From an uncultured Burkholderiales bacterium (GTDB taxonomy: Bacteria; Pseudomonadota; Gammaproteobacteria; Burkholderiales; Burkholderiaceae_C), in the NCBI GenBank assembly GCA_903861115.1, contig CAIOTD010000189.1:1-64000 (forward strand): DNA of 64,000 nt. Direction: 5' to 3'. Below the pieces are notes generated by a model that searched no databases, was not told the DNA's origin, and saw only the letters and a program-made list of their open reading frames with translations. Position numbers and translations under genes: made by a program. Below are positions 1-64,000 of this stretch, piece after piece. The stretch's first letter is position 1, and every line of letters starts with the position of its first letter.

Positions 1-1
1 C

Positions 2-421
2 CCCGCTTTGCACCTCGAAGGTCGACTGCTCATCGAGATTGAAAGCACCCCAGCCAAAAGAATCAGCACCGCGTTTGAACTGGACGCGGACCCCTTGAGC
101 GGTGAATTGCGCTTGCTTGGCCCTTTGGGGACCACCGCGGCCGTGATCACCTGGACGGAGCACCATGCTCAACTGCAAAGCACAGAGTTGAGCCCCCCGA
201 CGCGCCTGTATCCCAATTTATCCAACTTGACCCAGCACTGGCTTGGAACGGATTTGCCCTTGCAAAGCATCTTGAGCTGGTTGAGCGGACAAGACGAGGA
301 CGTCGTTGGCTGGCAACTCCAAACCGGTGACAAAAACACCAAGATTGCACAAAGGGCTCGGTCCTCAAGCGGTGAACCTTTCGTGCGCATCAAACTGATT
401 TTGAACGAAACAACACCATGA
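2..421 (+). CDS. lolB: Outer membrane lipoprotein LolB, 5' partial
   Basis: LolB receives lipoproteins from the periplasmic carrier LolA and inserts them into the inner leaflet of the outer membrane. The 5' end, including the signal peptide and lipobox, lies before the window; the frame is open to base 2, so the track start at base 8 (TTG) is not the real start. The visible part carries the family pattern: a GRL strand at the beginning, 'LSGELRLLGPLGTT' near residue 33, and the C-terminal 'LTQHWLGTDLPLQSILSWL' region. The stop overlaps the ispE start by 4 bases. The lolB-ispE-prs order is widely conserved in beta- and gammaproteobacteria and supports the call. Confidence 0.88.
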   Translation, partial: PALHLEGRLLIEIESTPAKRISTAFELDADPLSGELRLLGPLGTTAAVITWTEHHAQLQSTELSPPTRLYPNLSNLTQHWLGTDLPLQSILSWLSGQDEDVVGWQLQTGDKNTKIAQRARSSSGEPFVRIKLILNETTP

Positions 422-1302
422 GCACGCCCCCCAAGAACCTCCTGCCTGTGGCAGGCATCAGAGCGCTTCGTCAGGTCTTGGCGCCCGCCAAGCTCAATTT
501 GTTCCTGCACATCAATGCAAGGCGCGCCGATGGTTACCACGAACTTCAGTCCGTGTTCACCTTGATTGACTGGTGCGATATTTTGCACTTTGACTTGAGT
601 GACACGCCGCAGATCAGTCGCATTGACTTGACGTCAACCCTGCCACAAGAGGACTTGGTCATCAAGGCGGCGCGATTGCTCCAAGAAGCATCCCATACAA
701 CACTTGGGGCCACCATTTCCATTGAGAAGCACATTCCCGCTCAAGCCGGCATGGGGGGAGGCTCCTCAGACGCCGCCTCCACCTTGCTCGCCCTCAATCA
801 ATTGTGGGGGCTTCACTGGCCCATTAAAAAGCTCCTACCGCTTGGGCTGCAATTGGGGGCGGATGTGCCGTTTTTTTTACTGGGTCGCAACGCCTTCGTG
901 CAAGGCATTGGTGAGCAATTGACGCCCATTGTGGTGCCCAAGGCACATTTTTTGGTCCTTAAACCCAAGGCAGGACTCGACACCAAATCGATTTTTAGCG
1001 ATCCCTTGCTGCAAAGAGCCACTAAAACTGTTACAATAACTGACTTTGCTGAAGCAGTCTTGGACTTTGGTCGCAATGATTTGCAGCCAGTTGCAAAAAA
1101 ATTATGTCCTGAAATGAACCGGGCCATGGATTGGATAAAATCCTTGGGTCTGATGCCCAAAATGACCGGTTCAGGCAGTGCAGTTTTTGCAAGCGTCGAT
1201 CCGACCTTTGTGTTGCCCAAGGCACCAGAGGACTGGCAAATGAGAATTTGCAGCAATTTGGAAATCCATCCTCTTAATGAATGGATTTCCTTGGACGATT
1301 AA
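418..1302 (+). CDS. ispE: 4-diphosphocytidyl-2-C-methyl-D-erythritol kinase IspE
   Basis: IspE phosphorylates the 2-hydroxyl of CDP-methylerythritol with ATP in the cytosolic MEP pathway for isoprenoid precursors. The 294-residue protein has the usual family length. It starts its catalytic domain with 'PAKLNLFLHI' and 'RADGYHELQSVF' (about residues 23-45). It has the GHMP-kinase glycine-rich ATP loop 'PAQAGMGGGSSDAA' near residue 107 and the C-terminal 'MTGSGSAVFA' motif near 249. The ATG overlaps the lolB stop (ATGA), implying translational coupling. tRNA-Gln and prs follow on the same strand. Confidence 0.97.
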   Translation: MSTPPKNLLPVAGIRALRQVLAPAKLNLFLHINARRADGYHELQSVFTLIDWCDILHFDLSDTPQISRIDLTSTLPQEDLVIKAARLLQEASHTTLGATISIEKHIPAQAGMGGGSSDAASTLLALNQLWGLHWPIKKLLPLGLQLGADVPFFLLGRNAFVQGIGEQLTPIVVPKAHFLVLKPKAGLDTKSIFSDPLLQRATKTVTITDFAEAVLDFGRNDLQPVAKKLCPEMNRAMDWIKSLGLMPKMTGSGSAVFASVDPTFVLPKAPEDWQMRICSNLEIHPLNEWISLDD

Positions 1303-1333
1303 AGGCTTTGAGATGTTTGTCTCGAAGTTGAGT

Positions 1334-1410
1334 AGGGGAGTCGCCAAGTTGGTCAAGGCACCGGATTTTGATTCCGGCATGCGAGGGTTCGAGTCCTTCC
1401 TCCCCTGCCA
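1334..1410 (+). tRNA. tRNA-Gln (anticodon TTG)
   Basis: A 77-base cloverleaf can be folded by eye. The acceptor strand AGGGGAG pairs with CTCCCCT, the anticodon stem CCGGA/TCCGG encloses the loop TTTTGAT with anticodon TTG at 1368-1370, the T arm contains GGTTCGAGTCC, and an encoded CCA forms the 3' end. It lies between ispE and prs, the usual position for tRNA-Gln in this neighbourhood. Confidence 0.96.
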
Positions 1411-1518
1411 TTTTTTTGTGGCATCGCCTTGGAGTTTTCGTCTTAGTTCACTTAAGACCCAGACGCTTAGAGCTTTGTTGATACAGTCTACTGATCGTTT
1501 TTAACACCAAGCGTCTTT

Positions 1519-2496
1519 ATGTCGAACCAAACAAGCCCCGATTTCATGGTCTTTACTGGCAATGCAAACCCTGCATTGGCCCAGGAAATTGCGACGCACT
1601 TGGGCACAGAACTCGGAGGCGCAACCGTTGGTCGCTTCTCTGACGGTGAGGTCACCGTAGAATTGCACCAAAATGTTCGCGCCAGAGATGTGTTTGTTGT
1701 CCAGTCCACTTGCGCGCCCACCAACGAAAATTTGATGGAACTCTTGATCATGGTCGACGCACTCAAAAGAGCGTCGGCTGAGAGAATCAGTGCGGTCATC
1801 CCTTACTACGGTTACGCGAGACAAGACCGCCGTCCCAGATCATCACGGGTGCCCATTTCCGCAAAAATGGTGGCCAATCTCCTTGAGACGGTGGGCGTTG
1901 CTCGCGTGCTCACCATGGATTTGCACGCCGATCAGATTCAAGGGTTTTTTGACATTCCCGTGGACAATATTTATGCCTCTCCTGTGCTGCTTGGCGACCT
2001 GAGACAAAAGAATTACGAAAACTTAATGGTCGTCTCCCCCGATGTGGGTGGCGTGGTCAGGGCACGGGCATTGGCCAAACAACTCAATTGCGATTTGGCC
2101 ATCATTGACAAACGCCGTCCAAAGGCCAATGTCTCCGAGGTGATGAACGTCATTGGTGACATTGAAGGCAGGAATTGCGTCATCATGGACGACATGATTG
2201 ACACAGCTGGCACCTTGGTCAAGGCGGCAGAGGTACTCAAGGAGCGAGGCGCTCGAAAAGTTTACGCGTATTGCACGCACCCCATTTTCTCCGGCCCTGC
2301 CATTGAGCGCATTGCCAAGGGAGATGCTTTGGACGAGGTGGTGATCACCAACACCATCCCCTTGAGCAAAGAAGCACAGCAATGCAAAAAGATTCGCCAA
2401 CTCTCTGTTGCTGCGTTGATCGCTGAGACGATACAACGCATCGCCAAAGGAGAGTCGGTCATGAGTTTGTTCTCCGATCAGGATCAATTGTTCTAA
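1519..2496 (+). CDS. prs: Ribose-phosphate pyrophosphokinase (PRPP synthetase)
   Basis: The enzyme makes PRPP from ribose 5-phosphate and ATP, feeding purine, pyrimidine, histidine and tryptophan synthesis in the cytosol. The 325-residue protein has the class I features: '[10 protein letters not shown]' near residue 40, the ATP-binding '[10 protein letters not shown]' near 95, the metal/ribose-5-P site '[12 protein letters not shown]' near 135, and the PRPP loop '[14 protein letters not shown]' near 220. The ATG at 1519 leaves about 108 bases after the tRNA. Within this window it also connects functionally to pyrR/pyrB and purH. Confidence 0.98.
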
Positions 2497-2609
2497 GGAC
2501 ATTGAGGTTCAAAGAAACGGGGAATGAAAAAGTGGACTGGCATGTTGAAGTGCCAGTTATTTACAAGACCGAGTCACACTGGTCGCGGTGGACTCAATTG
2601 GAGTGATAT

Positions 2610-3224
2610 ATGAAATTTGTAGCTTTTGAGCGCGCAAAAAATGGGACGGGTGCGAGCCGCCGTCTGCGCATTACGGGTCGTACACCTGGTATCGTGTACG
2701 GCGGCACAGCCGAGCCTTTGTTGATCGAACTCGATCACAACGCTTTGTGGTACACCTTGAAAAAGGAAGCCTTCCACGCCACCATCCTTGACATGGAATT
2801 GAACGGCAAAGAGAGCAAAGTGTTGCTTCGCGATGTGCAATACCATCCCTTTAAACAACAAGTCTTGCACGTTGACTTTCAACGCGTTGACGCAACCACA
2901 AAACTCACCATGAAAGTGCCATTGCACTACAGTGGTCAAGAGAGCTCACCTGCTGTTAAGGCAGACGCATGTCTTGTCAACTTGGTGATCACTGAGCTTG
3001 AGGTCACTTGCTTGCCTTCACAACTGCCTGAGTTCATCGCTGTTGACCTCTCCAATTTGAAGAAGGGCACTTCTTTGCACTTGGAAGATGTTAAATTGCC
3101 CGCTGGCGTTGTCGCGGTCACACACGGCAAGAAAAACCCCGTGTTGGTCTCTGTGGTGTCCGTTGCTGCTGAGGCTGAGCCCACACCAGCTGCAGATGCA
3201 AAGAAACCTGAAGGCAAAAAGTAA
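2610..3224 (+). CDS. rplY: 50S ribosomal protein L25/Ctc
   Basis: This is the 5S rRNA-binding ribosomal protein of the L25/TL5/CTC family, long form (204 residues: an N-terminal L25 beta-barrel domain plus the C-terminal TL5 domain). The N-terminal '[15 protein letters not shown]' and '[10 protein letters not shown]' are diagnostic, followed by '[22 protein letters not shown]' near residue 72. The extreme C-terminus is a low-complexity Ala/Pro/Lys tail, common in this family. It sits between prs and pth and is closed by a strong intrinsic terminator, so pth probably has its own promoter. Confidence 0.96.
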
Positions 3225-3258
3225 ACTCGAAAGAGTCTTGTTTTTGACTTCAAACAAG

Positions 3259-3288
3259 AAGGCCCCAGTTGATCTGGGGCCTTTTTTT
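3259..3288 (+). terminator. Intrinsic terminator after rplY
   Basis: A GC-rich 8-bp stem (GGCCCCAG/CTGGGGCC) with a 5-base loop is preceded by AA and followed directly by seven T. It lies 35 bases past the rplY stop and before the pth start. Confidence 0.92.
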
Positions 3289-3349
3289 GCATGAGACATC
3301 TGTTTTATTTCATCCCTGGGCCGCGTCCACTTTTACAATCAAAGGCATC

Positions 3350-3964
3350 ATGATCAAACTCTTTGTTGGACTGGGCAACCCAGGGACCGAATACGACCAA
3401 ACGCGCCACAATGCGGGCTTTTGGTGGATTGACCGCTTGAGTGAACAACTCAAAGCCCCCTTGCATTATGAAAAGAATTTCAAAGCACTTGCCGCAAAAG
3501 TACAGTGGAAGGACCAAACTTTGTGGCTGTTAGAGCCGCAAACGTTCATGAACCTCTCGGGTCAATCGGTTGCGGCATTGGCAAAATTTTTCAAAATCAC
3601 GCCGCAAGAAATATTGGTCGTGCACGATGAACTGGACGTCACGCCCGGCCAAGCCAAATTGAAGTTGGGTGGCTCGCATGCGGGGCACAATGGACTCAGA
3701 GACATTCACGCGCAATTGGGCAGTGATCAATACTGGCGACTGCGCCTGGGCATTGGTCACCCTGGGGTCAAGTCAGAGGTGATTCACTGGGTGCTGAAAA
3801 AACCCTCTCTCGAGCAACGCCAAGACATTGATGAATGCTTGAATCGCACGCTGGGTGCATTTGAAGACTTGGTCGCAGGGGACATGACCAAAGCGACCCT
3901 AAAAATTCACACCTCCAAGCCGCCCCGACCCAAGCCTCCTCGCATTGACATCAAGCCTCTTTAG
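3350..3964 (+). CDS. pth: Peptidyl-tRNA hydrolase
   Basis: Pth releases tRNA from peptidyl-tRNA dropped by ribosomes. I chose the ATG at 3350 ([12 protein letters not shown]) rather than the ORF-track start at 3269, because the family begins exactly there and the longer form would overlap the rplY terminator. The 204-residue protein has the catalytic-site sequence '[16 protein letters not shown]' (His about residue 21), '[12 protein letters not shown]' near 63, '[10 protein letters not shown]' near 92, and '[13 protein letters not shown]' near 108. The C-terminus ends in a Pro/Lys-rich tail. Confidence 0.97.
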
Positions 3965-4019
3965 GCATGTTGGGTCAACGCAAGGCACGAGAAAGCCACT
4001 TTTTTTTCTTGCGTCATCT

Positions 4020-4292
<273 letters not shown>

Positions 4293-4343
4293 CTATTCGT
4301 TCTGTTCATAAAAAATCCACGCCGAAATGCTTTGACCCACTTT

Positions 4344-4832
4344 TTAGCGCGTCACCCGCTCGCTTAAAGCCTTCTCAATGGGGCTTGAGACCCACTGCGA
4401 GACGTCCCCCCCCAGAGCCGAGATCTCCCGTATCAACGTGCTGGACAAGGACTGGAACTGTGCATCAGGGGTCAAAAAGATCGTCTCCAACTCAGGCGAC
4501 AAGAGCTTGTTCATGCCCGCCAATTGACACTCGTAATCGAAATCCGTCATCGAGCGCACGCCACGAACCATCACCTTGGCCCCGACTTGAACAGCAAAAT
4601 CTTTGACCAAGCCCTCAAAGGCCATCACCTCGACGTTGGGATGGGACGCAAGAGCGGCTCGGGCCAAATCCATGCGCTCGCTCAACGTGAACAGCGTCTT
4701 TTTGTGATGCGCATGCGCCACCGCCAAAACAACATGATCAAACATCTGAGCACTGCGAACAACGATGTTCTCGTGACCCAAAGTCAAGGGATCAAATGTA
4801 CCGGGGTAAATGGCTTTGACAGTCTTAGACAT
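4344..4832 (-). CDS. coaD: Phosphopantetheine adenylyltransferase CoaD
   Basis: CoaD adenylates 4'-phosphopantetheine to dephospho-CoA, the penultimate step of coenzyme A synthesis. The 162-residue protein shows the nucleotidyltransferase TxGH-type motif 'YPGTFDPLTLGHENIV' at residues 9-24. It also has 'VRGVRSMTDFDYECQLAGMN' near 90 and the ISSTLIRE-equivalent 'LSSTLIREISALGGDVS' near 128. The minus-strand order rsmD-coaD-ferredoxin is a frequent proteobacterial arrangement. Confidence 0.97.
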   Translation of the reverse strand: MSKTVKAIYPGTFDPLTLGHENIVVRSAQMFDHVVLAVAHAHHKKTLFTLSERMDLARAALASHPNVEVMAFEGLVKDFAVQVGAKVMVRGVRSMTDFDYECQLAGMNKLLSPELETIFLTPDAQFQSLSSTLIREISALGGDVSQWVSSPIEKALSERVTR

Positions 4833-4912
4833 CCAAGGACCTCACTCTCATAAAAACACCTGCCGTGGACAAAACGGTGAGAGAAGCACTTCACCCAAAG
4901 TTTGCGCCACTT

Positions 4913-5470
4913 TTACTGGATTCTATGCAATAAGTGGGCATGAACTTGGCCCGCTTTTAAATACTTTGCGCACTCCAGTCCCATGTCCTTGAGCCACTCG
5001 GCTTGCAAGGGCTTGGGCGACTCAACATACAGTTGCCCCAAAGCCTTCAAGCACCCCATGCCGGCTTTGATCGCGGGCCCAAACAAATCGCTTTGAAAGG
5101 GGGGGTCGATGAACACCACATCCACCGATGCTTTGGGCAAATGAGACAAGCCTTGGATCGCATCCATTTTGCTCAAAGTGACCCCCTGGGCCTTGAGTCG
5201 CACGATGTGCTGCTCAATGGCTTGGCACAAGGACTTGTCGAGCTCAAAAAGCTGTACAGATTTCGCCCCCCTTGAGGCACTCTCCAAACCCAAAATGCCG
5301 GTCCCTGCAAAAGCATCCACACAGTGCCAACCACTCAAATCTTGGCCCAACCAATTGAACAAGGTCTCGCGCACTCGATCCGGCGTGGGTCGAAGGCCTT
5401 CACGCTCCATCACCGGGATCTTGGAGCGCTTCCAAACTCCGCCAATGATTCTCAGCGAGTGAGCACTCAA
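4913..5470 (-). CDS. rsmD: 16S rRNA (guanine966-N2)-methyltransferase RsmD
   Basis: RsmD methylates N2 of G966 in 16S rRNA during 30S assembly using S-adenosylmethionine. The 185-residue protein has 'RIIGGVWKRSKIPV' at the N-terminus, 'LRPTPDRVRETLFNWL' near residue 26, the SAM-binding 'DAFAGTGILGLESASRGA' near 52, and the catalytic 'FIDPPF' near 122. Its ATG overlaps the stop of the upstream M16 gene by 4 bases, so it is probably translated from the same message. Confidence 0.95.
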   Translation of the reverse strand: MSAHSLRIIGGVWKRSKIPVMEREGLRPTPDRVRETLFNWLGQDLSGWHCVDAFAGTGILGLESASRGAKSVQLFELDKSLCQAIEQHIVRLKAQGVTLSKMDAIQGLSHLPKASVDVVFIDPPFQSDLFGPAIKAGMGCLKALGQLYVESPKPLQAEWLKDMGLECAKYLKAGQVHAHLLHRIQ

Positions 5471-6867
5471 GGCTTGACCCCGACCACAACGGTTGCCATT
5501 TTTTTGGGGTCAATGAGTCCTTTGAAGGCTTGGTGGATGTCTTGCACAGTCACCTTTTGCACCTCTTGCGTCCAGGTTTGTAGATAGTCAAGTGGCAAGT
5601 GATACCAAGCGATGTTGGCCACATTGTCCAAAAGCTTTTTGTTGCTGTCGATCCTGAGGGCAAAGCCACCCACCAAATTGTCCTTGGCCGCTTGGAGCTC
5701 CAACGCTGTGGGGCCCTCGCTCACAAACTCCTCCAACACGTTTTGGACCACCTTCAAAGCCTCCTCGGTTTGATCTCCTCGGGTTTGCAGCCCAATGGTA
5801 AAGGGGCCTGCTTGCAATGCGGGTGAGAAGTAACTGTAGACGCTGTAACTCAAACCCCTTTTCTCTCGCACTTGCTCGGTGAGTCGAGACACAAAGCCCC
5901 CGCCTCCGAGAATGTAGTTGCCAACCGTGAGCGGGAAATAACGGGGATCGGCGCGGTCAATGCCCGGCTGGCCCATCAGGACGTGGGACTGTGCTGAATT
6001 GAAGGGGATGTTGATGCGCTGCGCATGGGTCAAGGACTTGACCTCACCAAAGGAGTGTGCCGGTGTGCGCCCTCCTTGGGCAATGCCCGAGTTGCCTGGT
6101 GAGGAAGACGTCTCACAAGGGAGCGTGGACTTCAACTGAAGCGCCAAATCGTTGGCAAGCGCCAAGACTTGCTCACGGCTTAAAGCGCCCACCATGCTGA
6201 CCTTGGTTTGGCATGCGTTTAAATACTTGGCATGAAAGGCTTTCAAATCACTGATTTGGATGCGTTTGATGGAGTCCTCGCTCATGGCCCGTGCATAAGG
6301 ATGGTCTTGCATGACCGCCGCTTTGAACGCCCGTGCTGCAACCGGTGCAGGCTGGGTCAAACTCTCCTTGAGATCTGAGAGCAAGCGGGTCTTCTCACGC
6401 GTCCAAATGTTTGCATTGAAAGCCGGCGTGGTGATTTGACGAAACGCCATCTTCATGGCTGGACGCAAGACCGCATCCTGGCTCAAAGACCGAATGTAGA
6501 TGCTCATCCGATCATCGCCTGTGCTGGCCAAAAAGACCGCACCCCAGTCGGCCCAAGCCTGCCCAATCGCATTTTCATCAAGCGCAGGATTTTTTCCCTG
6601 CGCCAAAACGCCTTTGTTGAGCATCATCGCAACCCCTGAAGCGACGCCAACTTTGCTGGGGGGATCCCTTCTCGCACCGGCATCAAAATCAATTTGAATG
6701 TCCACCATGGGCAGCGATTGAACATTGACCCAATACACATCGAGCCCGCCTTGCAAGCTCACATGCTCGATGGGCAAAGCCCCCCAAGAAAGGCTTGCAA
6801 ATAAAGCCCCGCCAACGAGCCCCGTGTTGAGGAAACACTTGAATAATTTGTTCACAGTCGTTTGCAT
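5467..6867 (-). CDS. M16 peptidase-family protein lacking the zinc motif
   Basis: This is an exported protein of the M16 (pitrilysin/processing peptidase) family, 466 residues, with an N-terminal signal-like stretch ending near 'LSWGALP'. Where active members have HxxEH, this one reads 'GVASGVAMMLNKG' (about residue 75), so both His residues and the Glu are missing. The C-terminal half keeps the family pattern 'GGGFVSRLTEQVREKRGLSYSVYSYF'. It follows an active M16 gene by 5 bases. By analogy with mitochondrial processing peptidase and related bacterial pairs, it is likely the non-catalytic partner of a heterodimer; that is inference. Confidence 0.9.
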   Translation of the reverse strand: MQTTVNKLFKCFLNTGLVGGALFASLSWGALPIEHVSLQGGLDVYWVNVQSLPMVDIQIDFDAGARRDPPSKVGVASGVAMMLNKGVLAQGKNPALDENAIGQAWADWGAVFLASTGDDRMSIYIRSLSQDAVLRPAMKMAFRQITTPAFNANIWTREKTRLLSDLKESLTQPAPVAARAFKAAVMQDHPYARAMSEDSIKRIQISDLKAFHAKYLNACQTKVSMVGALSREQVLALANDLALQLKSTLPCETSSSPGNSGIAQGGRTPAHSFGEVKSLTHAQRINIPFNSAQSHVLMGQPGIDRADPRYFPLTVGNYILGGGGFVSRLTEQVREKRGLSYSVYSYFSPALQAGPFTIGLQTRGDQTEEALKVVQNVLEEFVSEGPTALELQAAKDNLVGGFALRIDSNKKLLDNVANIAWYHLPLDYLQTWTQEVQKVTVQDIHQAFKGLIDPKKMATVVVGVKP

Positions 6868-6872
6868 TGCGT

Positions 6873-8333
6873 TTACCTTCCAACACCAGCCATGCGTTTG
6901 GCTTGTTCTTGTCGTTTTTGAGTGGCTGCATCGATGGGTTCTGGCAGCAAGTAAGCGACGCTCAAGGTGTCGTCACTGAAATATTTGCGGGCCACGTCTT
7001 GGACTTGTTTGGATTCCACTTGTGCAAGGGCCTCGATCAACAAATCGTTGGTGTCCAGTGGCAAGCCCCTGGCCCAAAAGGCCCCCATCTCTTGAGCTTG
7101 ATTGAAAAACGAATCGCGTTTGTAAACGGCTTGGGCCACATACTGCGCCTTCACACGTTTGAGCTCAGAGGCACTCACACCTTCACGTGCAATTTTTTGA
7201 ATCTGAGCTTTCAAACGCTCTTCGAGTTTGGACAAGGGCACGCCCGCCTTGGGCACCGCCTCAAGCATGAAGGTCTGCGGCCCGCGACCTGCAAAATCGT
7301 AATAAGCACCGGCCTCTTGTGCCAAGGCACCAGGCCCCTGCGTGAGCTCTCGGTCCAAGCGGGCCCCATCGTACCCGTCCAGCAAGGCCGACAAAACCGT
7401 CAACGCCAGTGCATCCTTGTTGCTTTGCTGGCCATCAAAACGCTTAAATCCGGGCGCGTGCCAAGACAAAAGCACATAGGCTTGCTCTGCGGGGGCCTTC
7501 AAGCTCACACGGCGCACGCCGTGTTGATCTGGCTCTGTGCGAGGTTTTCTCACAGGCAAGACCTTGGTGGGCAAATGTCCATAATATGTTTTGGCCAAAG
7601 CTTGCACCTTTTGGACATCGACATCGCCCACCACCACCAAAACGGCGTTGTTTGGGGCATACCACGCACGGTAAAAATCTCTGGCGTCGTTGGGGGTCAT
7701 GGCGTGCAAATCTTCCATCCAACCAATCACCGGTCGACGGTAAGGGTTGGCCAACCACTGTGTGGCCTCGAGTTGCTCATAAAGCTTCGCGCGAGGCGCA
7801 TCGTCGGTTCTCATGCGGCGCTCCTCTTTGACCACTTCGAGTTCTTTGATGAACTCTTCATCGGCCCATGCGTTGTTGGCAAACCGATCGGCCTCGAGTT
7901 TCATCACGCTTTCAAGCTGAGAGGCGGGAATTTGTTGGAAATAGCCCGTGAAGTCTTTGTCGGTGAAGGCATTTTCGCGCCCACCCAAAGCCGCTACTTT
8001 TTTTGAGAACTCGCCAGCGGGCACACTGGGGGTGCCCTTGAACATCATGTGCTCTAAGATGTGTGCAATGCCCGTGTAGCCGTCCACCTCATCCATGGAG
8101 CCGACTTTGACCCACAGCATGTGAACGGCTGTGGGGGCTTTCGCGTCGGGCTTGACGACAACGGTCAAGCCGTTGTCCAAGGTGCTCACATGGATGCCAT
8201 GGGCCTTTAAAGTTGTCACATCCATGCTCTGTGCACCAGCGAGATCGGTGAACATGCCCACCAGGCCCGCCAAAACCCCTAAAATCATCCAGACCTTGCG
8301 CGCACAATGCGCGCGTGTATTTTTTCCCTGCAT
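6873..8333 (-). CDS. M16 zinc metallopeptidase, active subunit, exported
   Basis: This is a periplasmic or membrane-associated zinc peptidase of the M16 family. The motif 'GIAHILEHMMFKGT' supplies HxxEH (about residue 85 of the chosen form), and the distal ligand is in 'VMKLEADRF'. I chose the ATG at 8333 because the protein then begins with a good signal peptide: basic n-region 'MQGKNTRAHCARK', a hydrophobic core, and AGA before the mature end. The track start at 8396 would add 21 residues without a signal-like profile. It is the promoter-proximal gene of M16-M16-rsmD and diverges from ftsY. The substrate is unknown. Confidence 0.92.
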   Translation of the reverse strand: MQGKNTRAHCARKVWMILGVLAGLVGMFTDLAGAQSMDVTTLKAHGIHVSTLDNGLTVVVKPDAKAPTAVHMLWVKVGSMDEVDGYTGIAHILEHMMFKGTPSVPAGEFSKKVAALGGRENAFTDKDFTGYFQQIPASQLESVMKLEADRFANNAWADEEFIKELEVVKEERRMRTDDAPRAKLYEQLEATQWLANPYRRPVIGWMEDLHAMTPNDARDFYRAWYAPNNAVLVVVGDVDVQKVQALAKTYYGHLPTKVLPVRKPRTEPDQHGVRRVSLKAPAEQAYVLLSWHAPGFKRFDGQQSNKDALALTVLSALLDGYDGARLDRELTQGPGALAQEAGAYYDFAGRGPQTFMLEAVPKAGVPLSKLEERLKAQIQKIAREGVSASELKRVKAQYVAQAVYKRDSFFNQAQEMGAFWARGLPLDTNDLLIEALAQVESKQVQDVARKYFSDDTLSVAYLLPEPIDAATQKRQEQAKRMAGVGR

Positions 8334-8438
8334 CACGGTATGCCGATCCAATAAAAGGTTTAAGATCACTGTACAAGACGAGAGCCTAACACGCATGTGT
8401 CCAAGTTCTCTGTGCGCTATTGTAGAAACTGATTGTCA

Positions 8439-9434
8439 ATGTTTAGTTTATTCAAAAAAAAAGACCCTTCGCCGATAAAAGTCCAGGCCCCTGCTGAGCA
8501 AGAGGCCCAGGCCCTGCCTTGGGTCAAACGCTTGGCCCAAGGCCTCAAGAAAACCAGCTCCAACCTCGCTCAGGTGTTTGTGGGTGCGCACATCGATGAG
8601 ACCCTTTTTGAGCAATTGGAGGAGGCCTTGCTGATGGCGGATGCGGGGGTGAAAGCCACCGATTATTTACTGAAAGACTTGCAAGCCCAGGTCAAAAAAC
8701 AAGGCCTTGTTGAACCCAGTGCCGTCAAAGCCCTTCTCTCACAATCCTTGTGCACCTTGCTCCAACCCCTTGAAGCCCAGATGGACATCACAAAAGAAAA
8801 ACCTTTTGTGATCATGGTGGCCGGGGTCAATGGTGCGGGCAAAACCACCTCCATTGGCAAACTCACCCGCCACTTGAGCGATGCCGGAGCCTCGGTGCTG
8901 CTGGCCGCAGCGGACACCTTTCGAGCCGCGGCCAAAGAGCAATTGGAGAGTTGGGCCACAAAGACTGAAGTCGAAATCATCTCTCAAGCGCAAGGCGATC
9001 CTGCTGCCGTGAGCTTTGATGCGGTCAACGCCGCAAAATCACGTGGCCGCGATGTGGTCCTCATCGACACCGCCGGTCGATTGCCCACACAGTTGCACCT
9101 CATGCAAGAGTTGCAAAAGATCAAACGCGTGATCCAAAAAGCACAAGCCTCTGCCCCCCATGAAACTTTGTTGGTCATTGATGGCAACACGGGCCAAAAC
9201 GCATTGGCCCAGGTCAAAGCCTTTGACGAGGCCTTGGATCTCACGGGCCTCATTGTGACCAAACTCGACGGCACCGCCAAAGGGGGTGCCATTGCCGCCA
9301 TCGCCCTTTGGGGCTTGGAGCGGGCCTTGACCAAAGGGCGCCCTTTGCCGGTGTATTTCGTCGGGGTGGGCGAAAAATTAGAAGACCTGCAAGTCTTCAA
9401 GGCCCAGGAGTTTTGCGACGCCTTGCTCAATTAG
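8439..9434 (+). CDS. ftsY: Signal recognition particle receptor FtsY
   Basis: FtsY is the membrane-associated SRP-receptor GTPase that docks ribosome-nascent chain complexes to SecYEG. The 331-residue form from ATG 8439 is chosen over the TTG two codons upstream. The order is a short basic N-terminus 'MFSLFKKK', the N helical domain, then the G domain with 'GVNGAGKTTSIGKL' (about 130), 'DTFRAAAKEQL' (about 160), 'DTAGRLPTQ' (about 210) and 'TKLDGTAKGG' (about 272). The long acidic A domain of the E. coli protein is essentially absent. It diverges from the M16/rsmD operon. The genes that follow are not ftsE-ftsX. Confidence 0.97.
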   Translation: MFSLFKKKDPSPIKVQAPAEQEAQALPWVKRLAQGLKKTSSNLAQVFVGAHIDETLFEQLEEALLMADAGVKATDYLLKDLQAQVKKQGLVEPSAVKALLSQSLCTLLQPLEAQMDITKEKPFVIMVAGVNGAGKTTSIGKLTRHLSDAGASVLLAAADTFRAAAKEQLESWATKTEVEIISQAQGDPAAVSFDAVNAAKSRGRDVVLIDTAGRLPTQLHLMQELQKIKRVIQKAQASAPHETLLVIDGNTGQNALAQVKAFDEALDLTGLIVTKLDGTAKGGAIAAIALWGLERALTKGRPLPVYFVGVGEKLEDLQVFKAQEFCDALLN

Positions 9435-9645
9435 GCCTGGGCCCCGATGGGGCTGGCATGCCCAAGAGGCCCTAGAAAACCAAGGGGCCTGTGAGACGGG
9501 TTAAAATGCCCCTTTAAAATCCTCCCGCAAAGACAGGTCACCTTCTTGACCCATCGATTTTTTTCACGCGTTCAACCTCGATCTGTACAGGCGCTGAAGC
9601 TTTTACAGATTGCGCTTGACGTGGGACTTTCAAGGAACTATACAC

Positions 9646-10632
9646 ATGACTTCACGCCGCGAATTGATCAAAACCCTTGGACTTGGGGGTTTGGGCTTGT
9701 CCTTGGGCACACACTTGCATGCACAAGTGGCCTACCCCAATAAGCCGATCAAGTACATCGTCCCCGTCTCTGCCGGTGGCGGCAGCGATATGGTCGGGCG
9801 CACAGTTTGTGAAAGATGGGGCAAAGCCCTGGGACAAACCATTGTGGTGGACAACCAAGGCGGCGGCGGCGGCGTCATCGCTTGCCAAAACACGGCAAGG
9901 GCCAGCGCCGATGGCTACACCTTGATGCAAGGCTATGTGGCCACTTTGGGCACCTCGCCAGCGACTCGCAAGAACTTGCCCTACGATCCCATCAAAGACT
10001 TCACGCCCATTGGCATGATTGGAGGGACACCCAATGTGCTCGTGATGAACACCCAACTGCCCGCTCAAAATTTTGCTGAATTTTTGGCCTACATTAAAAA
10101 AAATCCCGGGCGCGTGAGTTATGGCTCGGCCGGTCAAGGCTCCCTCACGCACTTGACCATGGAGCTCTTCAAGACGCAAGTGCAGAGCTTTTTGGTCCAC
10201 ATCCCCTACCGCGGCATTGCACCGGCTTTTACCGACTTGATTGCAGGTCAAACCCAGGCCATGTTTCCGGGATTGGCCGCCGCTTTGCCCCACATCAGAT
10301 CGGGCCGTGTCAGGCCCTTGGCCATCACCGGATCGAGCCGTCACCCGCAGCTCAAAGACACCCCGACCATGGAGGAGCTGGGCTTTAAGGGCTTTGATGC
10401 GCTCCAGTGGTACGGCGTGTGTGGGCCCGCTGGCATGCCAAGCAGCATTGTCAAAACACTCAACGAGAGTTTGAATGGTGTTTTAAAAGCCCCTGACTTG
10501 CGAGAGAAGCTCTCCGTAGAAGCCGTTGAACCCATGCCCATGAGCAGTGAGCAATTTGGCGCCTACATCAAAAAAGATCTCGACCGCTGGACCCATTTGG
10601 CCAAAGAGCGTCACATTGAGTTGGACAGCTAG
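9646..10632 (+). CDS. Bug/TctC-family periplasmic solute-binding protein
   Basis: This is a periplasmic binding protein of the Bug (TctC) family, which captures carboxylates or other small organics for TTT-type transport or sensing. The ATG at 9646 has an AAGGA ribosome site 9 bases upstream and gives 328 residues, starting with the twin-arginine-like leader 'MTSRRELIKTLGLGG' and an 'AHA'-type cleavage region. The mature start 'YPNKPIKYIVPVSAGGGSDMVGR' and 'NLPYDPIKDFTPI' are family hallmarks. No tctA/tctB membrane genes are near. The next gene is an MmgE/PrpD protein, a common pairing suggesting a shared organic-acid substrate. Confidence 0.93.
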   Translation: MTSRRELIKTLGLGGLGLSLGTHLHAQVAYPNKPIKYIVPVSAGGGSDMVGRTVCERWGKALGQTIVVDNQGGGGGVIACQNTARASADGYTLMQGYVATLGTSPATRKNLPYDPIKDFTPIGMIGGTPNVLVMNTQLPAQNFAEFLAYIKKNPGRVSYGSAGQGSLTHLTMELFKTQVQSFLVHIPYRGIAPAFTDLIAGQTQAMFPGLAAALPHIRSGRVRPLAITGSSRHPQLKDTPTMEELGFKGFDALQWYGVCGPAGMPSSIVKTLNESLNGVLKAPDLREKLSVEAVEPMPMSSEQFGAYIKKDLDRWTHLAKERHIELDS

Positions 10633-10670
10633 GGCTTGCATCCTTTCGTCCAGAACTCATTGAATATTTT

Positions 10671-10689
10671 GTTTTTGTTTTTGTTTTTT
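10671..10689 (+). repeat. (GTTTTT)3 simple repeat before the MmgE gene
   Basis: Three GTTTTT units plus an extra T form part of a T-rich 30-base run ending about 20 bases before the MmgE/PrpD start codon. No Shine-Dalgarno-like sequence is visible in this leader. Confidence 0.7.
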
Positions 10690-10710
10690 CATTTTTAATC
10701 ATCAATCACC

Positions 10711-12084
10711 ATGGCTCGCAATACACAAGTTTTAGCAGATCACAACGCTCCCGAAGTCACACGCACATTGGCCGAATTTGTGGTCAACCACCCCTCCAAA
10801 GGCTGGAGTGAGGCGGTTGAACACGAAGCACATCGCACCTTCATGAATTGGCTGGGCTGTGCAGTGGGCGCAGCTCACCACGAGTCCACCCAAGCGGCCT
10901 TGGCGGCCGTCAACATGCTAGAGCCCGCACCCCAGGCGACGCTCGCGGGCTTGAAAGAGCGCGTTGACATTGCCAGTGCGGCCTTGATCAATGGCATTTC
11001 CTCGCACACCTTTGATTTTGACGACACGCACCTCAAAACCATCATTCACCCCGCGGGCCCAGTCGCCTCCGCCGTCATGGCCTTGGCCGAGCACTTGAAT
11101 TCAAGTGGCCGTGAAGTGATTGACGCCTTGGTGCTTGGCATTGACGTGTCTTGCCGCGTGGGCAACTGTTTGTACCCCGATCACTATGACCGTGGATGGC
11201 ACATCACGGGCTCAACGGGCATGCTCGGTGCAGCGGCTGCGTGCGCCCGGCTTTTAAAGCTCAACGTTCATCAAACTCAAATGGCCTTGGGGATTGCAGC
11301 CTCACAGCCCATTGGTTTGAGAGAGCAATTTGGCACCATGACCAAACCCTTCCACCCCGGAGGAGCCGCACGCGCGGGCATGATGTCGGCCTTGATGGCC
11401 TCTAAAGGCTTTACCGCCAGCCCCAAGGCGATCGAAGCGCCCAGAGGCTTTGCCCAAGTGGCCTCCACCAAATACGATTGGAGCGAAATCGACTCCGAGT
11501 TGGGCAAACGCTTTGAGATCAGCTTCAACACCTACAAACCCTTTGCCTGCGGCATCGTGATTCACCCCAGCATTGACGCTTGTGTGCAACTCAAAAACTT
11601 GGGCGTCGTGGCCGACCAAGTTGAAAAAATTGAGCTCAAGGTGCATTCCTTGGTGCTTGAGCTCACTGGCAAAAAAGAACCCAAAGACGGTCTGCAAGGC
11701 AAATTCAGTGTCTACCACGGATGTGCAGCAGGCTTGCTGTTTGGGCGCGCAGGCGAGGAAGAGTTTGCGGATGAGGTGGTCACCAGCCAAGCCGCTCAAG
11801 ACCTGCGTCGCAAAGTGGTGGCCATCGTGGACGACTCCATCGATGAGGCCAGCGCTGACGTCACCGCTTACCTCAAATCGGGCGACCCCATTCATATTCG
11901 CGTCGAACATGCCATTGGGTCTTTAGAAAACCCCATGACCGACAGCTTGCTTGAGAAAAAATTCCACGATTTGAGCGACCCCGTGATTGGACAAGCTCAA
12001 ACCAACGAACTGATCAAATCTTGCTGGTCCTTGGCACAAAGCCCGAACCTCCAAACCCTCCTGAAACAGTGCCTCCCCAGCTGA
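10711..12084 (+). CDS. MmgE/PrpD family protein
   Basis: This is a member of the 2-methylcitrate dehydratase PrpD / cis-aconitate decarboxylase superfamily, 457 residues. It shows the typical N-terminal all-helical domain with 'GCAVGA' near residue 50, 'INGISSHTFDFDDTHL' near 93, 'HPAGPVASAVMALAEHL' near 112, 'GSTGMLGAAAACARLL' near 168, and the lid-domain 'YKPFACGIVIHPSIDA' near 272. Such proteins dehydrate or decarboxylate tricarboxylic and related acids. No prpB or prpC is adjacent, so methylcitrate-cycle membership is not supported. It probably forms a small operon with the upstream Bug gene (78-base gap). Confidence 0.88.
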   Translation: MARNTQVLADHNAPEVTRTLAEFVVNHPSKGWSEAVEHEAHRTFMNWLGCAVGAAHHESTQAALAAVNMLEPAPQATLAGLKERVDIASAALINGISSHTFDFDDTHLKTIIHPAGPVASAVMALAEHLNSSGREVIDALVLGIDVSCRVGNCLYPDHYDRGWHITGSTGMLGAAAACARLLKLNVHQTQMALGIAASQPIGLREQFGTMTKPFHPGGAARAGMMSALMASKGFTASPKAIEAPRGFAQVASTKYDWSEIDSELGKRFEISFNTYKPFACGIVIHPSIDACVQLKNLGVVADQVEKIELKVHSLVLELTGKKEPKDGLQGKFSVYHGCAAGLLFGRAGEEEFADEVVTSQAAQDLRRKVVAIVDDSIDEASADVTAYLKSGDPIHIRVEHAIGSLENPMTDSLLEKKFHDLSDPVIGQAQTNELIKSCWSLAQSPNLQTLLKQCLPS

Positions 12085-12176
12085 ACTGGGCTGAAACGGC
12101 ACCGGAGAATCTCCCTGGGTGCTTGTGTGGCAACACCACCAAGCACCAGGGATTACCCTAAATACAACATGGATTA

Positions 12177-12203
12177 TTAGCACTCACTGACGTAGAGTGC
12201 TAA
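12177..12203 (+). promoter_or_regulatory. CIRCE operator (HrcA-binding inverted repeat) of rpoH
   Basis: The arms TTAGCACTC and GAGTGCTAA are separated by exactly nine bases, a perfect match to the CIRCE consensus recognised by the heat-shock repressor HrcA. The element ends 31 bases before the rpoH ATG. A plausible sigma70 promoter overlaps it: TTAGCA as -35 and TAAAAT (12201-12206) as -10, with an 18-base spacer made mostly of the operator. Binding of HrcA would therefore block polymerase. Presence of hrcA in this genome cannot be checked in the window. Confidence 0.93.
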
Positions 12204-12234
12204 AATGAGGATTCTGCATGAAAGGATTCGCACC

Positions 12235-13170
12235 ATGACTGCTTTAACAACTTTGTCCACACCCTCCACACTCCCAGCGACGTCTTGGGCGCTCATACCG
12301 CCCTTGGGACACTTGGATGCCTACATCTCGGCCGTCAATCGCATGCCCATGCTCACTTTGGAGCAAGAGCAGGCCTTTGCCAAGCAGTTGAAAGACAACA
12401 ACGACTTGGAAGCGGCGGGCAAGTTGATCATGTCGCACTTGAGGCTCGTGGTCTCCGTGTCAAGACAATACCTGGGCTACGGCTTGCCCCATGCCGACTT
12501 GATTCAAGAAGGCAATGTGGGCCTGATGAAAGCGGTCAAACGCTTTGACCCCGAGCAAGGTGTGCGCTTGGTGAGTTACGCCATGCATTGGATCAAGGCA
12601 GAAATTCACGAATACATCTTAAAGAACTGGCGCATGGTCAAAGTGGCCACCACCAAGTCACAAAGAAAACTTTTCTTTAACCTTCGCTCCATGAAGCAAG
12701 GCTTCAAAGCCGACACAGAAGACAGCAACGCACACCGCTTGAATCTCTCTGAATCACAAATTGAACAAGTCGCCAAAGACTTGAACGTCAAACGCGAAGA
12801 AGTGATGGAGATGGAGACGCGCATGAGTGGCGCAGACATCATGCTTGACCCCTCACCCAATGAGGATGGGGAGGAGTCCTATGGCCCCATCTCTTACCTG
12901 ACCGATCTCAATCATGAGCCCACCGCCATGATCGAATCCCATCAGCGCGATGTACTGGCAAGCGACGGCTTGACCCTGGCCCTCAATGCGCTGGACCCCC
13001 GCTCTCGCAGAATCGTACAAGAGCGTTGGCTCAATGTGCGAGACGATGGCTCTGGCGGCATGACCTTGCACGACTTGGCCGATGAGTTTGGCGTGAGTGC
13101 TGAGCGCATCCGTCAAATTGAGACCGCGGCCATGAAAAAAATGAAACAAGCACTCCTAGAGTTTGCTTGA
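12235..13170 (+). CDS. rpoH: RNA polymerase heat-shock sigma factor RpoH (sigma-32)
   Basis: RpoH directs RNA polymerase to heat-shock promoters. The ATG at 12235, preceded by AAAGGA, gives 311 residues; the track start at 12205 lies at the CIRCE edge and is unlikely. Visible parts are region 1.2 'LDAYISAVNRMPMLTLEQEQAFA', region 2 'HLRLVVSVSRQYLGYGLPHADLIQEGN', and 'VRLVSYAMHWIKAEIHEYIL'. The RpoH-specific box 'QRKLFFNLRSMK' and region 4.2 'TLHDLADEFGVSAERIRQIE' near the C-terminus follow. The CIRCE element upstream indicates HrcA control in addition to the usual post-translational control. Confidence 0.97.
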   Translation: MTALTTLSTPSTLPATSWALIPPLGHLDAYISAVNRMPMLTLEQEQAFAKQLKDNNDLEAAGKLIMSHLRLVVSVSRQYLGYGLPHADLIQEGNVGLMKAVKRFDPEQGVRLVSYAMHWIKAEIHEYILKNWRMVKVATTKSQRKLFFNLRSMKQGFKADTEDSNAHRLNLSESQIEQVAKDLNVKREEVMEMETRMSGADIMLDPSPNEDGEESYGPISYLTDLNHEPTAMIESHQRDVLASDGLTLALNALDPRSRRIVQERWLNVRDDGSGGMTLHDLADEFGVSAERIRQIETAAMKKMKQALLEFA

Positions 13171-13266
13171 ACCTTGGTGGTCAGTGGCCTGTTCGCTTTG
13201 AGCTGGACGGATCGCCTTCAACGCACTGCACTGAGCACCCGTTAGAGTCATTGCACGCCCATGCCG

Positions 13267-13881
13267 TCAAGCGTGCTCCAACAGCATTTGAAGATCTTTC
13301 ATCAAACTCTCTTGGGGCGTGCCATAGCGCACGAACAGTCGCAATTGACCATGGGTGTCGTAGACATAAAAACCGGCTGTGTGCTCAATGCCATAGCTCG
13401 TGGGCGTGGGTCCTGGGGTCTTTTGGTAAAACACTTTGAACTCCTTGGCTGCAAGCTTTAACTGTTCAGCGGGCAAGGACACGCCTGAAAAATCTTCACC
13501 AAAATTGGCCACATACGCATCAAGCACCTCTTGGCTGTCTCGCTCAGGGTCCACGGTGATAAAAAGCGCCTTGATTTTTTTACCCGACTCTCCCAGTGAG
13601 GCTTTGATCGCTTTGAGCTCTGACAAGGACGTGGGACACACGTCTGGGCACTGTGTGTAGCCAAAAAAAACCAAGACCAGTTGCCCCTTGGCATCTTGTA
13701 AGTGGTGCTCCAAACCCGCTTTGTCACGCCAGACCAAATCCCTGGCATACTCCGCACCCGTGATGTCCACCGAGTTAAAACTCAACGGCTTGTCACTGCA
13801 CGACATGAGCGCGAACACGCACAGCAACAAGGTGCCCAGATGCATTTGAAGACGCTCAGCTTGAAGACTCAAAAAATTCAC
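13267..13881 (-). CDS. SCO1/SenC/PrrC family copper chaperone lipoprotein
   Basis: SCO proteins deliver copper to the CuA site of cytochrome oxidase or act as thiol-disulfide factors. The 204-residue protein starts with GTG at 13881. It has a hydrophobic leader ending in a lipobox 'ALMSC' (about residue 28), then a thioredoxin fold with the copper-binding 'GYTQCPDVCPTSL' (CxxxC, about residue 79). The third ligand His is in 'YGIEHTAGFYVYD' near 165. It is the last gene of the minus-strand cox cluster and converges with rpoH. Confidence 0.94.
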   Translation of the reverse strand: MNFLSLQAERLQMHLGTLLLCVFALMSCSDKPLSFNSVDITGAEYARDLVWRDKAGLEHHLQDAKGQLVLVFFGYTQCPDVCPTSLSELKAIKASLGESGKKIKALFITVDPERDSQEVLDAYVANFGEDFSGVSLPAEQLKLAAKEFKVFYQKTPGPTPTSYGIEHTAGFYVYDTHGQLRLFVRYGTPQESLMKDLQMLLEHA

Positions 13882-13892
13882 AGTGTGCTCGC

Positions 13893-14783
13893 TTAAATGT
13901 AGTGGTCGATCAAAAGGGCCGCAAACAACAAACTCAAATGGATCAAAGAAAATTTAAATGTTGCACGCGCCAATTCATCTGAATAGTGGCGCCACAATTT
14001 ATAGGCGTACCCACAAAATCCAATGCCCAAAAGCACAGCGCTCACCAAATAAATCCAGCCACTCATTTGATAAATGAAGGGCAACAAACACGCCGCGAAC
14101 AACACCAACGTGTAGAGCCATATTTGTAAACGCGTGAAGGCATTGCCATGCGTGACGGGCAGCATGGGCAAGCCCGACTTCCTGTAATCCTCGACCCGGT
14201 AAAGTGCCAAGGCCCAAAAATGAGGCGGGGTCCATAAAAAGATGATCAAAAACAAAATCAAGGCCTCCGGCCCCACCTCGCCCGTCATCGCCGCCCAACC
14301 CAAGACGGGCGGCATGGCGCCTGAGGCCCCGCCAATCACAATGTTTTGAGGCGTCAAGGGCTTTAAGATCACGGTGTAGACGACCGCGTAGCCCACAAAG
14401 GTTGCAAAGGTCAACCACATGGTCAAGGGGTTCACCCAGCAATACAACACCACGGAACCCATCACACACAGCACACTTGAGAAAACAAAAGCTTCGGTGT
14501 CGGTCAGCTCACCTTTGGCAGTGGGTCGCCACGATGTGCGCTTCATCAAAGCGTCAATTCGCTTCTCAACCAAGCAGTTAAAGACCGCTGCTGCACCTGC
14601 CACCAACCAGATCCCCAGACACGCCAAAAGACCCAATTGAACATCGGGCCATGTGGGGACGCCAGGCACCGCCAACACCATGCCAATCAGTGCGCAAAAC
14701 ACAATCAACTGAATGACCCTTGGCTTGGTCAATGCATTGAATTGTCGCCATCTCGGCAAAATACCGTGTCCCAGGATGCTCAT
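13893..14783 (-). CDS. ctaB: Protoheme IX farnesyltransferase (heme O synthase)
   Basis: This integral membrane UbiA-family prenyltransferase adds farnesyl to heme B to make heme O. The 296-residue protein contains '[17 protein letters not shown]' in the first membrane helix. The prenyl-diphosphate/Mg site is in '[19 protein letters not shown]' (NxxxDxxxxR-type, about residue 69), with a second loop '[19 protein letters not shown]' near 190. It lies 11 bases upstream of the SCO gene and 46 bases after the heme A synthase gene, so it belongs to the heme A branch of the cox operon. Confidence 0.96.
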
Positions 14784-14829
14784 GCCGTCTCTTTACTTCG
14801 TAGGAATTTAAAAAAATGAATCTTTGCCG

Positions 14830-16080
14830 TCATGCGGCGTGAAGGCTTTGCGACCCTTGCCCCATTGAAGCCTCACGCCGCCTGGTCTGCAGATACCCCA
14901 GACTCATCCAAGTCATTGTGATCACCAAAGCACTGGCCCCAGCCACATGAAGGATAGCACCAATCATGGGCCAACCCAGAACCACATTGGACAAGCCCGT
15001 CAAGAACTGCAGCAACAAAAGTCCCAGCAAAACAAGGGCCGCGCTCTTGTGGCCTGATTGGTGCACTCGCACACATAAAATGCCCAGCAACACAAAGACC
15101 ACATAGGCCATCAATCGGTGAGTGTAATGAATGGCCGTCAGCGCTTGAAAGACCAACGGCACTTGAGAAGAGGTCAAGCCCAAGGGGCGCCAAAGCTCAA
15201 AGCCTTGAGAAAAATTCATCTCGGGCCACCACTGCGCTTGGCACAGGGGAAAGCTCTGACAGGCCAGTACCGCGTAATTGGTGCTGACCCAAGCACCCAA
15301 GGCCAATTGGACTCCGAGCGCACAAGCACCCAAGATCAACCACCCGCCCCATGAGGGCCGATGCACCTGGGGCCACTGTGGTGCTGTTGGCGGCGTTGGG
15401 TCTGCGGCCTCGCGAGTTGAAAAGAAGCTGAGCACGTTGAATGAAACGACCCCGCCCGCATAAGCTCGCCACTGGATCACAAGCAGCACGAGCAAGGTCA
15501 TGCCCCCGAGCAAATGCATGCTCACGATCGCGGGAAAGAGCTTGCTGGTCACCGTCAAGGCCCCAAACAAGCCTTGCAGCATCACCCACAGCAAGCTGAG
15601 CGACGCGCACCACACAGTGGCGCGCTTCAGCACGAGCGCACCCGCCCCCAAATGTCGCCCCTTGAGCGCTTCGCGCCATGTCTCAATGAACATAATCAAA
15701 ATCAAAAACCCCACCGTCATGGCTGCATAACGATGAATCATCTCAATCCACGCTTTGGCCCAACTCACGGGGCCTTGCGGCATCAACTGGTGGGCCGCAT
15801 CGATCTCCAACCCCGCGCCCAAAGGCGAGACAAAACCATAGCACCCAGGCCAATCGGGACAACCCAGACCCGAATCACTTAAACGGGTAAAGGCACCAAA
15901 GAGCACCAAGTCAAAACACAAAAACAATGTGAACGCACACAGGCGGGCCAATCGGCCCTGTCGGTGTTGCGCCTGCACGCCTCTGAGCCACACCCAGCTC
16001 ACAGCGCCAATGCCCAGCACCAGTGCCAAGCACAACAGGGGCACACTGGGTCTTAAATCAAAGCCGTTGCTCCACTTCAT
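14830..16080 (-). CDS. ctaA: Heme A synthase (COX15/CtaA)
   Basis: This enzyme converts heme O to heme A by oxidising the C8 methyl. The start at 16080 (MKWSNGF) is chosen because the longer track form overlaps the upstream gene; 416 residues result, in the range of the proteobacterial COX15 class. The duplicated four-helix bundle is visible with heme-ligand regions 'FGAFTRLSDSGLGCPDWPGCYG', 'EMIHRYAAMTVGF', 'VSMHLLGGMTLL' and 'IHYTHRLMAYVVF'. The gene lies 4 bases downstream of the SCO-like gene. Confidence 0.95.
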   Translation of the reverse strand: MKWSNGFDLRPSVPLLCLALVLGIGAVSWVWLRGVQAQHRQGRLARLCAFTLFLCFDLVLFGAFTRLSDSGLGCPDWPGCYGFVSPLGAGLEIDAAHQLMPQGPVSWAKAWIEMIHRYAAMTVGFLILIMFIETWREALKGRHLGAGALVLKRATVWCASLSLLWVMLQGLFGALTVTSKLFPAIVSMHLLGGMTLLVLLVIQWRAYAGGVVSFNVLSFFSTREAADPTPPTAPQWPQVHRPSWGGWLILGACALGVQLALGAWVSTNYAVLACQSFPLCQAQWWPEMNFSQGFELWRPLGLTSSQVPLVFQALTAIHYTHRLMAYVVFVLLGILCVRVHQSGHKSAALVLLGLLLLQFLTGLSNVVLGWPMIGAILHVAGASALVITMTWMSLGYLQTRRREASMGQGSQSLHAA

Positions 16081-16084
16081 CGCA

Positions 16085-16792
16085 TCACCGCCCCGCTTTG
16101 TCCCAGCTTGAAGAGGCCCGCAAAAGCCGCTCCAAATCTTTCTTGACACCTGTGGCAGAGGCCTTGTCAGCACCCGCTTTGAAACGCTCCATCAACTGGC
16201 CCATGGGGTCGACCAGATAAAAGTAATCTTCAAGGGCCTCACTTTGCACACCGGCTTTGCTCACCTCGCGCGACAACCAGGCATCAAGGACCTCTTGTGA
16301 CACACGAAGCACACGCGCTTGTGCCAAGCCAGGCTTGATCTCATTCGGAATGGCCCTTTGATCACGGATCAACCAAACCCATTCAACCCGGTCTTGCTCC
16401 TTGCCCAAAGAGACAATCAACTGCCTTTGAATATAAAGGCGCTCCTGACAAGCTTTGTCACAGGCGCCCGAGTCCACACTGATCAAAAGCCATTGCCCCT
16501 TCAAATCCATTAAATTCAACTCGCCGCCATCGGCTTGCAAAACCTTCACATCAGGCAAGGCTCGCATGGGCTCAATGAGCTCACCGTGCACAGATTTCGC
16601 CTCAGGGCGAATGACATAGTAAGTCAAATACGACAAGATCACGGGTGCCGCGCAGACCAGCAAGACCAGCCACACCATCCAACGCCCGCCTTGGCGCTCG
16701 ATCAGCTCACCTTGCGTGGTCACATCGGGTAAATCGTGCACACTCAGTGACAAGGGCTGATCTGAGGGGTTGGGAGAGGTTTCTTTTTGCAT
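16085..16792 (-). CDS. SCO-like membrane-anchored thioredoxin-fold protein of the cox cluster
   Basis: This is a 235-residue protein with one transmembrane helix (about 45-65, 'MVWLVLLVCAAPVILSYLTYYVI') and a periplasmic SCO/thioredoxin-like domain. A CxxxC pair is present in 'DSGACDKACQERLY' near residue 113. The later His that completes the SCO copper site is not obvious: the equivalent segment reads 'EALEDYFYLVDPMG'. The gene lies between surf1 and ctaA in many Comamonadaceae. Its start (ATG 16792, or GTG one codon upstream) overlaps the surf1 stop. A role in heme-copper oxidase maturation is inferred from position and fold. Confidence 0.85.
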   Translation of the reverse strand: MQKETSPNPSDQPLSLSVHDLPDVTTQGELIERQGGRWMVWLVLLVCAAPVILSYLTYYVIRPEAKSVHGELIEPMRALPDVKVLQADGGELNLMDLKGQWLLISVDSGACDKACQERLYIQRQLIVSLGKEQDRVEWVWLIRDQRAIPNEIKPGLAQARVLRVSQEVLDAWLSREVSKAGVQSEALEDYFYLVDPMGQLMERFKAGADKASATGVKKDLERLLRASSSWDKAGR

Positions 16793-17547
16793 CACACTTG
16801 AGGTTTAATAATTTGATACCAACAGTACAGGGCCACCAAGAGCAAGGACAGGGCAAACCATTGAACGGTGTAGCCCACGTTCTTGAAGGCGGTGCTGGCG
16901 GGCTGGGGCCACTCACGACGAAGACCTTCTGAATTAGAACCGATTTGAATCACATTGCCGACAATCGGCAAGCCTCTTTCTTTGGCAAAGGAGGCCGCGT
17001 CAATATTTTGTCGAATGTTCAAAGACCTTGCCTCTTCAAGAGATTTAAATGCCTCAGGCTCAGTCGCGCCCAATTCAAACATTTTACTGGGCCCCTCACT
17101 GATGCGAGCAACAATCTCTTGCTCACCCAGAGGGGTCTCAAAGGGCGGCAACTCGGTGCGAACGTTCGAATTCCTTGGAATCCATCCTCTTTGCACCAAA
17201 ACGCTTTGCTGAGCGTTCAACCTGAGTGGCGTCATCACCCAAAATCCCGCTTGCGAATTCAAGGGGCGGTTGTCCAAGAACACCGTGTCTTGCGTGAGCC
17301 AAGTCCCTCGAAGGACGACCGTGCGATGAAGCGCCTCGTGCGGCTGGGCGAGCGCCAAAAACGCCTCTTGAGTGAGAGATGGCATCGCCTTCATCTGCTC
17401 AATGCTGTCTTCCAACGCCCACTTTTGCTGCGCCCTGGACCACTGCCACATCCCAAGCGAGGAGGTCAAGATGATGCACTCAAGCGTGACAATCAATACA
17501 ATGACTTTTTTAAGGCTCCACTGCGACAAGAATTGTTTTAAATGCAT
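16792..17547 (-). CDS. SURF1 family cytochrome oxidase assembly protein
   Basis: SURF1 helps deliver or insert heme A into subunit I. The 251-residue protein has the characteristic two-helix hairpin topology. The N-terminal helix is 'VIVLIVTLECIILTSSLGMWQW', and the C-terminal helix 'VQWFALSLLLVALYCWYQII' ends the protein. Between them are the family motifs 'DNRPLNSQAGFWVMTPL' (about 90) and 'VLVQRGWIPRN' (about 117). It is the first gene of the surf1/SCO-like/ctaA/ctaB/SCO run and diverges from a small DUF2909 gene. Confidence 0.94.
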   Translation of the reverse strand: MHLKQFLSQWSLKKVIVLIVTLECIILTSSLGMWQWSRAQQKWALEDSIEQMKAMPSLTQEAFLALAQPHEALHRTVVLRGTWLTQDTVFLDNRPLNSQAGFWVMTPLRLNAQQSVLVQRGWIPRNSNVRTELPPFETPLGEQEIVARISEGPSKMFELGATEPEAFKSLEEARSLNIRQNIDAASFAKERGLPIVGNVIQIGSNSEGLRREWPQPASTAFKNVGYTVQWFALSLLLVALYCWYQIIKPQV

Positions 17548-17570
17548 CTTTTTAAAGGGATAATCTACAC

Positions 17571-17792
17571 ATGACCATCATCGTTTCACTGGCCTTCATC
17601 GCCATCATTTCAAGCCTGGGCCTGGCCATGTACTTCATGCTCAAGGGCGGGCAGTCAGAGCAAAACAAAGCACTCAACATGTCCAAAGCACTCGCGCTTC
17701 GAGTGGGTTTATCGATCGCACTTTTCTTGTGCATTTTGATCAGTTGGCAAATGGGCTGGATTGAGCCCACTGGGATCAAGGCTGGACAATAA
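17571..17792 (+). CDS. DUF2909 twin transmembrane protein
   Basis: This is a 73-residue protein with two predicted membrane helices ('IIVSLAFIAIISSLGLAMYFM' and 'ALRVGLSIALFLCILISWQMG') joined by a short basic loop. It matches the DUF2909 family as I recognise it, which occurs beside ctaE in Burkholderiales. It is the only plus-strand gene inside the otherwise minus-strand cox region, starts 23 bases from the divergent surf1 start, and is followed by a terminator. Function is unknown; a role in oxidase assembly is inference from context. Confidence 0.82.
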   Translation: MTIIVSLAFIAIISSLGLAMYFMLKGGQSEQNKALNMSKALALRVGLSIALFLCILISWQMGWIEPTGIKAGQ

Positions 17793-17842
17793 CAGCTTTT
17801 GGATCGGCTTGCTCACCCATCGGATAAAAGCCGTCTCAAACA

Positions 17843-17881
17843 AAAAGGGTCTTGGTGATTGCTCACTCAGACCCTTTTTTT
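17843..17881 (+). terminator. Intrinsic terminator between DUF2909 gene and ctaE
   Basis: A 10-bp stem AAAAGGGTCT/AGACCCTTTT, with an inner GTGA/TCAC pairing, is followed by a T run. The A run on the left arm lets it work in both directions, for DUF2909 (+) and ctaE (-). Confidence 0.88.
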
Positions 17882-17937
17882 AGGACTTCAGCACGAGCTC
17901 TTCGTTCAAGACTCGAGCGCATGAGACCCTGGGTTTT

Positions 17938-18819
17938 TTACATCCAGTAAACCAAGATGTAAAGACCCAACCACACCACGTCCACAAAGTGCCAATACCA
18001 AGCGGCACCTTCAAAACCGAAGTGCTTGTCTGCCGTGAAGTGACCCTTTTGCAAACGCAACGTGATCACGGTGAGCATCAACATCCCCAAGAACACGTGA
18101 AAGCCGTGAAAGCCTGTGAGCATGAAAAATGTAGAACCGTAGATACCCGAGCTGAGTTTCAAATTCATCTCGGTGTAAGCATGGTGGTATTCGTAGCCTT
18201 GCACAAACAAGAACACAATCCCTAAGGCCACTGTGCACCACATGAACAAAATGGTCTTGGCACGGTCCGAGGCAAGCAAGGCCACGTGAGCAATGGTCAA
18301 GGTCACACCAGACGACAAGAGCAAAGCCGTGTTGACGGTGGGCAACCAAAAAGGTGTCATGGTCTCAAAGGGCTCAATGGTCCCGGCAGGAGACGCGGTT
18401 GCACCTGCAGCCAAGGTGGGCCAAACGGCCTTGAAATCGGGCCACAAGAGCGCGTTTTCCATGTTGCCCAGCATGGGCACGGAGTGAACACGCGCCCACC
18501 ACAGGGCAGAAAAGAAGGCACCAAAGAACATCACTTCAGAGAAGATGAACCAACTCATGCTCCAGCGAAAGGACAGGTCCACTTTGTGACCGTATTGGCC
18601 CGTGACGCTTTCATGCACCGAGTCACTGAACCATTGGTAAAGCACAAAGAGCCAAAAGAACAAGCCAAAGAACAAGGCATAACGACCCCAGTCATGGCCA
18701 TTGACCCACTGCGATGCACCCAGGATCACAAAAAACAATCCCAAAGCAGCCATCGCAGGGTGTCGCGAGGGGCTTGGGACGTAATAGTAAGGCGTTTGCC
18801 CATTGCTTGTAGAACTCAT
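17938..18819 (-). CDS. ctaE: Cytochrome c oxidase subunit III
   Basis: Subunit III of the aa3-type oxidase is an integral membrane protein that stabilises subunit I and lines the oxygen path. The 293-residue protein has 'YYVPSPSRHPAMAALGLFFV' at the N-terminus, 'GYRYALFFG'-like start of helix two, 'FRWSMSWFIFSEVMFFGAFFSALWW' near 85, and 'GFHGFHVFLGMLMLTVITLRL' near 230. 'FEGAAWYWHFVDVVWLGLYILVYWM' closes the protein. A strong AAGGAG site precedes the ATG. It is the last structural gene of ctaC-ctaD-cox11-ctaE. Confidence 0.97.
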   Translation of the reverse strand: MSSTSNGQTPYYYVPSPSRHPAMAALGLFFVILGASQWVNGHDWGRYALFFGLFFWLFVLYQWFSDSVHESVTGQYGHKVDLSFRWSMSWFIFSEVMFFGAFFSALWWARVHSVPMLGNMENALLWPDFKAVWPTLAAGATASPAGTIEPFETMTPFWLPTVNTALLLSSGVTLTIAHVALLASDRAKTILFMWCTVALGIVFLFVQGYEYHHAYTEMNLKLSSGIYGSTFFMLTGFHGFHVFLGMLMLTVITLRLQKGHFTADKHFGFEGAAWYWHFVDVVWLGLYILVYWM

Positions 18820-18834
18820 CTCAACTCCTTTTCA

Positions 18835-19044
18835 TCATTTCGTAACCACCATGTTGACAATCACAATCAACACAGCGACAAATAAAAAACAAGCCAACAC
18901 GCCCACCACCAAAATGTGCAAAGGCGTGATGCGGGCCGTGTCTTCCTTGAATTCGCTGCTTTTCCTGATGCCCATGAAGGACCAAGAAACTGCCACAATG
19001 GTTCTCCAAAGCGTGCTTTGACCCATCGCTTTGAAAATATTCAT
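18835..19044 (-). CDS. DUF2970 small membrane protein
   Basis: This is a 69-residue protein with an amphipathic N-terminal half ('SFMGIRKSSEFKEDTARITPLHILV') and one C-terminal transmembrane helix ('GVLACFLFVAVLIVIVNMVV'). It fits the DUF2970 family found between cox11 and ctaE. Its ATG overlaps the cox11 stop by 4 bases, and ctaE starts 15 bases later, so it is certainly part of the oxidase operon. No biochemical function is known to me. Confidence 0.85.
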   Translation of the reverse strand: MNIFKAMGQSTLWRTIVAVSWSFMGIRKSSEFKEDTARITPLHILVVGVLACFLFVAVLIVIVNMVVTK

Positions 19045-19646
19045 GAAAGCCCACCTGCTGCACCAGAAACATAAAAAGATGTTTGAGGCGCGGGAGGTGT
19101 TTTAGAACCCACTTCAAAAAATGTGTACGACAAGGTGATTGTCGAGACATCTTTGGATAACTTTTTATCAATCACAAAAACCACTGGCCAAGACTTCTTC
19201 TCACCAGGGGCCAAGGTGTATTGATTGAAACAAAAGCACTCTAACTTGTTAAAGTGCGACGCCGCCTGATTGGGCGCATAACTTGGAATGGCTTGAGCTG
19301 ACATGACCCGGTCTTGTACATTTTGAAACTCGTACATGACCGTCGTCATCTCACCAGGATGCACCTGGACAGAACTTTTTTCGGGCTTGAAGTGCCAAGG
19401 TCCCCGCGCGTTGGCATCAAACTCTACGGTGATGGTTCTGCTGAAATCAATCTGTGAGTTGTCAGCCAAGCGTCTTTTCGCATCTTCGCCTTTTGAGCTG
19501 TCGCTCTCACCCAAGGCCAAAATATTGATGCCCGTCATCTCGCAGATGGCTTTGTACATGGGCACCAAGGCATAACCAAAGGCAAACATCCCCAAAGCGA
19601 CCACGGCCAACTTCTTGAGCATCAATACATTGTCTTGATTGGGCAT
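19041..19646 (-). CDS. ctaG: Cytochrome c oxidase assembly protein CtaG/Cox11
   Basis: Cox11 delivers copper to the CuB centre of subunit I. The 201-residue protein has an N-terminal anchor helix containing 'FGYALVPMYKAICEMTGIN'. The periplasmic beta-sandwich carries the copper-binding 'ECFCFNQYTLAPGE' (CxC, about residue 137) followed by 'PVVFVIDKKLSKDVSTITLSYTFF'. The Cys in 'KAICE' is also a conserved family residue. Overlap with the DUF2970 gene and the short gap after the 37-residue gene show one transcription unit. Confidence 0.96.
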   Translation of the reverse strand: MPNQDNVLMLKKLAVVALGMFAFGYALVPMYKAICEMTGINILALGESDSSKGEDAKRRLADNSQIDFSRTITVEFDANARGPWHFKPEKSSVQVHPGEMTTVMYEFQNVQDRVMSAQAIPSYAPNQAASHFNKLECFCFNQYTLAPGEKKSWPVVFVIDKKLSKDVSTITLSYTFFEVGSKTPPAPQTSFYVSGAAGGLS

Positions 19647-19673
19647 GGGTCGTTTGACTTTTAAGAGTTCAGC

Positions 19674-19787
19674 TCATTGGCCAGTGAGCAACACCATTTT
19701 GACCATGAACCCGAAGAAAAAAACAATCGCCACCGAAGCCAAAATCAGGCCCAGTCGAAGGTTTTGTTTTTTTTGTTCAGGTGTCAT
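19674..19787 (-). CDS. Cytochrome oxidase small assembly protein (37 aa)
   Basis: This gene is too short to be listed on its own in the ORF track, where it is the end of a longer antisense-like ORF. It begins at ATG 19787 ('MTPEQKKQNLRLGLILA') and encodes a basic N-terminus followed by a single membrane helix 'ASVAIVFFFGFMVKMVLL'. It sits between ctaD (31 bases downstream of the ctaD stop) and cox11, exactly where Burkholderiales carry an annotated cytochrome oxidase small assembly protein. Its precise function is unknown. Confidence 0.82.
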   Translation of the reverse strand: MTPEQKKQNLRLGLILASVAIVFFFGFMVKMVLLTGQ

Positions 19788-19818
19788 GATCGGTGTGCTC
19801 AGTTCAATGGACCGCAGA

Positions 19819-21447
19819 TTAAGCAATGATTCTCGTTGCAGTCGCATCCAATTTGGGAGGCGTCTCAAACGTATGGAAAGGTGCAGGTGAAGGCACTTCC
19901 CACTCCAAACCTTCTGCATGGTCCCATGGACGCTGAGGCGCGTGCTCACCTTTGCCCAGCATGACAGGCAAAATCACAAAGAAGAAGAAGTAAACCTGCG
20001 CCAAACCAAAGAAGGCCGCGCCCACGGACGCCAACATGTTGAAGTCAGCAAACTGCATGGGGTAATCGGCATAGCGTCTTGGCATGCCGGCCAAGCCCAA
20101 GAAGTGCATGGGGAAGAACGTCACATTGAAAGAAATAAGGGTCCACCAGAAGTGAATCTTTCCACGTGTTTCGTTGTACATGAAGCCGGTCCACTTGGGC
20201 GACCAGTAGTAAAACCCAGCAAACATGGCAAACAATGAACCCGCCACCAACACATAGTGAAAGTGAGCCACCACATAGTAAGTGTCTTGCAATTGCGTAT
20301 CAATTGGCGCCATTGAAAGGATCAAGCCCGTGAAGCCACCCATGGTGAACACGAAGATAAATCCAATCGAGAACAACATGGGGGTCTCAAAGGTCATGGA
20401 CCCTTTCCACATGGTGGCCACCCAGTTGAACACTTTCACGCCTGTTGGCACAGAAATCAGCATCGTGGCATACATGAAGAACAACTGACCCGTCACAGGC
20501 ATGCCCGTTGCGTACATGTGGTGCGCCCAAACGATGAAGGACAAAATCGCAATCGATGCAGTCGCATACACCATGGAGGCGTAACCAAAAAGCCTCTTGC
20601 GCGCAAAAGCGGGCACGATCTGACTGATGATGCCAAAGGCCGGCAAAATCATGATGTACACCTCAGGGTGTCCAAAGAACCAAAAGATGTGCTGGTACAT
20701 GATGGGGTCGCCACCACCAGCAGGATTGAAGAAAGTCGTTCCGAAATGACGATCCGTCAACGTCATGGTGATCGCACCTGCCAAAACAGGCATCACAGCA
20801 ATCAACAAATAAGCCGTGATCAACCATGTCCAAACAAACATGGGCATTTTCATGAGCGGCATATCAGGCGCGCGCATGTTCAAAATGGTCACGATGATGT
20901 TGATCGAGCCCATGATGGAAGATGCACCCAAGAGGTGAAGCGCAAAAATACCTGAGTCCATGGAGGGCCCCATTTGCAGCGTCAAAGGCGCGTACAAGGT
21001 CCAACCCGCCGCAGGCGCGCCGCCAGGCAAGAAAAAGGAACTGGCCAGCATGGCAGCGGCAGGGATCATCAACCAAAAACTGAAGTTGTTCATCCTGGCA
21101 AAAGCCATGTCAGAGGCGCCAATTTGAAGTGGAATCATCCAATTGGCGAATCCCACGAAGGCGGGCATGATCGCACCAAACACCATGATCAATCCGTGCA
21201 TCGTGGTCAATTGGTTAAAGAGCTCAGGATTGACAAACTGCAAGCCTGGTTGAAAAAGCTCCGCTCTGATCAAAAGGGCCAACACACCCCCCATCATCAA
21301 CATCGTGAAGGCGAACAACAAATAAAGTGTTCCGATGTCTTTGTGATTGGTTGCGAAAACCCATCTGCGCCAACCGTGAGGAGCTCCGTGGTGATCATCG
21401 TGATGCTCTCCTGCCACGTGATCATGTGGATGTAATACTGCGCTCAT
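19819..21447 (-). CDS. ctaD: Cytochrome c oxidase subunit I
   Basis: This is the catalytic subunit holding heme a and the heme a3-CuB centre. The 542-residue protein has 12-helix family landmarks. These are the heme a region 'LTTMHGLIMVFGAIMPAFVG' (about 85), the CuB/Tyr crosslink region 'FGHPEVYIMILPAFGIIS' (about 270), the CuB His pair in 'IVWAHHMYATG' (about 323), and the proximal heme ligands in 'YYVVAHFHYVLVAGS' (about 408). The N-terminal His-rich 'HPHDHVAGEHHDDHHG' is typical of betaproteobacterial CtaD. It follows ctaC by 36 bases. Confidence 0.98.
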   Translation of the reverse strand: MSAVLHPHDHVAGEHHDDHHGAPHGWRRWVFATNHKDIGTLYLLFAFTMLMMGGVLALLIRAELFQPGLQFVNPELFNQLTTMHGLIMVFGAIMPAFVGFANWMIPLQIGASDMAFARMNNFSFWLMIPAAAMLASSFFLPGGAPAAGWTLYAPLTLQMGPSMDSGIFALHLLGASSIMGSINIIVTILNMRAPDMPLMKMPMFVWTWLITAYLLIAVMPVLAGAITMTLTDRHFGTTFFNPAGGGDPIMYQHIFWFFGHPEVYIMILPAFGIISQIVPAFARKRLFGYASMVYATASIAILSFIVWAHHMYATGMPVTGQLFFMYATMLISVPTGVKVFNWVATMWKGSMTFETPMLFSIGFIFVFTMGGFTGLILSMAPIDTQLQDTYYVVAHFHYVLVAGSLFAMFAGFYYWSPKWTGFMYNETRGKIHFWWTLISFNVTFFPMHFLGLAGMPRRYADYPMQFADFNMLASVGAAFFGLAQVYFFFFVILPVMLGKGEHAPQRPWDHAEGLEWEVPSPAPFHTFETPPKLDATATRIIA

Positions 21448-21483
21448 GCTAAGTTCCTTTGATCTAACGTTTTACTTAATCGA

Positions 21484-22656
21484 TTACTTGCGAAGGGCCA
21501 ACACATCGGCTGGCTGAACCAATTGACCTGTTTTATTGGACCAATTGTTTTTCGTGAAACTGATGACCGCAGCAATGTCGGTATCGCTGAGTTGTTTCCA
21601 TGAAGGCATGGCACCGTTGTTTTGACCGGCCAACAAAACGGTAATCTGCTTTGTTTTGTCCGCATTCAACACGACAGCCGCACCGTCCAAAGGCTTCACA
21701 GGTCCGCCTCCCTTGCCATTGGCTTGGTGACAAGCCATGCAATTGGCAGCGTACACCTTCTCGCCTCTTTTCAAGAGCTCATCCAAGGCCCATACCTTTG
21801 AAGGATCGTCTTGCAAAGCGGCCATTTTCTTTTGCTCGTCTTTGGCCCAAACGGAATAGTCCTCAGCACTGAGCACCTTCACATGGATGGGCATATACGC
21901 ATGCTCCTTGCCGCACAACTCTTGGCATTGACCATAAAAGTCACCCGTTCTCTCGGCCTTGAACCACGTGTCTCTGACAAACCCTGGAATCGCATCTTGC
22001 TTGATGCCAAACGAAGGAACAGCAAAAGCGTGAATCACGTCCGATGCCGTTGTAATGATTCTGATCTTTTTACCCACTGGCACAACCAAAGGGTGATCGA
22101 CTTTTAACAAATAGTTGTCAATGGAGTCGCCCACCGCACCGCTGTTGGAGAGCTCACGCTGCTCGTTGCTCAATGTGGACAAGAAAGAAAGGCCCTCGCC
22201 CTCGCCTTTGATGTAGTCGTATCCCCATTTCCACTGATAACCGGTGGCCTTGATGGTCAAATCCGCATTGGAAGTGTCCTTGGCCGCCACGACAGCTTTG
22301 GTCGCAGGCAAGGCCATCAAAATCACGATGACAAAGGGAATCACTGTCCATGCAATCTCCACTTTGACCGACTCATGGAAAGAAGCCGCTGGATGACCCA
22401 AAGACTTTCTGTGCTTCAAAATGGAGTAAAACATCACGCCAAAAACGGCAACAAAGATGACCGTACAAATGATCAACATGAACCAGTGAAGCCAAGCTTG
22501 CTCTTCAGCAATCTTGGTGGCTGCAGGCTGCAAATTGAGTTGCCTGACAGCGGGACCACCGGCCAAGTCATTGACAGCCCATGCCGCCTGACTGAACCAC
22601 ACACCAGTAACGAGCCCAGCAAGGCTGAGTTTTTGAATCAAATTTTTCATCTTCAT
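21484..22656 (-). CDS. ctaC: Cytochrome c oxidase subunit II with C-terminal cytochrome c domain
   Basis: This is the CuA-bearing subunit that accepts electrons from cytochrome c. ATG 22656 (or the one two codons later) gives about 390 residues. In order it has a signal peptide ending 'SQAAWA', two membrane helices (about 60-85 and 105-125), the cupredoxin domain with CuA site 'GQCQELCGKEHAYMPI' (about 255), and a fused C-terminal cytochrome c domain with the heme motif 'NCMACHQ' (about 322). This is a caa3-like fusion. The track start at 22698 adds residues ahead of the signal peptide and is unlikely. It heads the cox operon. Confidence 0.95.
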   Translation of the reverse strand: MKMKNLIQKLSLAGLVTGVWFSQAAWAVNDLAGGPAVRQLNLQPAATKIAEEQAWLHWFMLIICTVIFVAVFGVMFYSILKHRKSLGHPAASFHESVKVEIAWTVIPFVIVILMALPATKAVVAAKDTSNADLTIKATGYQWKWGYDYIKGEGEGLSFLSTLSNEQRELSNSGAVGDSIDNYLLKVDHPLVVPVGKKIRIITTASDVIHAFAVPSFGIKQDAIPGFVRDTWFKAERTGDFYGQCQELCGKEHAYMPIHVKVLSAEDYSVWAKDEQKKMAALQDDPSKVWALDELLKRGEKVYAANCMACHQANGKGGGPVKPLDGAAVVLNADKTKQITVLLAGQNNGAMPSWKQLSDTDIAAVISFTKNNWSNKTGQLVQPADVLALRK

Positions 22657-22860
22657 CTTTAAATTGCCTAAAAAAAACGGCCGCATGGCAAACCACAAAG
22701 CTACGAGATGCCACTTTCAACTACAGTGTTCTAAAACCCGATGATTGTAACAAGCCTTGGCTGATATAAAACTGACATCCCTGCCATAACGGCCTTCTTT
22801 GAGGGTTTTTGTGCAAATATTCACACTCCTTTGCTTAAAAAACAAGCAACCCACAAGCGC

Positions 22861-23787
22861 TCAGACCGAGCGCGCTTGCTTATTCTTTAGCTGCGCCCTC
22901 ATCTCCTCTAAGCTGACGTGCGTTTGACCCGTCTGGGCAGCTTTGGGCAAAGCCTTGAATGCGTGCCCGTAGATCACCTCAAAGCTCACCTTGAGCCGCC
23001 CGCCCAAGCGAATGCGTTCCGCCTCAAGCGCTTCACGCCAAGTGCTCAACCACTTTGTTCCCCGCAACGCAGGGAAACGTCCCGGACTTAAATTTCTGCC
23101 CAAGAACCTCAAGTCTGACATCAAGACATCCACCTGCTCATACGTCAGCGTCAAATACTCCATGTCCATCACAGGGTCGGACAAGCCATTTTGGACCAAC
23201 AAGTCACCCCAATTGTGCATGTCCACCATCGGGTGCATGGGTTCAGGCCAAGCAAGGTTTTCGTGAATGGCTCTCAATTCCTTTAAGGTGTCAGGCCCCC
23301 AACAAGAAAAAGCCACCACGCCTTGCGGCCTCAAAAGCTCGGCCCAGCGCTCAATGACTTGACTGGGATCGGACTCGTTGTGGAGCGCCAAATTGGACCA
23401 CACCAGGTCCATGGAGCTGGGTGTAAAGGTTTGCAAAGGCTTTGGCGCCAAGACCCCTTGTTTAAACAAAACGCTGTTGACCCAAGACCACAAGCCTTTT
23501 GGCGCATGGGCAGCCGCCACCGCTGCTTTGGCGAGACCACTTTCTTGCCAAAAATAGACCCGCGCTTTGGGGAAACGTTTGTGCCACTGTCCCATGGATG
23601 AGGCACCTCCAGACAAAGGCCTCCACTCGAGCAAAGCCTCTGGATTCAAAACCATGGCATGCAAATGCTCCATCAAGCGAGCAGAGACTTCATCGCGCAA
23701 TGGGTGCCTGTGGGCATAAAGTCCAGCGCTTTGAGCCTCCAGCCAACGCTTGGAAGCCACGGGGTCAATGCATTCATTGGGTTTCAA
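22861..23787 (-). CDS. BioC-like SAM-dependent methyltransferase with degenerate motif I
   Basis: This 308-residue protein resembles malonyl-ACP methyltransferase BioC as annotated in Comamonadaceae. BioC-like segments are 'MDLVWSNLALH' (about 127), 'WAELLRPQGVVAFSCWGPDTLKELR' (about 148) and 'MDMEYLTLTYEQVDVLMSDLR' (about 207). The usual SAM glycine motif is not canonical here: the segment reads 'LLEWRPLSGGASSMGQWH'. The start is a TTG with a GAGAG site upstream; no ATG is available. No other biotin genes are close. True activity in biotin synthesis is uncertain. Confidence 0.78.
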   Translation of the reverse strand: MKPNECIDPVASKRWLEAQSAGLYAHRHPLRDEVSARLMEHLHAMVLNPEALLEWRPLSGGASSMGQWHKRFPKARVYFWQESGLAKAAVAAAHAPKGLWSWVNSVLFKQGVLAPKPLQTFTPSSMDLVWSNLALHNESDPSQVIERWAELLRPQGVVAFSCWGPDTLKELRAIHENLAWPEPMHPMVDMHNWGDLLVQNGLSDPVMDMEYLTLTYEQVDVLMSDLRFLGRNLSPGRFPALRGTKWLSTWREALEAERIRLGGRLKVSFEVIYGHAFKALPKAAQTGQTHVSLEEMRAQLKNKQARSV

Positions 23788-23872
23788 AAAACTCTCTCAA
23801 TCTATTTTGATGACCACCACATTCTTGCGTCCACGCACGGATCGGCAAGTGTGACGGTTATCATTGGGTCAT

Positions 23873-24343
23873 ATGTTTCAAATTATCCTCTACCAACCGG
23901 AGATTCCGCCCAACACGGGCAATATCATTCGCCTGGCCGCCAACACAGGCGCCAAGCTGCACCTCATTGAACCCTTGGGTTTTACCATGGAGGACAAGCT
24001 GATGAGAAGAGCTGGGCTTGATTACCATGAGTACGCTCAAGTACAAAAGTACCCCAATTGGGACGCCTTCTTGAACACGCAAAACCCTGATCGATCGCGT
24101 TTGTTCGCTTTGAGCACCAGAGGCAGTACCTATGTCCATGAGAGCCGCTTTGAGGATGGCGACTGGCTCCTCTTTGGACAAGAAACGAGCGGTTTGCCCC
24201 AGCACATCAGAGAGCAATTTGATCACACGCACTTGCTGCGCCTGAAAATGATCGATGGACAAAGAAGCCTGAACCTCTCCAACACGGTCGCCGTCGTTTT
24301 GTACGAAGCTTGGCGACAACAAGGTTTTAACGGCGCCGTTTAA
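23873..24343 (+). CDS. trmL: tRNA (cytidine(34)-2'-O)-methyltransferase TrmL
   Basis: TrmL is a SPOUT-class enzyme that 2'-O-methylates the wobble base of tRNA-Leu isoacceptors. The ATG at 23873 gives 156 residues, the normal family size. Motifs are 'LYQPEIPPNTGNIIRLAANTGA' (about 6-27), 'LLFGQETSGLP' (about 100), and the knotted SAM site 'DGQRSLNLSNTVAVVLYEAWRQ' (about 128). It diverges from the BioC-like gene. The 188 bases downstream hold no recognisable gene. Confidence 0.95.
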   Translation: MFQIILYQPEIPPNTGNIIRLAANTGAKLHLIEPLGFTMEDKLMRRAGLDYHEYAQVQKYPNWDAFLNTQNPDRSRLFALSTRGSTYVHESRFEDGDWLLFGQETSGLPQHIREQFDHTHLLRLKMIDGQRSLNLSNTVAVVLYEAWRQQGFNGAV

Positions 24344-24531
24344 CGGGTTCATGCAGGCCAAGGCCATCTCAAAGTCCACGCCGCCACGCCAACCCGCGTT
24401 TTGCTGCACACCTTTATCGAACCCCACACTCCAAACGTTTGGCCAACCGCTTTAAGTTGCCAAGGCCTCTTTTGTTCAGGCCTGCTTCAGGCGCGCACGC
24501 TCGCTCTTCGCGGCAGCACCATGACCCGAAC

Positions 24532-25287
24532 TCAAGCGCCAAACGCATCCCAAATGAGCTTACAGCCGGTCAAAAACATCCCCAAATGCACCAACTTAAA
24601 AAACAAATCAGGCTTCATTTTCTTGGCCCAGCGAACGCCTAACCAGACCCCAATGGGCGCGAAAGGCAAGAGGGTCAAAGAGGCCATCATATTTTGCGTG
24701 TCCAAAAGACCCAACAATGAATAGGGCAGCCACTTGGACAGGTTCACAAACGTAAAGAGCACCGCCAAAGTGGCCGCAAAGCGCATGGGCGCCAAATTCA
24801 AGGGCAACATATAGGCATTGATTGGAGGCCCTCCCGCATGCGCTAAAAAACTCGTAAACCCAGAGGTGATGGTGAGCAATATCCCGGTTCGCTTGCTCGG
24901 CGAAGAAAACAATTTTGCTTTGGGAAAAAACACGCGCTGCGCCAAAAAAAGCAAGGTGCAGATGCCCACAATCCCTGAGACCCATCTCGACTCCAAGGTC
25001 TTAAAGGACACATAACCAATGAAGACCCCAAAAATGGACCAAGGAATCATCCACTTCAAGAGGTCTTTGTCAAAATCTTTTCTAAAGGCATGGATGCTGA
25101 GCAAATCCAAAACCAATAAAACGGGCATCAAAATGGCCGCGGCAGCGGGCACACTCACGACCATTGCCAAGAGGGGCACAGCAATCGAACCCAGGCCTGA
25201 GCCAAAGCCGCTCTTGCTGATGCCCAAAATCACCACCGCAGGGATGGCCACCCCGTAAAACCAGGGGTCGACCATGGGCCAAGCCAT
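24532..25287 (-). CDS. TSUP (TauE/SafE) family membrane transporter
   Basis: This is a 251-residue integral membrane protein of the sulfite/organosulfonate exporter family. It has the duplicated family signature: 'GISKSGFGSGLGSIAVPLLAMV' at the first repeat (about 22) and 'SGFTSFLAHAGGPPINAYML' at the second (about 147). The gene is the last of a minus-strand run with the RutE-like, Dabb, Bug and SnoaL genes (12-base gap to the RutE-like gene). The solute cannot be deduced; context suggests an organic acid or sulfonate rather than free sulfite. Confidence 0.88.
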   Translation of the reverse strand: MAWPMVDPWFYGVAIPAVVILGISKSGFGSGLGSIAVPLLAMVVSVPAAAAILMPVLLVLDLLSIHAFRKDFDKDLLKWMIPWSIFGVFIGYVSFKTLESRWVSGIVGICTLLFLAQRVFFPKAKLFSSPSKRTGILLTITSGFTSFLAHAGGPPINAYMLPLNLAPMRFAATLAVLFTFVNLSKWLPYSLLGLLDTQNMMASLTLLPFAPIGVWLGVRWAKKMKPDLFFKLVHLGMFLTGCKLIWDAFGA

Positions 25288-25299
25288 CAAAATATCAGC

Positions 25300-25887
25300 T
25301 TAGAGAATTTGACAAGCTTCGTCAAAGCTCAATCTTGGATTTCTTGGGAAAAGTTTGCTGCTATCGATATAGCCCAAGTTGACGATGAAATTCACACTGA
25401 AGCGTCCATCGGGAAAGAATTCTTGGTTGACTTTGGCCGCATCAAATCCACTCATGGGGCCGCAATCCAAGCCATAGGCTCTTGCCGCAATCATGAAATA
25501 GGCGCCACCCAAGGTGCCATTTCTGCTGGCCGTGCCAGCCGCCAAACCGGCGTTGCCCGCAAACATTTCTTTGGCATCGGGCTTGTTGGGGAACACTTTG
25601 GGCATGTTCTCATAGAACTGGTTGTCTGTTGCGATGATCACCGTGACAGGCGCGCTTTTTGTCTTGTCCACATTCCCGGGGCTCATGGCACCCAAGACCT
25701 TCTCTTTGGCTTGAGGGGTGGTCAAAAAGATGTAGCGTGTGGGCTGGCAATTCATGGATGTTGAACCCATTTTGGCCAGGTCATACACTTTGTGCAACAA
25801 GTCGCTTGGCACCGCTTTATCGATGAAGCCATTGGCCGTTCTCGCGTCGTTAAAGAGCGCATTCATTGCATTTTGATCGATCGTCAT
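25300..25887 (-). CDS. RutE-like nitroreductase-family FMN oxidoreductase (malonic semialdehyde reductase type)
   Basis: This 195-residue protein belongs to the nitroreductase superfamily, most like malonic semialdehyde reductase RutE. It has 'ARTANGFIDKAVPSDLLHKVYDL' near residue 14, the FMN-phosphate region 'MGSTSMNCQPTRYIFL' near 39, 'SRNGTLGGAYFMIAARAYGLDCGPMSGFD' near 122, and 'VNFIVNLGY' near 163. A strong AAAGGA site precedes the start. RutA-D and RutF are absent, so a role in pyrimidine breakdown is not supported. It may reduce a semialdehyde or nitro/quinone product of the neighbouring pathway. Confidence 0.87.
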   Translation of the reverse strand: MTIDQNAMNALFNDARTANGFIDKAVPSDLLHKVYDLAKMGSTSMNCQPTRYIFLTTPQAKEKVLGAMSPGNVDKTKSAPVTVIIATDNQFYENMPKVFPNKPDAKEMFAGNAGLAAGTASRNGTLGGAYFMIAARAYGLDCGPMSGFDAAKVNQEFFPDGRFSVNFIVNLGYIDSSKLFPRNPRLSFDEACQIL

Positions 25888-25899
25888 ACTGATTTTCCT

Positions 25900-26208
25900 T
25901 TAATTAATTGAAACAACATAATCCACTTGATGCCTAGCGACTCTCAAGCCGTTCAAAGCATCTCTCACTTTTAAATGCTCGGGATGGGTGGCATAGGCAT
26001 CCAAATCGGCTTGACTTTGAAATTCAGAATAAAGCACCACATCACAAGCGTAATCAATCGCGCTGTGGTCAACACCCACTTCCAAATGCATCAAACCTGG
26101 AATTTTACCCTTGAGTGACTCAAAAGCGGTTTTGACTTTTTCGATGTTGGCTTTTTTCTCTTGAGCGTCATCCCCCAAGATGCGCCACATCACGATGTGT
26201 TTGATCAT
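25900..26208 (-). CDS. Dabb (stress-responsive alpha/beta-barrel) protein
   Basis: This is a 102-residue ferredoxin-fold protein of the Dabb family. The family start 'MIKHIVMWRI' and 'KIPGLMHLEVGVDHS' (about 34) and the end motif 'VARHQVDYVVSIN' are visible. Dabb proteins form dimeric barrels and include cyclases and small-molecule-binding proteins. It lies 12 bases from the RutE-like gene and 10 bases from the Bug gene, so it is co-transcribed with a catabolic operon. Substrate unknown. Confidence 0.88.
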   Translation of the reverse strand: MIKHIVMWRILGDDAQEKKANIEKVKTAFESLKGKIPGLMHLEVGVDHSAIDYACDVVLYSEFQSQADLDAYATHPEHLKVRDALNGLRVARHQVDYVVSIN

Positions 26209-26218
26209 TTTTTGAACC

Positions 26219-27214
26219 CTATTCGGGCTGAATGCCCAAAGAATGAATCAAAGGCACCCATCTTGTCAGGTCCCGCTTCAAAATGGCCCGGCTCTCCTCT
26301 GGGCCCAACCCCAAGAAGCGGCCTCCTTGTTTTTCAAAGCGCTCACGAATCTCAGGCGCCGCCATGGCCTCTATCACGCTGGCCTTTAAAACAGCCATTT
26401 CTTTGGCCGCAATTTTGGGAGAGGCGAACAAACCAAACCATGACTCAAGCTCCAAGTTTTGGATGCCGCTTTCTTTCAGGGTCGGTACTTGTGGATGCAT
26501 GGACAAACGCTGAGGACCCGAGACGGCCACGGCCTTTAACTGACCCGAGTCCACGTGCACGCGAGCCGTTGATGACAAGTCAAAAAACAAATCCACTCTG
26601 GAGCCCATGAGGTCGGTGTAAGCCGCCTGTGCGCCCTTGTAAGGGACATGCGTGAGTTGCACGCCCGCCAACTGCCAAAGGGCCGCAGCGATCACATGTT
26701 GTCCAGAACCGTTCCCCGCCGATGCGTAGGTCACTTGGCCAGGTTTGGCTTTGGCCAATTCAATCCATTCGGCCAATGACTTTTGCGGCGCATCTTTTCT
26801 GGCCACCAATGTGTAACTGTAGCCAACGGCCAATCCCAAGGGCTCAAAATCACGCACGGGGTCGTAGGACAAATTTTTATAGAGCCCTGCATTGAGCACC
26901 ATATTGGAGACCGAGCCGAGCAACAACGTGTAGCCATCGGCGGGCGCTTTCGCAGCGATGTCCGTGCCCACCAATGTGCCTGAGCCCGTGCGGTTTTCAA
27001 CAACGACACCGTTTGTGAAACGTTGCGCCATTTTTTCACCCATGACCCGAGCCACAAAATCAAAGCCCCCGCCTGCAGGTTGGGGCACCACGATGCGAAT
27101 GGCCTTGGATGGAAAAACATCTGCGCTTTGCGCCCTGAGTTGAGCACTGCTCAAGCCCAGCACTGCGCCCGCGTTGCTCAGCGCAACAGTTTTCAACACT
27201 TGACGTCTGTCCAT
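26219..27214 (-). CDS. Bug/TctC-family solute-binding protein
   Basis: This is a periplasmic binding protein, 331 residues from ATG 27214, which has a GGGGAG ribosome site. The twin-arginine-like leader 'MDRRQVLKTVALSNAGAVLG' is followed by the mature start 'FPSKAIRIVVPQPAGGGFDFVAR'. The family segments 'GSGTLVGTDIAAKAPADGYTLLLG' and 'LSYDPVRDFEPLGLAVG' follow. It is part of the run SnoaL-like, Bug, Dabb, RutE-like, TSUP. It probably binds the organic acid handled by that operon. Confidence 0.93.
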   Translation of the reverse strand: MDRRQVLKTVALSNAGAVLGLSSAQLRAQSADVFPSKAIRIVVPQPAGGGFDFVARVMGEKMAQRFTNGVVVENRTGSGTLVGTDIAAKAPADGYTLLLGSVSNMVLNAGLYKNLSYDPVRDFEPLGLAVGYSYTLVARKDAPQKSLAEWIELAKAKPGQVTYASAGNGSGQHVIAAALWQLAGVQLTHVPYKGAQAAYTDLMGSRVDLFFDLSSTARVHVDSGQLKAVAVSGPQRLSMHPQVPTLKESGIQNLELESWFGLFASPKIAAKEMAVLKASVIEAMAAPEIRERFEKQGGRFLGLGPEESRAILKRDLTRWVPLIHSLGIQPE

Positions 27215-27255
27215 GCTTTTGTCTCCCCAATCCATATGTTATTGCCCCAAAGGCT

Positions 27256-27861
27256 TTATCGCACCAAAGGTTTTCCAGCCAACCAGTCTGCGCCTCTTTT
27301 GTAGAGGTCTTGCACCACATCCCCTTTGAGCATGGGCATGTCCATCTTGACGGTGTAGCCAATGTTCGTCTGAATGTAGGCCAAGTGGCGGTATCCTTCT
27401 GGATACGTCTGAAGCGCCTGTGTATCCAAGACCAATTTGGCACTGGGATCCACTGGGTCGATGCGGTCTTTTTCATAAATCGGTTGGCGATGCACCAAAC
27501 CCCATTGACCATTTCTTTCTTCAAAGAAATCATAAAAACGACCCGTGCACACCACATCGCACAAAACATCTTGTACCAAACCCCGCTGGGAAATGGTCAT
27601 CTTGGTCTGGGCAACAGCACGTGTTCCATTGACCTCAACGGACGTGCCTCCAAGAAAATGCAAAATGCTCACGCCCTTGTTCCAGCCTTCAATCGTGACT
27701 TTGATGAATTCCTCAAAGTGGCCTTGAAACCAAGTGGCCATCATGACGCCGTCTGAGTGCCATACCGTGCGAAAACGATCCCAATCGCCTGCATCTCTCC
27801 AAACCGCCCAATTCTCAACCAATTGACGAATCTTTAACTCTTGAACCATCTTGGAATCCAT
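27256..27861 (-). CDS. SnoaL/NTF2-like fold protein
   Basis: This 201-residue protein has a SnoaL-like (NTF2-fold) domain: 'IRQLVENWAVWRDAGDWDRFRTVWHSDGVMMATWFQGH' at residues 11-48 and 'DVVCTGRFYDFFEERNGQWGLVHRQPIYEKDRIDP' near 102-137. This pattern is shared with small hydroxylase/isomerase-like proteins in aromatic pathways. It is the first gene of the minus-strand catabolic run and diverges from the FAD monooxygenase across a 209-base promoter region. An isomerase, dehydratase or binding role is possible; nothing fixes it. Confidence 0.83.
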   Translation of the reverse strand: MDSKMVQELKIRQLVENWAVWRDAGDWDRFRTVWHSDGVMMATWFQGHFEEFIKVTIEGWNKGVSILHFLGGTSVEVNGTRAVAQTKMTISQRGLVQDVLCDVVCTGRFYDFFEERNGQWGLVHRQPIYEKDRIDPVDPSAKLVLDTQALQTYPEGYRHLAYIQTNIGYTVKMDMPMLKGDVVQDLYKRGADWLAGKPLVR

Positions 27862-28070
27862 AATGCACGCTGCCTTTTCTATTGAACAATAAATACAGTG
27901 AAATAAAGAAAGAGGAACTCGGTCAACCCATTGGCGCCCGCCCGCCCTTTAACAAGCCCTAGATGTTACAACTCTTTTTCTACGAAGTTAAACTCGGTAA
28001 CCCTTAAAAGCGCCAATGCATGCGAAAATCCAAAATGTTCTTTCATCACAAACACTAAAACAATCCGACC

Positions 28071-29732
28071 ATGACAGAATATGACGTCATCATTGCTGGA
28101 GGGGGCCCAAGCGGCTTGATTTTGGCCTGTGAACTTGGCCGCAAAGGCATTTCTTGTCTGCTCCTGGACATGAAGCCCTCCACCGCCTTCAACCCCCAAG
28201 CCAATGCCACCCAGGCGAGGACCATGGAGCATTACAGACGCCTAGGCTTTGCCCATGAAATTCGCGCCTTGGGGCTCCCAAGCGACCACCCCACAGACAT
28301 TGCCTACTTCACACGCTTGTCGGCCTACGAACTGGCACGGCTCTCCTTGCCCACCGCTGAGCAAGCTGTCAAAAAAATCAAAGAGCTCAAAGGCTCATGG
28401 AGTGCTGCCGAGTTGCCCCACCGCGTGTCTCAAAAATTTGTTGAAACGGTGCTCAAAAAACACGCGTCCTCTCACCCCTTGAATGACATTCGCTTCAGCT
28501 GGAAAGTCCAGGGGTTTGAAAACCAAGCGGATCATGTGATCGTTCATGCGGCACCCTGCGGTGAAGGTGCACCCCAAGAAGCCCAAAGCTTCAAGTGCAA
28601 ATACTTGATAGGCGCAGACGGACCCAGAAGCAGCATCAGGCACCAATTGGGCATCTCATACACTGGAGAGACAGGCGTCAAAAGAAGCTACATGGGTGGC
28701 GAAATGTTTGCAGTTTATTTGCGATCGAGCGAAATTTACAAACACATCCCCCATCCTAGAGCTTGGATGTATGTGACCGTCAACAACCAACGACGTTGCT
28801 TTCTGGCCTCCGTTGATGGCCACGAACAGTTTGCCTTTCATTCCGCTTTGCATGAAGGTGAGAGCGCCGAGAACTGGGGCCTGGATGAGGTCAAAATGCG
28901 ACTCAAGGAACTGATGGGTTGCGATGTGCCCTTTGAAGTGCTTTCCATGCAGTCATGGATTGCGGGCCACTCGTTGGTGGCAGAACACTTTTCCAAAAAT
29001 CGCGTGTTTCTAATGGGAGATGCAGCCCACTTGTTCACGCCCACTGGGGGCTTGGGATACAACACAGCCGTTGAGGATGCGGTGAACTTGGGCTGGAAGC
29101 TCTCTCATGTCATCAAAGGACTGGCTCCCCCAACCTTGCTTGACAGTTATGAACTAGAGCGCCGGCCATTGGCCCTGCGCAACACCACGTATGCAAGGCA
29201 GTTTGCAGACTCCGTGGGCCTTTACCCCGTGAGTGATGACTTTGAGCTGGAGACGGCTGAGGCGCAAGAGGAGCGTGCGCGCGCGAGTGTTCACTTCAAT
29301 GCACACGTGCGGCTTGAATTCAACATTCCTGGCGTGACCTTTGGCGGTCGCTACGATCAGTCCCCCATCATCATCAAAGACGGCTCCAAAGCGCCCCCCG
29401 ATGAAGCCAACAACTACGAACCCAGCGCATGTCCTGGCGGACGCCCCCCCCATGTCTGGCTTGAAAACGGCCAATCCTTGTACGACACATTTGGACCTGA
29501 GTGGACCCTCCTATGCAATCAATCGGATGAGATCGACTTCTCAGCTTGGAGAGCGGGCGCAAAAAGCAAAGGCATTGAGCTCGAATGCTTGCATTTGCCA
29601 CTCAAAGAAGTGCAAGACCTTTATGTTCAACCCCTGTGCCTCATCCGTCCCGATCAGATTGTGGGTTGGAGAGGGCAAAACCCTACACAAGCGCAAATTG
29701 AGGCGCTTTTTGATCAGCTTTTAGGGGCCTGA
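28071..29732 (+). CDS. FAD-dependent monooxygenase (aromatic hydroxylase type)
   Basis: This 553-residue flavoprotein belongs to the PheA/TfdB/MhpA-type single-component hydroxylases. The N-terminal FAD motif is 'DVIIAGGGPSGLILACELGRKG' (about 4-25). The 'LIGADGPRSSIR' DG motif lies near 182, and the second FAD motif 'FLMGDAAHLFTPTGGLGYNTAVEDAVNLGWKL' near 315-346. The C-terminal domain is thioredoxin-like, as in phenol hydroxylases, with 'CLIRPDQIVGWRG' near 525. It likely hydroxylates a phenolic or related ring with NAD(P)H. It diverges from the SnoaL/Bug operon; substrate unknown. Confidence 0.92.
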   Translation: MTEYDVIIAGGGPSGLILACELGRKGISCLLLDMKPSTAFNPQANATQARTMEHYRRLGFAHEIRALGLPSDHPTDIAYFTRLSAYELARLSLPTAEQAVKKIKELKGSWSAAELPHRVSQKFVETVLKKHASSHPLNDIRFSWKVQGFENQADHVIVHAAPCGEGAPQEAQSFKCKYLIGADGPRSSIRHQLGISYTGETGVKRSYMGGEMFAVYLRSSEIYKHIPHPRAWMYVTVNNQRRCFLASVDGHEQFAFHSALHEGESAENWGLDEVKMRLKELMGCDVPFEVLSMQSWIAGHSLVAEHFSKNRVFLMGDAAHLFTPTGGLGYNTAVEDAVNLGWKLSHVIKGLAPPTLLDSYELERRPLALRNTTYARQFADSVGLYPVSDDFELETAEAQEERARASVHFNAHVRLEFNIPGVTFGGRYDQSPIIIKDGSKAPPDEANNYEPSACPGGRPPHVWLENGQSLYDTFGPEWTLLCNQSDEIDFSAWRAGAKSKGIELECLHLPLKEVQDLYVQPLCLIRPDQIVGWRGQNPTQAQIEALFDQLLGA

Positions 29733-29748
29733 GTTCTTTCACGCCAAC

Positions 29749-29770
29749 GCGAAGGGTTGAGGCCCTTCGC
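29749..29770 (+). terminator. Stem-loop after the FAD monooxygenase gene (no T tract)
   Basis: A perfect 8-bp inverted repeat GCGAAGGG/CCCTTCGC with a six-base loop begins 16 bases after the stop codon. No T run follows, so it may act as an RNA-stabilising or weak termination hairpin rather than a classical terminator. Confidence 0.45.
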
Positions 29771-29934
29771 CCAGTGAAGGGGCCTGAGCCTTGGGCGATG
29801 GCTGCTCAGTTGAGGAATTTTTTTAGAAGCGGGTGCTTGCAGGCCTGCTAAAATAAGGGTTTCGACCATCACTCGCTCGATTCAAAGAGAGATGGCTTTC
29901 GTTTTCCCCCTATTATTCTCGCCCCACAATCATC

Positions 29935-30708
29935 ATGAGCGCCATGCACCAAGAAAAGGTTTTGTCTGTCCACCACTGGACGGATCGTCTCTTTAGCTTC
30001 ACCACCACCAGAGACATGGCGCTGCGTTTTTCAAACGGGCACTTCACCATGATTGGCCTCATGGTCAACAACAAACCTTTGTTGCGCGCCTACAGTGTTG
30101 TGAGCGCCAACTATGAAGAGCATCTTGAATTTTTGAGCATCAAAGTGCCTGATGGGCCCCTGACCTCTAAACTTCAGCACATCCAAGTCGGCGACATGAT
30201 CATCGTGGGCAGGAAACCCACGGGTACTTTGCTGATCGATTATTTGCTACCTGCCAAAAACCTGTACCTCATCGGCTCAGGCACAGGCGTTGCACCGTTT
30301 TTAAGCATCATCCGAGACCCTGAAACCTACGAAAAGTTTGAAAAAGTGGTTCTCATTCACGGTGTGCGTGAAGTCAAAGAACTCGCCTACCACGACTACT
30401 TGACCCAAGAGCTGCCCCAGCACGAGTTGCTTGGCGAGATGGTCACACAACAGTTGTTGTATTACCCCACGGTCACACGCGAGCCCTTTAGAAACCAGGG
30501 CCGCAGCACCGATTTGATCACTTCGGGCAAATTGGCAAAGGACCTCAATCTCCCCGACCTCAACCCTGAGACCGATCGAGTGATGCTTTGCGGCAGCCCT
30601 CAAATGCTCAAAGACCTCAAGAGCCTCTTGGAGAGCCGTCACTTCAGCGAAGGCAACACCAGCCAACCGGGTCAATTCGTTGTCGAACGCGCCTTCGTAG
30701 AGCAATGA
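29935..30708 (+). CDS. fpr: Ferredoxin--NADP reductase
   Basis: This FAD enzyme exchanges electrons between NADPH and ferredoxin or flavodoxin. The 257-residue protein is subclass I bacterial FPR length. It has the FAD-binding 'LLRAYSVVSANYEEHLEFLSIKV' (about 52), 'LIGSGTGVAPFLSIIRDP' near 112, the NADPH-site 'LIHGVREVKELAYHDYL' near 140, 'VMLCGSPQMLKDL' near 219, and the C-terminal 'VVERAFVEQ'. It is monocistronic on the plus strand, about 200 bases after the monooxygenase. A partner could be the 4 kb ferredoxin, but that is inference. Confidence 0.96.
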   Translation: MSAMHQEKVLSVHHWTDRLFSFTTTRDMALRFSNGHFTMIGLMVNNKPLLRAYSVVSANYEEHLEFLSIKVPDGPLTSKLQHIQVGDMIIVGRKPTGTLLIDYLLPAKNLYLIGSGTGVAPFLSIIRDPETYEKFEKVVLIHGVREVKELAYHDYLTQELPQHELLGEMVTQQLLYYPTVTREPFRNQGRSTDLITSGKLAKDLNLPDLNPETDRVMLCGSPQMLKDLKSLLESRHFSEGNTSQPGQFVVERAFVEQ

Positions 30709-30769
30709 GTTTGCACGCCCACCCTTTTTAATCAAAGGTCGGCTGATTCTTTGCGCCCTTTGTTCGAGC

Positions 30770-31666
30770 CTATGCGCTGTCGCTCAAACCGCTCATGCGC
30801 TCAATCACTTTGATGACCGCTGCATAATCGAGTTGCGCGTCCCCTTGCGCCACCGCAGATTTCATCCACTCAAACGTTGTGGCCGTTTGAACCAAAGGGA
30901 CATTGAATTGGTGGGCCGCGTCCAACATCAAAGACAAGTCTTTTTGCATTTGAGGTACCGTGAAGGTGGGCGTAAAGTCCCTTTGACCCAAGGGGAGACC
31001 CAGTTGAGCGGCTTTGGCCTTGATGATCGGTGAACCCACCGCACTCTCCGCAATGACTTGCCACATTTGAGACCAATCGAGACCACCGGCACGCCCCAAG
31101 GTCAACCCCTCCGCAAGCATGGCAGACGTTTGAACAATCATTAAGTTGACCACGAGCTTCATCAAACGACTTTGCTCGGCTTGGCCCAAATAAAAAATCT
31201 TCGAGCCCCACGAGGCAAGGAGCGGCTCGCATGCTTTAAAACACGCCACAGGCCCTGAGGCCATGACGGTCAAAAGTTGCGCCTGGGCCATGTGATTGTT
31301 GCCTGAAACAGTCACACGCAAATACTCAATGTCTTTGGCCTTCAACAGCTCATGCACCTGGGCTGAGACACCCACGGAGACCGTGCTTGTGTCAACAAAG
31401 ATCGCCCCTTTGACGGCATGAAGGGCCACCTCTTGAGCAACGGCCAAAAGCGCTGCATCATGGGGCAATGAAGAAAAAATCAATTGCGCTTGTTGCAAGG
31501 CCTTGGGCACATTTTGCGCCACACGCAGACCCGCTTGAGTGGCCAAGGACAACCTTTGCGCATCGAGATCGAAAACACTCAAAGCAGACACGGCTGGGTT
31601 GTTTTGAAGATGGGACGCCATCGGCAAGCCCATCTTGCCCATGCCTAAAAAAACAATGTTCTTCAT
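30770..31666 (-). CDS. 3-hydroxyisobutyrate dehydrogenase-family oxidoreductase (copy 1)
   Basis: This is a beta-hydroxyacid dehydrogenase, 298 residues from ATG 31666. The Rossmann motif 'IVFLGMGKMGLPMASHL' starts the protein, the substrate loop reads 'LRVTVSGNNHMAQAQLLTVMASG' (about 120), and the catalytic Lys is in 'LMKLVVNLMIVQTSAMLAEGL' (about 170). The substrate loop has SGNN where the canonical family has SGG, a mild divergence. Its start lies 33 bases after a Bug gene and it is the last gene of the pcaIJF operon. Likely substrates are hydroxy acids such as 3-hydroxyisobutyrate, tartronate semialdehyde or relatives. Confidence 0.88.
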   Translation of the reverse strand: MKNIVFLGMGKMGLPMASHLQNNPAVSALSVFDLDAQRLSLATQAGLRVAQNVPKALQQAQLIFSSLPHDAALLAVAQEVALHAVKGAIFVDTSTVSVGVSAQVHELLKAKDIEYLRVTVSGNNHMAQAQLLTVMASGPVACFKACEPLLASWGSKIFYLGQAEQSRLMKLVVNLMIVQTSAMLAEGLTLGRAGGLDWSQMWQVIAESAVGSPIIKAKAAQLGLPLGQRDFTPTFTVPQMQKDLSLMLDAAHQFNVPLVQTATTFEWMKSAVAQGDAQLDYAAVIKVIERMSGLSDSA

Positions 31667-31698
31667 CTCGAGCAGCCCTTTAAAAGCGTCCGTCAGAC

Positions 31699-32694
31699 TC
31701 AACCGCCCTTGAGACCTGCGGCCTTGGCAATTTTTGCAGCGGCATCCATCTCTGTTTTGATGAAGGCGTTGAAGGCCTCAGGACTCATGGGCATGGGCTC
31801 AGCCCCTAGACGATTCAATTTGTCTTTCACATCGGCTTGCGCCAAGGCTTTGATCACTTCATCGTGCAAGCGCTTGACGATGGGGCCTGGCGTGGCACTT
31901 GGGACCAACATGCCCACCCAAAACACATAGTCCGATCCATTCACCCCCGCCTCAACGGTGGTGGGCACTTGGGGCAAGGAGGGTGAGCGCTGAGCAGTGC
32001 TCACCGCCAAGGCTTGCAACTTGCCGTCTTTGATCAAAGGCAAGGCCGATGACAAAGGCGCAAAGAACCAATCGTTTCTGCCGCCAATGACATCAGAGAG
32101 GGCTTCAGGTGTGCCCTTGAAGGGCACATGCACAGCATCAATCCCCGCTTGCAATTTGAACTTCTCTGCATTCAAATGCGTTGCACTGCCCATGCCCGCG
32201 GAGGCGTAATTCAGTTGACCAGGTGCAGCCTTGGCCGCTGCCACCACATCGGCCACATTTTTCCAACCCCGCGTGGGCGACACCACCAACACATTGGGCA
32301 AGGCCGCAATGGGGGTCACGCCCAAAAGATCCTTGACGGTGTCGTAGGGCAAATTGGGGTAAATGGCGGGGTTCAACGCATGCCCTGAGGAGTGGACCAA
32401 AATGGTGTATCCATCTGGGTCAGACTTGGCGACTTGGGCTGCGGCAATGGTGCCCCCTGCGCCAGGACGGTTCTCAATCAACACGGGTTGACCCAAACTC
32501 TTGCTCATCACATCCGCCACCGTGCGAGCAACGATGTCGGTGCCGCTGCCCGCCGTGAACGGCACGAAAAACCGAATGGGCTTGCTAGGGTATGAACTTT
32601 GTGCTGAGCCCAAATTTGCCGCCAAGAGCAAACTTGAACCCACACACATTGAAACCACCCATTGCGCGAAGTTCTTGGTCTTCTTTTTGATCAT
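31699..32694 (-). CDS. Bug/TctC-family solute-binding protein
   Basis: This is a periplasmic binding protein of 331 residues. ATG 32694 is preceded by AGGAGGAG, a near-perfect ribosome site, which excludes the track start 6 codons upstream. A classical signal peptide has a very basic start, 'MIKKKTKNFAQW', a hydrophobic core and 'GSAQS'. The mature protein begins 'YPSKPIRFFVPFTAGSGTDIVAR'. 'LPYDTVKDLLGVTPIAALPNVLVVSP' (about 110) is a family marker. It lies between two hydroxyacid dehydrogenase genes downstream of pcaIJF, suggesting it captures a compound feeding that route. Confidence 0.93.
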   Translation of the reverse strand: MIKKKTKNFAQWVVSMCVGSSLLLAANLGSAQSSYPSKPIRFFVPFTAGSGTDIVARTVADVMSKSLGQPVLIENRPGAGGTIAAAQVAKSDPDGYTILVHSSGHALNPAIYPNLPYDTVKDLLGVTPIAALPNVLVVSPTRGWKNVADVVAAAKAAPGQLNYASAGMGSATHLNAEKFKLQAGIDAVHVPFKGTPEALSDVIGGRNDWFFAPLSSALPLIKDGKLQALAVSTAQRSPSLPQVPTTVEAGVNGSDYVFWVGMLVPSATPGPIVKRLHDEVIKALAQADVKDKLNRLGAEPMPMSPEAFNAFIKTEMDAAAKIAKAAGLKGG

Positions 32695-32749
32695 TTTTGT
32701 CTCCTCCTTCATGGACGCCTTTTTGTGCAGCGCCTTTTTATACGTATTT

Positions 32750-33673
32750 TTAAGACTCTAAGCCATCGGTGAGCTGAACATTTTCAGACACCAAGTTCAA
32801 GCCTGCGTCCATGGCCACTTCTTGTAAAAGAATTGCGAAATCCACATTGTCATGACCGCGCCCGACCATCCTGGAGACGGATTCCCGAGTGGCCGCGGCG
32901 GCTGGCATGGCCACCCCATAGCTCTTGGCTGCTGACATGCCCAAATCCATGTCCTTCAAGAGCAGTTTGGGCGTGAAGGTCACTTGATCAAACGTCAAGT
33001 TGGTCAGCACGGGTGTCTTGTAGCGCGTGTACATCGAGCCCAAAACGGAGTCATTGATGCTTTGCAAAAACACATGTCGTGGGATGCCCGCTTTTTCAGC
33101 CATCACCGTGATCTCGCACAAATTTTGAATGATCACACCAAACATGGTGTTGTGCGCGATTTTCCAAACACGGGCCAACTCGCCCTCACCCACCCACATG
33201 GTCTTCTTGGCCATGGCTTGCAAATAGGGCTCCACCATGTCGTACAAGGCTTTGGGGCCTGAAGCGACCAAAAGCAACTTTCCGGCTTTGGCAACTTTTG
33301 CATTGCCAGATACGGGTGCGCACAAGTAAGCAACGCCGAGCGCCTCCAATTGATGTCGAATCTCTTCTGAACCTTCTTGAGAAATCGATGAACTGTCAAC
33401 CACCACCTTGGGCAACTGCTTGGTGCTCACCAAGCCGCCAGCACCAAATAAAACTTCCTTCAAATCATCGGTGGTCGACACCATCGTGAAGACCACATCA
33501 CAGCGAGCGAGGTCCGTTTTATGATCAACAAGCGTTGCGCCGTACTCGACCAAAGGCTCTGCTTTGCTTCTGGTTCGGTTCCAAACCTGAACGCCATGAC
33601 CCGCTTTTGTCAAGCGTTTGACCATGGCTTCACCCATGCGACCTAAACCAATCCATCCAATTGAGTGTGACAT
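32750..33673 (-). CDS. 3-hydroxyisobutyrate dehydrogenase-family oxidoreductase (copy 2)
   Basis: This is a 307-residue beta-hydroxyacid dehydrogenase with 'IGWIGLGRMGEAMVKRLTKAGH' for NAD(P) binding, 'DSSSISQEGSEEIRHQLEALGVAYLCAPVSGNAKVAKAG' (about 92-130), and the catalytic Lys segment 'VWKIAHNTMFGVIIQNLCEI' (about 168). It is clearly diverged from copy 1 and so is not a recent duplicate. It follows pcaF by 41 bases and precedes the Bug gene. The substrate is not identifiable; the SGNA loop again departs from the canonical SGG. Confidence 0.88.
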   Translation of the reverse strand: MSHSIGWIGLGRMGEAMVKRLTKAGHGVQVWNRTRSKAEPLVEYGATLVDHKTDLARCDVVFTMVSTTDDLKEVLFGAGGLVSTKQLPKVVVDSSSISQEGSEEIRHQLEALGVAYLCAPVSGNAKVAKAGKLLLVASGPKALYDMVEPYLQAMAKKTMWVGEGELARVWKIAHNTMFGVIIQNLCEITVMAEKAGIPRHVFLQSINDSVLGSMYTRYKTPVLTNLTFDQVTFTPKLLLKDMDLGMSAAKSYGVAMPAAAATRESVSRMVGRGHDNVDFAILLQEVAMDAGLNLVSENVQLTDGLES

Positions 33674-33714
33674 GTTGATCTCTTCCTTATCAGTTGTTTT
33701 TTTAAAATGACTTT

Positions 33715-34917
33715 TTAAACGCGCTCAATGATCACGGCAATGCCCTGACCCACGCCAATGCACATGGTGCAAAGCGCGAATCGCTTGCCCGTGCGCTGCA
33801 ATTGATTGACCGCGGTGGTGACCAACCGTGCACCACTCGCACCCAAGGGATGCCCCAAGGCAATGGCGCCTCCGTAAGGATTCACTCTTGGGTCATCGTC
33901 TTGCAAGCCCAACTGACGAAGCACCGCCAAGCCCTGAGCTGCAAACGCTTCGTTGAGCTCAATCACATCGATTTGCGACAAACTCATGCCCGTTAACTCA
34001 AGCACTTTCAAGGTGGCAGGTGCGGGCCCAATGCCCATGATGCGAGGAGGCACGCCAGCGGTGGCCATCCCAATCACACGCGCCTTGGGTGTGAGGCCGT
34101 GATCTTTGACACCTTGCTCGCTGGCCAAAAGCAAAGCGCAAGAGCCGTCGTTGATGCCGCTTGCATTGCCTGCAGTCACCGTGCCATCGGCACGAACCAC
34201 CCCTTTGAGCTTGGCCAAGGTCTCCATACTGGTCTCTCTTGGGTATTCGTCTTTGGCAAAAATGATTGGATCGCCTTTTTTCTGCGCCAACGTCACGGGT
34301 ACGATTTCCGAATCAAAGTAACCCGCCTTTTGAGCCGCGGCAGCCTTCAGTTGACTGGCAAAAGCCATTTTGTCTTGTGCCTCACGCTCGATTTTGAAAT
34401 CATCGGCCACATTCTCGGCCGTGTCAGGCATCGCATCCACCCCGTAGGCCTTCTTCATCAAATCATTGACAAAGCGCCATCCAATGGTGGTGTCATACAC
34501 TGCGTTGCTGCGGCTGAACGCCGTGTGCGCTTTGGGCATGACAAAGGGCGCACGGCTCATGCTCTCAACGCCCCCTGCAATCATCAAATGGGCCTCGCCC
34601 GACTTGATCGCACGCGCAGCGGTCCCCACCGCATCCAGGCCTGAGCCACACAAACGGTTGATGGTCGCACCTGGCACCTCAAAGGGCAACCCTGCCAATA
34701 AGCTCGCCATGTGGGCCACATTACGGTTGTCTTCACCCGCTTGGTTTGCGCAGCCAAAAATCACATCGGTGACCCGAGTCCAATCAACCCCTGGGTTTCT
34801 GCTCATCAAGGCTTTGAGCGGAATCGCGCCCAAATCATCTGTTCGAATTGAACTCAAAGAACCACCGTAGCGGCCAATAGGTGTTCTGATTGCATCACAA
34901 ATGTAAGCCTGCGTCAT
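33715..34917 (-). CDS. pcaF: 3-oxoadipyl-CoA thiolase PcaF
   Basis: This thiolase cleaves 3-oxoadipyl-CoA into succinyl-CoA and acetyl-CoA, the last beta-ketoadipate step. The 400-residue length and 'YICDAIRTPIGRYGGSLSSIRTDDLGAIPL' start match PcaF. The nucleophilic Cys is in 'INRLCGSGLDAV' (about 90). The second-site residues are 'NPYGGAIALGHPLGASGARLV' (His about 356) and 'ALCTMCIGVGQG' (Cys about 386). Adjacent pcaJ and pcaI strengthen the assignment over a generic acetyl-CoA acyltransferase. Confidence 0.92.
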   Translation of the reverse strand: MTQAYICDAIRTPIGRYGGSLSSIRTDDLGAIPLKALMSRNPGVDWTRVTDVIFGCANQAGEDNRNVAHMASLLAGLPFEVPGATINRLCGSGLDAVGTAARAIKSGEAHLMIAGGVESMSRAPFVMPKAHTAFSRSNAVYDTTIGWRFVNDLMKKAYGVDAMPDTAENVADDFKIEREAQDKMAFASQLKAAAAQKAGYFDSEIVPVTLAQKKGDPIIFAKDEYPRETSMETLAKLKGVVRADGTVTAGNASGINDGSCALLLASEQGVKDHGLTPKARVIGMATAGVPPRIMGIGPAPATLKVLELTGMSLSQIDVIELNEAFAAQGLAVLRQLGLQDDDPRVNPYGGAIALGHPLGASGARLVTTAVNQLQRTGKRFALCTMCIGVGQGIAVIIERV

Positions 34918-35032
34918 GGCAACTGTCCTTTAATTGAATGAAGATATAAAAAAATGCTAGAAATTAGGTCTAGAAATAGGGCCGATCTTTCCTCAAAAAT
35001 CTCGCCCTGGCCAAGCACAAACTGCTGGCACT

Positions 35033-35677
35033 TCAATGCACGAATGGGAGCCCCAAGATCTCACTAAAGGCTTGAGCACTCAAGCCCTCGACGCTATCAA
35101 TCAGTCGCAAGCCTTGGGGGCTGCACTCCAATGTACCCAAGTCGGTGTAGATGCGCTTCACGCATCCAATCCCCGTTAACGGATACGTGCAAGCCTTGAC
35201 GATTTTGCTCACCCCTTGCTTGGTCAACGCATCCATCATGACCCATGTTTGTTTGGCACCTATGGCCAAATCCATGGCGCCACCGACTGCGGGTATGGCA
35301 TTGGCCTCACCCGTGTGCCAGTTGGCCAAGTCACCTGTTTCGCTGACTTGAAAAGCCCCCAACACACAAATGTCCAAATGCCCACCCCGCATCATGGCAA
35401 AGCTGTCTGCGTGATGAAAGAAAGCGCCGCCCTTCTTCAGCGTCACGGGCTGCTTGCCCGCGTTGATCAGGTCGTAATCCTCATGCCCCGCCTCGGGCGC
35501 TGGCCCCATGCCCAGAATGCCGTTCTCACTGTGGAGCAAGACCTCACGCTCAGCGGGGATGAAATTGGCCACCAGCGTGGGCATCCCAATGCCTAAATTG
35601 ACCGTCACACCCTCGGGTATGTCTTCGGCCACTCGCTTGGCCAGTGCATTTTTATCGCGTTTTAAATAATCAGCCAT
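35033..35677 (-). CDS. pcaJ: 3-oxoadipate CoA-transferase subunit B
   Basis: This is the beta subunit of succinyl-CoA:3-oxoadipate CoA-transferase. The 214-residue protein has 'AEDIPEGVTVNLGIGMPTLVANFIP' near residue 18, the catalytic Glu in 'HSENGILGMGP' (about 51), 'GGHLDICVLGAFQVSETGDLANW' near 97, and the end motif 'TYPLTGIGCVKRIYTDLG'. It starts 3 bases after the pcaI stop. A 3-oxoacid (acetoacetate) transferase is the alternative, but the pcaF neighbour favours oxoadipate. Confidence 0.9.
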   Translation of the reverse strand: MADYLKRDKNALAKRVAEDIPEGVTVNLGIGMPTLVANFIPAEREVLLHSENGILGMGPAPEAGHEDYDLINAGKQPVTLKKGGAFFHHADSFAMMRGGHLDICVLGAFQVSETGDLANWHTGEANAIPAVGGAMDLAIGAKQTWVMMDALTKQGVSKIVKACTYPLTGIGCVKRIYTDLGTLECSPQGLRLIDSVEGLSAQAFSEILGLPFVH

Positions 35678-35680
35678 TTT

Positions 35681-36385
35681 TTAGAATCCCCCGCCCTTGG
35701 TCGCTACTCGATCAATCAAAACCACTTGGTGCACAAAAATACCAGGCGTCACAATGCTCTCAGGATCCAAGTCCCCAAGTGCCACCACCTCGTGCACACT
35801 GGCCACTGTTCTTTTGGCACCCATGGCCATGACGGGTCCAAAGTTTCTGGCCGCCTTGCGATAAGTTAAGTTACCCCAACGGTCGCCTTTTTCTGCCTTG
35901 ATCAAAGCCAAATCGGCGTAGATGGGCTCCTCAAAGACATAGTGCTTGCCGTTGATCAGGCGTGTCTCTTTGGGCTCTCCATTGGGCTTTTTGGCAAGCT
36001 CCGTGCCGTACCCCGTTTGGCAAAAGAAGCCGCCAATCCCAGCACCTGCGGCACGAATGCGCTCGGCCAAGTTGCCTTGGGGCACCAACTCCAGTTCGAT
36101 TTTTTTACTTCTGTAGAGGTCGTCAAATACGTAGGAGTCGGCTTGCCTTGGAAAACTGCAAATCATTTTTCTGACCCGACCGGCCTTGAGCAGCGCGGCC
36201 ATTCCGTGATCTCCATTGCCCGCATTGTTGTTGACTACGGTCAACTCCTTGGCCCCTTGCTCGATCAAACCATCAAGCAACTCAGCAGGAATACCCGCGG
36301 TGCCAAAACCGCCGACCAAAACGGTTGACCCATCGCGCACACCTTCAAGAGCGTGCGCGATAGAATTTGCAATTTTATTAATCAT
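35681..36385 (-). CDS. pcaI: 3-oxoadipate CoA-transferase subunit A
   Basis: This is the alpha subunit of the CoA-transferase, 234 residues. Family segments are 'DGSTVLVGGFGTAGIPAELLDGLIEQGAKELTVVNNNAGNG' (about 18-58), 'SFPRQADSYVFDDLYRSKKIELELVPQGNLAERIRAAGAGIGGFF' (about 77-121), and 'KGDRWGNLTYRKAARNFGPVMA' (about 166). It is the first gene of pcaI-pcaJ-pcaF-dehydrogenase-Bug-dehydrogenase on the minus strand. No regulator is adjacent. The upstream 180 bases separate it from the divergent DUF1841 gene. Confidence 0.91.
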   Translation of the reverse strand: MINKIANSIAHALEGVRDGSTVLVGGFGTAGIPAELLDGLIEQGAKELTVVNNNAGNGDHGMAALLKAGRVRKMICSFPRQADSYVFDDLYRSKKIELELVPQGNLAERIRAAGAGIGGFFCQTGYGTELAKKPNGEPKETRLINGKHYVFEEPIYADLALIKAEKGDRWGNLTYRKAARNFGPVMAMGAKRTVASVHEVVALGDLDPESIVTPGIFVHQVVLIDRVATKGGGF

Positions 36386-36566
36386 GAATTGAAGAATTTT
36401 TTATCAAAGTAATCAGATAAGAATCAGGCGTTTTTTACCGTTGCCGCTTTTGTGACTGCTCAAAAAAGACGCCTGTCTTTCACAAAAGGGCTAAATCTTA
36501 ACCAACTTCTGAAGCCAGGACGCCATTTTGCACCCGAATTGAGCCAGAAAAAGAGAAAATACACTC

Positions 36567-37004
36567 ATGTTTACCCCCTCCCAAAACGATGTTCGTCGGT
36601 TTTTTTGTCAAGTTCAAGCCAAATTGAAACTTCACCAACCCCTGGATGGCATGGAGGCCTTGGCTGCGCCTTGGGTGCAAGATCACCCTGAGTACGCCTC
36701 GGATTTACATGACGAACAAGAAGCGATCCACAAGAGCTACCCCCCCGATGCAGGCAAAGAGAATCCGTTTTTGCATCTCTCCATGCATTTGAGCATCCAA
36801 GAACAATGCTCCATTGATCAGCCCACAGGCGTGCGCCAAGCCATTGATCGCTTGACCCAAGAACTTGACTCCTTGCATTTGGCTCACCATGAGGCCATGG
36901 AGTGCCTGGGCTTGATGCTTTGGGAAAGCCAAAGAAGTGGCCTTCCGCCTGACCCCCATCAATACCTTGAAGCCCTTAAAAAAAGAGCCACAAGAAAACA
37001 TTGA
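36567..37004 (+). CDS. DUF1841 family protein
   Basis: This is a 145-residue soluble protein of the DUF1841 family, which is restricted largely to beta/gammaproteobacteria. Recognisable family segments are 'MFTPSQNDVRRFFCQVQAKLK' and 'NPFLHLSMHLSIQEQCSIDQPTGVRQAI' (about 66-94). The end segment is 'HHEAMECLGLMLWESQRSGLPPDPHQYLEALKKR'. The His/Cys pattern 'HLSMHLSIQEQ' is conserved in the family, and the function is unknown. It is monocistronic and closed by a strong terminator. Confidence 0.86.
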   Translation: MFTPSQNDVRRFFCQVQAKLKLHQPLDGMEALAAPWVQDHPEYASDLHDEQEAIHKSYPPDAGKENPFLHLSMHLSIQEQCSIDQPTGVRQAIDRLTQELDSLHLAHHEAMECLGLMLWESQRSGLPPDPHQYLEALKKRATRKH

Positions 37005-37041
37005 TCCTGCAAAGCCCATCAAAAGACATGCAGCAGACAAA

Positions 37042-37074
37042 AAAATACCAAGCAAAAAGCTTGGTATTTTTTTT
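37042..37074 (+). terminator. Bidirectional intrinsic terminator between DUF1841 and cytochrome c4 genes
   Basis: A 12-bp stem AAAATACCAAGC/GCTTGGTATTTT with a five-A loop is flanked by an A run on the left and a T run on the right. It serves the convergent DUF1841 (+) and cytochrome c4 (-) genes. Confidence 0.92.
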
Positions 37075-37088
37075 GTGTAGCGTTCTAC

Positions 37089-37748
37089 TTATCTGAATTT
37101 GGCTTGGGGGACGGTTTGAAGTTCGCCTTGTTGTTCGCTCACGTATTTGGACAACAATTTCAATTCATCGCTAGAGAATTGTTTGGCAACCCCACCCATG
37201 ATGGCATTGTTTCTACCCCAAACGCTTTGGGGAGACGCTTGGTAAGAACGCAATGCCACCAACACGTAATCTTGGTGTTGGCCGGCAATTTTTGGATAAG
37301 CGCCTCCAATGGGGGCACTCAAGTTGGGGCCGTGACAAGATGTACATGCACCCTTTTGAACCAGTGCGGCCACCTCGTCCGAGGCTTGGCTGACTTGAGC
37401 GGGCAGGGTTACATTTTCATTGCGGGCATGCTGCTGATAGTAAGCGGCCACGTCTGCCATGTCTTGATCTGTCAAAGTGGTTGCAATGCTTCTCATGGTG
37501 GGATTGCGTCGCTCACCTTTTTTGTAGGCACTCAAGGCCGCAACGATGTACGAGGCTGTTTGTCCAGAAATTTTAGGCACCTTGTAGACCACAGGGAAAC
37601 TGGCTTGGTAGCCGTGGATACCGTGGCAGCCAATGCACATGGCGATTTTCTTCTCGCCTGCTTGAACGTCTCCCTTGAGATCTTCAGCATGTGCAAATTG
37701 TTGCAAAGAGAGAACAGAGAACAGAAAAATTGTGAATAACTTAATCAT
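37089..37748 (-). CDS. Diheme cytochrome c4
   Basis: This is a periplasmic electron carrier of 219 residues with an N-terminal signal peptide ('MIKLFTIFLFSVLSLQQFAHA') and two cytochrome c domains. Heme motifs are 'CIGCHG' (about 38) and 'CTSCHG' (about 136). Axial Met candidates are in 'RNPTMRSIATTLTDQDM' and 'NAIMGGVAKQFSSDE'. The two-fold repeat is typical of cytochrome c4, which can feed the aa3/caa3 oxidase at 18-22 kb. It could also accept electrons from the Sox/Fcc system. Confidence 0.92.
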   Translation of the reverse strand: MIKLFTIFLFSVLSLQQFAHAEDLKGDVQAGEKKIAMCIGCHGIHGYQASFPVVYKVPKISGQTASYIVAALSAYKKGERRNPTMRSIATTLTDQDMADVAAYYQQHARNENVTLPAQVSQASDEVAALVQKGACTSCHGPNLSAPIGGAYPKIAGQHQDYVLVALRSYQASPQSVWGRNNAIMGGVAKQFSSDELKLLSKYVSEQQGELQTVPQAKFR

Positions 37749-37853
37749 TTTGGGTAGACAGTCAATTGCGCATTAAGAAAAAGATAAGGCGTATTATATC
37801 GGTCTAAAATGCTTTCATCTGTAAGATTCGCGTAGATAAACCCATTTTTCATT

Positions 37854-38696
37854 ATGAAATTCCAAGGCTCCAGCAACTATATTGCCACCCCCGACCTGAT
37901 GTTGGCCGTGAACGCCGCCAGCACACTCAAGCGCCCCTTGCTGATCAAAGGTGAACCCGGTACAGGCAAAACCATGTTGGCCGAAGAAGTGGCCAGCACG
38001 CTTGGGATGCCTTTGCTGGAGTGGCACATTAAATCCACCACCAAAGCGCAACAAGGGCTTTATGAATACGATGCAGTCAGTCGCTTAAGAGACTCCCAAC
38101 TGGGCGACGCCAAGGTCAAAGACATCCAGAATTACATCGTTAAAGGCGTTCTTTGGCGTGCGTTCATGGCTGAGCAGCCCGTGGCCCTGTTGATCGATGA
38201 GATTGACAAAGCCGACATTGAGTTTCCAAACGACTTGCTCAGAGAGCTCGATCGCATGGAGTTTTATTGTTATGAGACCAAGGAGTTGATCAAAGCCAAA
38301 GTTCGCCCATTGGTCTTCATCACCTCCAACAATGAAAAAGAGTTGCCAGATGCGTTTCTCAGGCGCTGCTTTTTTCATTACATCAAATTCCCTGAAAGTC
38401 AGACCATGCAAGACATTGTGAAGGTGCACTTTCCAACCCTCAAAGGCGATCTGCTCACCTTGGCATTAAAAGCTTTTTATGACGTGCGCAATCTGCCGGG
38501 TCTGAAGAAAAAACCCAGCACCAGTGAATTGCTGGATTGGATCAAATTGTTGGTCTCAGAAGACATCCCCTTGTCCGCGCTGCAAAGTTCGGATGAAAAA
38601 ATCACCTTGCCCCCCATGGTCGGAGCGCTTTTGAAAAACGAGCAAGACATCTCCCTTTTTGAAAAGCTGATCTTTATGCAAAGTAAAAACCGTTGA
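37854..38696 (+). CDS. MoxR-family AAA+ ATPase
   Basis: This is a 280-residue AAA+ ATPase of the MoxR group, chaperone-like machines that act with VWA proteins. It has the Walker A 'KGEPGTGKTMLAEEVA' (about 36), Walker B 'VALLIDEIDKADIEFPNDLLRELDR' (about 107), and sensor 1/Arg finger 'PLVFITSNNEKELPDAFLRRCFFHYIKFP' (about 150). It is followed by a 73-residue membrane protein and then a CoxE-like VWA protein, the expected MoxR-VWA pairing. The client protein is not evident. Confidence 0.93.
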   Translation: MKFQGSSNYIATPDLMLAVNAASTLKRPLLIKGEPGTGKTMLAEEVASTLGMPLLEWHIKSTTKAQQGLYEYDAVSRLRDSQLGDAKVKDIQNYIVKGVLWRAFMAEQPVALLIDEIDKADIEFPNDLLRELDRMEFYCYETKELIKAKVRPLVFITSNNEKELPDAFLRRCFFHYIKFPESQTMQDIVKVHFPTLKGDLLTLALKAFYDVRNLPGLKKKPSTSELLDWIKLLVSEDIPLSALQSSDEKITLPPMVGALLKNEQDISLFEKLIFMQSKNR

Positions 38697-38726
38697 TTCA
38701 CATCGACCACCACCCCAGGAGTTCAC

Positions 38727-38948
38727 ATGTTCGCTCAACTTTTAAAGCAAGGGCTTTTTGATGCAGCCGGTTTTTTGGTCGGCACGGCTTTGGGGTATGG
38801 CTTGGGCCAACTTTTGTCGATCGATCTCTTTGCGCCCGGCTACAGTTTCATGAGTTTGCTTGGCATTGCCCTCATAGGGATTGGCGGAGGCATGGGTCTG
38901 CAAGCGAGCAGATATTTTTTACAAAAAGAAAAAAGTACTGACGCTTAA
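38727..38948 (+). CDS. Small two-helix membrane protein between moxR and VWA genes
   Basis: This is a 73-residue protein with a good CAGGAG ribosome site 6 bases before ATG. Two hydrophobic glycine-rich segments are visible, 'DAAGFLVGTALGYGLGQLL' and 'FMSLLGIALIGIGGGMGLQAS', followed by a basic C-terminus. I do not recognise the family. Gaps of 30 bases upstream and 17 downstream show it is co-transcribed with the MoxR ATPase and VWA protein, so it may be a membrane partner of that pair. Confidence 0.75.
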   Translation: MFAQLLKQGLFDAAGFLVGTALGYGLGQLLSIDLFAPGYSFMSLLGIALIGIGGGMGLQASRYFLQKEKSTDA

Positions 38949-38965
38949 AATCTTCACCGCCTCCC

Positions 38966-40150
38966 ATGCTCAATGACTTCTTTTACACCCTGAGACAGGC
39001 ACAGCTGCCGATTTCAATCAAGGAGTACTTGACGCTTTTAGAGGCTTTGCAGGCAGAGGTTGTGGGGCCCAACTCTGAGTACTACAAGCTCGAAGATTTT
39101 TACTACCTGTGTCGCTTGATTTTGGTCAAAGATGAGAAATTGTTTGATAAATTTGATCGAGCATTTTCAGCCTATTTCAAAGGCATTGAACTGTTAAGCG
39201 AAGCCACCAAAGAAATACCCCTTGATTGGCTCACTCAACTCTTGAACAAAGAGCTGACACCCGAGCAAAAAGCCGCCATCCAACAAATGGACTGGCAAGA
39301 ATTGATGAAGACCCTTCAAGAGCGTCTTGACGAGCAAAAGGAACGCCATGAGGGTGGCTCCAAATGGATTGGCACGGGGGGCACTTCCCCGTTTGGCCAT
39401 TCGGGCTACAACCCTCAAGGCATACGCATTGGCGGCAAAAGTCAACAAAAAAGTGCCGTCAAAGTCTGGGAGCAACGCGCCTATCAAGACTACGATGACA
39501 CGCAAGAGCTGGGCACCAGAAACATCAAAGTCGCGCTGAGGCGTTTGAGAAAATTTGCAAGAGAGGGCTCGCCCGATGAACTCGACTTGGAAGACACCAT
39601 CAAAAGCACTGCGGCCAACGCGGGCTATTTGGATATCAAAATGGTGCCCGAGCGGCACAACAACGTCAAAGTGCTTCTCTTGATGGACGTCGGGGGCACC
39701 ATGGACGAACATGTCCAACGGGTCACCGAGTTGTTCTCGGCCGTCAAGTCAGAATTCAAACACTTGGAATTTTTCTATTTTCACAACTGTGTCTATGATT
39801 TTCTTTGGAAAAACAACCAACGCCGCTATACGGAGAAGTTTCCGACATGGGACATCATCAGAAAATACAACAAAGACTACAAACTGATCTTTGTCGGTGA
39901 TGCGACCATGAGTCCCTATGAAATTCTTCAGCCAGGCGGCAGTGTTGAATACAACAACGAGGAGGCGGGTGCTGTATGGCTTCAGCGACTCCTCCACGCG
40001 TATCCAAAATTTGCATGGATCAACCCCGAACCGACAGGTGTTTGGAAATACAGGCAAAGCATCTCCATCATGCAGCAATTGATGTCAGACCGGATGTTTC
40101 CCTTGAACCTCAAGGGCTTGGAGGAGACCATGAGAGCCCTCAACAAATAA
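38966..40150 (+). CDS. CoxE-like VWA domain protein
   Basis: This 394-residue protein of the VWA-containing CoxE-like family is the usual partner of a MoxR ATPase. The N-terminal helical domain begins 'FFYTLRQAQLPISIKEYLTLLEAL'. The linker 'GSKWIGTGGTSPFGHSGYNPQGIRIGG' (about 130-156) is a family hallmark. The VWA domain starts near 230 with 'VLLLMDVGGTMDEHVQRVTELFSAVKSEF', a DxGxT version of the MIDAS DxSxS motif. It ends with 'MFPLNLKGLEETMRALNK'. No signal peptide. Metal binding may differ from canonical VWA domains. Confidence 0.9.
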   Translation: MLNDFFYTLRQAQLPISIKEYLTLLEALQAEVVGPNSEYYKLEDFYYLCRLILVKDEKLFDKFDRAFSAYFKGIELLSEATKEIPLDWLTQLLNKELTPEQKAAIQQMDWQELMKTLQERLDEQKERHEGGSKWIGTGGTSPFGHSGYNPQGIRIGGKSQQKSAVKVWEQRAYQDYDDTQELGTRNIKVALRRLRKFAREGSPDELDLEDTIKSTAANAGYLDIKMVPERHNNVKVLLLMDVGGTMDEHVQRVTELFSAVKSEFKHLEFFYFHNCVYDFLWKNNQRRYTEKFPTWDIIRKYNKDYKLIFVGDATMSPYEILQPGGSVEYNNEEAGAVWLQRLLHAYPKFAWINPEPTGVWKYRQSISIMQQLMSDRMFPLNLKGLEETMRALNK

Positions 40151-40279
40151 AATCGATGCGTATTGTGAAGCAGCAAGACCTGCGCCCCTGTATGAGCAGT
40201 CGTTCAGGCATTAGAATAGACACATTCTTGGCCAGCAGGGCTTGGAATGCACGGCATCAAGCCATGCTTTGCTTTAACG

Positions 40280-40354
40280 CTCTCCGTAGTTCAATGGATA
40301 GAACGCGGCCCTCCTAAGGCTGAGATGCAGGTTCGATTCCTGCCGGGGAGACCA
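40280..40354 (+). tRNA. tRNA-Arg (anticodon CCT)
   Basis: This is a 75-base tRNA with acceptor CTCTCCG/CGGGGAG (one G-T pair), an anticodon loop CTCCTAA with CCT at 40313-40315, a T arm GCAGGTTCGATTCCTGC and an encoded ACCA 3' end. It fills the gap between the VWA gene and the convergent transglutaminase-like gene; no integrase or attachment repeat is visible beside it. Confidence 0.95.
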
Positions 40355-40421
40355 AAAGACCACCTGCTGTTGAGTCTTCAATGCAAGCTCTTCTCGAGCT
40401 GATGGCCTTCAGAGAAAATTC

Positions 40422-40448
40422 GGCCCAATTTCTTGGGCCTTTGGTTTC
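40422..40448 (+). terminator. Probable terminator for tRNA-Arg / transglutaminase-like gene
   Basis: The inverted repeat GGCCCAA/TTGGGCC with a four-base loop is followed by a T-rich stretch on the plus strand, and an A-rich flank precedes it. It sits between the convergent tRNA-Arg and the minus-strand gene ending at 40451. Confidence 0.6.
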
Positions 40449-40450
40449 AC

Positions 40451-41587
40451 TTAAACAATTTCCTTGGCCGTGATCTGGTACTTGAACGCATCGGGATCGT
40501 AAGAATCAAGGCGGCCGTCATCGTTTTCAGCGACGGGGTACATCAAGAAGGGCAAGGGCTCCTTTTGTTGACTGCCTGGCAGAACCAGATCATGCGAAGT
40601 GTTCCAGCCCATCCAATTGCCCTCCCAGCCGCCAAACAGGGTTTGATACACAGGCTTGACCACAGGGTGCTCAATGGTTTTGATCCACTCCGGGGTTTCT
40701 TGTCGCATGACTTTGGCAACGTCTGCGGGATCCATCGCCACCCAGCCCCGGTTTTTGAGGTACACCTCAGAGCGGCAATGCTGAGAGCCTTTGAGGTTGC
40801 TGGGGTTGCCAGACAACTCTTTGTAAGAAAAGGCCGAAGGCACCAGTCTCAAGCCATACACATCTCGAGCAGGAATGCCCACCGAGCGGCACAACCCCAC
40901 CAAAACGGCATTGATATCGGCACACTTGCCGCCTAAATTACCCGTCTCAAGCATGGTCTTGATATCGCCTTCTCCGCAACCTCTTACCTTGGGTTCACGG
41001 TAGGTGTTGCTCACCACCCAGTCGTACAAGGCACGAACTTTTTCTGTGTCCGTTTTTGCACCTTGGGTGACTTGCAGTGCCGTCTTTTTTACGATGCCGT
41101 CGGTTGGCAACCACCTTGTGGCACGGGTGTAGTACTTTAAATTGGAGGCCTCTTCTGCAAGGCCTTGGGCTGGCGTTGAGGACGCATCGTTCCATGTCGT
41201 TTGACGATTTTTGGTCCTGACACGACTGGTCACCTCCACAAATGGCTTTTTGTTGTCTGCATCAAATTGAGCATAAAGGAATTTTGCGCCTTCATGTCCA
41301 TCGGCTTTGATTTCTGCTTTCCCGTTGGTAGAGTAATCATGGGTCAAGCTCTGTTGCCATGGGGTTTGCAAACTGGGCAAAGGCAACCAAACACGGCCCT
41401 GGCCTTTGATAACGCTCAAGTCCACGCGAGTGGTCACATCAAAGGTTCTCCACTCACCCACGGCTGGCTTGAACACCCGTTGGCTAGAGGAAGTCGTGGA
41501 ACTTTGCGCCCAAATTGAATTTGAAGCCGAAGAAATTGCGCCCAGCGCAAGTGCTTGACCGAGAAAGGCCCGGCGTTGTTGTGTCAT
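40451..41587 (-). CDS. Exported transglutaminase-like domain protein
   Basis: This is a 378-residue protein with a twin-arginine-like leader 'MTQQRRAFLGQALALGAISSASNSIWAQS' followed by a transglutaminase-like cysteine-protease fold domain. The putative triad is visible: Cys in 'GNLGGKCADINAVLVGLCRSVGIPARDVYG' (about 217), His in 'KGSQHCRSEVYLKNRGWVAMDPADV' (about 265), and Asp in the same segment. The N-terminal part resembles the beta-rich region of secreted members. Such proteins may act as peptidases or amidases, and no partner gene is adjacent. Confidence 0.85.
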   Translation of the reverse strand: MTQQRRAFLGQALALGAISSASNSIWAQSSTTSSSQRVFKPAVGEWRTFDVTTRVDLSVIKGQGRVWLPLPSLQTPWQQSLTHDYSTNGKAEIKADGHEGAKFLYAQFDADNKKPFVEVTSRVRTKNRQTTWNDASSTPAQGLAEEASNLKYYTRATRWLPTDGIVKKTALQVTQGAKTDTEKVRALYDWVVSNTYREPKVRGCGEGDIKTMLETGNLGGKCADINAVLVGLCRSVGIPARDVYGLRLVPSAFSYKELSGNPSNLKGSQHCRSEVYLKNRGWVAMDPADVAKVMRQETPEWIKTIEHPVVKPVYQTLFGGWEGNWMGWNTSHDLVLPGSQQKEPLPFLMYPVAENDDGRLDSYDPDAFKYQITAKEIV

Positions 41588-41760
41588 GGTGGTAAAACTC
41601 CATTGGTGTTGACATAAAGACCTGTCGGCACATTCAGAAAACTTTTCTAAGGAAACGTTTCAAAACAATGCCCCGAAAGCAGGTTGACTGCTCCATAAAC
41701 AGAACAGCAGACGTATTATCGTCCAAGTCACGCGCACGCAAGTCAATTAAATGCAAGCCC

Positions 41761-42261
41761 TCAGCGAAGACTCTCTAACCACTGCCGAGCTGTGCTGGAG
41801 GTCCAGTCCACCGCACCCATGACTCGCCAGCGCGCTTTGCCGCTCGCATCAATCAAAATGGTGGTGGGATAGACGCGAACCTTGAATTGACGCGCCCAAT
41901 TCGATTCCGGATCACTCACCGTGTTGATCTTTAAACCATGGGTTTGCAAATACTTCAAAGCTCGGGGGGCAGGCTCATTGACATTGATGCCGAGCACAAC
42001 GATTTTTTCGTTCCCCTCCAATTCGGCCAACGCATCCAAGGAGGGCAACTCTTCTTTGCAAGGCTCACACCAGGTCGCCCAAAAGTTCAAAATAACAATG
42101 CGCCCCTTGAACTCATTGGGGGTCCATTTTTTTTGTTCAAGGTCTGTGAACAATAAACTGGGTGTCGCCTGCAATTTGGGCCAAGGTGTTTTTTCATATT
42201 GAGCAAATGCCGCTTGTGAGCAAGCTGCAATGAAGATCAGGAGGGCAAAACACCCATGCAT
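41761..42261 (-). CDS. TlpA-type periplasmic thiol-disulfide protein of the sox locus
   Basis: This is a thioredoxin-fold protein with a signal sequence, 166 residues if ATG 42261 is used ('MHGCFALLIFIAACSQAAFAQYE'). A GTG start 30 bases upstream would add a strongly basic n-region, and the track start would overlap soxB and is rejected. The redox site is 'NFWATWCEPCKEELPSLDAL' (CxxC), with the cis-Pro in 'RVYPTTILIDASGK' near the end. It lies 41 bases after soxB, so it probably keeps SoxY or other Sox thiols reduced, as SoxS/SoxW do; that role is inferred. Confidence 0.88.
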   Translation of the reverse strand: MHGCFALLIFIAACSQAAFAQYEKTPWPKLQATPSLLFTDLEQKKWTPNEFKGRIVILNFWATWCEPCKEELPSLDALAELEGNEKIVVLGINVNEPAPRALKYLQTHGLKINTVSDPESNWARQFKVRVYPTTILIDASGKARWRVMGAVDWTSSTARQWLESLR

Positions 42262-42302
42262 CACCCTGCGCCTTTTGCGCCCAATCACCCTCAAGGAATT
42301 GT

Positions 42303-44045
42303 TCAAAGGGTCCACCCTTGATTGGATTGAACGCCCCGAAGCTCGGGCAGCTGAGGCTTTGGTGTTTTGATCTGGCCTTGCGGCAAGCTTTGGCCTGAGA
42401 GGTACTTCTCCACCAAGCCCCAAACAGGGCGCTGGCCTTGGGTTTCTTGCGCTTCATTGACAGAAGCCCAACCCGCCACTTTGTACACTTTGGAGGGATC
42501 CATCAAGGTACCCTTGATTCTCAAATTTTGAATTCTTTGACCTCGCCTGCCATTGGGCTCACAGGTATAACCCATCCCGCCCACACGGACCATGTCCCCG
42601 CCTTGCTGGTAATAAGGATCTGGATTGAATAAATTATCCGCCACATCCTCTAAGATGGCTTTGATCTCAGACCCCTTCAAATAGCTAAGTGTGTGATTGG
42701 AGTAGGTGGTGGCCATCATGCCCATGAGCCACTCTCGAGTGATCGACTGGCCTGGCAAAAGGCTCGAGCCCCAACGAAATCCTGGTGACAACGCGATGGG
42801 GGCATCCAACTCTTGCATGAGGGCATTCAAAATCAATTGATCGGCCGAACCATTGAAGTTGCCTCTCCTATAAAGCAGTCCCTCGCTCACGCCAAATGAG
42901 GTCTGTAAATCTTGCAGATAAGGGGCCCGAATCTCTTGGATGAGGCCTTGCATTTGTGGCTCGGGTTGGATCAAATTTGAAAACACGGGCAACAAACGAT
43001 AAGACATGTTTTGCACGCCCGATGGATTGACCTCCACGTCCAAGAGTCCCAAAAACTTGCCATTGCATCCAGCGTTGGTCACCAAGGTTTGACCAAGCCT
43101 GTTTTTAACCCACAGGGGTTGAGGCAAAGCGTCATGGGTGTGTCCACCTAGAATTGCATGGATCCCACTGACCCTTGAGGCCAACTTCAAATCCACATCC
43201 AACCCATTGTGGCTGAGCAAAATCACCACCTTGGCCCCTTTGCTTCGGACCTCATCGATCACCTCTTGAAGTGCTCGTTCTTGGATTCCAAAAGTCCAGT
43301 CAGGCACCAAATATTTGGGATGCGCAATGGGGGTGTAAGGAAAGGCTTGTCCAATGACCGCACAAAGCACCCCGTTTTGCTCTTTGAGGACATAGGGCTT
43401 GAAAACGGGATCCTCAAAATCGGTGGTCTTCACATTGTGGGCCACAAAATCAACCCGTCCTTTGAGGCTGGTTTGAATCAACTCCTCCACGCGTTGGGCG
43501 CCGAGCGTGAACTCCCAGTGTCCGGTCATGACATCCACGCCCAAGCGTTGACACGCCTGCACCATGTCTTGGCCTCGGGTCCAAAGTGCGGTGGCCGAGC
43601 CTTGCCAAGAGTCGCCCCCATCAAGCAACAGGGCACCTGGACGCGAGGCCTTTAAATATTGAATCAAGGTCATCAAATGCGCAAAGCCACCACTCGCCCC
43701 ATAACGTTTTGCTGCACTTGAAAAATTCAAATGCGTCAATGCGTAAGCTTCAGGTGTGCCCGCGGATACACCCAACTTCTTTAACAAGGACTTGCCCACC
43801 ACATGGGGAAATTGGTTGGCACTGGCACCGACCCCTAAATTGATGCTGGGCTCTCTAAAATAATTGGGCATCAACTGCGCATGGCAGTCCGTCATGTGCA
43901 GAAAGGAGACTTGGCCCAGGCGTTTGATGTCGTAAAAAGCTGAGAATGCCTTTGAATCCTCCCACTGAAGGGCCTGCGCCAACGGCATTTGGGCCACGCA
44001 CCCGGCGCCTAGCATGGAGAGCCATTCTCGACGCGAGAGATTCAT
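42303..44045 (-). CDS. soxB: Thiosulfohydrolase SoxB
   Basis: SoxB hydrolyses the terminal sulfone of the SoxY-bound thiosulfonate to sulfate. The 580-residue protein from ATG 44045 has a Tat-type leader 'MNLSRREWLSMLGAGCV' and the 5'-nucleotidase-type dimetal (Mn) fold. Metal and active-site segments are 'FLHMTDCHAQL' (about 48), 'LLLDGGDSWQGSATAL' (about 140), 'VDVMTGHWEFTLG' (about 170) and 'HAILGGHTHDALPQP' (about 298). GHWEF is SoxB-specific within the family. soxX ends 2 bases upstream; a TTG two codons earlier would create a 4-base overlap. Confidence 0.96.
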   Translation of the reverse strand: MNLSRREWLSMLGAGCVAQMPLAQALQWEDSKAFSAFYDIKRLGQVSFLHMTDCHAQLMPNYFREPSINLGVGASANQFPHVVGKSLLKKLGVSAGTPEAYALTHLNFSSAAKRYGASGGFAHLMTLIQYLKASRPGALLLDGGDSWQGSATALWTRGQDMVQACQRLGVDVMTGHWEFTLGAQRVEELIQTSLKGRVDFVAHNVKTTDFEDPVFKPYVLKEQNGVLCAVIGQAFPYTPIAHPKYLVPDWTFGIQERALQEVIDEVRSKGAKVVILLSHNGLDVDLKLASRVSGIHAILGGHTHDALPQPLWVKNRLGQTLVTNAGCNGKFLGLLDVEVNPSGVQNMSYRLLPVFSNLIQPEPQMQGLIQEIRAPYLQDLQTSFGVSEGLLYRRGNFNGSADQLILNALMQELDAPIALSPGFRWGSSLLPGQSITREWLMGMMATTYSNHTLSYLKGSEIKAILEDVADNLFNPDPYYQQGGDMVRVGGMGYTCEPNGRRGQRIQNLRIKGTLMDPSKVYKVAGWASVNEAQETQGQRPVWGLVEKYLSGQSLPQGQIKTPKPQLPELRGVQSNQGWTL

Positions 44046-44047
44046 GC

Positions 44048-44719
44048 TCAACGGTTCACTGGGGACTGGGGGTCCAGGAGCAAGGACATCAAGTGCTTGA
44101 TTTGACCCTCATTCAAAATGCGATGGTGACCGTAACGCGGCATGGCTGAGCATGCATTGAACGATTTGGAGTTCCACAATTTGGCCCATGTGTATTGAAT
44201 GACCGGCTGAGAGACTTCGCTGCTCAAATTTGTCACGCCTCGCACTTTGCCGTATTGATACAAACTCGGCCCCAAGGTGCCGTAAGACAACTCTGTCGCG
44301 CTCAACTGATGACAGTTGTAGCACTGACCCCCATTGCTTTGTCCTGCAGCGTCGCTCCAAGTCAGGCCTCTACCGTCTTGTGCCAAAGCTTCACCCAACT
44401 TGTAGTCACCAAAATACTGTCCATCTTTAGGCGCTTGAACAGTTTTCAGATTTTCCGCCTCAATCTCTTGCTTTCTTTGATCGCTCAAGGCAACACCCGT
44501 GGCCTGAGAAGTTGAACACGCCGCGTTGGAGGCATCTTGTTCAAGGATGCTGACTTTGACCGCCTTTTCGTCCCTAAAAGAGCCCTTTAAGACGTCTTGC
44601 GTCCACCGCTCAAGGTCCTTTGAAGAGAATTCTGGTTGCATGGAAACACATGCACTCAAAAGGCACATGAAAAAGAAAGCTAAAAAAGAGCCGATTGTTT
44701 TGACAAACACACTTCGCAT
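44048..44719 (-). CDS. soxX: Sulfur-oxidation c-type cytochrome SoxX
   Basis: SoxX is the small heme subunit of SoxAX, which couples thiosulfate to the SoxY cysteine. From ATG 44719 it has 223 residues. The leader ends in a lipobox-like 'LLSAC' (about 24), suggesting membrane anchoring. A long N-terminal extension precedes the heme domain 'SNGGQCYNCHQL' (CxxCH, about 130), the conserved 'YGTLGPSLYQYGKVRG' follows, and the probable Met ligand is in 'NACSAMPRYGHHRILNEGQIKHLM'. Its length matches the extended SoxX of the monoheme-SoxA type. It is co-transcribed with soxA and soxB. Confidence 0.93.
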   Translation of the reverse strand: MRSVFVKTIGSFLAFFFMCLLSACVSMQPEFSSKDLERWTQDVLKGSFRDEKAVKVSILEQDASNAACSTSQATGVALSDQRKQEIEAENLKTVQAPKDGQYFGDYKLGEALAQDGRGLTWSDAAGQSNGGQCYNCHQLSATELSYGTLGPSLYQYGKVRGVTNLSSEVSQPVIQYTWAKLWNSKSFNACSAMPRYGHHRILNEGQIKHLMSLLLDPQSPVNR

Positions 44720-44782
44720 GGCATGGGACTTTGTATTAAATGAATTCAAAATGAAAATTTCATGGATCGACCAAGGCGTTTC

Positions 44783-45613
44783 TTATCGCTTCAATGCGGG
44801 CGCTATCGCTTGCCCACCCTTTGCATTCACCCCCATGTAAACGCCCAGCGCAATGGTGACTTCACTGCCAAACACGGGATAGGGAAAGCGTTGCTGGCGC
44901 AAACAGTCGTTCATTCGCTGTTGCATGGACCACATTTGTCCGTTGGAGACGCGATAGGCTGGCCAAGCCCCAAACCCTGCTGCTGCGCCTTCTTTGCTCA
45001 TCAGATTGGGTAAATCTTGCAAGCGAATGCGTTTGCCGTCTTGCGAGTGGCAAGTCGAACAAGAAAAATCATAAGGTCCGGCTCGGGTGAAGAAAAGCCG
45101 TTTACCGATCTCATAAAAGCGCCTCTCTTCAGGATGCGCCTGGGGCAATTGAAATTCACGACCTTGAGATTTGCTGGAAACAAATGCGGCCAAGGCACTG
45201 ACGTTGATTTGCTCTCCCACGCCAAATGGCGTTTGAGCAATCGCATTGGCATCAAAGCCTTGCAAGGTTTGCATGCACGTGAGCAACCTTGACTCCAAGT
45301 CTTGGACCCTTTGCGTGTCCTTGAAATACCTGGGCAATTGAACCCACGCGCCCTCTAGGACGCCCGTCCCAAGTCCCAAATCACAGGCTTGGAGAGAGGC
45401 ATTCTTGGGTCCTCGAGGCGCACTCCAAAGCAGCTCGCCTTTGTCCACAAAGAGATCGGCCGGGTTGCCATCTTGGAGCATGGCTCTGTACTGCGCAATG
45501 GCGTCGGCGGTGGACTGGGCCTGCACCAAACACGTTGCCGACAAAACAGCCGTGAGCACCAGCCAACCTTTTAGGAAATGGCACTTTTCAAGGAAAAAAA
45601 CGATTGACTTCAA
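44783..45613 (-). CDS. soxA: Sulfur-oxidation c-type cytochrome SoxA, monoheme type
   Basis: SoxA carries the catalytic cysteine-ligated heme of SoxAX. The start is TTG 45613 with a GGAG site 7 bases upstream; 276 residues including a signal peptide ending 'CLVQAQS'. Only one heme motif is present, 'SCSTCHSQDGKRI' (about 182). The N-terminal domain has two isolated cysteines ('SLQACDLG', 'RLLTCMQTL') and no CxxCH, so this is the monoheme form. The active-site Cys is in 'QRMNDCLRQQRFPYPVFGS' (about 238). Confidence 0.93.
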   Translation of the reverse strand: MKSIVFFLEKCHFLKGWLVLTAVLSATCLVQAQSTADAIAQYRAMLQDGNPADLFVDKGELLWSAPRGPKNASLQACDLGLGTGVLEGAWVQLPRYFKDTQRVQDLESRLLTCMQTLQGFDANAIAQTPFGVGEQINVSALAAFVSSKSQGREFQLPQAHPEERRFYEIGKRLFFTRAGPYDFSCSTCHSQDGKRIRLQDLPNLMSKEGAAAGFGAWPAYRVSNGQMWSMQQRMNDCLRQQRFPYPVFGSEVTIALGVYMGVNAKGGQAIAPALKR

Positions 45614-45630
45614 AACGCAACTCCAAAGAT

Positions 45631-45942
45631 TTAGCTCACCGTTGTTTCATCTGTTCGTGTATCGCCCTTGGTGTCTTTCCAAGTCACACTCACTTTGTCT
45701 CCCGCTTTGCCACCCTTGATGATGAACTGCAGATAGGGGTTTTTGGACACGGCCGTGCCCCATTCAGCGCTAAAAACTTGTTTGCCATTGAGAGAGGCCA
45801 CAACCTCTTGAATATGCCATGCGGGAATGGTTTTACCGCTGGCATCCTTTCTCAGACCTGTCTCCATCTCGTGACTCATCAACACGCGCACGGTGGTTTG
45901 TCCAGCGCTGCTTTGCGCTCTGATTCTCATGGGATCGGACAC
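45631..45942 (-). CDS. soxZ: Thiosulfate oxidation carrier complex protein SoxZ
   Basis: SoxZ is the Ig-like scaffold partner of SoxY. It is 103 residues with a GTG start at 45942 preceded by a strong AAGGAGAA site. Family segments are 'TTVRVLMSHEMETGLRKDASGKTIPAWHIQEV' (about 17-48) and 'GTAVSKNPYLQFIIKGGKAGDKVSVTWKDTKGDT' (about 62-95). No signal peptide of its own is visible, consistent with export with SoxY. It lies 46 bases after soxY and 17 before soxA. Confidence 0.95.
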   Translation of the reverse strand: MSDPMRIRAQSSAGQTTVRVLMSHEMETGLRKDASGKTIPAWHIQEVVASLNGKQVFSAEWGTAVSKNPYLQFIIKGGKAGDKVSVTWKDTKGDTRTDETTVS

Positions 45943-45988
45943 TTTGTTCTCCTTAAATATGCAATGAATAAGGTGCGCATCTCATGCG

Positions 45989-46444
45989 TTAACCACCACA
46001 ACCACCCAGGGTGACTTTGATTTCTTTTCTGGACATCCATGTTCGAGCGTCTTGCATGACCGCCACGACCATCACGTCAGAGGTTTGACTCATTTTGGTT
46101 CGGGTCGAAAAATTGGCCAATATGTCGTCACTGACATTGAAGATGGCCACCAAAGGAGAGGGATTCTTCTCCACAAAAAATAGAATTTTCTTGACCCCAA
46201 GCAGCGCGCAAGAGGCCGCCATCGGAACCACGGCACCATTCTCCGCAATGTCTGGACAATTGAGCACCAGGTCTTTGCTCTCTTGGGGCGCATTCAAGCC
46301 CAAAGCCTTCAAGGCCTCGGTCCATGTTTTGGCCTCAAAAGCAGATTTTTCAAACGCAAGGGCTTCTTGCACGGTCAACGCATTCAAACCCAAGGCAGCT
46401 GGGAGCGCGGCGCCCCACTTCAAGGCATCTCTTCTTTGAGTCAT
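45989..46444 (-). CDS. soxY: Thiosulfate oxidation carrier protein SoxY
   Basis: SoxY carries sulfur intermediates on its C-terminal swinging-arm cysteine. The 151-residue protein from ATG 46444 starts with a Tat-like leader 'MTQRRDALKWGAALPAALGLNA' and ends precisely in the diagnostic 'VTLGGCGG'. The segment 'DIAENGAVVPMAASCALLGVKKILFFVEKNPSPLVAIF' (about 70-107) is the family core. It is the first gene of soxYZAXB-tlpA and faces a divergent flavocytochrome pair across a 176-base promoter region. Confidence 0.95.
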   Translation of the reverse strand: MTQRRDALKWGAALPAALGLNALTVQEALAFEKSAFEAKTWTEALKALGLNAPQESKDLVLNCPDIAENGAVVPMAASCALLGVKKILFFVEKNPSPLVAIFNVSDDILANFSTRTKMSQTSDVMVVAVMQDARTWMSRKEIKVTLGGCGG

Positions 46445-46465
46445 CAATTTCCCCCGAAAAAAAAG

Positions 46466-46487
46466 CTGATCACCCTTTAGCGATCAG
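46466..46487. promoter_or_regulatory. Inverted repeat upstream of soxY (possible operator)
   Basis: CTGATC and GATCAG form a perfect inverted repeat 10 bases apart, 22 bases in front of the soxY start and inside the divergent sox/fcc promoter region. Its position would suit a repressor site, but no regulator gene lies in the window and no known consensus is matched. Confidence 0.35.
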
Positions 46488-46620
46488 TACAAACGCCTAT
46501 CATAAGCTTAAATTAAAGATTTGGATCATTCAAACGAATTAGAATCCCTTTGAAAATGGGCTCGTCGCGCTTTGAGCAGACTGCCGCCGACAAGGCCCCA
46601 GAAAGAAAGTTGCTAACCCC

Positions 46621-46950
46621 ATGACATGCCCTCTCCCCTTTTTTTTAAAGACCCGTCCAAGGGCGTGGTTTTTGATGGGTTTGTATTTTTTTTGCTTTCA
46701 CGCTTTTGCGCTAGAGGCCGCCAAGGGCCAAGATCTTTATCAGCGTGCACACGCCAGTTTGTGCTTGTCTTGCCACACGTTTGAATCCATCGGCAAAACC
46801 CACTCAAAGGACGAATTGCTCGGTCAACTCAAGGCCTGGCAAAACAAGCCTCAAAAAGACCATGTGATGGCTCAAGTTGCACGCGGCTTGAGCGATCCGC
46901 AATTGAATGAATTGGCAGATTTCTTTACTCGTCAAAAAGGCTCGCAATGA
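46621..46950 (+). CDS. Monoheme cytochrome c subunit paired with FccB-like flavoprotein
   Basis: This is a 109-residue exported cytochrome c. The leader is 'FFLKTRPRAWFLMGLYFFCFHAFA'. One heme motif 'LCLSCHTFESIG' lies near residue 48. The conserved end 'QVARGLSDPQLNELADFF' is typical of the cytochrome subunit of flavocytochrome c sulfide dehydrogenase (FccA/SoxE). The probable Met ligand is in 'KDHVMAQVARG'. Its stop overlaps the flavoprotein start by 4 bases. Together they probably oxidise sulfide or reactivate Sox intermediates and pass electrons to a c-type cytochrome. Confidence 0.88.
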   Translation: MTCPLPFFLKTRPRAWFLMGLYFFCFHAFALEAAKGQDLYQRAHASLCLSCHTFESIGKTHSKDELLGQLKAWQNKPQKDHVMAQVARGLSDPQLNELADFFTRQKGSQ

Positions 46951-48233
46951 TCAACAGGCGCCAATTTCAAAACCATGTGTCTTGGGGCTTGGGACTGGGC
47001 ACTTTGGGGGCCACGTCATGGCTTGAAAATGCAAGCGCAACGGCCCCGGCAAAGGTTGTGATTGTGGGCGGTGGCTTTGGGGGCGCAACAGCGGCCAAAT
47101 ACCTGCGGCTTTTCTCAAGACAGCAAATTCAAGTCACCTTGATCGAAGCAGAAAAGTCTTTCATTTCTTGCCCCATGTCCAACTTGATCCTTGGTGGAAG
47201 CGCGCAACTCAAAGACGTCGAATTTTCCTACGATCAATTGAAATTTCGCCACGGCATTGAAATCATTCACGAGCGAGCCACTGAGATTGATTTTCAAAAA
47301 AAGACCTTGCAAACCCCGACACACCAAAACATTGCCTACGACAAACTGATCTTGGCGCCGGGGATGCAAATGGTGCTGGGCGATGTTGAAGGCCTGCTGC
47401 AAGCCAAACAAAGTGGACAGATCGTCCAAGCCTGGGAGGGCAACCACGAAATTGAACACTTGCGCTCTCAAATTGTGAACATGCGCAATGGACAAACCTT
47501 TGTGCTGTCCATTCCCGAGTCCCCTTTTAAATGTCCCCCTGGACCCTATGAACGCGCCTCACAAGTGGCCCATTATTTCAAAACACACAAGCCCCAGTGC
47601 AAGGTCCTGATCTTAGACGCCAACCAAGATGTCTTGTCCAACAGCGCCTCCTTCAAGCGGTTCTGGTCAGAGCAATACGCCTCCATCATTGACTATCGAC
47701 CTCAGCACATGGTGACTGCTGTCGACGCTGAAAAGAAAACCATCGGATTTGAAATACAAGATGACCTCTCGTACGATGTGGCCAATATTTTGCCACCCAT
47801 GCGAGCAGGTGACATTGCACACCGCAATGGGCTGACCAACATCAACAACAAGTGGTGCGGTGTGTCGTTCAACAACTTTGAAAGCCAAAAGGCCAAAGAT
47901 GTTCACATCCTGGGTGATGCCATTCAAGGCGCCCCCCTGATGCCAAAATCCGGACACATGGCCAATGCACAAGCCAAGGTGCTGGCCGCCGCCCTGACGG
48001 CAGAGCTTTTCGACATCCCACTCGATCCCGCCCCCTTTTTGACCAACACCTGCTACAGCTTTCTTGACGATCGAAATGCTGTCCACATTGCCTCCGTGCA
48101 TCAATACGATGCAATTGAGAAAACCTATAAAGTGGTCCCTCAATCCAGCGGCATCTCCAGCAAACCCAGTCTTGCAGAGGGCCTGCAGGCCCAGTCATGG
48201 GCCCAACACATTTGGGCCGATGTCCTCAGTTAA
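46947..48233 (+). CDS. Flavocytochrome c sulfide dehydrogenase flavoprotein subunit (FccB/SoxF-like)
   Basis: This is an exported FAD protein of 428 residues with a Tat-like leader 'MINRRQFQNHVSWGLGLGTLG'. It has the FAD motif 'VVIVGGGFGGATAAKYLRLFS' (about 37), the redox Cys region 'KSFISCPMSNLILGG' (about 75), 'ESPFKCPPGPYERASQVAHYF' (about 190), and 'ILPPMRAGDIAHRNGL' (about 275). 'NKWCGVSFNNFES' lies near 297, with 'VHILGDAIQGAPLMPKSGHMANAQAKV' near 318. It forms a two-gene unit with the preceding cytochrome, divergent from soxYZAXB. Confidence 0.93.
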   Translation: MINRRQFQNHVSWGLGLGTLGATSWLENASATAPAKVVIVGGGFGGATAAKYLRLFSRQQIQVTLIEAEKSFISCPMSNLILGGSAQLKDVEFSYDQLKFRHGIEIIHERATEIDFQKKTLQTPTHQNIAYDKLILAPGMQMVLGDVEGLLQAKQSGQIVQAWEGNHEIEHLRSQIVNMRNGQTFVLSIPESPFKCPPGPYERASQVAHYFKTHKPQCKVLILDANQDVLSNSASFKRFWSEQYASIIDYRPQHMVTAVDAEKKTIGFEIQDDLSYDVANILPPMRAGDIAHRNGLTNINNKWCGVSFNNFESQKAKDVHILGDAIQGAPLMPKSGHMANAQAKVLAAALTAELFDIPLDPAPFLTNTCYSFLDDRNAVHIASVHQYDAIEKTYKVVPQSSGISSKPSLAEGLQAQSWAQHIWADVLS

Positions 48234-48269
48234 TAAAGCTGACACCAACCATGAAAGTGCGTGCTTACT

Positions 48270-49034
48270 TTATACGGTGCGCGACTTGAGTTGCGAATGC
48301 AGTTGAAGCACCTGGTTCCAACTTTGCAACGCCAATGCTCGCCGGTCTTTTCCATGCGCCTCATGAACTGGCCCCAATGAGACCCAAATATCAAATGCGT
48401 GCAAACCTAAAATGCGCCAAATCGAACCGACCAAGGTGTCCTCACCCGTAAAACTGGTGGTGGTGATGCATGTTTTTTCATCGCCCCCAACATACAAGAT
48501 GCTGGCCGCTTGAACCTGTGCGTTGGCGGCCACAACGGACTCAAACAAATTGGCATGAAAAGGCAAAACCGTCTCGCCCACCGTGGTCGTTCCTTCTGGA
48601 AAAATCGCAATCAAATCGCCTTTTAGAAGCGACTCGCTCATTCTTTGAACCACCACTCGAGCATCCCTTTTGGACGTTCTTTTGATGAACAAGGTCCGAC
48701 ACGCCTGTGCAAAGTGCCCAATCACGGGCCAAGACTGCACCTCGGACTTTGAGACAAAACGAACCGGGCCCAAGGACAAAAAGAGCAAGATGTCCATCCA
48801 AGAAACATGGTTGCAGACCAACAAGAGGGGTCCACTTTGGCGCAAATCTCCTTCAAGCTTGACCCTGGCACCCAAAATATCCAACGCCCCTTTGGCCCAA
48901 GACATCACCTCCTCTTGGGCTTGCAGTGGTGTGAGGGCCTGCCATGCCCATCGAACTTTGACATAGCCACGCAGCATGTGCGCGAGCAAGCGCAAGAGCT
49001 TGATGCCTCGCCAAGATTGAACCGTCATGCCCAT
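48270..49034 (-). CDS. 1-acyl-sn-glycerol-3-phosphate acyltransferase (PlsC family)
   Basis: This is a membrane-associated acyltransferase of 254 residues that adds the second acyl chain in phospholipid synthesis or a related lipid. The catalytic HxxxxD motif is 'VCNHVSWMDILLFLSLG' (about 73), and the substrate motif 'IAIFPEGTTTVGETVLPFHANLF' lies near 143. It follows the PyrC-like gene by 18 bases, the usual Burkholderiales arrangement. Specificity (lysophosphatidate versus ornithine-lipid type) cannot be decided. Confidence 0.9.
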   Translation of the reverse strand: MGMTVQSWRGIKLLRLLAHMLRGYVKVRWAWQALTPLQAQEEVMSWAKGALDILGARVKLEGDLRQSGPLLLVCNHVSWMDILLFLSLGPVRFVSKSEVQSWPVIGHFAQACRTLFIKRTSKRDARVVVQRMSESLLKGDLIAIFPEGTTTVGETVLPFHANLFESVVAANAQVQAASILYVGGDEKTCITTTSFTGEDTLVGSIWRILGLHAFDIWVSLGPVHEAHGKDRRALALQSWNQVLQLHSQLKSRTV

Positions 49035-49052
49035 GAAGTCCTACCCAAGCGA

Positions 49053-50372
49053 TCAAACACTGTAAACCAATCGTCCCTTGACGATGGTTTTCTTCACGCG
49101 GCCAGTCATCGCTGAGCCACTCATCTCAAAGTCAAATGGCGTGTGTTTGCCTTGACTTTTAAGCTCAGCAGGTGCAACCGACCAAACGTCGTTTGGATCA
49201 AAAATACAAAGGTCCGCCATGGCCCCCACCCTCAAGGTGCCTGGGGCAAACATCGGATCTGGCTCTTGATGAAAGCCTAGCGCTTGGCGCAAGATCGCTC
49301 CAGGTTTGGAGGTCACGCACTCTAAAGCTTTGAGCTCACCGACGCCCATTTCTTGACCCCATTTGTAGGCCAAACTCAGCAACAATTCCACGCCCGTTGC
49401 GCCCGGTGTTGCCTGCGCAAAGGGCAGTGTTTTTAAATCCCCAGGCACGGGGTTGTGGTCCGACACCAAGGCATCGATCACCCCCTCCAACAAGCCTTGC
49501 CTCAAAGCATCTCGGTCCTGACTTTGTCGAAGAGGTGGCGTCAAGCGGGCTCGGGAATCAAAATAGCCCAGATCCATTTCCGTCAAGTGAAGTGAGTTGA
49601 TACTCACATCGCAAGTCAGCGGCAAGCCCTCAGCTTTGGCCAATTTAATCAATTCAACACCCTTTGCACTAGACACCCTGGACAAGTGGACCCTCGCACC
49701 CGTGCTCCTCATCAGTGCAAAGATGGTGTTCAAGCAAATGGTCTCTGAGGCCACCGGCACCGTTGACAGGCCCATCCTCAGCGCCAATGCGCCGCTTGCC
49801 GCAACACCTCGACCCAAATAATAATCCGCAGGGTGAAGCCACACCGCAAATCCAAAAGTACTGGCGTAAGAAAATGCTCTTTGCAACACATGCGTGTCCT
49901 TGACCGTTTGGTCGGCTTGCGAAAAGCCGACACACCCAGCCTGGGTCAACGCCTGCATCTCCGACAGCGTTTCTCCCTCCAAGGCCTTGGTCAGGGCACC
50001 CAAAGGAAAAAGTCTAGCAAGCTGCAATCTGTCTGCTCTGAACTTGAGCATTTCCACCAAACCCGGCTCATCAAGCGTTGGATCGGTGTCGGGCGGACAC
50101 ACCAAACTGCTCACGCCGCCAGCAACACTTGCGAGCAGCTCAGAGGCGAGCATGCCCTCATGCTCCAAGCCCGGCTCCATCACGCGCACACTCAAGTCCA
50201 CCAAACCCGGCAACACCCAATGCGACTGTGCGTCAAGCGTGAGATCGGCGATAAACTGCGCATTCGGCTGGGCAATGGATTCGATGACAGAACCCGAAAT
50301 GCAAAGGTCCCCCACCACATCCAAGGCGGATTGCGGATCCATGATTCGACCGTTTTTAATTCGTATTTTCAT
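49053..50372 (-). CDS. Dihydroorotase-like protein PyrC', metal ligands missing
   Basis: This is an amidohydrolase-superfamily protein of 439 residues beside aspartate transcarbamoylase. Active class I dihydroorotase has a DxHxH strand; here the equivalent reads 'LPGLVDLSVRVMEPGLEHEG' (about 55), so both zinc-binding His are lost. The C-terminal TDHAPH-like site is 'LVSDHNPVPGDLK'. It therefore matches the non-catalytic PyrC'/PyrX partners that stabilise ATCase in pseudomonads and relatives. An active pyrC should exist elsewhere. ATG 50372 is preferred over 50378 because AAAGGG is then correctly spaced. The pyrB stop is 12 bases upstream. Confidence 0.88.
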   Translation of the reverse strand: MKIRIKNGRIMDPQSALDVVGDLCISGSVIESIAQPNAQFIADLTLDAQSHWVLPGLVDLSVRVMEPGLEHEGMLASELLASVAGGVSSLVCPPDTDPTLDEPGLVEMLKFRADRLQLARLFPLGALTKALEGETLSEMQALTQAGCVGFSQADQTVKDTHVLQRAFSYASTFGFAVWLHPADYYLGRGVAASGALALRMGLSTVPVASETICLNTIFALMRSTGARVHLSRVSSAKGVELIKLAKAEGLPLTCDVSINSLHLTEMDLGYFDSRARLTPPLRQSQDRDALRQGLLEGVIDALVSDHNPVPGDLKTLPFAQATPGATGVELLLSLAYKWGQEMGVGELKALECVTSKPGAILRQALGFHQEPDPMFAPGTLRVGAMADLCIFDPNDVWSVAPAELKSQGKHTPFDFEMSGSAMTGRVKKTIVKGRLVYSV

Positions 50373-50384
50373 ATGCATTGCCCT

Positions 50385-51353
50385 TTAGGCACCTCCCTCG
50401 TTGCCCGCCACGATGGACATCACGGCCATGCGCACAGCGATGCCAAACGTCACCTGCGGCAAAATCACACTTTGCGCACCATCGACCACGTGAGAATCAA
50501 TTTCTACACCACGATTGATGGGTCCGGGGTGCATCACAATCGCATCGCTTTTGGCATAACTCAGGGTCTCCTGCGTCAAACCAAAGGCATTGAAATACTC
50601 GTGACTCGATGGCAACAAAGCGCCACTCATGCGCTCATTTTGAAGTCTGAGCGCAATCACCACATCGCAGTCTTTGATCCCCTCTTGCAAATCATGGAAC
50701 ACCCGCACACCCATCTTTGAAAAATCTTCAGGCACCAGCGTTTTGGGCCCAACAACCCTCACCTCTGGGCACCCTAAAGTGGTCAAAGCATGGATGTCAC
50801 TCCTGGCCACCCGTGAATGAAGCACATCACCAACAATTGCCACTTTGAGTTGAGTAAAGTCGCCCTTGTAGTGCCGAATGGTGAACATATCTAGCAGTCC
50901 TTGCGTAGGATGCGCATGACGCCCGTCTCCCGCGTTGATCACATGAATGTGCGGCTGCACGTGTTGAGCGATCAAATAGGGCGCGCCCGACTCACTGTGG
51001 CGAACCACAAAAATATCGGCCGCCATCGCACTTAAATTGGCAATGGTGTCGAGCAAAGACTCGCCCTTGGCCGTCGAAGAGCGGGCAATGTCCAAATTGA
51101 TCACATCGGCACTCAAACGCGTGCCTGCGATTTCAAACGTTGTCCTGGTTCTCGTGCTGTTTTCAAAAAAGAGATTAAAAACACTTTTCCCTCTCAAAAG
51201 GGGAACTTTCTTCACCTCTCGGTCGTTGATGGAGACAAAATTTTTGGCAGTATCCAAGACATGCGTCAAAATACTTTTTGGCAAGCCCTCGGTTGACAAA
51301 AGATGAATCAACTCGCCGTGTTGATTGAGCTGAGGGTTTCTTTTTGCAAGCAA
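50385..51353 (-). CDS. pyrB: Aspartate carbamoyltransferase catalytic chain
   Basis: ATCase condenses carbamoyl phosphate and aspartate, the committed step of pyrimidine synthesis. The track ORF extends into pyrR; the real start is TTG 51353 with a GGAG site 9 bases upstream, giving 322 residues beginning '[19 protein letters not shown]'. Carbamoyl-phosphate motifs are '[13 protein letters not shown]' (about 62) and '[21 protein letters not shown]' (about 140). The aspartate loop region lies near '[12 protein letters not shown]' and '[14 protein letters not shown]' (about 275). It is translationally tied to pyrR (1-base gap) and precedes the inactive pyrC'. Confidence 0.95.
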
Positions 51354-51354
51354 T

Positions 51355-51855
51355 TCAATTCTCCAATGAAAAGTGGAAGCGACCCTTGTCGTCCACAGCC
51401 AATGCCAGCGACTGCGATTTGTGCAAGGTAAAGCTCGCCGCTGAAAAATTGGCCTGTATGGGCAACTCTCTCTCGCCACGATCCACCAAAACAGCCAATC
51501 GGACTCGCTCAGGCCGGCCATAATCAAACAGCTCGTTGATCACCGCACGAATGGTGCGACCCGTAAAGAGCACATCATCGATCAACAAGACATCTGCCCC
51601 CTCTATTTCAAAAGGCAAAACCGTTTGCCCGCCATCGGACAAACCGCGTTGATCAAAATCATCCCGGTGCATGGCCGATGAGATGGATCCAACCATGGGC
51701 TTTTGCGGCAAATCTTGCGCGAGCCTCTTGGCAAGCCACGCTCCCCCAGAGGTGATGCCCACCAGTCTCGTTTGCTCTGAGATCAAGGCCTCAACGCCTT
51801 TCAGCAAGCTCAAATACAAAGCCTCTGCATCAAGTGCCACTTGTCCAAGTTTCAT
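51355..51855 (-). CDS. pyrR: PyrR-type pyrimidine regulator / uracil phosphoribosyltransferase
   Basis: This 166-residue type I phosphoribosyltransferase has the PRPP-binding motif '[23 protein letters not shown]' (about 88-110), an early '[19 protein letters not shown]' (about 32), and '[14 protein letters not shown]' near 133. In Gram-positive bacteria PyrR attenuates pyr transcription; in betaproteobacteria its regulatory role is less clear and UPRTase activity is likely. It lies directly before pyrB. No obvious anti-antiterminator is visible in the 46-base gap upstream. Confidence 0.92.
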
Positions 51856-51901
51856 GTGTATATCCTAGGGCTGTCTTTTTTTGGGGGTGAATCGGTTGGG
51901 C

Positions 51902-52345
51902 TCATATCGGCTCGAGTGTGCGAATGCCCCACTCAGAAAAAAATTGTTCCAAGATGATGCAAGCTGACAAGGCATCCACATCCTTTTGCGACTTCTTGTC
52001 TTGACGTCGACTGATTTGGTTCACGCTGATGGCCTCTGTCGTACTGTAGCGCTCATCAATCTCAAACACATCCAATTTGAATTTGTGCTTCAATTGTTTG
52101 GCAATGTTTTTTGCAAACTGCGTGTTCTCATGGGGCGCACCATCGGGGTGGTAAGGGACCCCAACGACCAAAGCGCTGGGCTGCCAAGTTTGTATGTAGC
52201 TCGAAAAGGCCTCAAAGCGTTTGTCCCCTTCAGCTTGAACAACACCCACAGGGCTGGCCTGGGACAGCATCATCGTGCCAAAGGCCAGGCCGGTTCTTTT
52301 TCGCCCCAAATCAAACGCAAGCAAGGTGATGGGCGGTTTGTTCAT
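51902..52345 (-). CDS. ruvX: Putative pre-16S rRNA nuclease / Holliday junction resolvase-like YqgF
   Basis: This is a 147-residue RNase H-fold protein. The catalytic strand 'LLAFDLGRKRTGLAFG' (Asp about residue 11), 'LVVGVPYHPDGAPHENTQFAKNIA' (about 58), and 'FEIDERYSTTEA' (Glu about 95) with 'DKKSQKDVDALSACIILEQFF' (about 118) are family motifs. The protein processes the 5' end of 16S rRNA in E. coli. The gene lies 18 bases after yqgE and 46 before pyrR. Confidence 0.93.
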   Translation of the reverse strand: MNKPPITLLAFDLGRKRTGLAFGTMMLSQASPVGVVQAEGDKRFEAFSSYIQTWQPSALVVGVPYHPDGAPHENTQFAKNIAKQLKHKFKLDVFEIDERYSTTEAISVNQISRRQDKKSQKDVDALSACIILEQFFSEWGIRTLEPI

Positions 52346-52363
52346 CTGGAGCGCACGCCCACG

Positions 52364-52966
52364 TCAAGCATGCCCGGCTCCAGGAGAGATCATCCAAGAC
52401 TCCAAACCCAGCAAAGCCAGCGCTTTGTCATACCTTTGAGCAACAGGCGTGTCAAAGATGACACCCGGATCGGCATCGACAGTGAGCCAAGAGTTCTCAG
52501 CGATTTCGGACTCCAATTGACCTTGGGCCCAAGCGGCATATCCCAGTGAAATCAACACCTTCTTGGGGCCTGCACCCGTGGAGATGGCCTCCAACACGTC
52601 TCTGGAAGTGGTCATCTCCAAGCCGCCAGGAATGCTCAAAGTAGAGGCATAAATGGGATCGCTCGAGGCCACGGGTTCAGCAACGCTCAAGGGCTCGTGC
52701 AACACAAACCCGCGCTCAGTGTGGACGGGCCCCCCCTGGAAAACCGGTGTCAGCGTCAAATCGGTTCGCCCAAGGGGCAAGTCCACCTTGTCAAACAAGC
52801 CCTTCATGGTCATGTCACTGGGCTTGTTGATCACCAATCCCAACGCGCCGCGTTCACTGTGCTCACACATATAAACTACACTCTTGTTGAAAGTTTCATC
52901 TTGCAAACCCGGCATCGCAATGAGAAAGTGGTGCGTGAGGTTAATGGATGGTGTTTCAGCGTTCAT
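52364..52966 (-). CDS. yqgE: YqgE/AlgH family protein
   Basis: This is a 200-residue cytosolic protein of the UPF0301 (YqgE/AlgH) family. It has 'LTHHFLIAMPGLQDETFNKSVVYMCEHSERGALGLVINKP' (about 10-49), 'VFQGGPVHTERGFVLH' (about 83), 'LISLGYAAWAQGQLESEIAENSWLTVDAD' (about 143-172). Its biochemical role is not established. It is the first gene of yqgE-ruvX-pyrR-pyrB-pyrC'-plsC and diverges from the photolyase gene with only 25 bases between them. Confidence 0.94.
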   Translation of the reverse strand: MNAETPSINLTHHFLIAMPGLQDETFNKSVVYMCEHSERGALGLVINKPSDMTMKGLFDKVDLPLGRTDLTLTPVFQGGPVHTERGFVLHEPLSVAEPVASSDPIYASTLSIPGGLEMTTSRDVLEAISTGAGPKKVLISLGYAAWAQGQLESEIAENSWLTVDADPGVIFDTPVAQRYDKALALLGLESWMISPGAGHA

Positions 52967-52991
52967 CCGGTAATTTTAGCAAAGGTGCCCC

Positions 52992-54479
52992 ATGACAACT
53001 CCAAGTGACCCCCAATTTGCGACTGGAATGATGTGGTTTAGAAGAGATTTAAGGCTTCAAGACAACAAAGCCTTGTTTTTTGCCCTCAAAAGAAGCAAAA
53101 AACTCCACGCCGTCTTCATTTTAGACAAAGACATCCTTGGGCATTTGCCCGCTTACGACCGCAGGGTGGAATTCATCACGCAGTCCTTGCGTGCTTTGGA
53201 TGAGTCCATCAGATCCGTCTCCAAAAAGCCCACAAGTGGTTTGATCGTTCAATTCACCAGTGCGGCCCAAGCCATCCCTCAACTGGCCACACAACTGGGC
53301 GTGGACGCCGTTTTTGCCAACCACGATGACGAACCCCAAAGCCTTGAGAGAGATGCTGTGGTGAGGGGACGGCTCGCTCAAAAGGGCATCCATTTTGAAA
53401 CCCACAAGGATCACGTGATCTTTGAGCGCTCTGAGGTCTTGACCCTCTCGGGTACACCCTATGGGGTTTTTACGCCCTATAAAAATGCTTGGCTTAAAAA
53501 ACTCTTGCCCGAGCACATCAAGCCCCATGATGCCAGTGCACTGTTCGAGAGGTTTTGTGCGCGAGAGGCTGAACTTTGCCGCGCTGTGCCGAGTGTAGAA
53601 GACATCGGATTTGAAACGACCAATTTAAATCAACTGCATTTGCCCACTGGCGAGCTGGGTGCGCATGCCTTGATCAAAGACTTCAAGCCGCGTCTGAGTC
53701 TGTACAAGGACAGCCGAGACTTTCCAGCCATCAAAGGCCCAAGCTATCTCAGCACCCACTTGCGATTTGGCACCGTCTCGATTCGAGAACTCGTGGCGCT
53801 GTCCTGGCCCAAAAGTCAACAAGGCGATCCAGGCGCGGCAACCTGGCTGTCTGAGCTGGTTTGGCGTGACTTTTACCACCAAATTTTGCACCACCACCCT
53901 CGAGTGGTCACGGGCGCCTTCAAGCCCGAATACGATCGCATCCACTGGGAAAGTGGTGCACAGGCCAAAAAACTCTTCAAAGCATGGTGCGAAGGAGAAA
54001 CAGGCTATCCATTGGTGGACGCAGCCATGAAGCAAATCAACCAAACCGGCTATATGCACAACCGCTTGCGCATGGTGGTGGCGAGCTTTTTGGTCAAAGA
54101 CTTGGGAATCGACTGGAAATGGGGAGAAGCCTACTTTGCCACGCATCTCAATGACTTTGATTTGGCCGCCAACAACGGAGGATGGCAATGGGCCAGCTCC
54201 AGCGGCTGCGATGCACAACCGTATTTTCGAATTTTCAACCCCATCACACAAAGTGAAAAATTCGATCCAGAGGGCAAATTCATCAAAAAATACTTACCCC
54301 AATTCAAAGACTGGCCCAGCAAAGCCTTGCACGCGCCTTGGCTTGCGGCGCCTAAGGGTGAGACGTTCAAGGGGCTTCAAATGGGCAAGGATTACCCCAT
54401 GCCGATCATTGACCACGCCAAGGCTCGCGAGAGCACACTCAAACGGTACGCTGTGGTTAAAAATCCAAACTTGGGCTAG
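52992..54479 (+). CDS. phrB: Deoxyribodipyrimidine photolyase
   Basis: This is a light-driven repair enzyme for cyclobutane pyrimidine dimers, class I, 495 residues. The N-terminal alpha/beta antenna domain starts 'GMMWFRRDLRLQDNKALFFAL'. The FAD-binding helical domain includes 'LSTHLRFGTVSIRELV' (about 253), 'WLSELVWRDFYHQILHHHPRV' (about 287), 'GYPLVDAAMKQINQTGYMHNRLRMVVASFLVKDL' (about 337-370), and 'FDLAANNGGWQWASSSGCDAQPYFRIFNP' (about 390). The conserved DNA-binding and FAD residues are present. It is monocistronic. Confidence 0.96.
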   Translation: MTTPSDPQFATGMMWFRRDLRLQDNKALFFALKRSKKLHAVFILDKDILGHLPAYDRRVEFITQSLRALDESIRSVSKKPTSGLIVQFTSAAQAIPQLATQLGVDAVFANHDDEPQSLERDAVVRGRLAQKGIHFETHKDHVIFERSEVLTLSGTPYGVFTPYKNAWLKKLLPEHIKPHDASALFERFCAREAELCRAVPSVEDIGFETTNLNQLHLPTGELGAHALIKDFKPRLSLYKDSRDFPAIKGPSYLSTHLRFGTVSIRELVALSWPKSQQGDPGAATWLSELVWRDFYHQILHHHPRVVTGAFKPEYDRIHWESGAQAKKLFKAWCEGETGYPLVDAAMKQINQTGYMHNRLRMVVASFLVKDLGIDWKWGEAYFATHLNDFDLAANNGGWQWASSSGCDAQPYFRIFNPITQSEKFDPEGKFIKKYLPQFKDWPSKALHAPWLAAPKGETFKGLQMGKDYPMPIIDHAKARESTLKRYAVVKNPNLG

Positions 54480-54505
54480 CCCGAAGGCCCAAGAAAAGGC
54501 GTGCT

Positions 54506-54676
54506 TTAAACCGGCACCATTTCAAAATCTTCTTTTCTAGCGCCGCATTCAGGACAGGTCCAATTCATGGGCACCTCAGACCAAGGGGTGCCCGCAGCAA
54601 TGCCGTGATCAGGCGCCCCCAATGCCTCGTCATAAATCCAACCACAAATCAAACACATCCAAGTGGTATTTGCCAT
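54506..54676 (-). CDS. Rubredoxin
   Basis: This is a 56-residue one-iron electron carrier from ATG 54676. It has the two cysteine pairs 'WMCLICGWIYDEALG' (about 6) and 'WTCPECGARKEDFEMV' (about 40), with the usual conserved Trp/Tyr/Pro residues. The track start adds nine residues without support. It diverges from thiD, as in many Burkholderiales. The partner, for example an alkane hydroxylase or a rubredoxin reductase, is not in the window. Confidence 0.95.
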   Translation of the reverse strand: MANTTWMCLICGWIYDEALGAPDHGIAAGTPWSEVPMNWTCPECGARKEDFEMVPV

Positions 54677-54772
54677 AGACCCTATTCCCTTAAATGAATC
54701 CAATTTTCTAAGTGCCTTGTCTAAGCGAGTTGATCACAAAAAAACGCTCAAGCGTCTTTCAGCTCGCTTAGA

Positions 54773-55717
54773 ATGAAGTCTATTGTACAGATTGATATGA
54801 CCGAAGAAATAGACCCGAATGAACTGGACTCCTTAGAAGAGTCACCCGCTTGTGTTTTGGTTTTTAACGCAAGTGATCCCTCTGGCGCAGGAGGGTTGAG
54901 CGCGGACACCCTAAGCATTGCAGCAATCGGTGCGCATGCATTGCCCGTGGTCACCGGGGCTTACATGCGGGACACGGCCGAGATCTTTGATCACATCGCC
55001 TTTGATGAAGAGGCGGTGAGCGAACAAGCCCGTGCGGTCTTGGAAGACATCTCTGTCTCTGTGATCAAAGTGGGCTTTTGCGGCAGTCCAGAAAATTTGA
55101 GCGCCATTGCACAAATCAGCACCGATTATGCAAACGTACCGGTGATCGCCTACATGCCCAACTTGTCTTGGTGGAGCGAAGATCAAATCGACTCTTATTT
55201 GGATGCCTTCAAAGAACTCATCTTGCCCCAAAGCACCGTTTTGGTGGGCAACCACAACACCCTTTGGCGTTGGTTGCTGCCCGATTGGTCAAGTGAGCGC
55301 TCACCGGGCCCAAGAGACATTGCTCGTGCGGCCTACGAAATGGGCACCCCCTATGTCCTACTCACTGGCATACAACAACCGGACCAATTCATTGAAAACG
55401 CTTTGGCCTCCCCCAACAGCGTCCTGGTGAGTGAAAAATTTGAAAAATTTGATGCCGTCTTCTCTGGTGCGGGCGACACCTTGAGTGCAGCTTTGGCCGC
55501 TCTTGTCGCAACCGGCACCGACCTCGAAGCGGCAACAAAAGAAAGCCTGAGCTTTTTAGACCGATCCCTGGACGCTGGCTTTCGCCCAGGGATGGGACAC
55601 GTGATCGCAGATCGTTTGTTTTGGGCACACCCTGAGGACACCGACCCTTTGCTGGACGAGGTCGAAAGCCCAAGCACCGAAGGCTTCACACTTCCAGGAC
55701 ACGAAACACGTCATTAA
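54773..55717 (+). CDS. thiD: Hydroxymethylpyrimidine/phosphomethylpyrimidine kinase family protein
   Basis: ThiD phosphorylates HMP and HMP-P in thiamine synthesis. The protein (314 residues; an ATG eight codons later is equally possible) has the ribokinase-like fold: '[39 protein letters not shown]' (about 30-68), '[12 protein letters not shown]' (about 98), and the anion-hole/catalytic Asp '[20 protein letters not shown]' (about 226). It has an acidic N-terminus and C-terminus. No other thiamine genes or TPP riboswitch are adjacent, and the pathway role is inferred from family. Confidence 0.85.
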
Positions 55718-55736
55718 GACCGGAGACACATTCAAC

Positions 55737-57032
55737 ATGAACGATTTAAATCAAACCCTTTTCGATCGAGCCAAAACAGTCATCCCAGGCGGCGTGAATT
55801 CACCCGTTAGGGCTTTCAAGGCCGTGGGTGGGACACCCAAATTCATCACCCACGCCAAAGGCGCACATTTTTGGGACGCCAACAAGCAGCGCTTCATCGA
55901 TTACATCGGCTCATGGGGCCCAATGATTTTGGGACATGGGGACCCCCGTGTCTTAGAGGCTGTGCAAAAAGCGGCCCTGGAAGGCTTCTCCTTTGGCGCA
56001 CCCACTGAGAGAGAGATTGAACTGGTTGAAATGCTCATTCGTTTGACGCCCTCCATGGAAATGGTTCGACTTGTCAGCTCTGGCACTGAGGCGGCCATGT
56101 CGGCCATTCGGTTGGCGAGAGGCGCCACGGGTCGACAAAAACTCATTAAATTCGAAGGTTGCTACCACGGTCACGCGGATGCCTTGCTCGTCAAAGCGGG
56201 GTCTGGCTTGGCCACCTTTGGCAACCCAACCAGCGCTGGCGTTCCGCCTGAAGTGGTCAAAGACACGCTGGTCCTGGAGTACAACAACCTCGAGCAGTTA
56301 AAGCAAACGTTTGAACTGCATGGCAATGAAATCGCCTGCCTGATGATTGAACCCATTGCTGGCAACATGAACTTTGTCAGAGCGAGCATTCCCTTCATGG
56401 CACTTTGCCGTGAATTGTGCACCAAGCACCAAGCCTTATTGGTCTTTGATGAAGTCATGAGTGGGTGTCGCGTGGCCTTGGGCAGCGCTCAAAGCGTCTA
56501 CAGAAAATCACTCCCCGGGTTTGAGCCTGACATGACGGTCATGGGAAAAGTGATTGGCGGGGGCATGCCATTGGCCGCCTTTGGCGGCAAGAGAGCGGTC
56601 ATGGAACAGCTTGCCCCCTTGGGCCCTGTGTATCAAGCCGGCACCCTCAGTGGCAACCCGGTGGCCACCGCTTGCGGCATAGCAACATTGAAGGCGATCT
56701 CTGAGCCTGGCTTTTTCGATGCCCTTGCGCTGAAGACACAGGAGCTCACGCTCGGCTTGTCGCAAAGTGCAAAACGCCATGGCGTTGACTTCAGCGCCGA
56801 TTGTGAAGGCGGCATGTTTGGATTTTTCTTGTTGCCAGAACTGCCGAAAAATTATCCTGAGGTCATGAAAAGCAATGGAGAGCTCTTTAACCGTTTCTTT
56901 CACGGCATGCTCAGCAAAGGGATCTACTTTGCACCGGCTTTGTACGAGGCAGGCTTTGTCAGTGCGGCGCACTCGAGCGCCGATATACAAGAGACCCTTC
57001 AGGCTGCTGACAGTGTGTTTCAGTCTCTCTAG
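55737..57032 (+). CDS. hemL: Glutamate-1-semialdehyde 2,1-aminomutase
   Basis: HemL is a PLP enzyme that converts glutamate-1-semialdehyde to 5-aminolevulinate, the first committed step of tetrapyrrole synthesis by the C5 route. The 431-residue protein has '[20 protein letters not shown]' at the N-terminus, '[21 protein letters not shown]' (about 119), and '[22 protein letters not shown]' (about 145). '[14 protein letters not shown]' lies near 238, with the PLP Lys in '[17 protein letters not shown]' (about 265). A GGAG site precedes ATG. It is 19 bases after thiD. It supplies heme for the cox, sox and cytochrome genes in this window. Confidence 0.97.
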
Positions 57033-57050
57033 AAAACCCAAGCCGCCCAA

Positions 57051-57117
57051 GGCCTGAATTTCAGTGCAGCAAGCGGCCAATTCAGGCCAGTCAGGCCCCT
57101 CAGGCCCTTCAGGCGCT
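57051..57117. repeat. Inverted repeat and 9-bp tandem repeats between hemL and purH
   Basis: GGCCTGAATT (57051-57060) and AATTCAGGCC (57079-57088) are a perfect 10-bp inverted repeat with an 18-base loop. Starting at 57082 there are four tandem 9-base units of the form TCAGGCCNN/TCAGGCGCT up to the purH stop codon. The hairpin could stop the convergent hemL and purH transcripts, although no T tract follows. Confidence 0.75.
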
Positions 57118-58694
57118 CAATGCCTAAAGTGCCTCACCCCCGTAAAGACCATGGCGATGCCATGTTCATTGGCTGCATCGATCACCTCTTGATCTCTCAT
57201 GGAGCCGCCCGGGTGGATCACGGCTGTCGCGCCTGCTGACACCACCACATCCAGACCATCTCGGAAGGGGAAAAAAGCATCGCTGGCAACGACCGATCCT
57301 TGAAGGATCAGACCCGCTTCTTTCGCTTTGATGCTGGCAATCCTGGCCGAATCCAAGCGGCTCATTTGACCCGCGCCCACGCCCATCGTCATCCCATCAT
57401 GACAAAAAACGATGGCATTGCTTTTAACGTAATTCGCCACGCGCCATGCAAACAAAAGATCTTTCAATTGCGCTGGACTGGGTTGCTTGAGGGTCACCAC
57501 TTTCAAATCCTTTTCACTCAAGACATGGTGATCACTGGACTGAATCAACAAGCCCGAACCCACGCGCTTGAAGTCAAATTCGTTTCGGCCCGCCAGGTCC
57601 AATTCAGCTGGGTTGCTCGTCTGCGGCACACTCATCTTCAAAACCCGAACATTGGGTTTACTGGCCAAGACGGCCAGTGCCTCTGAAGTGAACATGGGTG
57701 CCATCAGCACCTCCATGAATTGTTGCATCAACGCTTTCGCCAAGTCGGCATCCACCTCACGGTTCAAAGCAATGATGCCGCCAAACGCAGATGTCGGATC
57801 GGTTTTGAAGGCCTTTTGATAAGCGCCCAATGCAGACGCCGCCACCGCCACACCGCAAGGGTTGGCATGCTTGACAATCACACAAGCCGGCTCAGCAAAG
57901 CACTTCACGCACTCCCAAGCCGCATCCGAGTCGGCGATGTTGTTGAACGACAGCTCCTTGCCTTGGAGTTGCTCAGAACTGACCAAGGAGCCCAATTGAG
58001 GATTCATGTCTTTGTAAAAGGCCGCCTGTTGGTGAGGGTTCTCGCCGTAACGCATTTCTTGCACTTTGGTGAACTGCGCATTGAATTGCCTAGGAAATGT
58101 TTCTCTTTGGAAGGCTTCATCAAAAGATGACAAATAGTTGCTGATGGCCCCGTCGTATTGACTGATCTTGTTGAATGCACTCACCGCCAAAGCAAAATGC
58201 GTTTTCTTTGACAATTGTTTGGCAACTTGAAACTCTTGTAAAAAAGCGTCGTATTGTTGGGGATCGGTCAGCACCGCCACGTCTTTCCAGTTCTTTGCAG
58301 CTGAGCGCACCATGGCCGGCCCACCGATGTCAATTTGCTCAATGGCATCTTCGAGCGAGCAATCTTTTTGGGCAACCGTTTGCTCAAAGGGGTAGAGATT
58401 CACGACCAAAATATCGATGGTCTCAATGCCATGCGCATTGAGCGTTTGCATGTGAGCGGGCAAATCTCTTCGTGCCAAAAGTCCTGCATGAACTTTTGGG
58501 TGAAGCGTTTTGACGCGACCGTCGAGCATCTCAGGAAAACCCGTTAAATCAAACACCTCTCTGACCGGCAAACCGTGATCGGCCAATAATTTTGCGGTGC
58601 CACCCGTTGAGATCAAACCCACCCCACAGGCATGCAGGCCTTTGGCCAGTTCCAAGAGACCTGTTTTATCAGAGACCGATAACAGTGCGTTCAT
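57117..58694 (-). CDS. purH: Bifunctional AICAR formyltransferase/IMP cyclohydrolase
   Basis: PurH performs the last two steps of IMP synthesis. The start ATG 58694 ('[20 protein letters not shown]') gives 525 residues. The N-terminal IMP cyclohydrolase domain has 'SVSDKTG', '[17 protein letters not shown]' and '[18 protein letters not shown]'. The formyltransferase domain has '[14 protein letters not shown]' (about 213), '[15 protein letters not shown]' (Lys-His, about 263), '[12 protein letters not shown]' and '[17 protein letters not shown]' (about 455). It diverges in function from, and transcriptionally converges with, hemL. It is probably co-transcribed with dusB-fis upstream. Confidence 0.97.
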
Positions 58695-58770
58695 GTGAAT
58701 GTATTCCAATTTAATTTGATTTTTAAAAGAGCGCTTGTCTCAAACCACTCTCACCACCATGCTCTTGAAT

Positions 58771-59004
58771 TTACATGAGCTTGTGGGCCAATAGTTTTTT
58801 TCTCAATGTGTTTCGATTCAGTCCCAACCACATGGCCGCCTTTGACTGATTCCCCTCAGCTTGCCGCATCACAATTTCAAGCAGGGGTTTTTCTACAACC
58901 TCAACCAGCATTTCATGCAAGTTATCCGGTTCAGTGCCCCTTAAATCCTTGAAATAAATTTCCATGCTTTGCCGCACGATGTCTTGGATATTTTTCTTGC
59001 TCAT
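58771..59004 (-). CDS. fis: DNA-binding protein Fis
   Basis: Fis is a nucleoid-associated factor that bends DNA and activates stable RNA promoters. ATG 59004 gives 77 residues. The C-terminal helix-turn-helix 'LLEIVMRQAEGNQSKAAMWLGLNRNTLRKKLLAHKLM' is the NtrC/Fis type. The N-terminal part is short, as in other betaproteobacteria. Its ATG overlaps the dusB stop by 4 bases, reproducing the classical dusB-fis operon. Confidence 0.95.
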   Translation of the reverse strand: MSKKNIQDIVRQSMEIYFKDLRGTEPDNLHEMLVEVVEKPLLEIVMRQAEGNQSKAAMWLGLNRNTLRKKLLAHKLM

Positions 59005-60041
59005 GCAACCACTTCCATCTTCTTTTCCTCCGCGCCAACAGGCATGGGCCAACGGTCTGAACTGACAGACAACGCATCTAAATAAGCATTGACTTGCCTC
59101 ATTTGATCAAGGGTGCTTTCAGTTGTGTTGAGCGTTCGCATAAACTCGGCGGCCCCTTGAAGTCCTTTTGTGTACCAACCAATGTGCTTGCGAGCGGAGC
59201 GCACGCCGATGTATGAGCCATACAACTCATAGTGCTCCTCCAAATGCTGCAGCAGCAGGCCTCTGACCTCCTCAATCAAAGGAGGTGCCAAGGCCTCAGA
59301 GGTCTTCAAAAAATGAGCGATTTCACGAAAAATCCAAGGTTTCCCTTGCGCAGCACGTCCAATCATCAGTGCATCGGCGTTCGTATGCGCCAAGACTTCT
59401 TTTGCTTTTTTTGGCGAATCGATGTCGCCATTGGCAACGATTGGGATGGACAAAGCCTTCTTGATTTCTTTGATGGTGTCGTATTCAGCATACCCACCAA
59501 ACCCTTGCTCTCGTGTTCGACCATGGACCGTGATCATTTGCACGCCAGCTGACTCGGCCCCTTTTGCCAAAGACAGCGCATTTTTAGTGGATTCACTCCA
59601 TCCCGTTCTCATCTTCAACGTGACCGGCACACCATAGGGCTCGCACTCGCGAACAACGGCGTCAATGATTGAAAGCGCCAAGGCCTCGTCCTTCATCAAT
59701 CCAGAGCCCGCCCATTTTTGGCAGACCTTTTTTGCCGGGCAGCCCATATTGATGTCAATGATTTGAGCACCTCTTTGAACATTGTATTGCGCAGCCTGTG
59801 ACATCATCAACGGATCGGTGCCTGCAATTTGAACGGCAATAGGACCTTTTTCACCCTCGTGATTCGTTCTTCTAGAGGTCTTTAGTGTTTTCATCAAATC
59901 CAGCCTTGAGGTCACCATCTCACTGACCGCATAGCCCGCGCCCAAATGCTTTGACAAACTTCTGAAAGGGCGATCTGTCACCCCAGCCATGGGAGCGACA
60001 AATAGATTATTGGGCAGGTCAAAAGAGCCGATCTTTAACAT
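59001..60041 (-). CDS. dusB: tRNA-dihydrouridine synthase B
   Basis: DusB is an FMN enzyme that reduces uridine at D-loop positions of tRNA. The 346-residue protein has the TIM-barrel start 'FVAPMAGVTDRPFRSL' (about 15), 'IDINMGCPAKKVCQKWAGSGLM' with the catalytic Cys (about 97), 'VTLKMRTGWSEST' (about 138), 'ITVHGRTREQGFGG' (about 170), 'IPIVANGDIDSPKKA' (about 198) and 'ALMIGRAAQGKPWIFREI' (about 224). It forms an operon with fis. Confidence 0.97.
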   Translation of the reverse strand: MLKIGSFDLPNNLFVAPMAGVTDRPFRSLSKHLGAGYAVSEMVTSRLDLMKTLKTSRRTNHEGEKGPIAVQIAGTDPLMMSQAAQYNVQRGAQIIDINMGCPAKKVCQKWAGSGLMKDEALALSIIDAVVRECEPYGVPVTLKMRTGWSESTKNALSLAKGAESAGVQMITVHGRTREQGFGGYAEYDTIKEIKKALSIPIVANGDIDSPKKAKEVLAHTNADALMIGRAAQGKPWIFREIAHFLKTSEALAPPLIEEVRGLLLQHLEEHYELYGSYIGVRSARKHIGWYTKGLQGAAEFMRTLNTTESTLDQMRQVNAYLDALSVSSDRWPMPVGAEEKKMEVVA

Positions 60042-60245
60042 GAAAATAGGAGGCCCTCATTGGCCATAGGGCACACTTTTGTAGAAGTTGTATTGCTTAA
60101 AAATAAAGCACCATTGTAGCGATCAATTTCTGCCTGTCAGAGTCGCACAGGAATAAATTAATGAAGAAAAGCCAAGACCACGCTTGAATTCTTCTCACTT
60201 AAGTTCTAATCTTAAGCGCAAGAGAATTTTCTTTATACTCCGTCC

Positions 60246-60770
60246 ATGATGGAATGGATCAACGACGCGCTTACCCTCTTGTCAACACCTGATTGGGGTT
60301 TGGCGGGTTTGGTGCTGATTGGCTTTTTATCCGCGACCCTTTTGCCTTTGAGTTCAGAGCCAGCACTTCTTGCTTACCTAGGCCTATGTCCCCAGAATTT
60401 CTGGCTGGCCATTTGCTTTGCAAGCATGGGCAACACCCTAGGAGGAGCCTTGAATTATTGGCTTGGCGCTCAATCCCTCTCGCTATGGGAGAGTGCCAAA
60501 AAAAGCGGGTCCCTCTTGGAGAGGCAAAAGAAAATGGCCACCCAAATGCAACGCGTTGGACCGCCACTGCTGCTATTGGGATGGCTCCCCATCGTGGGGG
60601 ATCCCATGTGTTTGATGGCGGGCTTTTTAAAGTTGCCAACCCTGCCATGCATGGCTTATATGGCGGCGGGTAAATTTCTTCGCTACCTTGTCCTGAGCAT
60701 GGGCTTTGTCAGTTTGGAGCCTTATCTAAAGACATGGGCCCTTTCGCTTTGGGCGCAGCTCATTCAGTAG
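60246..60770 (+). CDS. YqaA family inner membrane protein
   Basis: This is a 174-residue protein of the YqaA branch of the DedA/SNARE-associated superfamily. Hydrophobic segments and the family sequence 'IGFLSATLLPLSSEPALLAYLGL' (about 25), 'ASMGNTLGGALNYWLGAQ' (about 59), and 'LLLLGWLPIVGDPMCLMAGFLKLP' (about 108) are visible. A TATACT -10 element ends 6 bases before the ATG, so transcription may begin at the start codon. Substrate or function unknown; DedA relatives act in lipid-carrier or phospholipid handling. Confidence 0.9.
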   Translation: MMEWINDALTLLSTPDWGLAGLVLIGFLSATLLPLSSEPALLAYLGLCPQNFWLAICFASMGNTLGGALNYWLGAQSLSLWESAKKSGSLLERQKKMATQMQRVGPPLLLLGWLPIVGDPMCLMAGFLKLPTLPCMAYMAAGKFLRYLVLSMGFVSLEPYLKTWALSLWAQLIQ

Positions 60771-60813
60771 CACCGGGCCGAGATTGACAACGTGGGTCTG
60801 CTGTAAAAAAAAT

Positions 60814-61908
60814 TCAAACGTTGAACAAAAAGTTCATCACGTCGCCATCCTTTACAACATATTCTTTGCCTTCTGAACGCATTTTGCCGTTCTCTTTGGC
60901 ACCAGCCTCCCCTTTGAAAGCAATAAAGTCATCAAAGGCGATGGTTTGCGCGCGAATGAAACCTCTTTCAAAATCGCCGTGAATGACCCCAGCCGCTTGA
61001 GGCGCCGTGTCCCCGATATGGATGGTCCAAGCACGAACCTCCTTCACACCTGCGGTAAAGTAAGTTTGAAGCCCTAGAAGCTTAAAAGCGGCTCTGATCA
61101 ATCTGTTTAAACCTGGCTCGGCTTGACCCATTTCATTCAAGAACATCAACCGGTCTTCATCGCTCATGTCTGCCATCTCGGCTTCCATTTTTGCGCAAAT
61201 CGCAACAACGGGTGCACCCTGTGAGTTGGCATATTCTTCTAAACGACTTAACAGTGGATTGTTCTCAAAGCCATCTTCGCTGACGTTGCCCACAAACATG
61301 GCTTGCTTGGCAGTGATCAAGCAAAAGGGCTTGACCAGGACCCACTCTTCGGCGGAGAAATTCACAGTTCGAACAGGCTTGGCCTGGTTAAGCACTTCTT
61401 GGCACTTGGAGAGCACATCCAAAATTTTGACAGCCTCTTTGTCCGCCCCAGAACGAGAGGCTTTGCTGTAGCGTTGAATGCCTTTTTCAACCGTCGAGAG
61501 ATCCGCCAAACACAATTCGGTTTGTATCACTTCAATATCTGCAATGGGATCGACCTTGCCTGCCACGTGAATGACGTTGTCATCTTCAAAGCACCTCACC
61601 ACATTCACAATGGCGTCGGTTTCCCGAATATGGGCTAAAAATTGATTGCCCAAACCCTCTCCTTGACTAGCCCCCGCGACCAACCCGGCAATGTCCACAA
61701 ACTCAACAATTGCAGAAACCACTCGCTCAGGGGTAATGAGTGCAGACAATTGTCCAAGTCTTGGATCGGGCACTTCCACAATGCCTACATTGGGCTCAAT
61801 CGTACAAAAAGGGTAGTTTTCAGCAGCAATACCCGCTTTGGTCAATGCGTTAAACAAGGTGGATTTACCCACATTCGGCAGTCCAACAATTCCACACTTC
61901 AAACTCAT
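60814..61908 (-). CDS. ychF: Redox-regulated ATPase YchF
   Basis: YchF/Ola1 is an Obg-family P-loop protein that prefers ATP and binds ribosomes. The 364-residue protein has '[18 protein letters not shown]' (about 6), '[22 protein letters not shown]' (about 31), '[29 protein letters not shown]' (about 68-96), and the C-terminal TGS domain '[39 protein letters not shown]' (about 278-316). It ends '[16 protein letters not shown]'. In many gammaproteobacteria it follows pth; here it is 57 kb away and alone. Confidence 0.97.
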
Positions 61909-62099
61909 AAGGGTTCCTTCAATTTAACGGATGGCTAAAAGCACTAAAGTATTAGTACTTTTGTATTCACCAAAAGACAGCAGATCAACTCAAGGTCATG
62001 GCAGCATTGGTAAGTCAGGCAAGACAAAAAACTTGAATAAGGGGGTGATTGTAAATTGAGCAGACCCCAAACCAATGGCTTGAACCTACAATTGTGCTC

Positions 62100-63245
62100 A
62101 TGGAAAAGAAAATAGATGTTTTGATCAAAGGCCAAGGTGTGGTGGGTTTGGCCGCGGCACTGCATTTGTCCCAAAGGCGACTAGAAATCGCCTTGTCAAC
62201 AGACCTGACTCAACAGGGCACCCCCCCCAAACAAGATGCCAGGTATTATGCATTGAACAAATCATCTAAAGAAATTTTAGAGGCCATTGATTGCTGGCCA
62301 ACGGGCTCAGACGTGACAGAGTTGCGTGAAATGCAAATTTTTGGAGACCATGAAAGCGAATTAAGCTTTGCACCAGATCGCATGAAAATGCCTTTGGCTT
62401 GGATCGTCAAAGCGTCTAGTTTAAACATCAAACTTGTAGAAAAAATAAAGCTTCAACCCAACATCACGCAAGCACTGCATGAGGGACAGAACATCCAAGC
62501 CCCCTTGACACTGATATGCGAAGGCAAACACAGCGCCATGCGAAAAAAATTAGGTGTTGAATTTGATGTCAAGCCTTACGAGCAATCTGCATATGCCACG
62601 TTGATTGAAACAGGCTCTCCCCACCATGGCAAAGCCTTGCAATGGTTCATCGACAACGAAAGTGGACCTGAAATATTAGGCTTGTTGCCGTGCGAGGGCA
62701 ATGGATCAAACAAAATGTCTGTGATCTGGTCAATGCCAAGTCAAAAAGCCAGTGAGTACCAGAAAAAAACTGATATCGAAATTGCTGTAGCCATTGATGA
62801 AATGACAAAACACCAGTTTCCAAACCTCAAGGTGATTGGACCCTCAGCGGTTTGGCCACTTTCGGCCAGCAAGGCCAAGCAGTGGATAGGCCACTGGAAT
62901 ACTGACAGTGCTTGGGCCTTACTTGGCGACTCAGCCCATACGGTGCATCCACTTGCAGGAATGGGACTGAACTTGGGATTGGGCGACGTCGCAGAAATGG
63001 TCAAAACGCTAGAACTGAGACATGAAAAAGAATACTGGCGAAAACTAAGCGATCGATACTTACTTAGAAAATATGAACGGGCGCGTAAAACAGATATCTT
63101 AAGTGCATGGCTCTTTTGTGATGCCATTCAAAGATTATTTTCTCACCCCAGCTCGCTTGTGAAAAACTTAAGAAACAAAGGCTTGCATGGCGTACAAAAA
63201 TTTTCATTCATCAAATCCTTCTTCATGCTTCAAGCAGGCTCATAA
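62100..63245 (+). CDS. UbiH/UbiF-family FAD-dependent hydroxylase
   Basis: This is an aromatic-ring hydroxylase of the ubiquinone-synthesis UbiH/COQ6 group. From ATG 62100 it has 381 residues. FAD motifs are 'VLIKGQGVVGLAAALHLSQRRL' at the N-terminus and 'WALLGDSAHTVHPLAGMGLNLGLGDVAEMVKTL' near 275-307. The C-terminal 'RYLLRKYERARKTDILSAWLFCDAIQRLFS' is typical. The second glycine motif (GxGxxG) is slightly changed (KGQGVVG). The next gene, a DsbC-family protein 9 bases later, is a common neighbour. It likely hydroxylates a ubiquinone precursor. Confidence 0.88.
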   Translation: MEKKIDVLIKGQGVVGLAAALHLSQRRLEIALSTDLTQQGTPPKQDARYYALNKSSKEILEAIDCWPTGSDVTELREMQIFGDHESELSFAPDRMKMPLAWIVKASSLNIKLVEKIKLQPNITQALHEGQNIQAPLTLICEGKHSAMRKKLGVEFDVKPYEQSAYATLIETGSPHHGKALQWFIDNESGPEILGLLPCEGNGSNKMSVIWSMPSQKASEYQKKTDIEIAVAIDEMTKHQFPNLKVIGPSAVWPLSASKAKQWIGHWNTDSAWALLGDSAHTVHPLAGMGLNLGLGDVAEMVKTLELRHEKEYWRKLSDRYLLRKYERARKTDILSAWLFCDAIQRLFSHPSSLVKNLRNKGLHGVQKFSFIKSFFMLQAGS

Positions 63246-63254
63246 CGGTTCAAC

Positions 63255-64000
63255 ATGATTTATTTAAAACTTCAAAGAAATTTAAAGTGGCTTTTCCTAT
63301 TTATTTTTTCAACCACCTTCTTCCTTTTTGAGACAACCGCTTTTGCACAAGGACAAGAAGCACAAATAAAAAAAGTTTTGATGGAGAGAATCCCTCAATT
63401 TCCAAAAATTGAGGAAATCACCCGCTCCCCCATGAATGGCCTCTATGAGATAAGAGTAGAGGGCGACGAAATTTACTACAGCGATGCAGATGCAAATTTT
63501 TTAATTCAAGGCAATCTTATCGACACCAAATCAAGAAGAAATATCACAGAGGAGAGAATTGACAAATTAACCGCGATTGACTTTCAATCCCTCCCCTTCA
63601 AAGATGCCATCAAAATAGTCCAGGGCAACGGCAAACGACACATCGCAGTGTTTGAGGATCCCAACTGCGGTTACTGCAAACGATTTGAGAAAGATCTTCA
63701 AAAGGTCGACAATCTCACGATTCATTTATTTCTCTACCCCGTATTGGGCCAAGACTCGATTGAAAAATCAAAGAAAATTTGGTGCGCTAAAGATCAAGCA
63801 AAAGCATGGAAGGACTGGATGCAAAGAGAAGTACTTCCCACTCCAGCCATGTCAAACTGTGACGCTTTGGCCTTAACCAGAACCGTTGAATTTGGCAGAA
63901 AACGTAAAATCAACGGTACACCCACCATCGTCACTGCGGATGGGGTCCGTGTGCCCGGAGCGATCAATACCGCTCAAATCGAAAAATTACTGACAGAGGG
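63255..64000 (+). CDS. DsbC-family thiol:disulfide isomerase, 3' partial
   Basis: This ORF runs off the window and is not listed in the ORF track. From ATG 63255 it reads a signal peptide ('LKWLFLFIFSTTFFLFETTAFAQG'), an N-terminal DsbC dimerisation-type domain with 'YEIRVEGDEIYYSDADANFLIQGNLID' (about 66-92), and a thioredoxin domain. The latter has the active site 'VFEDPNCGYCKRF' (CGYC, about 137) and the cis-Pro segment 'KINGTPTIVTADGVRVPGA' (about 218). It should isomerise wrong disulfides in the periplasm, relevant for Cys-rich cytochromes. Only the extreme C-terminus is missing. Confidence 0.92.
   Translation, partial: MIYLKLQRNLKWLFLFIFSTTFFLFETTAFAQGQEAQIKKVLMERIPQFPKIEEITRSPMNGLYEIRVEGDEIYYSDADANFLIQGNLIDTKSRRNITEERIDKLTAIDFQSLPFKDAIKIVQGNGKRHIAVFEDPNCGYCKRFEKDLQKVDNLTIHLFLYPVLGQDSIEKSKKIWCAKDQAKAWKDWMQREVLPTPAMSNCDALALTRTVEFGRKRKINGTPTIVTADGVRVPGAINTAQIEKLLTE

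Follow-up and report, generated by a model that had tools for sequence, protein, structure and literature searches.

A CIRCE operator predicted to bring rpoH under HrcA control in an uncultured Burkholderiales bacterium

Is the heat-shock sigma factor gene of this uncultured Burkholderiales bacterium controlled by HrcA, the class I heat-shock repressor? The question is raised by a stretch of 64,000 nucleotides (the window), in which a first-pass annotation had recognized a CIRCE operator within the promoter of rpoH. We compared the locus with the remainder of its assembly (2.79 Mb, 200 contigs, 91.6% complete), with near relatives, and with genomes from across the class.

CIRCE and the promoter of rpoH

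The following features were located ahead of and at rpoH.

12177 to 12185, + strand: left arm of CIRCE, TTAGCACTC; an exact match whose first six bases are the −35-like TTAGCA; kept in 80/80 relatives.
12186 to 12194, + strand: 9-base CIRCE spacer, ACTGACGTA; differs among relatives.
12195 to 12203, + strand: right arm of CIRCE, GAGTGCTAA; its TG-C-TAA is the first part of the extended −10.
12201 to 12206, + strand: sigma-70-type −10, TAAAAT; shares bases with the right arm, and the AT at 12205-12206 is invariant in the aligned rpoH upstream regions (81/81).
12222 to 12227, + strand: AAGGAT, a ribosome-binding-site-like AAGGA motif with a flanking base, read from the sequence shortly 5′ of the start codon.
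12235 to 13170, + strand: rpoH, heat-shock sigma factor sigma-32, 311 aa (TIGR02392, 394.7 bits; cut-off 323.1).

The element at 12177-12203 is a perfect CIRCE, TTAGCACTC-ACTGACGTA-GAGTGCTAA. It has the inverted repeat of an HrcA operator (TTAGCACTC-N9-GAGTGCTAA) with 0 mismatches (18/18 arm bases) and a 9-base spacer, and it ends 31 bp ahead of the rpoH start codon (12235). The first-pass annotation was right about the arms and the spacer; it had placed the end at 12206 by taking in the 3′ half of the −10 (TAAAAT, 12201-12206), and CIRCE itself stops at 12203. This is the sole match in the window at up to 3 mismatches, and dinucleotide shuffles give a mean of 0.04.

The operator overlaps the only sigma-70-like promoter at 12080-12300, that of a heat-shock gene. 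This promoter consists of TTAGCA (12177-12182), an 18-bp spacing and TAAAAT, the latter made an extended −10 by a TG one base farther 5′, and matches the consensus at 9/12 positions; shuffles give 0.2. The first six of the nine left-arm bases make up its −35-like hexamer, and the TAA that closes the right arm opens its −10, which bears out the overlap of both hexamers with the arms proposed earlier. The match is modest (9/12), and rpoH transcripts could also start farther upstream or arise by read-through from an MmgE/PrpD-family gene whose end is at 12084. A pattern scan of 11901-12240 found no sigma-32 promoter ahead of rpoH.

The alignment of rpoH relatives starts at residue 1 of the 311-aa form, and an AAAGGA-type motif is seen again in their rpoH upstream regions. 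An in-frame ATG at 12205 would lengthen the ORF but overlaps the −10.

Conservation of the rpoH site and co-occurrence with hrcA

Near relatives were represented by the best 80 rpoH loci in the genome collection. These come from Comamonadaceae and kin, including Limnohabitans, Acidovorax, Variovorax, Polaromonas, and Comamonas. CIRCE with 0-2 mismatches lies shortly before rpoH in 80/80 of these loci, so that the comparison of upstream regions suggested in the first-pass annotation came out in favor of the site. In the window, too, CIRCE is immediately upstream of an orthologous rpoH (TIGR02392 over cut-off). The arms are almost fixed in the alignment and the spacer is variable, as would be expected of an operator. 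The invariant AT occupies positions two and three past the right arm (81/81 rpoH sites) and completes TAANAT; no other column among the first 15 downstream approaches this invariance. In 27 groE CIRCEs, CAA and CAG are the triplets seen most often behind the right arm, and NAT is rare. We therefore ascribe NAT to the promoter of rpoH and not to a preference of HrcA.

For the class-wide survey, 140 genomes of the GTDB Gammaproteobacteria (Burkholderiales included), almost all one per GTDB family, were searched for rpoH, CIRCE, and hrcA. The rpoH upstream regions were read class-wide, with 19 genomes joined from rpoH and CIRCE coordinates. Among the 130 genomes with rpoH, CIRCE (up to 3 mismatches) stands at rpoH in 90/98 with hrcA versus 5/32 without detected hrcA (Fisher p about 5e-16, which is indicative only, as family-level genomes are not independent). 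CIRCE at rpoH is thus widely conserved, beyond the few bacteria reported before. The sites, the genes, their geometry, their conservation, and the co-occurrence are direct observations.

The five genomes with a CIRCE-like rpoH site and undetected hrcA are G131 (L152), G138 (L189), G034 (L190), G101 (L119), and G085 (L121); either hrcA is absent from the assembly or the operator is orphaned, and drafts may have missed genes. Eight genomes have hrcA and no CIRCE at rpoH (G117, G082, G151, G124, G054, G031, G154, and G044). In the rpoH upstream regions of G117 (L132) and G054 (L197), the right arm GAGTGCTAA alone is intact, possibly a decayed CIRCE where the −10 stayed. The rpoH upstream region of G028 (L164) carries a second GAGTGCTAAAAT half-site directly 5′ of a full CIRCE, which suggests a duplicated operator/promoter unit.

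That the rpoH site arose by chance, or reflects mere ancestry without present function, is scarcely credible. Nothing positive speaks for this explanation except possible shared descent. The shuffle expectation remains at 0.04 even at 3 mismatches, the site is associated with hrcA across families, and the free spacers beside fixed arms in the 80 relatives already contradict it.

The two arms do not change alike. A3 of the left arm is replaced by G (TTGGCA) in 28/95 class-wide rpoH sites, and the mirror change is seen in 2/95 (p about 1e-7, indicative); TTGGCA is nearer to the −35 consensus TTGACA than TTAGCA is. Class-wide, most sites retain the right-arm TAA, on which the −10 depends. In groE CIRCEs, the A3-to-G skew is not significant (5 vs 2 of 27). 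Such lopsided changes are what a combined operator and promoter would show. They also bear on the idea that the inverted repeat is an mRNA stem-loop in the rpoH leader and not a DNA operator. Perfect palindromes are able to fold, and in some groE leaders CIRCE lies within the transcript. At rpoH, however, the repeat and the promoter hexamers fall together, so that transcripts of that promoter begin downstream of the repeat; moreover, the presence of the repeat tracks hrcA, and most changes affect one arm only (A3 to G, no mirror change). We therefore regard a stem-loop as very improbable.

A sigma-E promoter overlapping CIRCE in relatives

In the class-wide alignment, GGAACTT stands at −16 ahead of CIRCE and TCTAA or TCTCA begins at CIRCE position 8, with a spacer of 16-17 bp. 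We take GGAACTT-N16/17-TCNNA to be the sigma-E (RpoE) promoter consensus. GGAACTT (at least 6/7) occurs within 25 bp upstream of 40/76 class-wide rpoH sites (shuffled mean 2.9), 33/80 near-relative rpoH sites (shuffled mean 3.2), and 0/27 groE sites. In near relatives, the element lies 4 bp closer to CIRCE and its −10 is fully inside the spacer at position 12; in those with rpoE, the CIRCE spacer thus contains the sigma-E −10 (TCNNA), which the spacer in the window does not. Since there are two registers (position 8 and position 12), the sigma-E element keeps its own spacing yet shifts against CIRCE.

The element follows the sigma factor gene. Class-wide, it was found in 54/68 genomes with rpoE versus 0/8 without. 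Among 50 near relatives, the figures are 21/21 versus 0/29 with a register-matched criterion chosen after the data had been seen, and 21/25 versus 0/25, still strong, with a looser earlier criterion (at least 5/7, any register). The looser criterion scored 4/29 rpoE-less relatives as positive; these hits disappeared once the alignment register was demanded. The p-values of these comparisons are inflated by shared ancestry, and part of the near-relative contrast may reflect one or few losses in a freshwater clade.

Where GGAACTT would be expected, the window reads ACAACAT or similar, and it contains no TCNNA in register. A sigma-E-dependent rpoH promoter, present in many relatives, is accordingly absent here, and no protein in the genome comes near the RpoE-family cut-off (best match 24.7 bits, cut-off 236). 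HrcA may hence be the only recognizable transcriptional input to rpoH in this genome. E. coli differs on both counts: its rpoH region has multiple promoters, one of them sigma-E-dependent, and it lacks HrcA (no match in a PF01628 control search), whereas the genome of the window has CIRCE and no RpoE-family match over the cut-off.

We lean towards a general reading, in which rpoH promoters of HrcA-bearing members of the class would commonly be three-way composites. One CIRCE would lie over a sigma-70 and a sigma-E promoter, so that one repressor gates the housekeeping and the envelope-stress input. The sigma-E −10 would be in register at position 8 in most and at position 12 in Comamonadaceae-like members, and genomes without rpoE, the clade of the window among them, would not have the element, leaving HrcA as the remaining input.

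Predicted circuit and known systems

The first-pass annotation had named a lack of hrcA as grounds for dropping its proposal. The gene is present in the same assembly in one copy (L011:4966-6006; PF01628 and PF03444 both over cut-off), which also encodes one GroEL and one RpoH over the family cut-off. CIRCE occurs twice in the whole assembly at up to 2 mismatches, both times perfect, at groES-groEL (L010:947-973) and at rpoH; none was found in the grpE-dnaK region or upstream of hrcA in this genome. Of the further sites to be searched, groESL, dnaKJ, and grpE, the first was therefore confirmed and grpE-dnaK was not. A poor third match (3 mismatches, contig C2, L003) is within the range of the reversed-pattern control, which gave one match, and was set aside.

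Directly 5′ of the groESL CIRCE is CTTGAAA-N12-CCCCTATA, and CTTGAAA-N13-CCCCATTT is found at the grpE ORF upstream of dnaK, which was identified by sequence and place; both resemble the sigma-32 consensus. The groESL CIRCE is likewise perfect and would be read by the same HrcA; unlike the rpoH CIRCE, it has a sigma-32-type promoter ahead of it and no NAT behind it. From CIRCE at rpoH and groESL, we predict that HrcA controls these two, and from the sigma-32-type promoters at groESL and grpE-dnaK, that RpoH controls the latter two. The earlier proposal that rpoH is under the class I repressor, joining systems that are separate in E. coli, gains support at the sequence level from hrcA, conservation, and co-occurrence with hrcA.

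It is highly probable that CIRCE serves as an HrcA operator within the housekeeping promoter of rpoH and forms a feed-forward loop with groESL, the sigma-E input being missing here. We infer HrcA binding, repression, and loop dynamics at rpoH as follows. HrcA on CIRCE would cover both hexamers, most likely occluding RNA polymerase, and hold rpoH transcription at a low level. When heat or unfolded protein diverts GroEL, HrcA activity would fall, and rpoH and groESL would be derepressed together. Fresh sigma-32 would then also drive groESL and grpE-dnaK via their sigma-32-type promoters. With HrcA on rpoH and groESL and RpoH on groESL, the loop would be a coherent feed-forward one that closes when GroEL reactivates HrcA. 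In relatives with rpoE, the same operator would cover the sigma-E promoter too. GroEL control of HrcA in this organism is presumed by analogy, as GroE has been shown to stimulate HrcA in B. subtilis, Chlamydia, and H. pylori (PMC6032397); such GroE-dependent activity would tie the rpoH site to protein-folding stress.

Alternatively, HrcA binds and the output of rpoH is nevertheless set mainly after transcription, by an mRNA thermometer, chaperone control, and sigma-32 proteolysis as in E. coli, with CIRCE trimming the basal level only. We consider this possible, if rather unlikely. Sigma-32 of E. coli is controlled by chaperone binding and degradation (summarized in PMC6032397), and the rpoH site is missing in some families with hrcA (8/98). 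Against this, the arms are near-perfect in genomes that differ widely, and most genomes without detected hrcA lack the site; the rpoH CIRCE is for these reasons under selection, which does not give its share of the control.

The wiring of CIRCE to rpoH has itself been predicted before, and the window is a further case. In 2003, Permina and Gelfand reportedly described the HrcA/CIRCE regulons of beta-, gamma-, and epsilon-proteobacteria, and they may already have listed rpoH. Profiles of these authors for the three groups were used in Geobacter sulfurreducens, where CIRCE at rpoH was predicted computationally, with a perfect site at −51 (PMC545781, Table 8). The kind of prediction that the first-pass annotation mentioned for some betaproteobacteria thus exists for a deltaproteobacterium. 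G. sulfurreducens shares with the window a perfect TTAGCACTC-N9-GAGTGCTAA close ahead of rpoH and CIRCE at groESL; CIRCE in Geobacter is also at hrcA-grpE-dnaK-dnaJ, whereas in the genome of the window it is at groESL and rpoH only. The overlap with −10 and −35 and the sigma-E promoter come from our analysis, and the accessible part of PMC545781 makes no mention of them for Geobacter. A search of the open-licence literature turned up no paper that treats HrcA jointly with a sigma-E promoter of rpoH. Nor did it yield the quantified breadth, the promoter-driven arm asymmetry, or the overlap with sigma-E promoters and their co-distribution with rpoE.

Heat-shock control by HrcA and control by sigma-32 are usually treated as alternatives. 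Our survey suggests that they are wired in series in most HrcA-bearing families of the class and that E. coli-like lineages without HrcA are the exception. Because CIRCE overlaps a sigma-E promoter that is absent without rpoE, it can be tested directly whether cytoplasmic and envelope stress are integrated within one stretch of about 45 bp.
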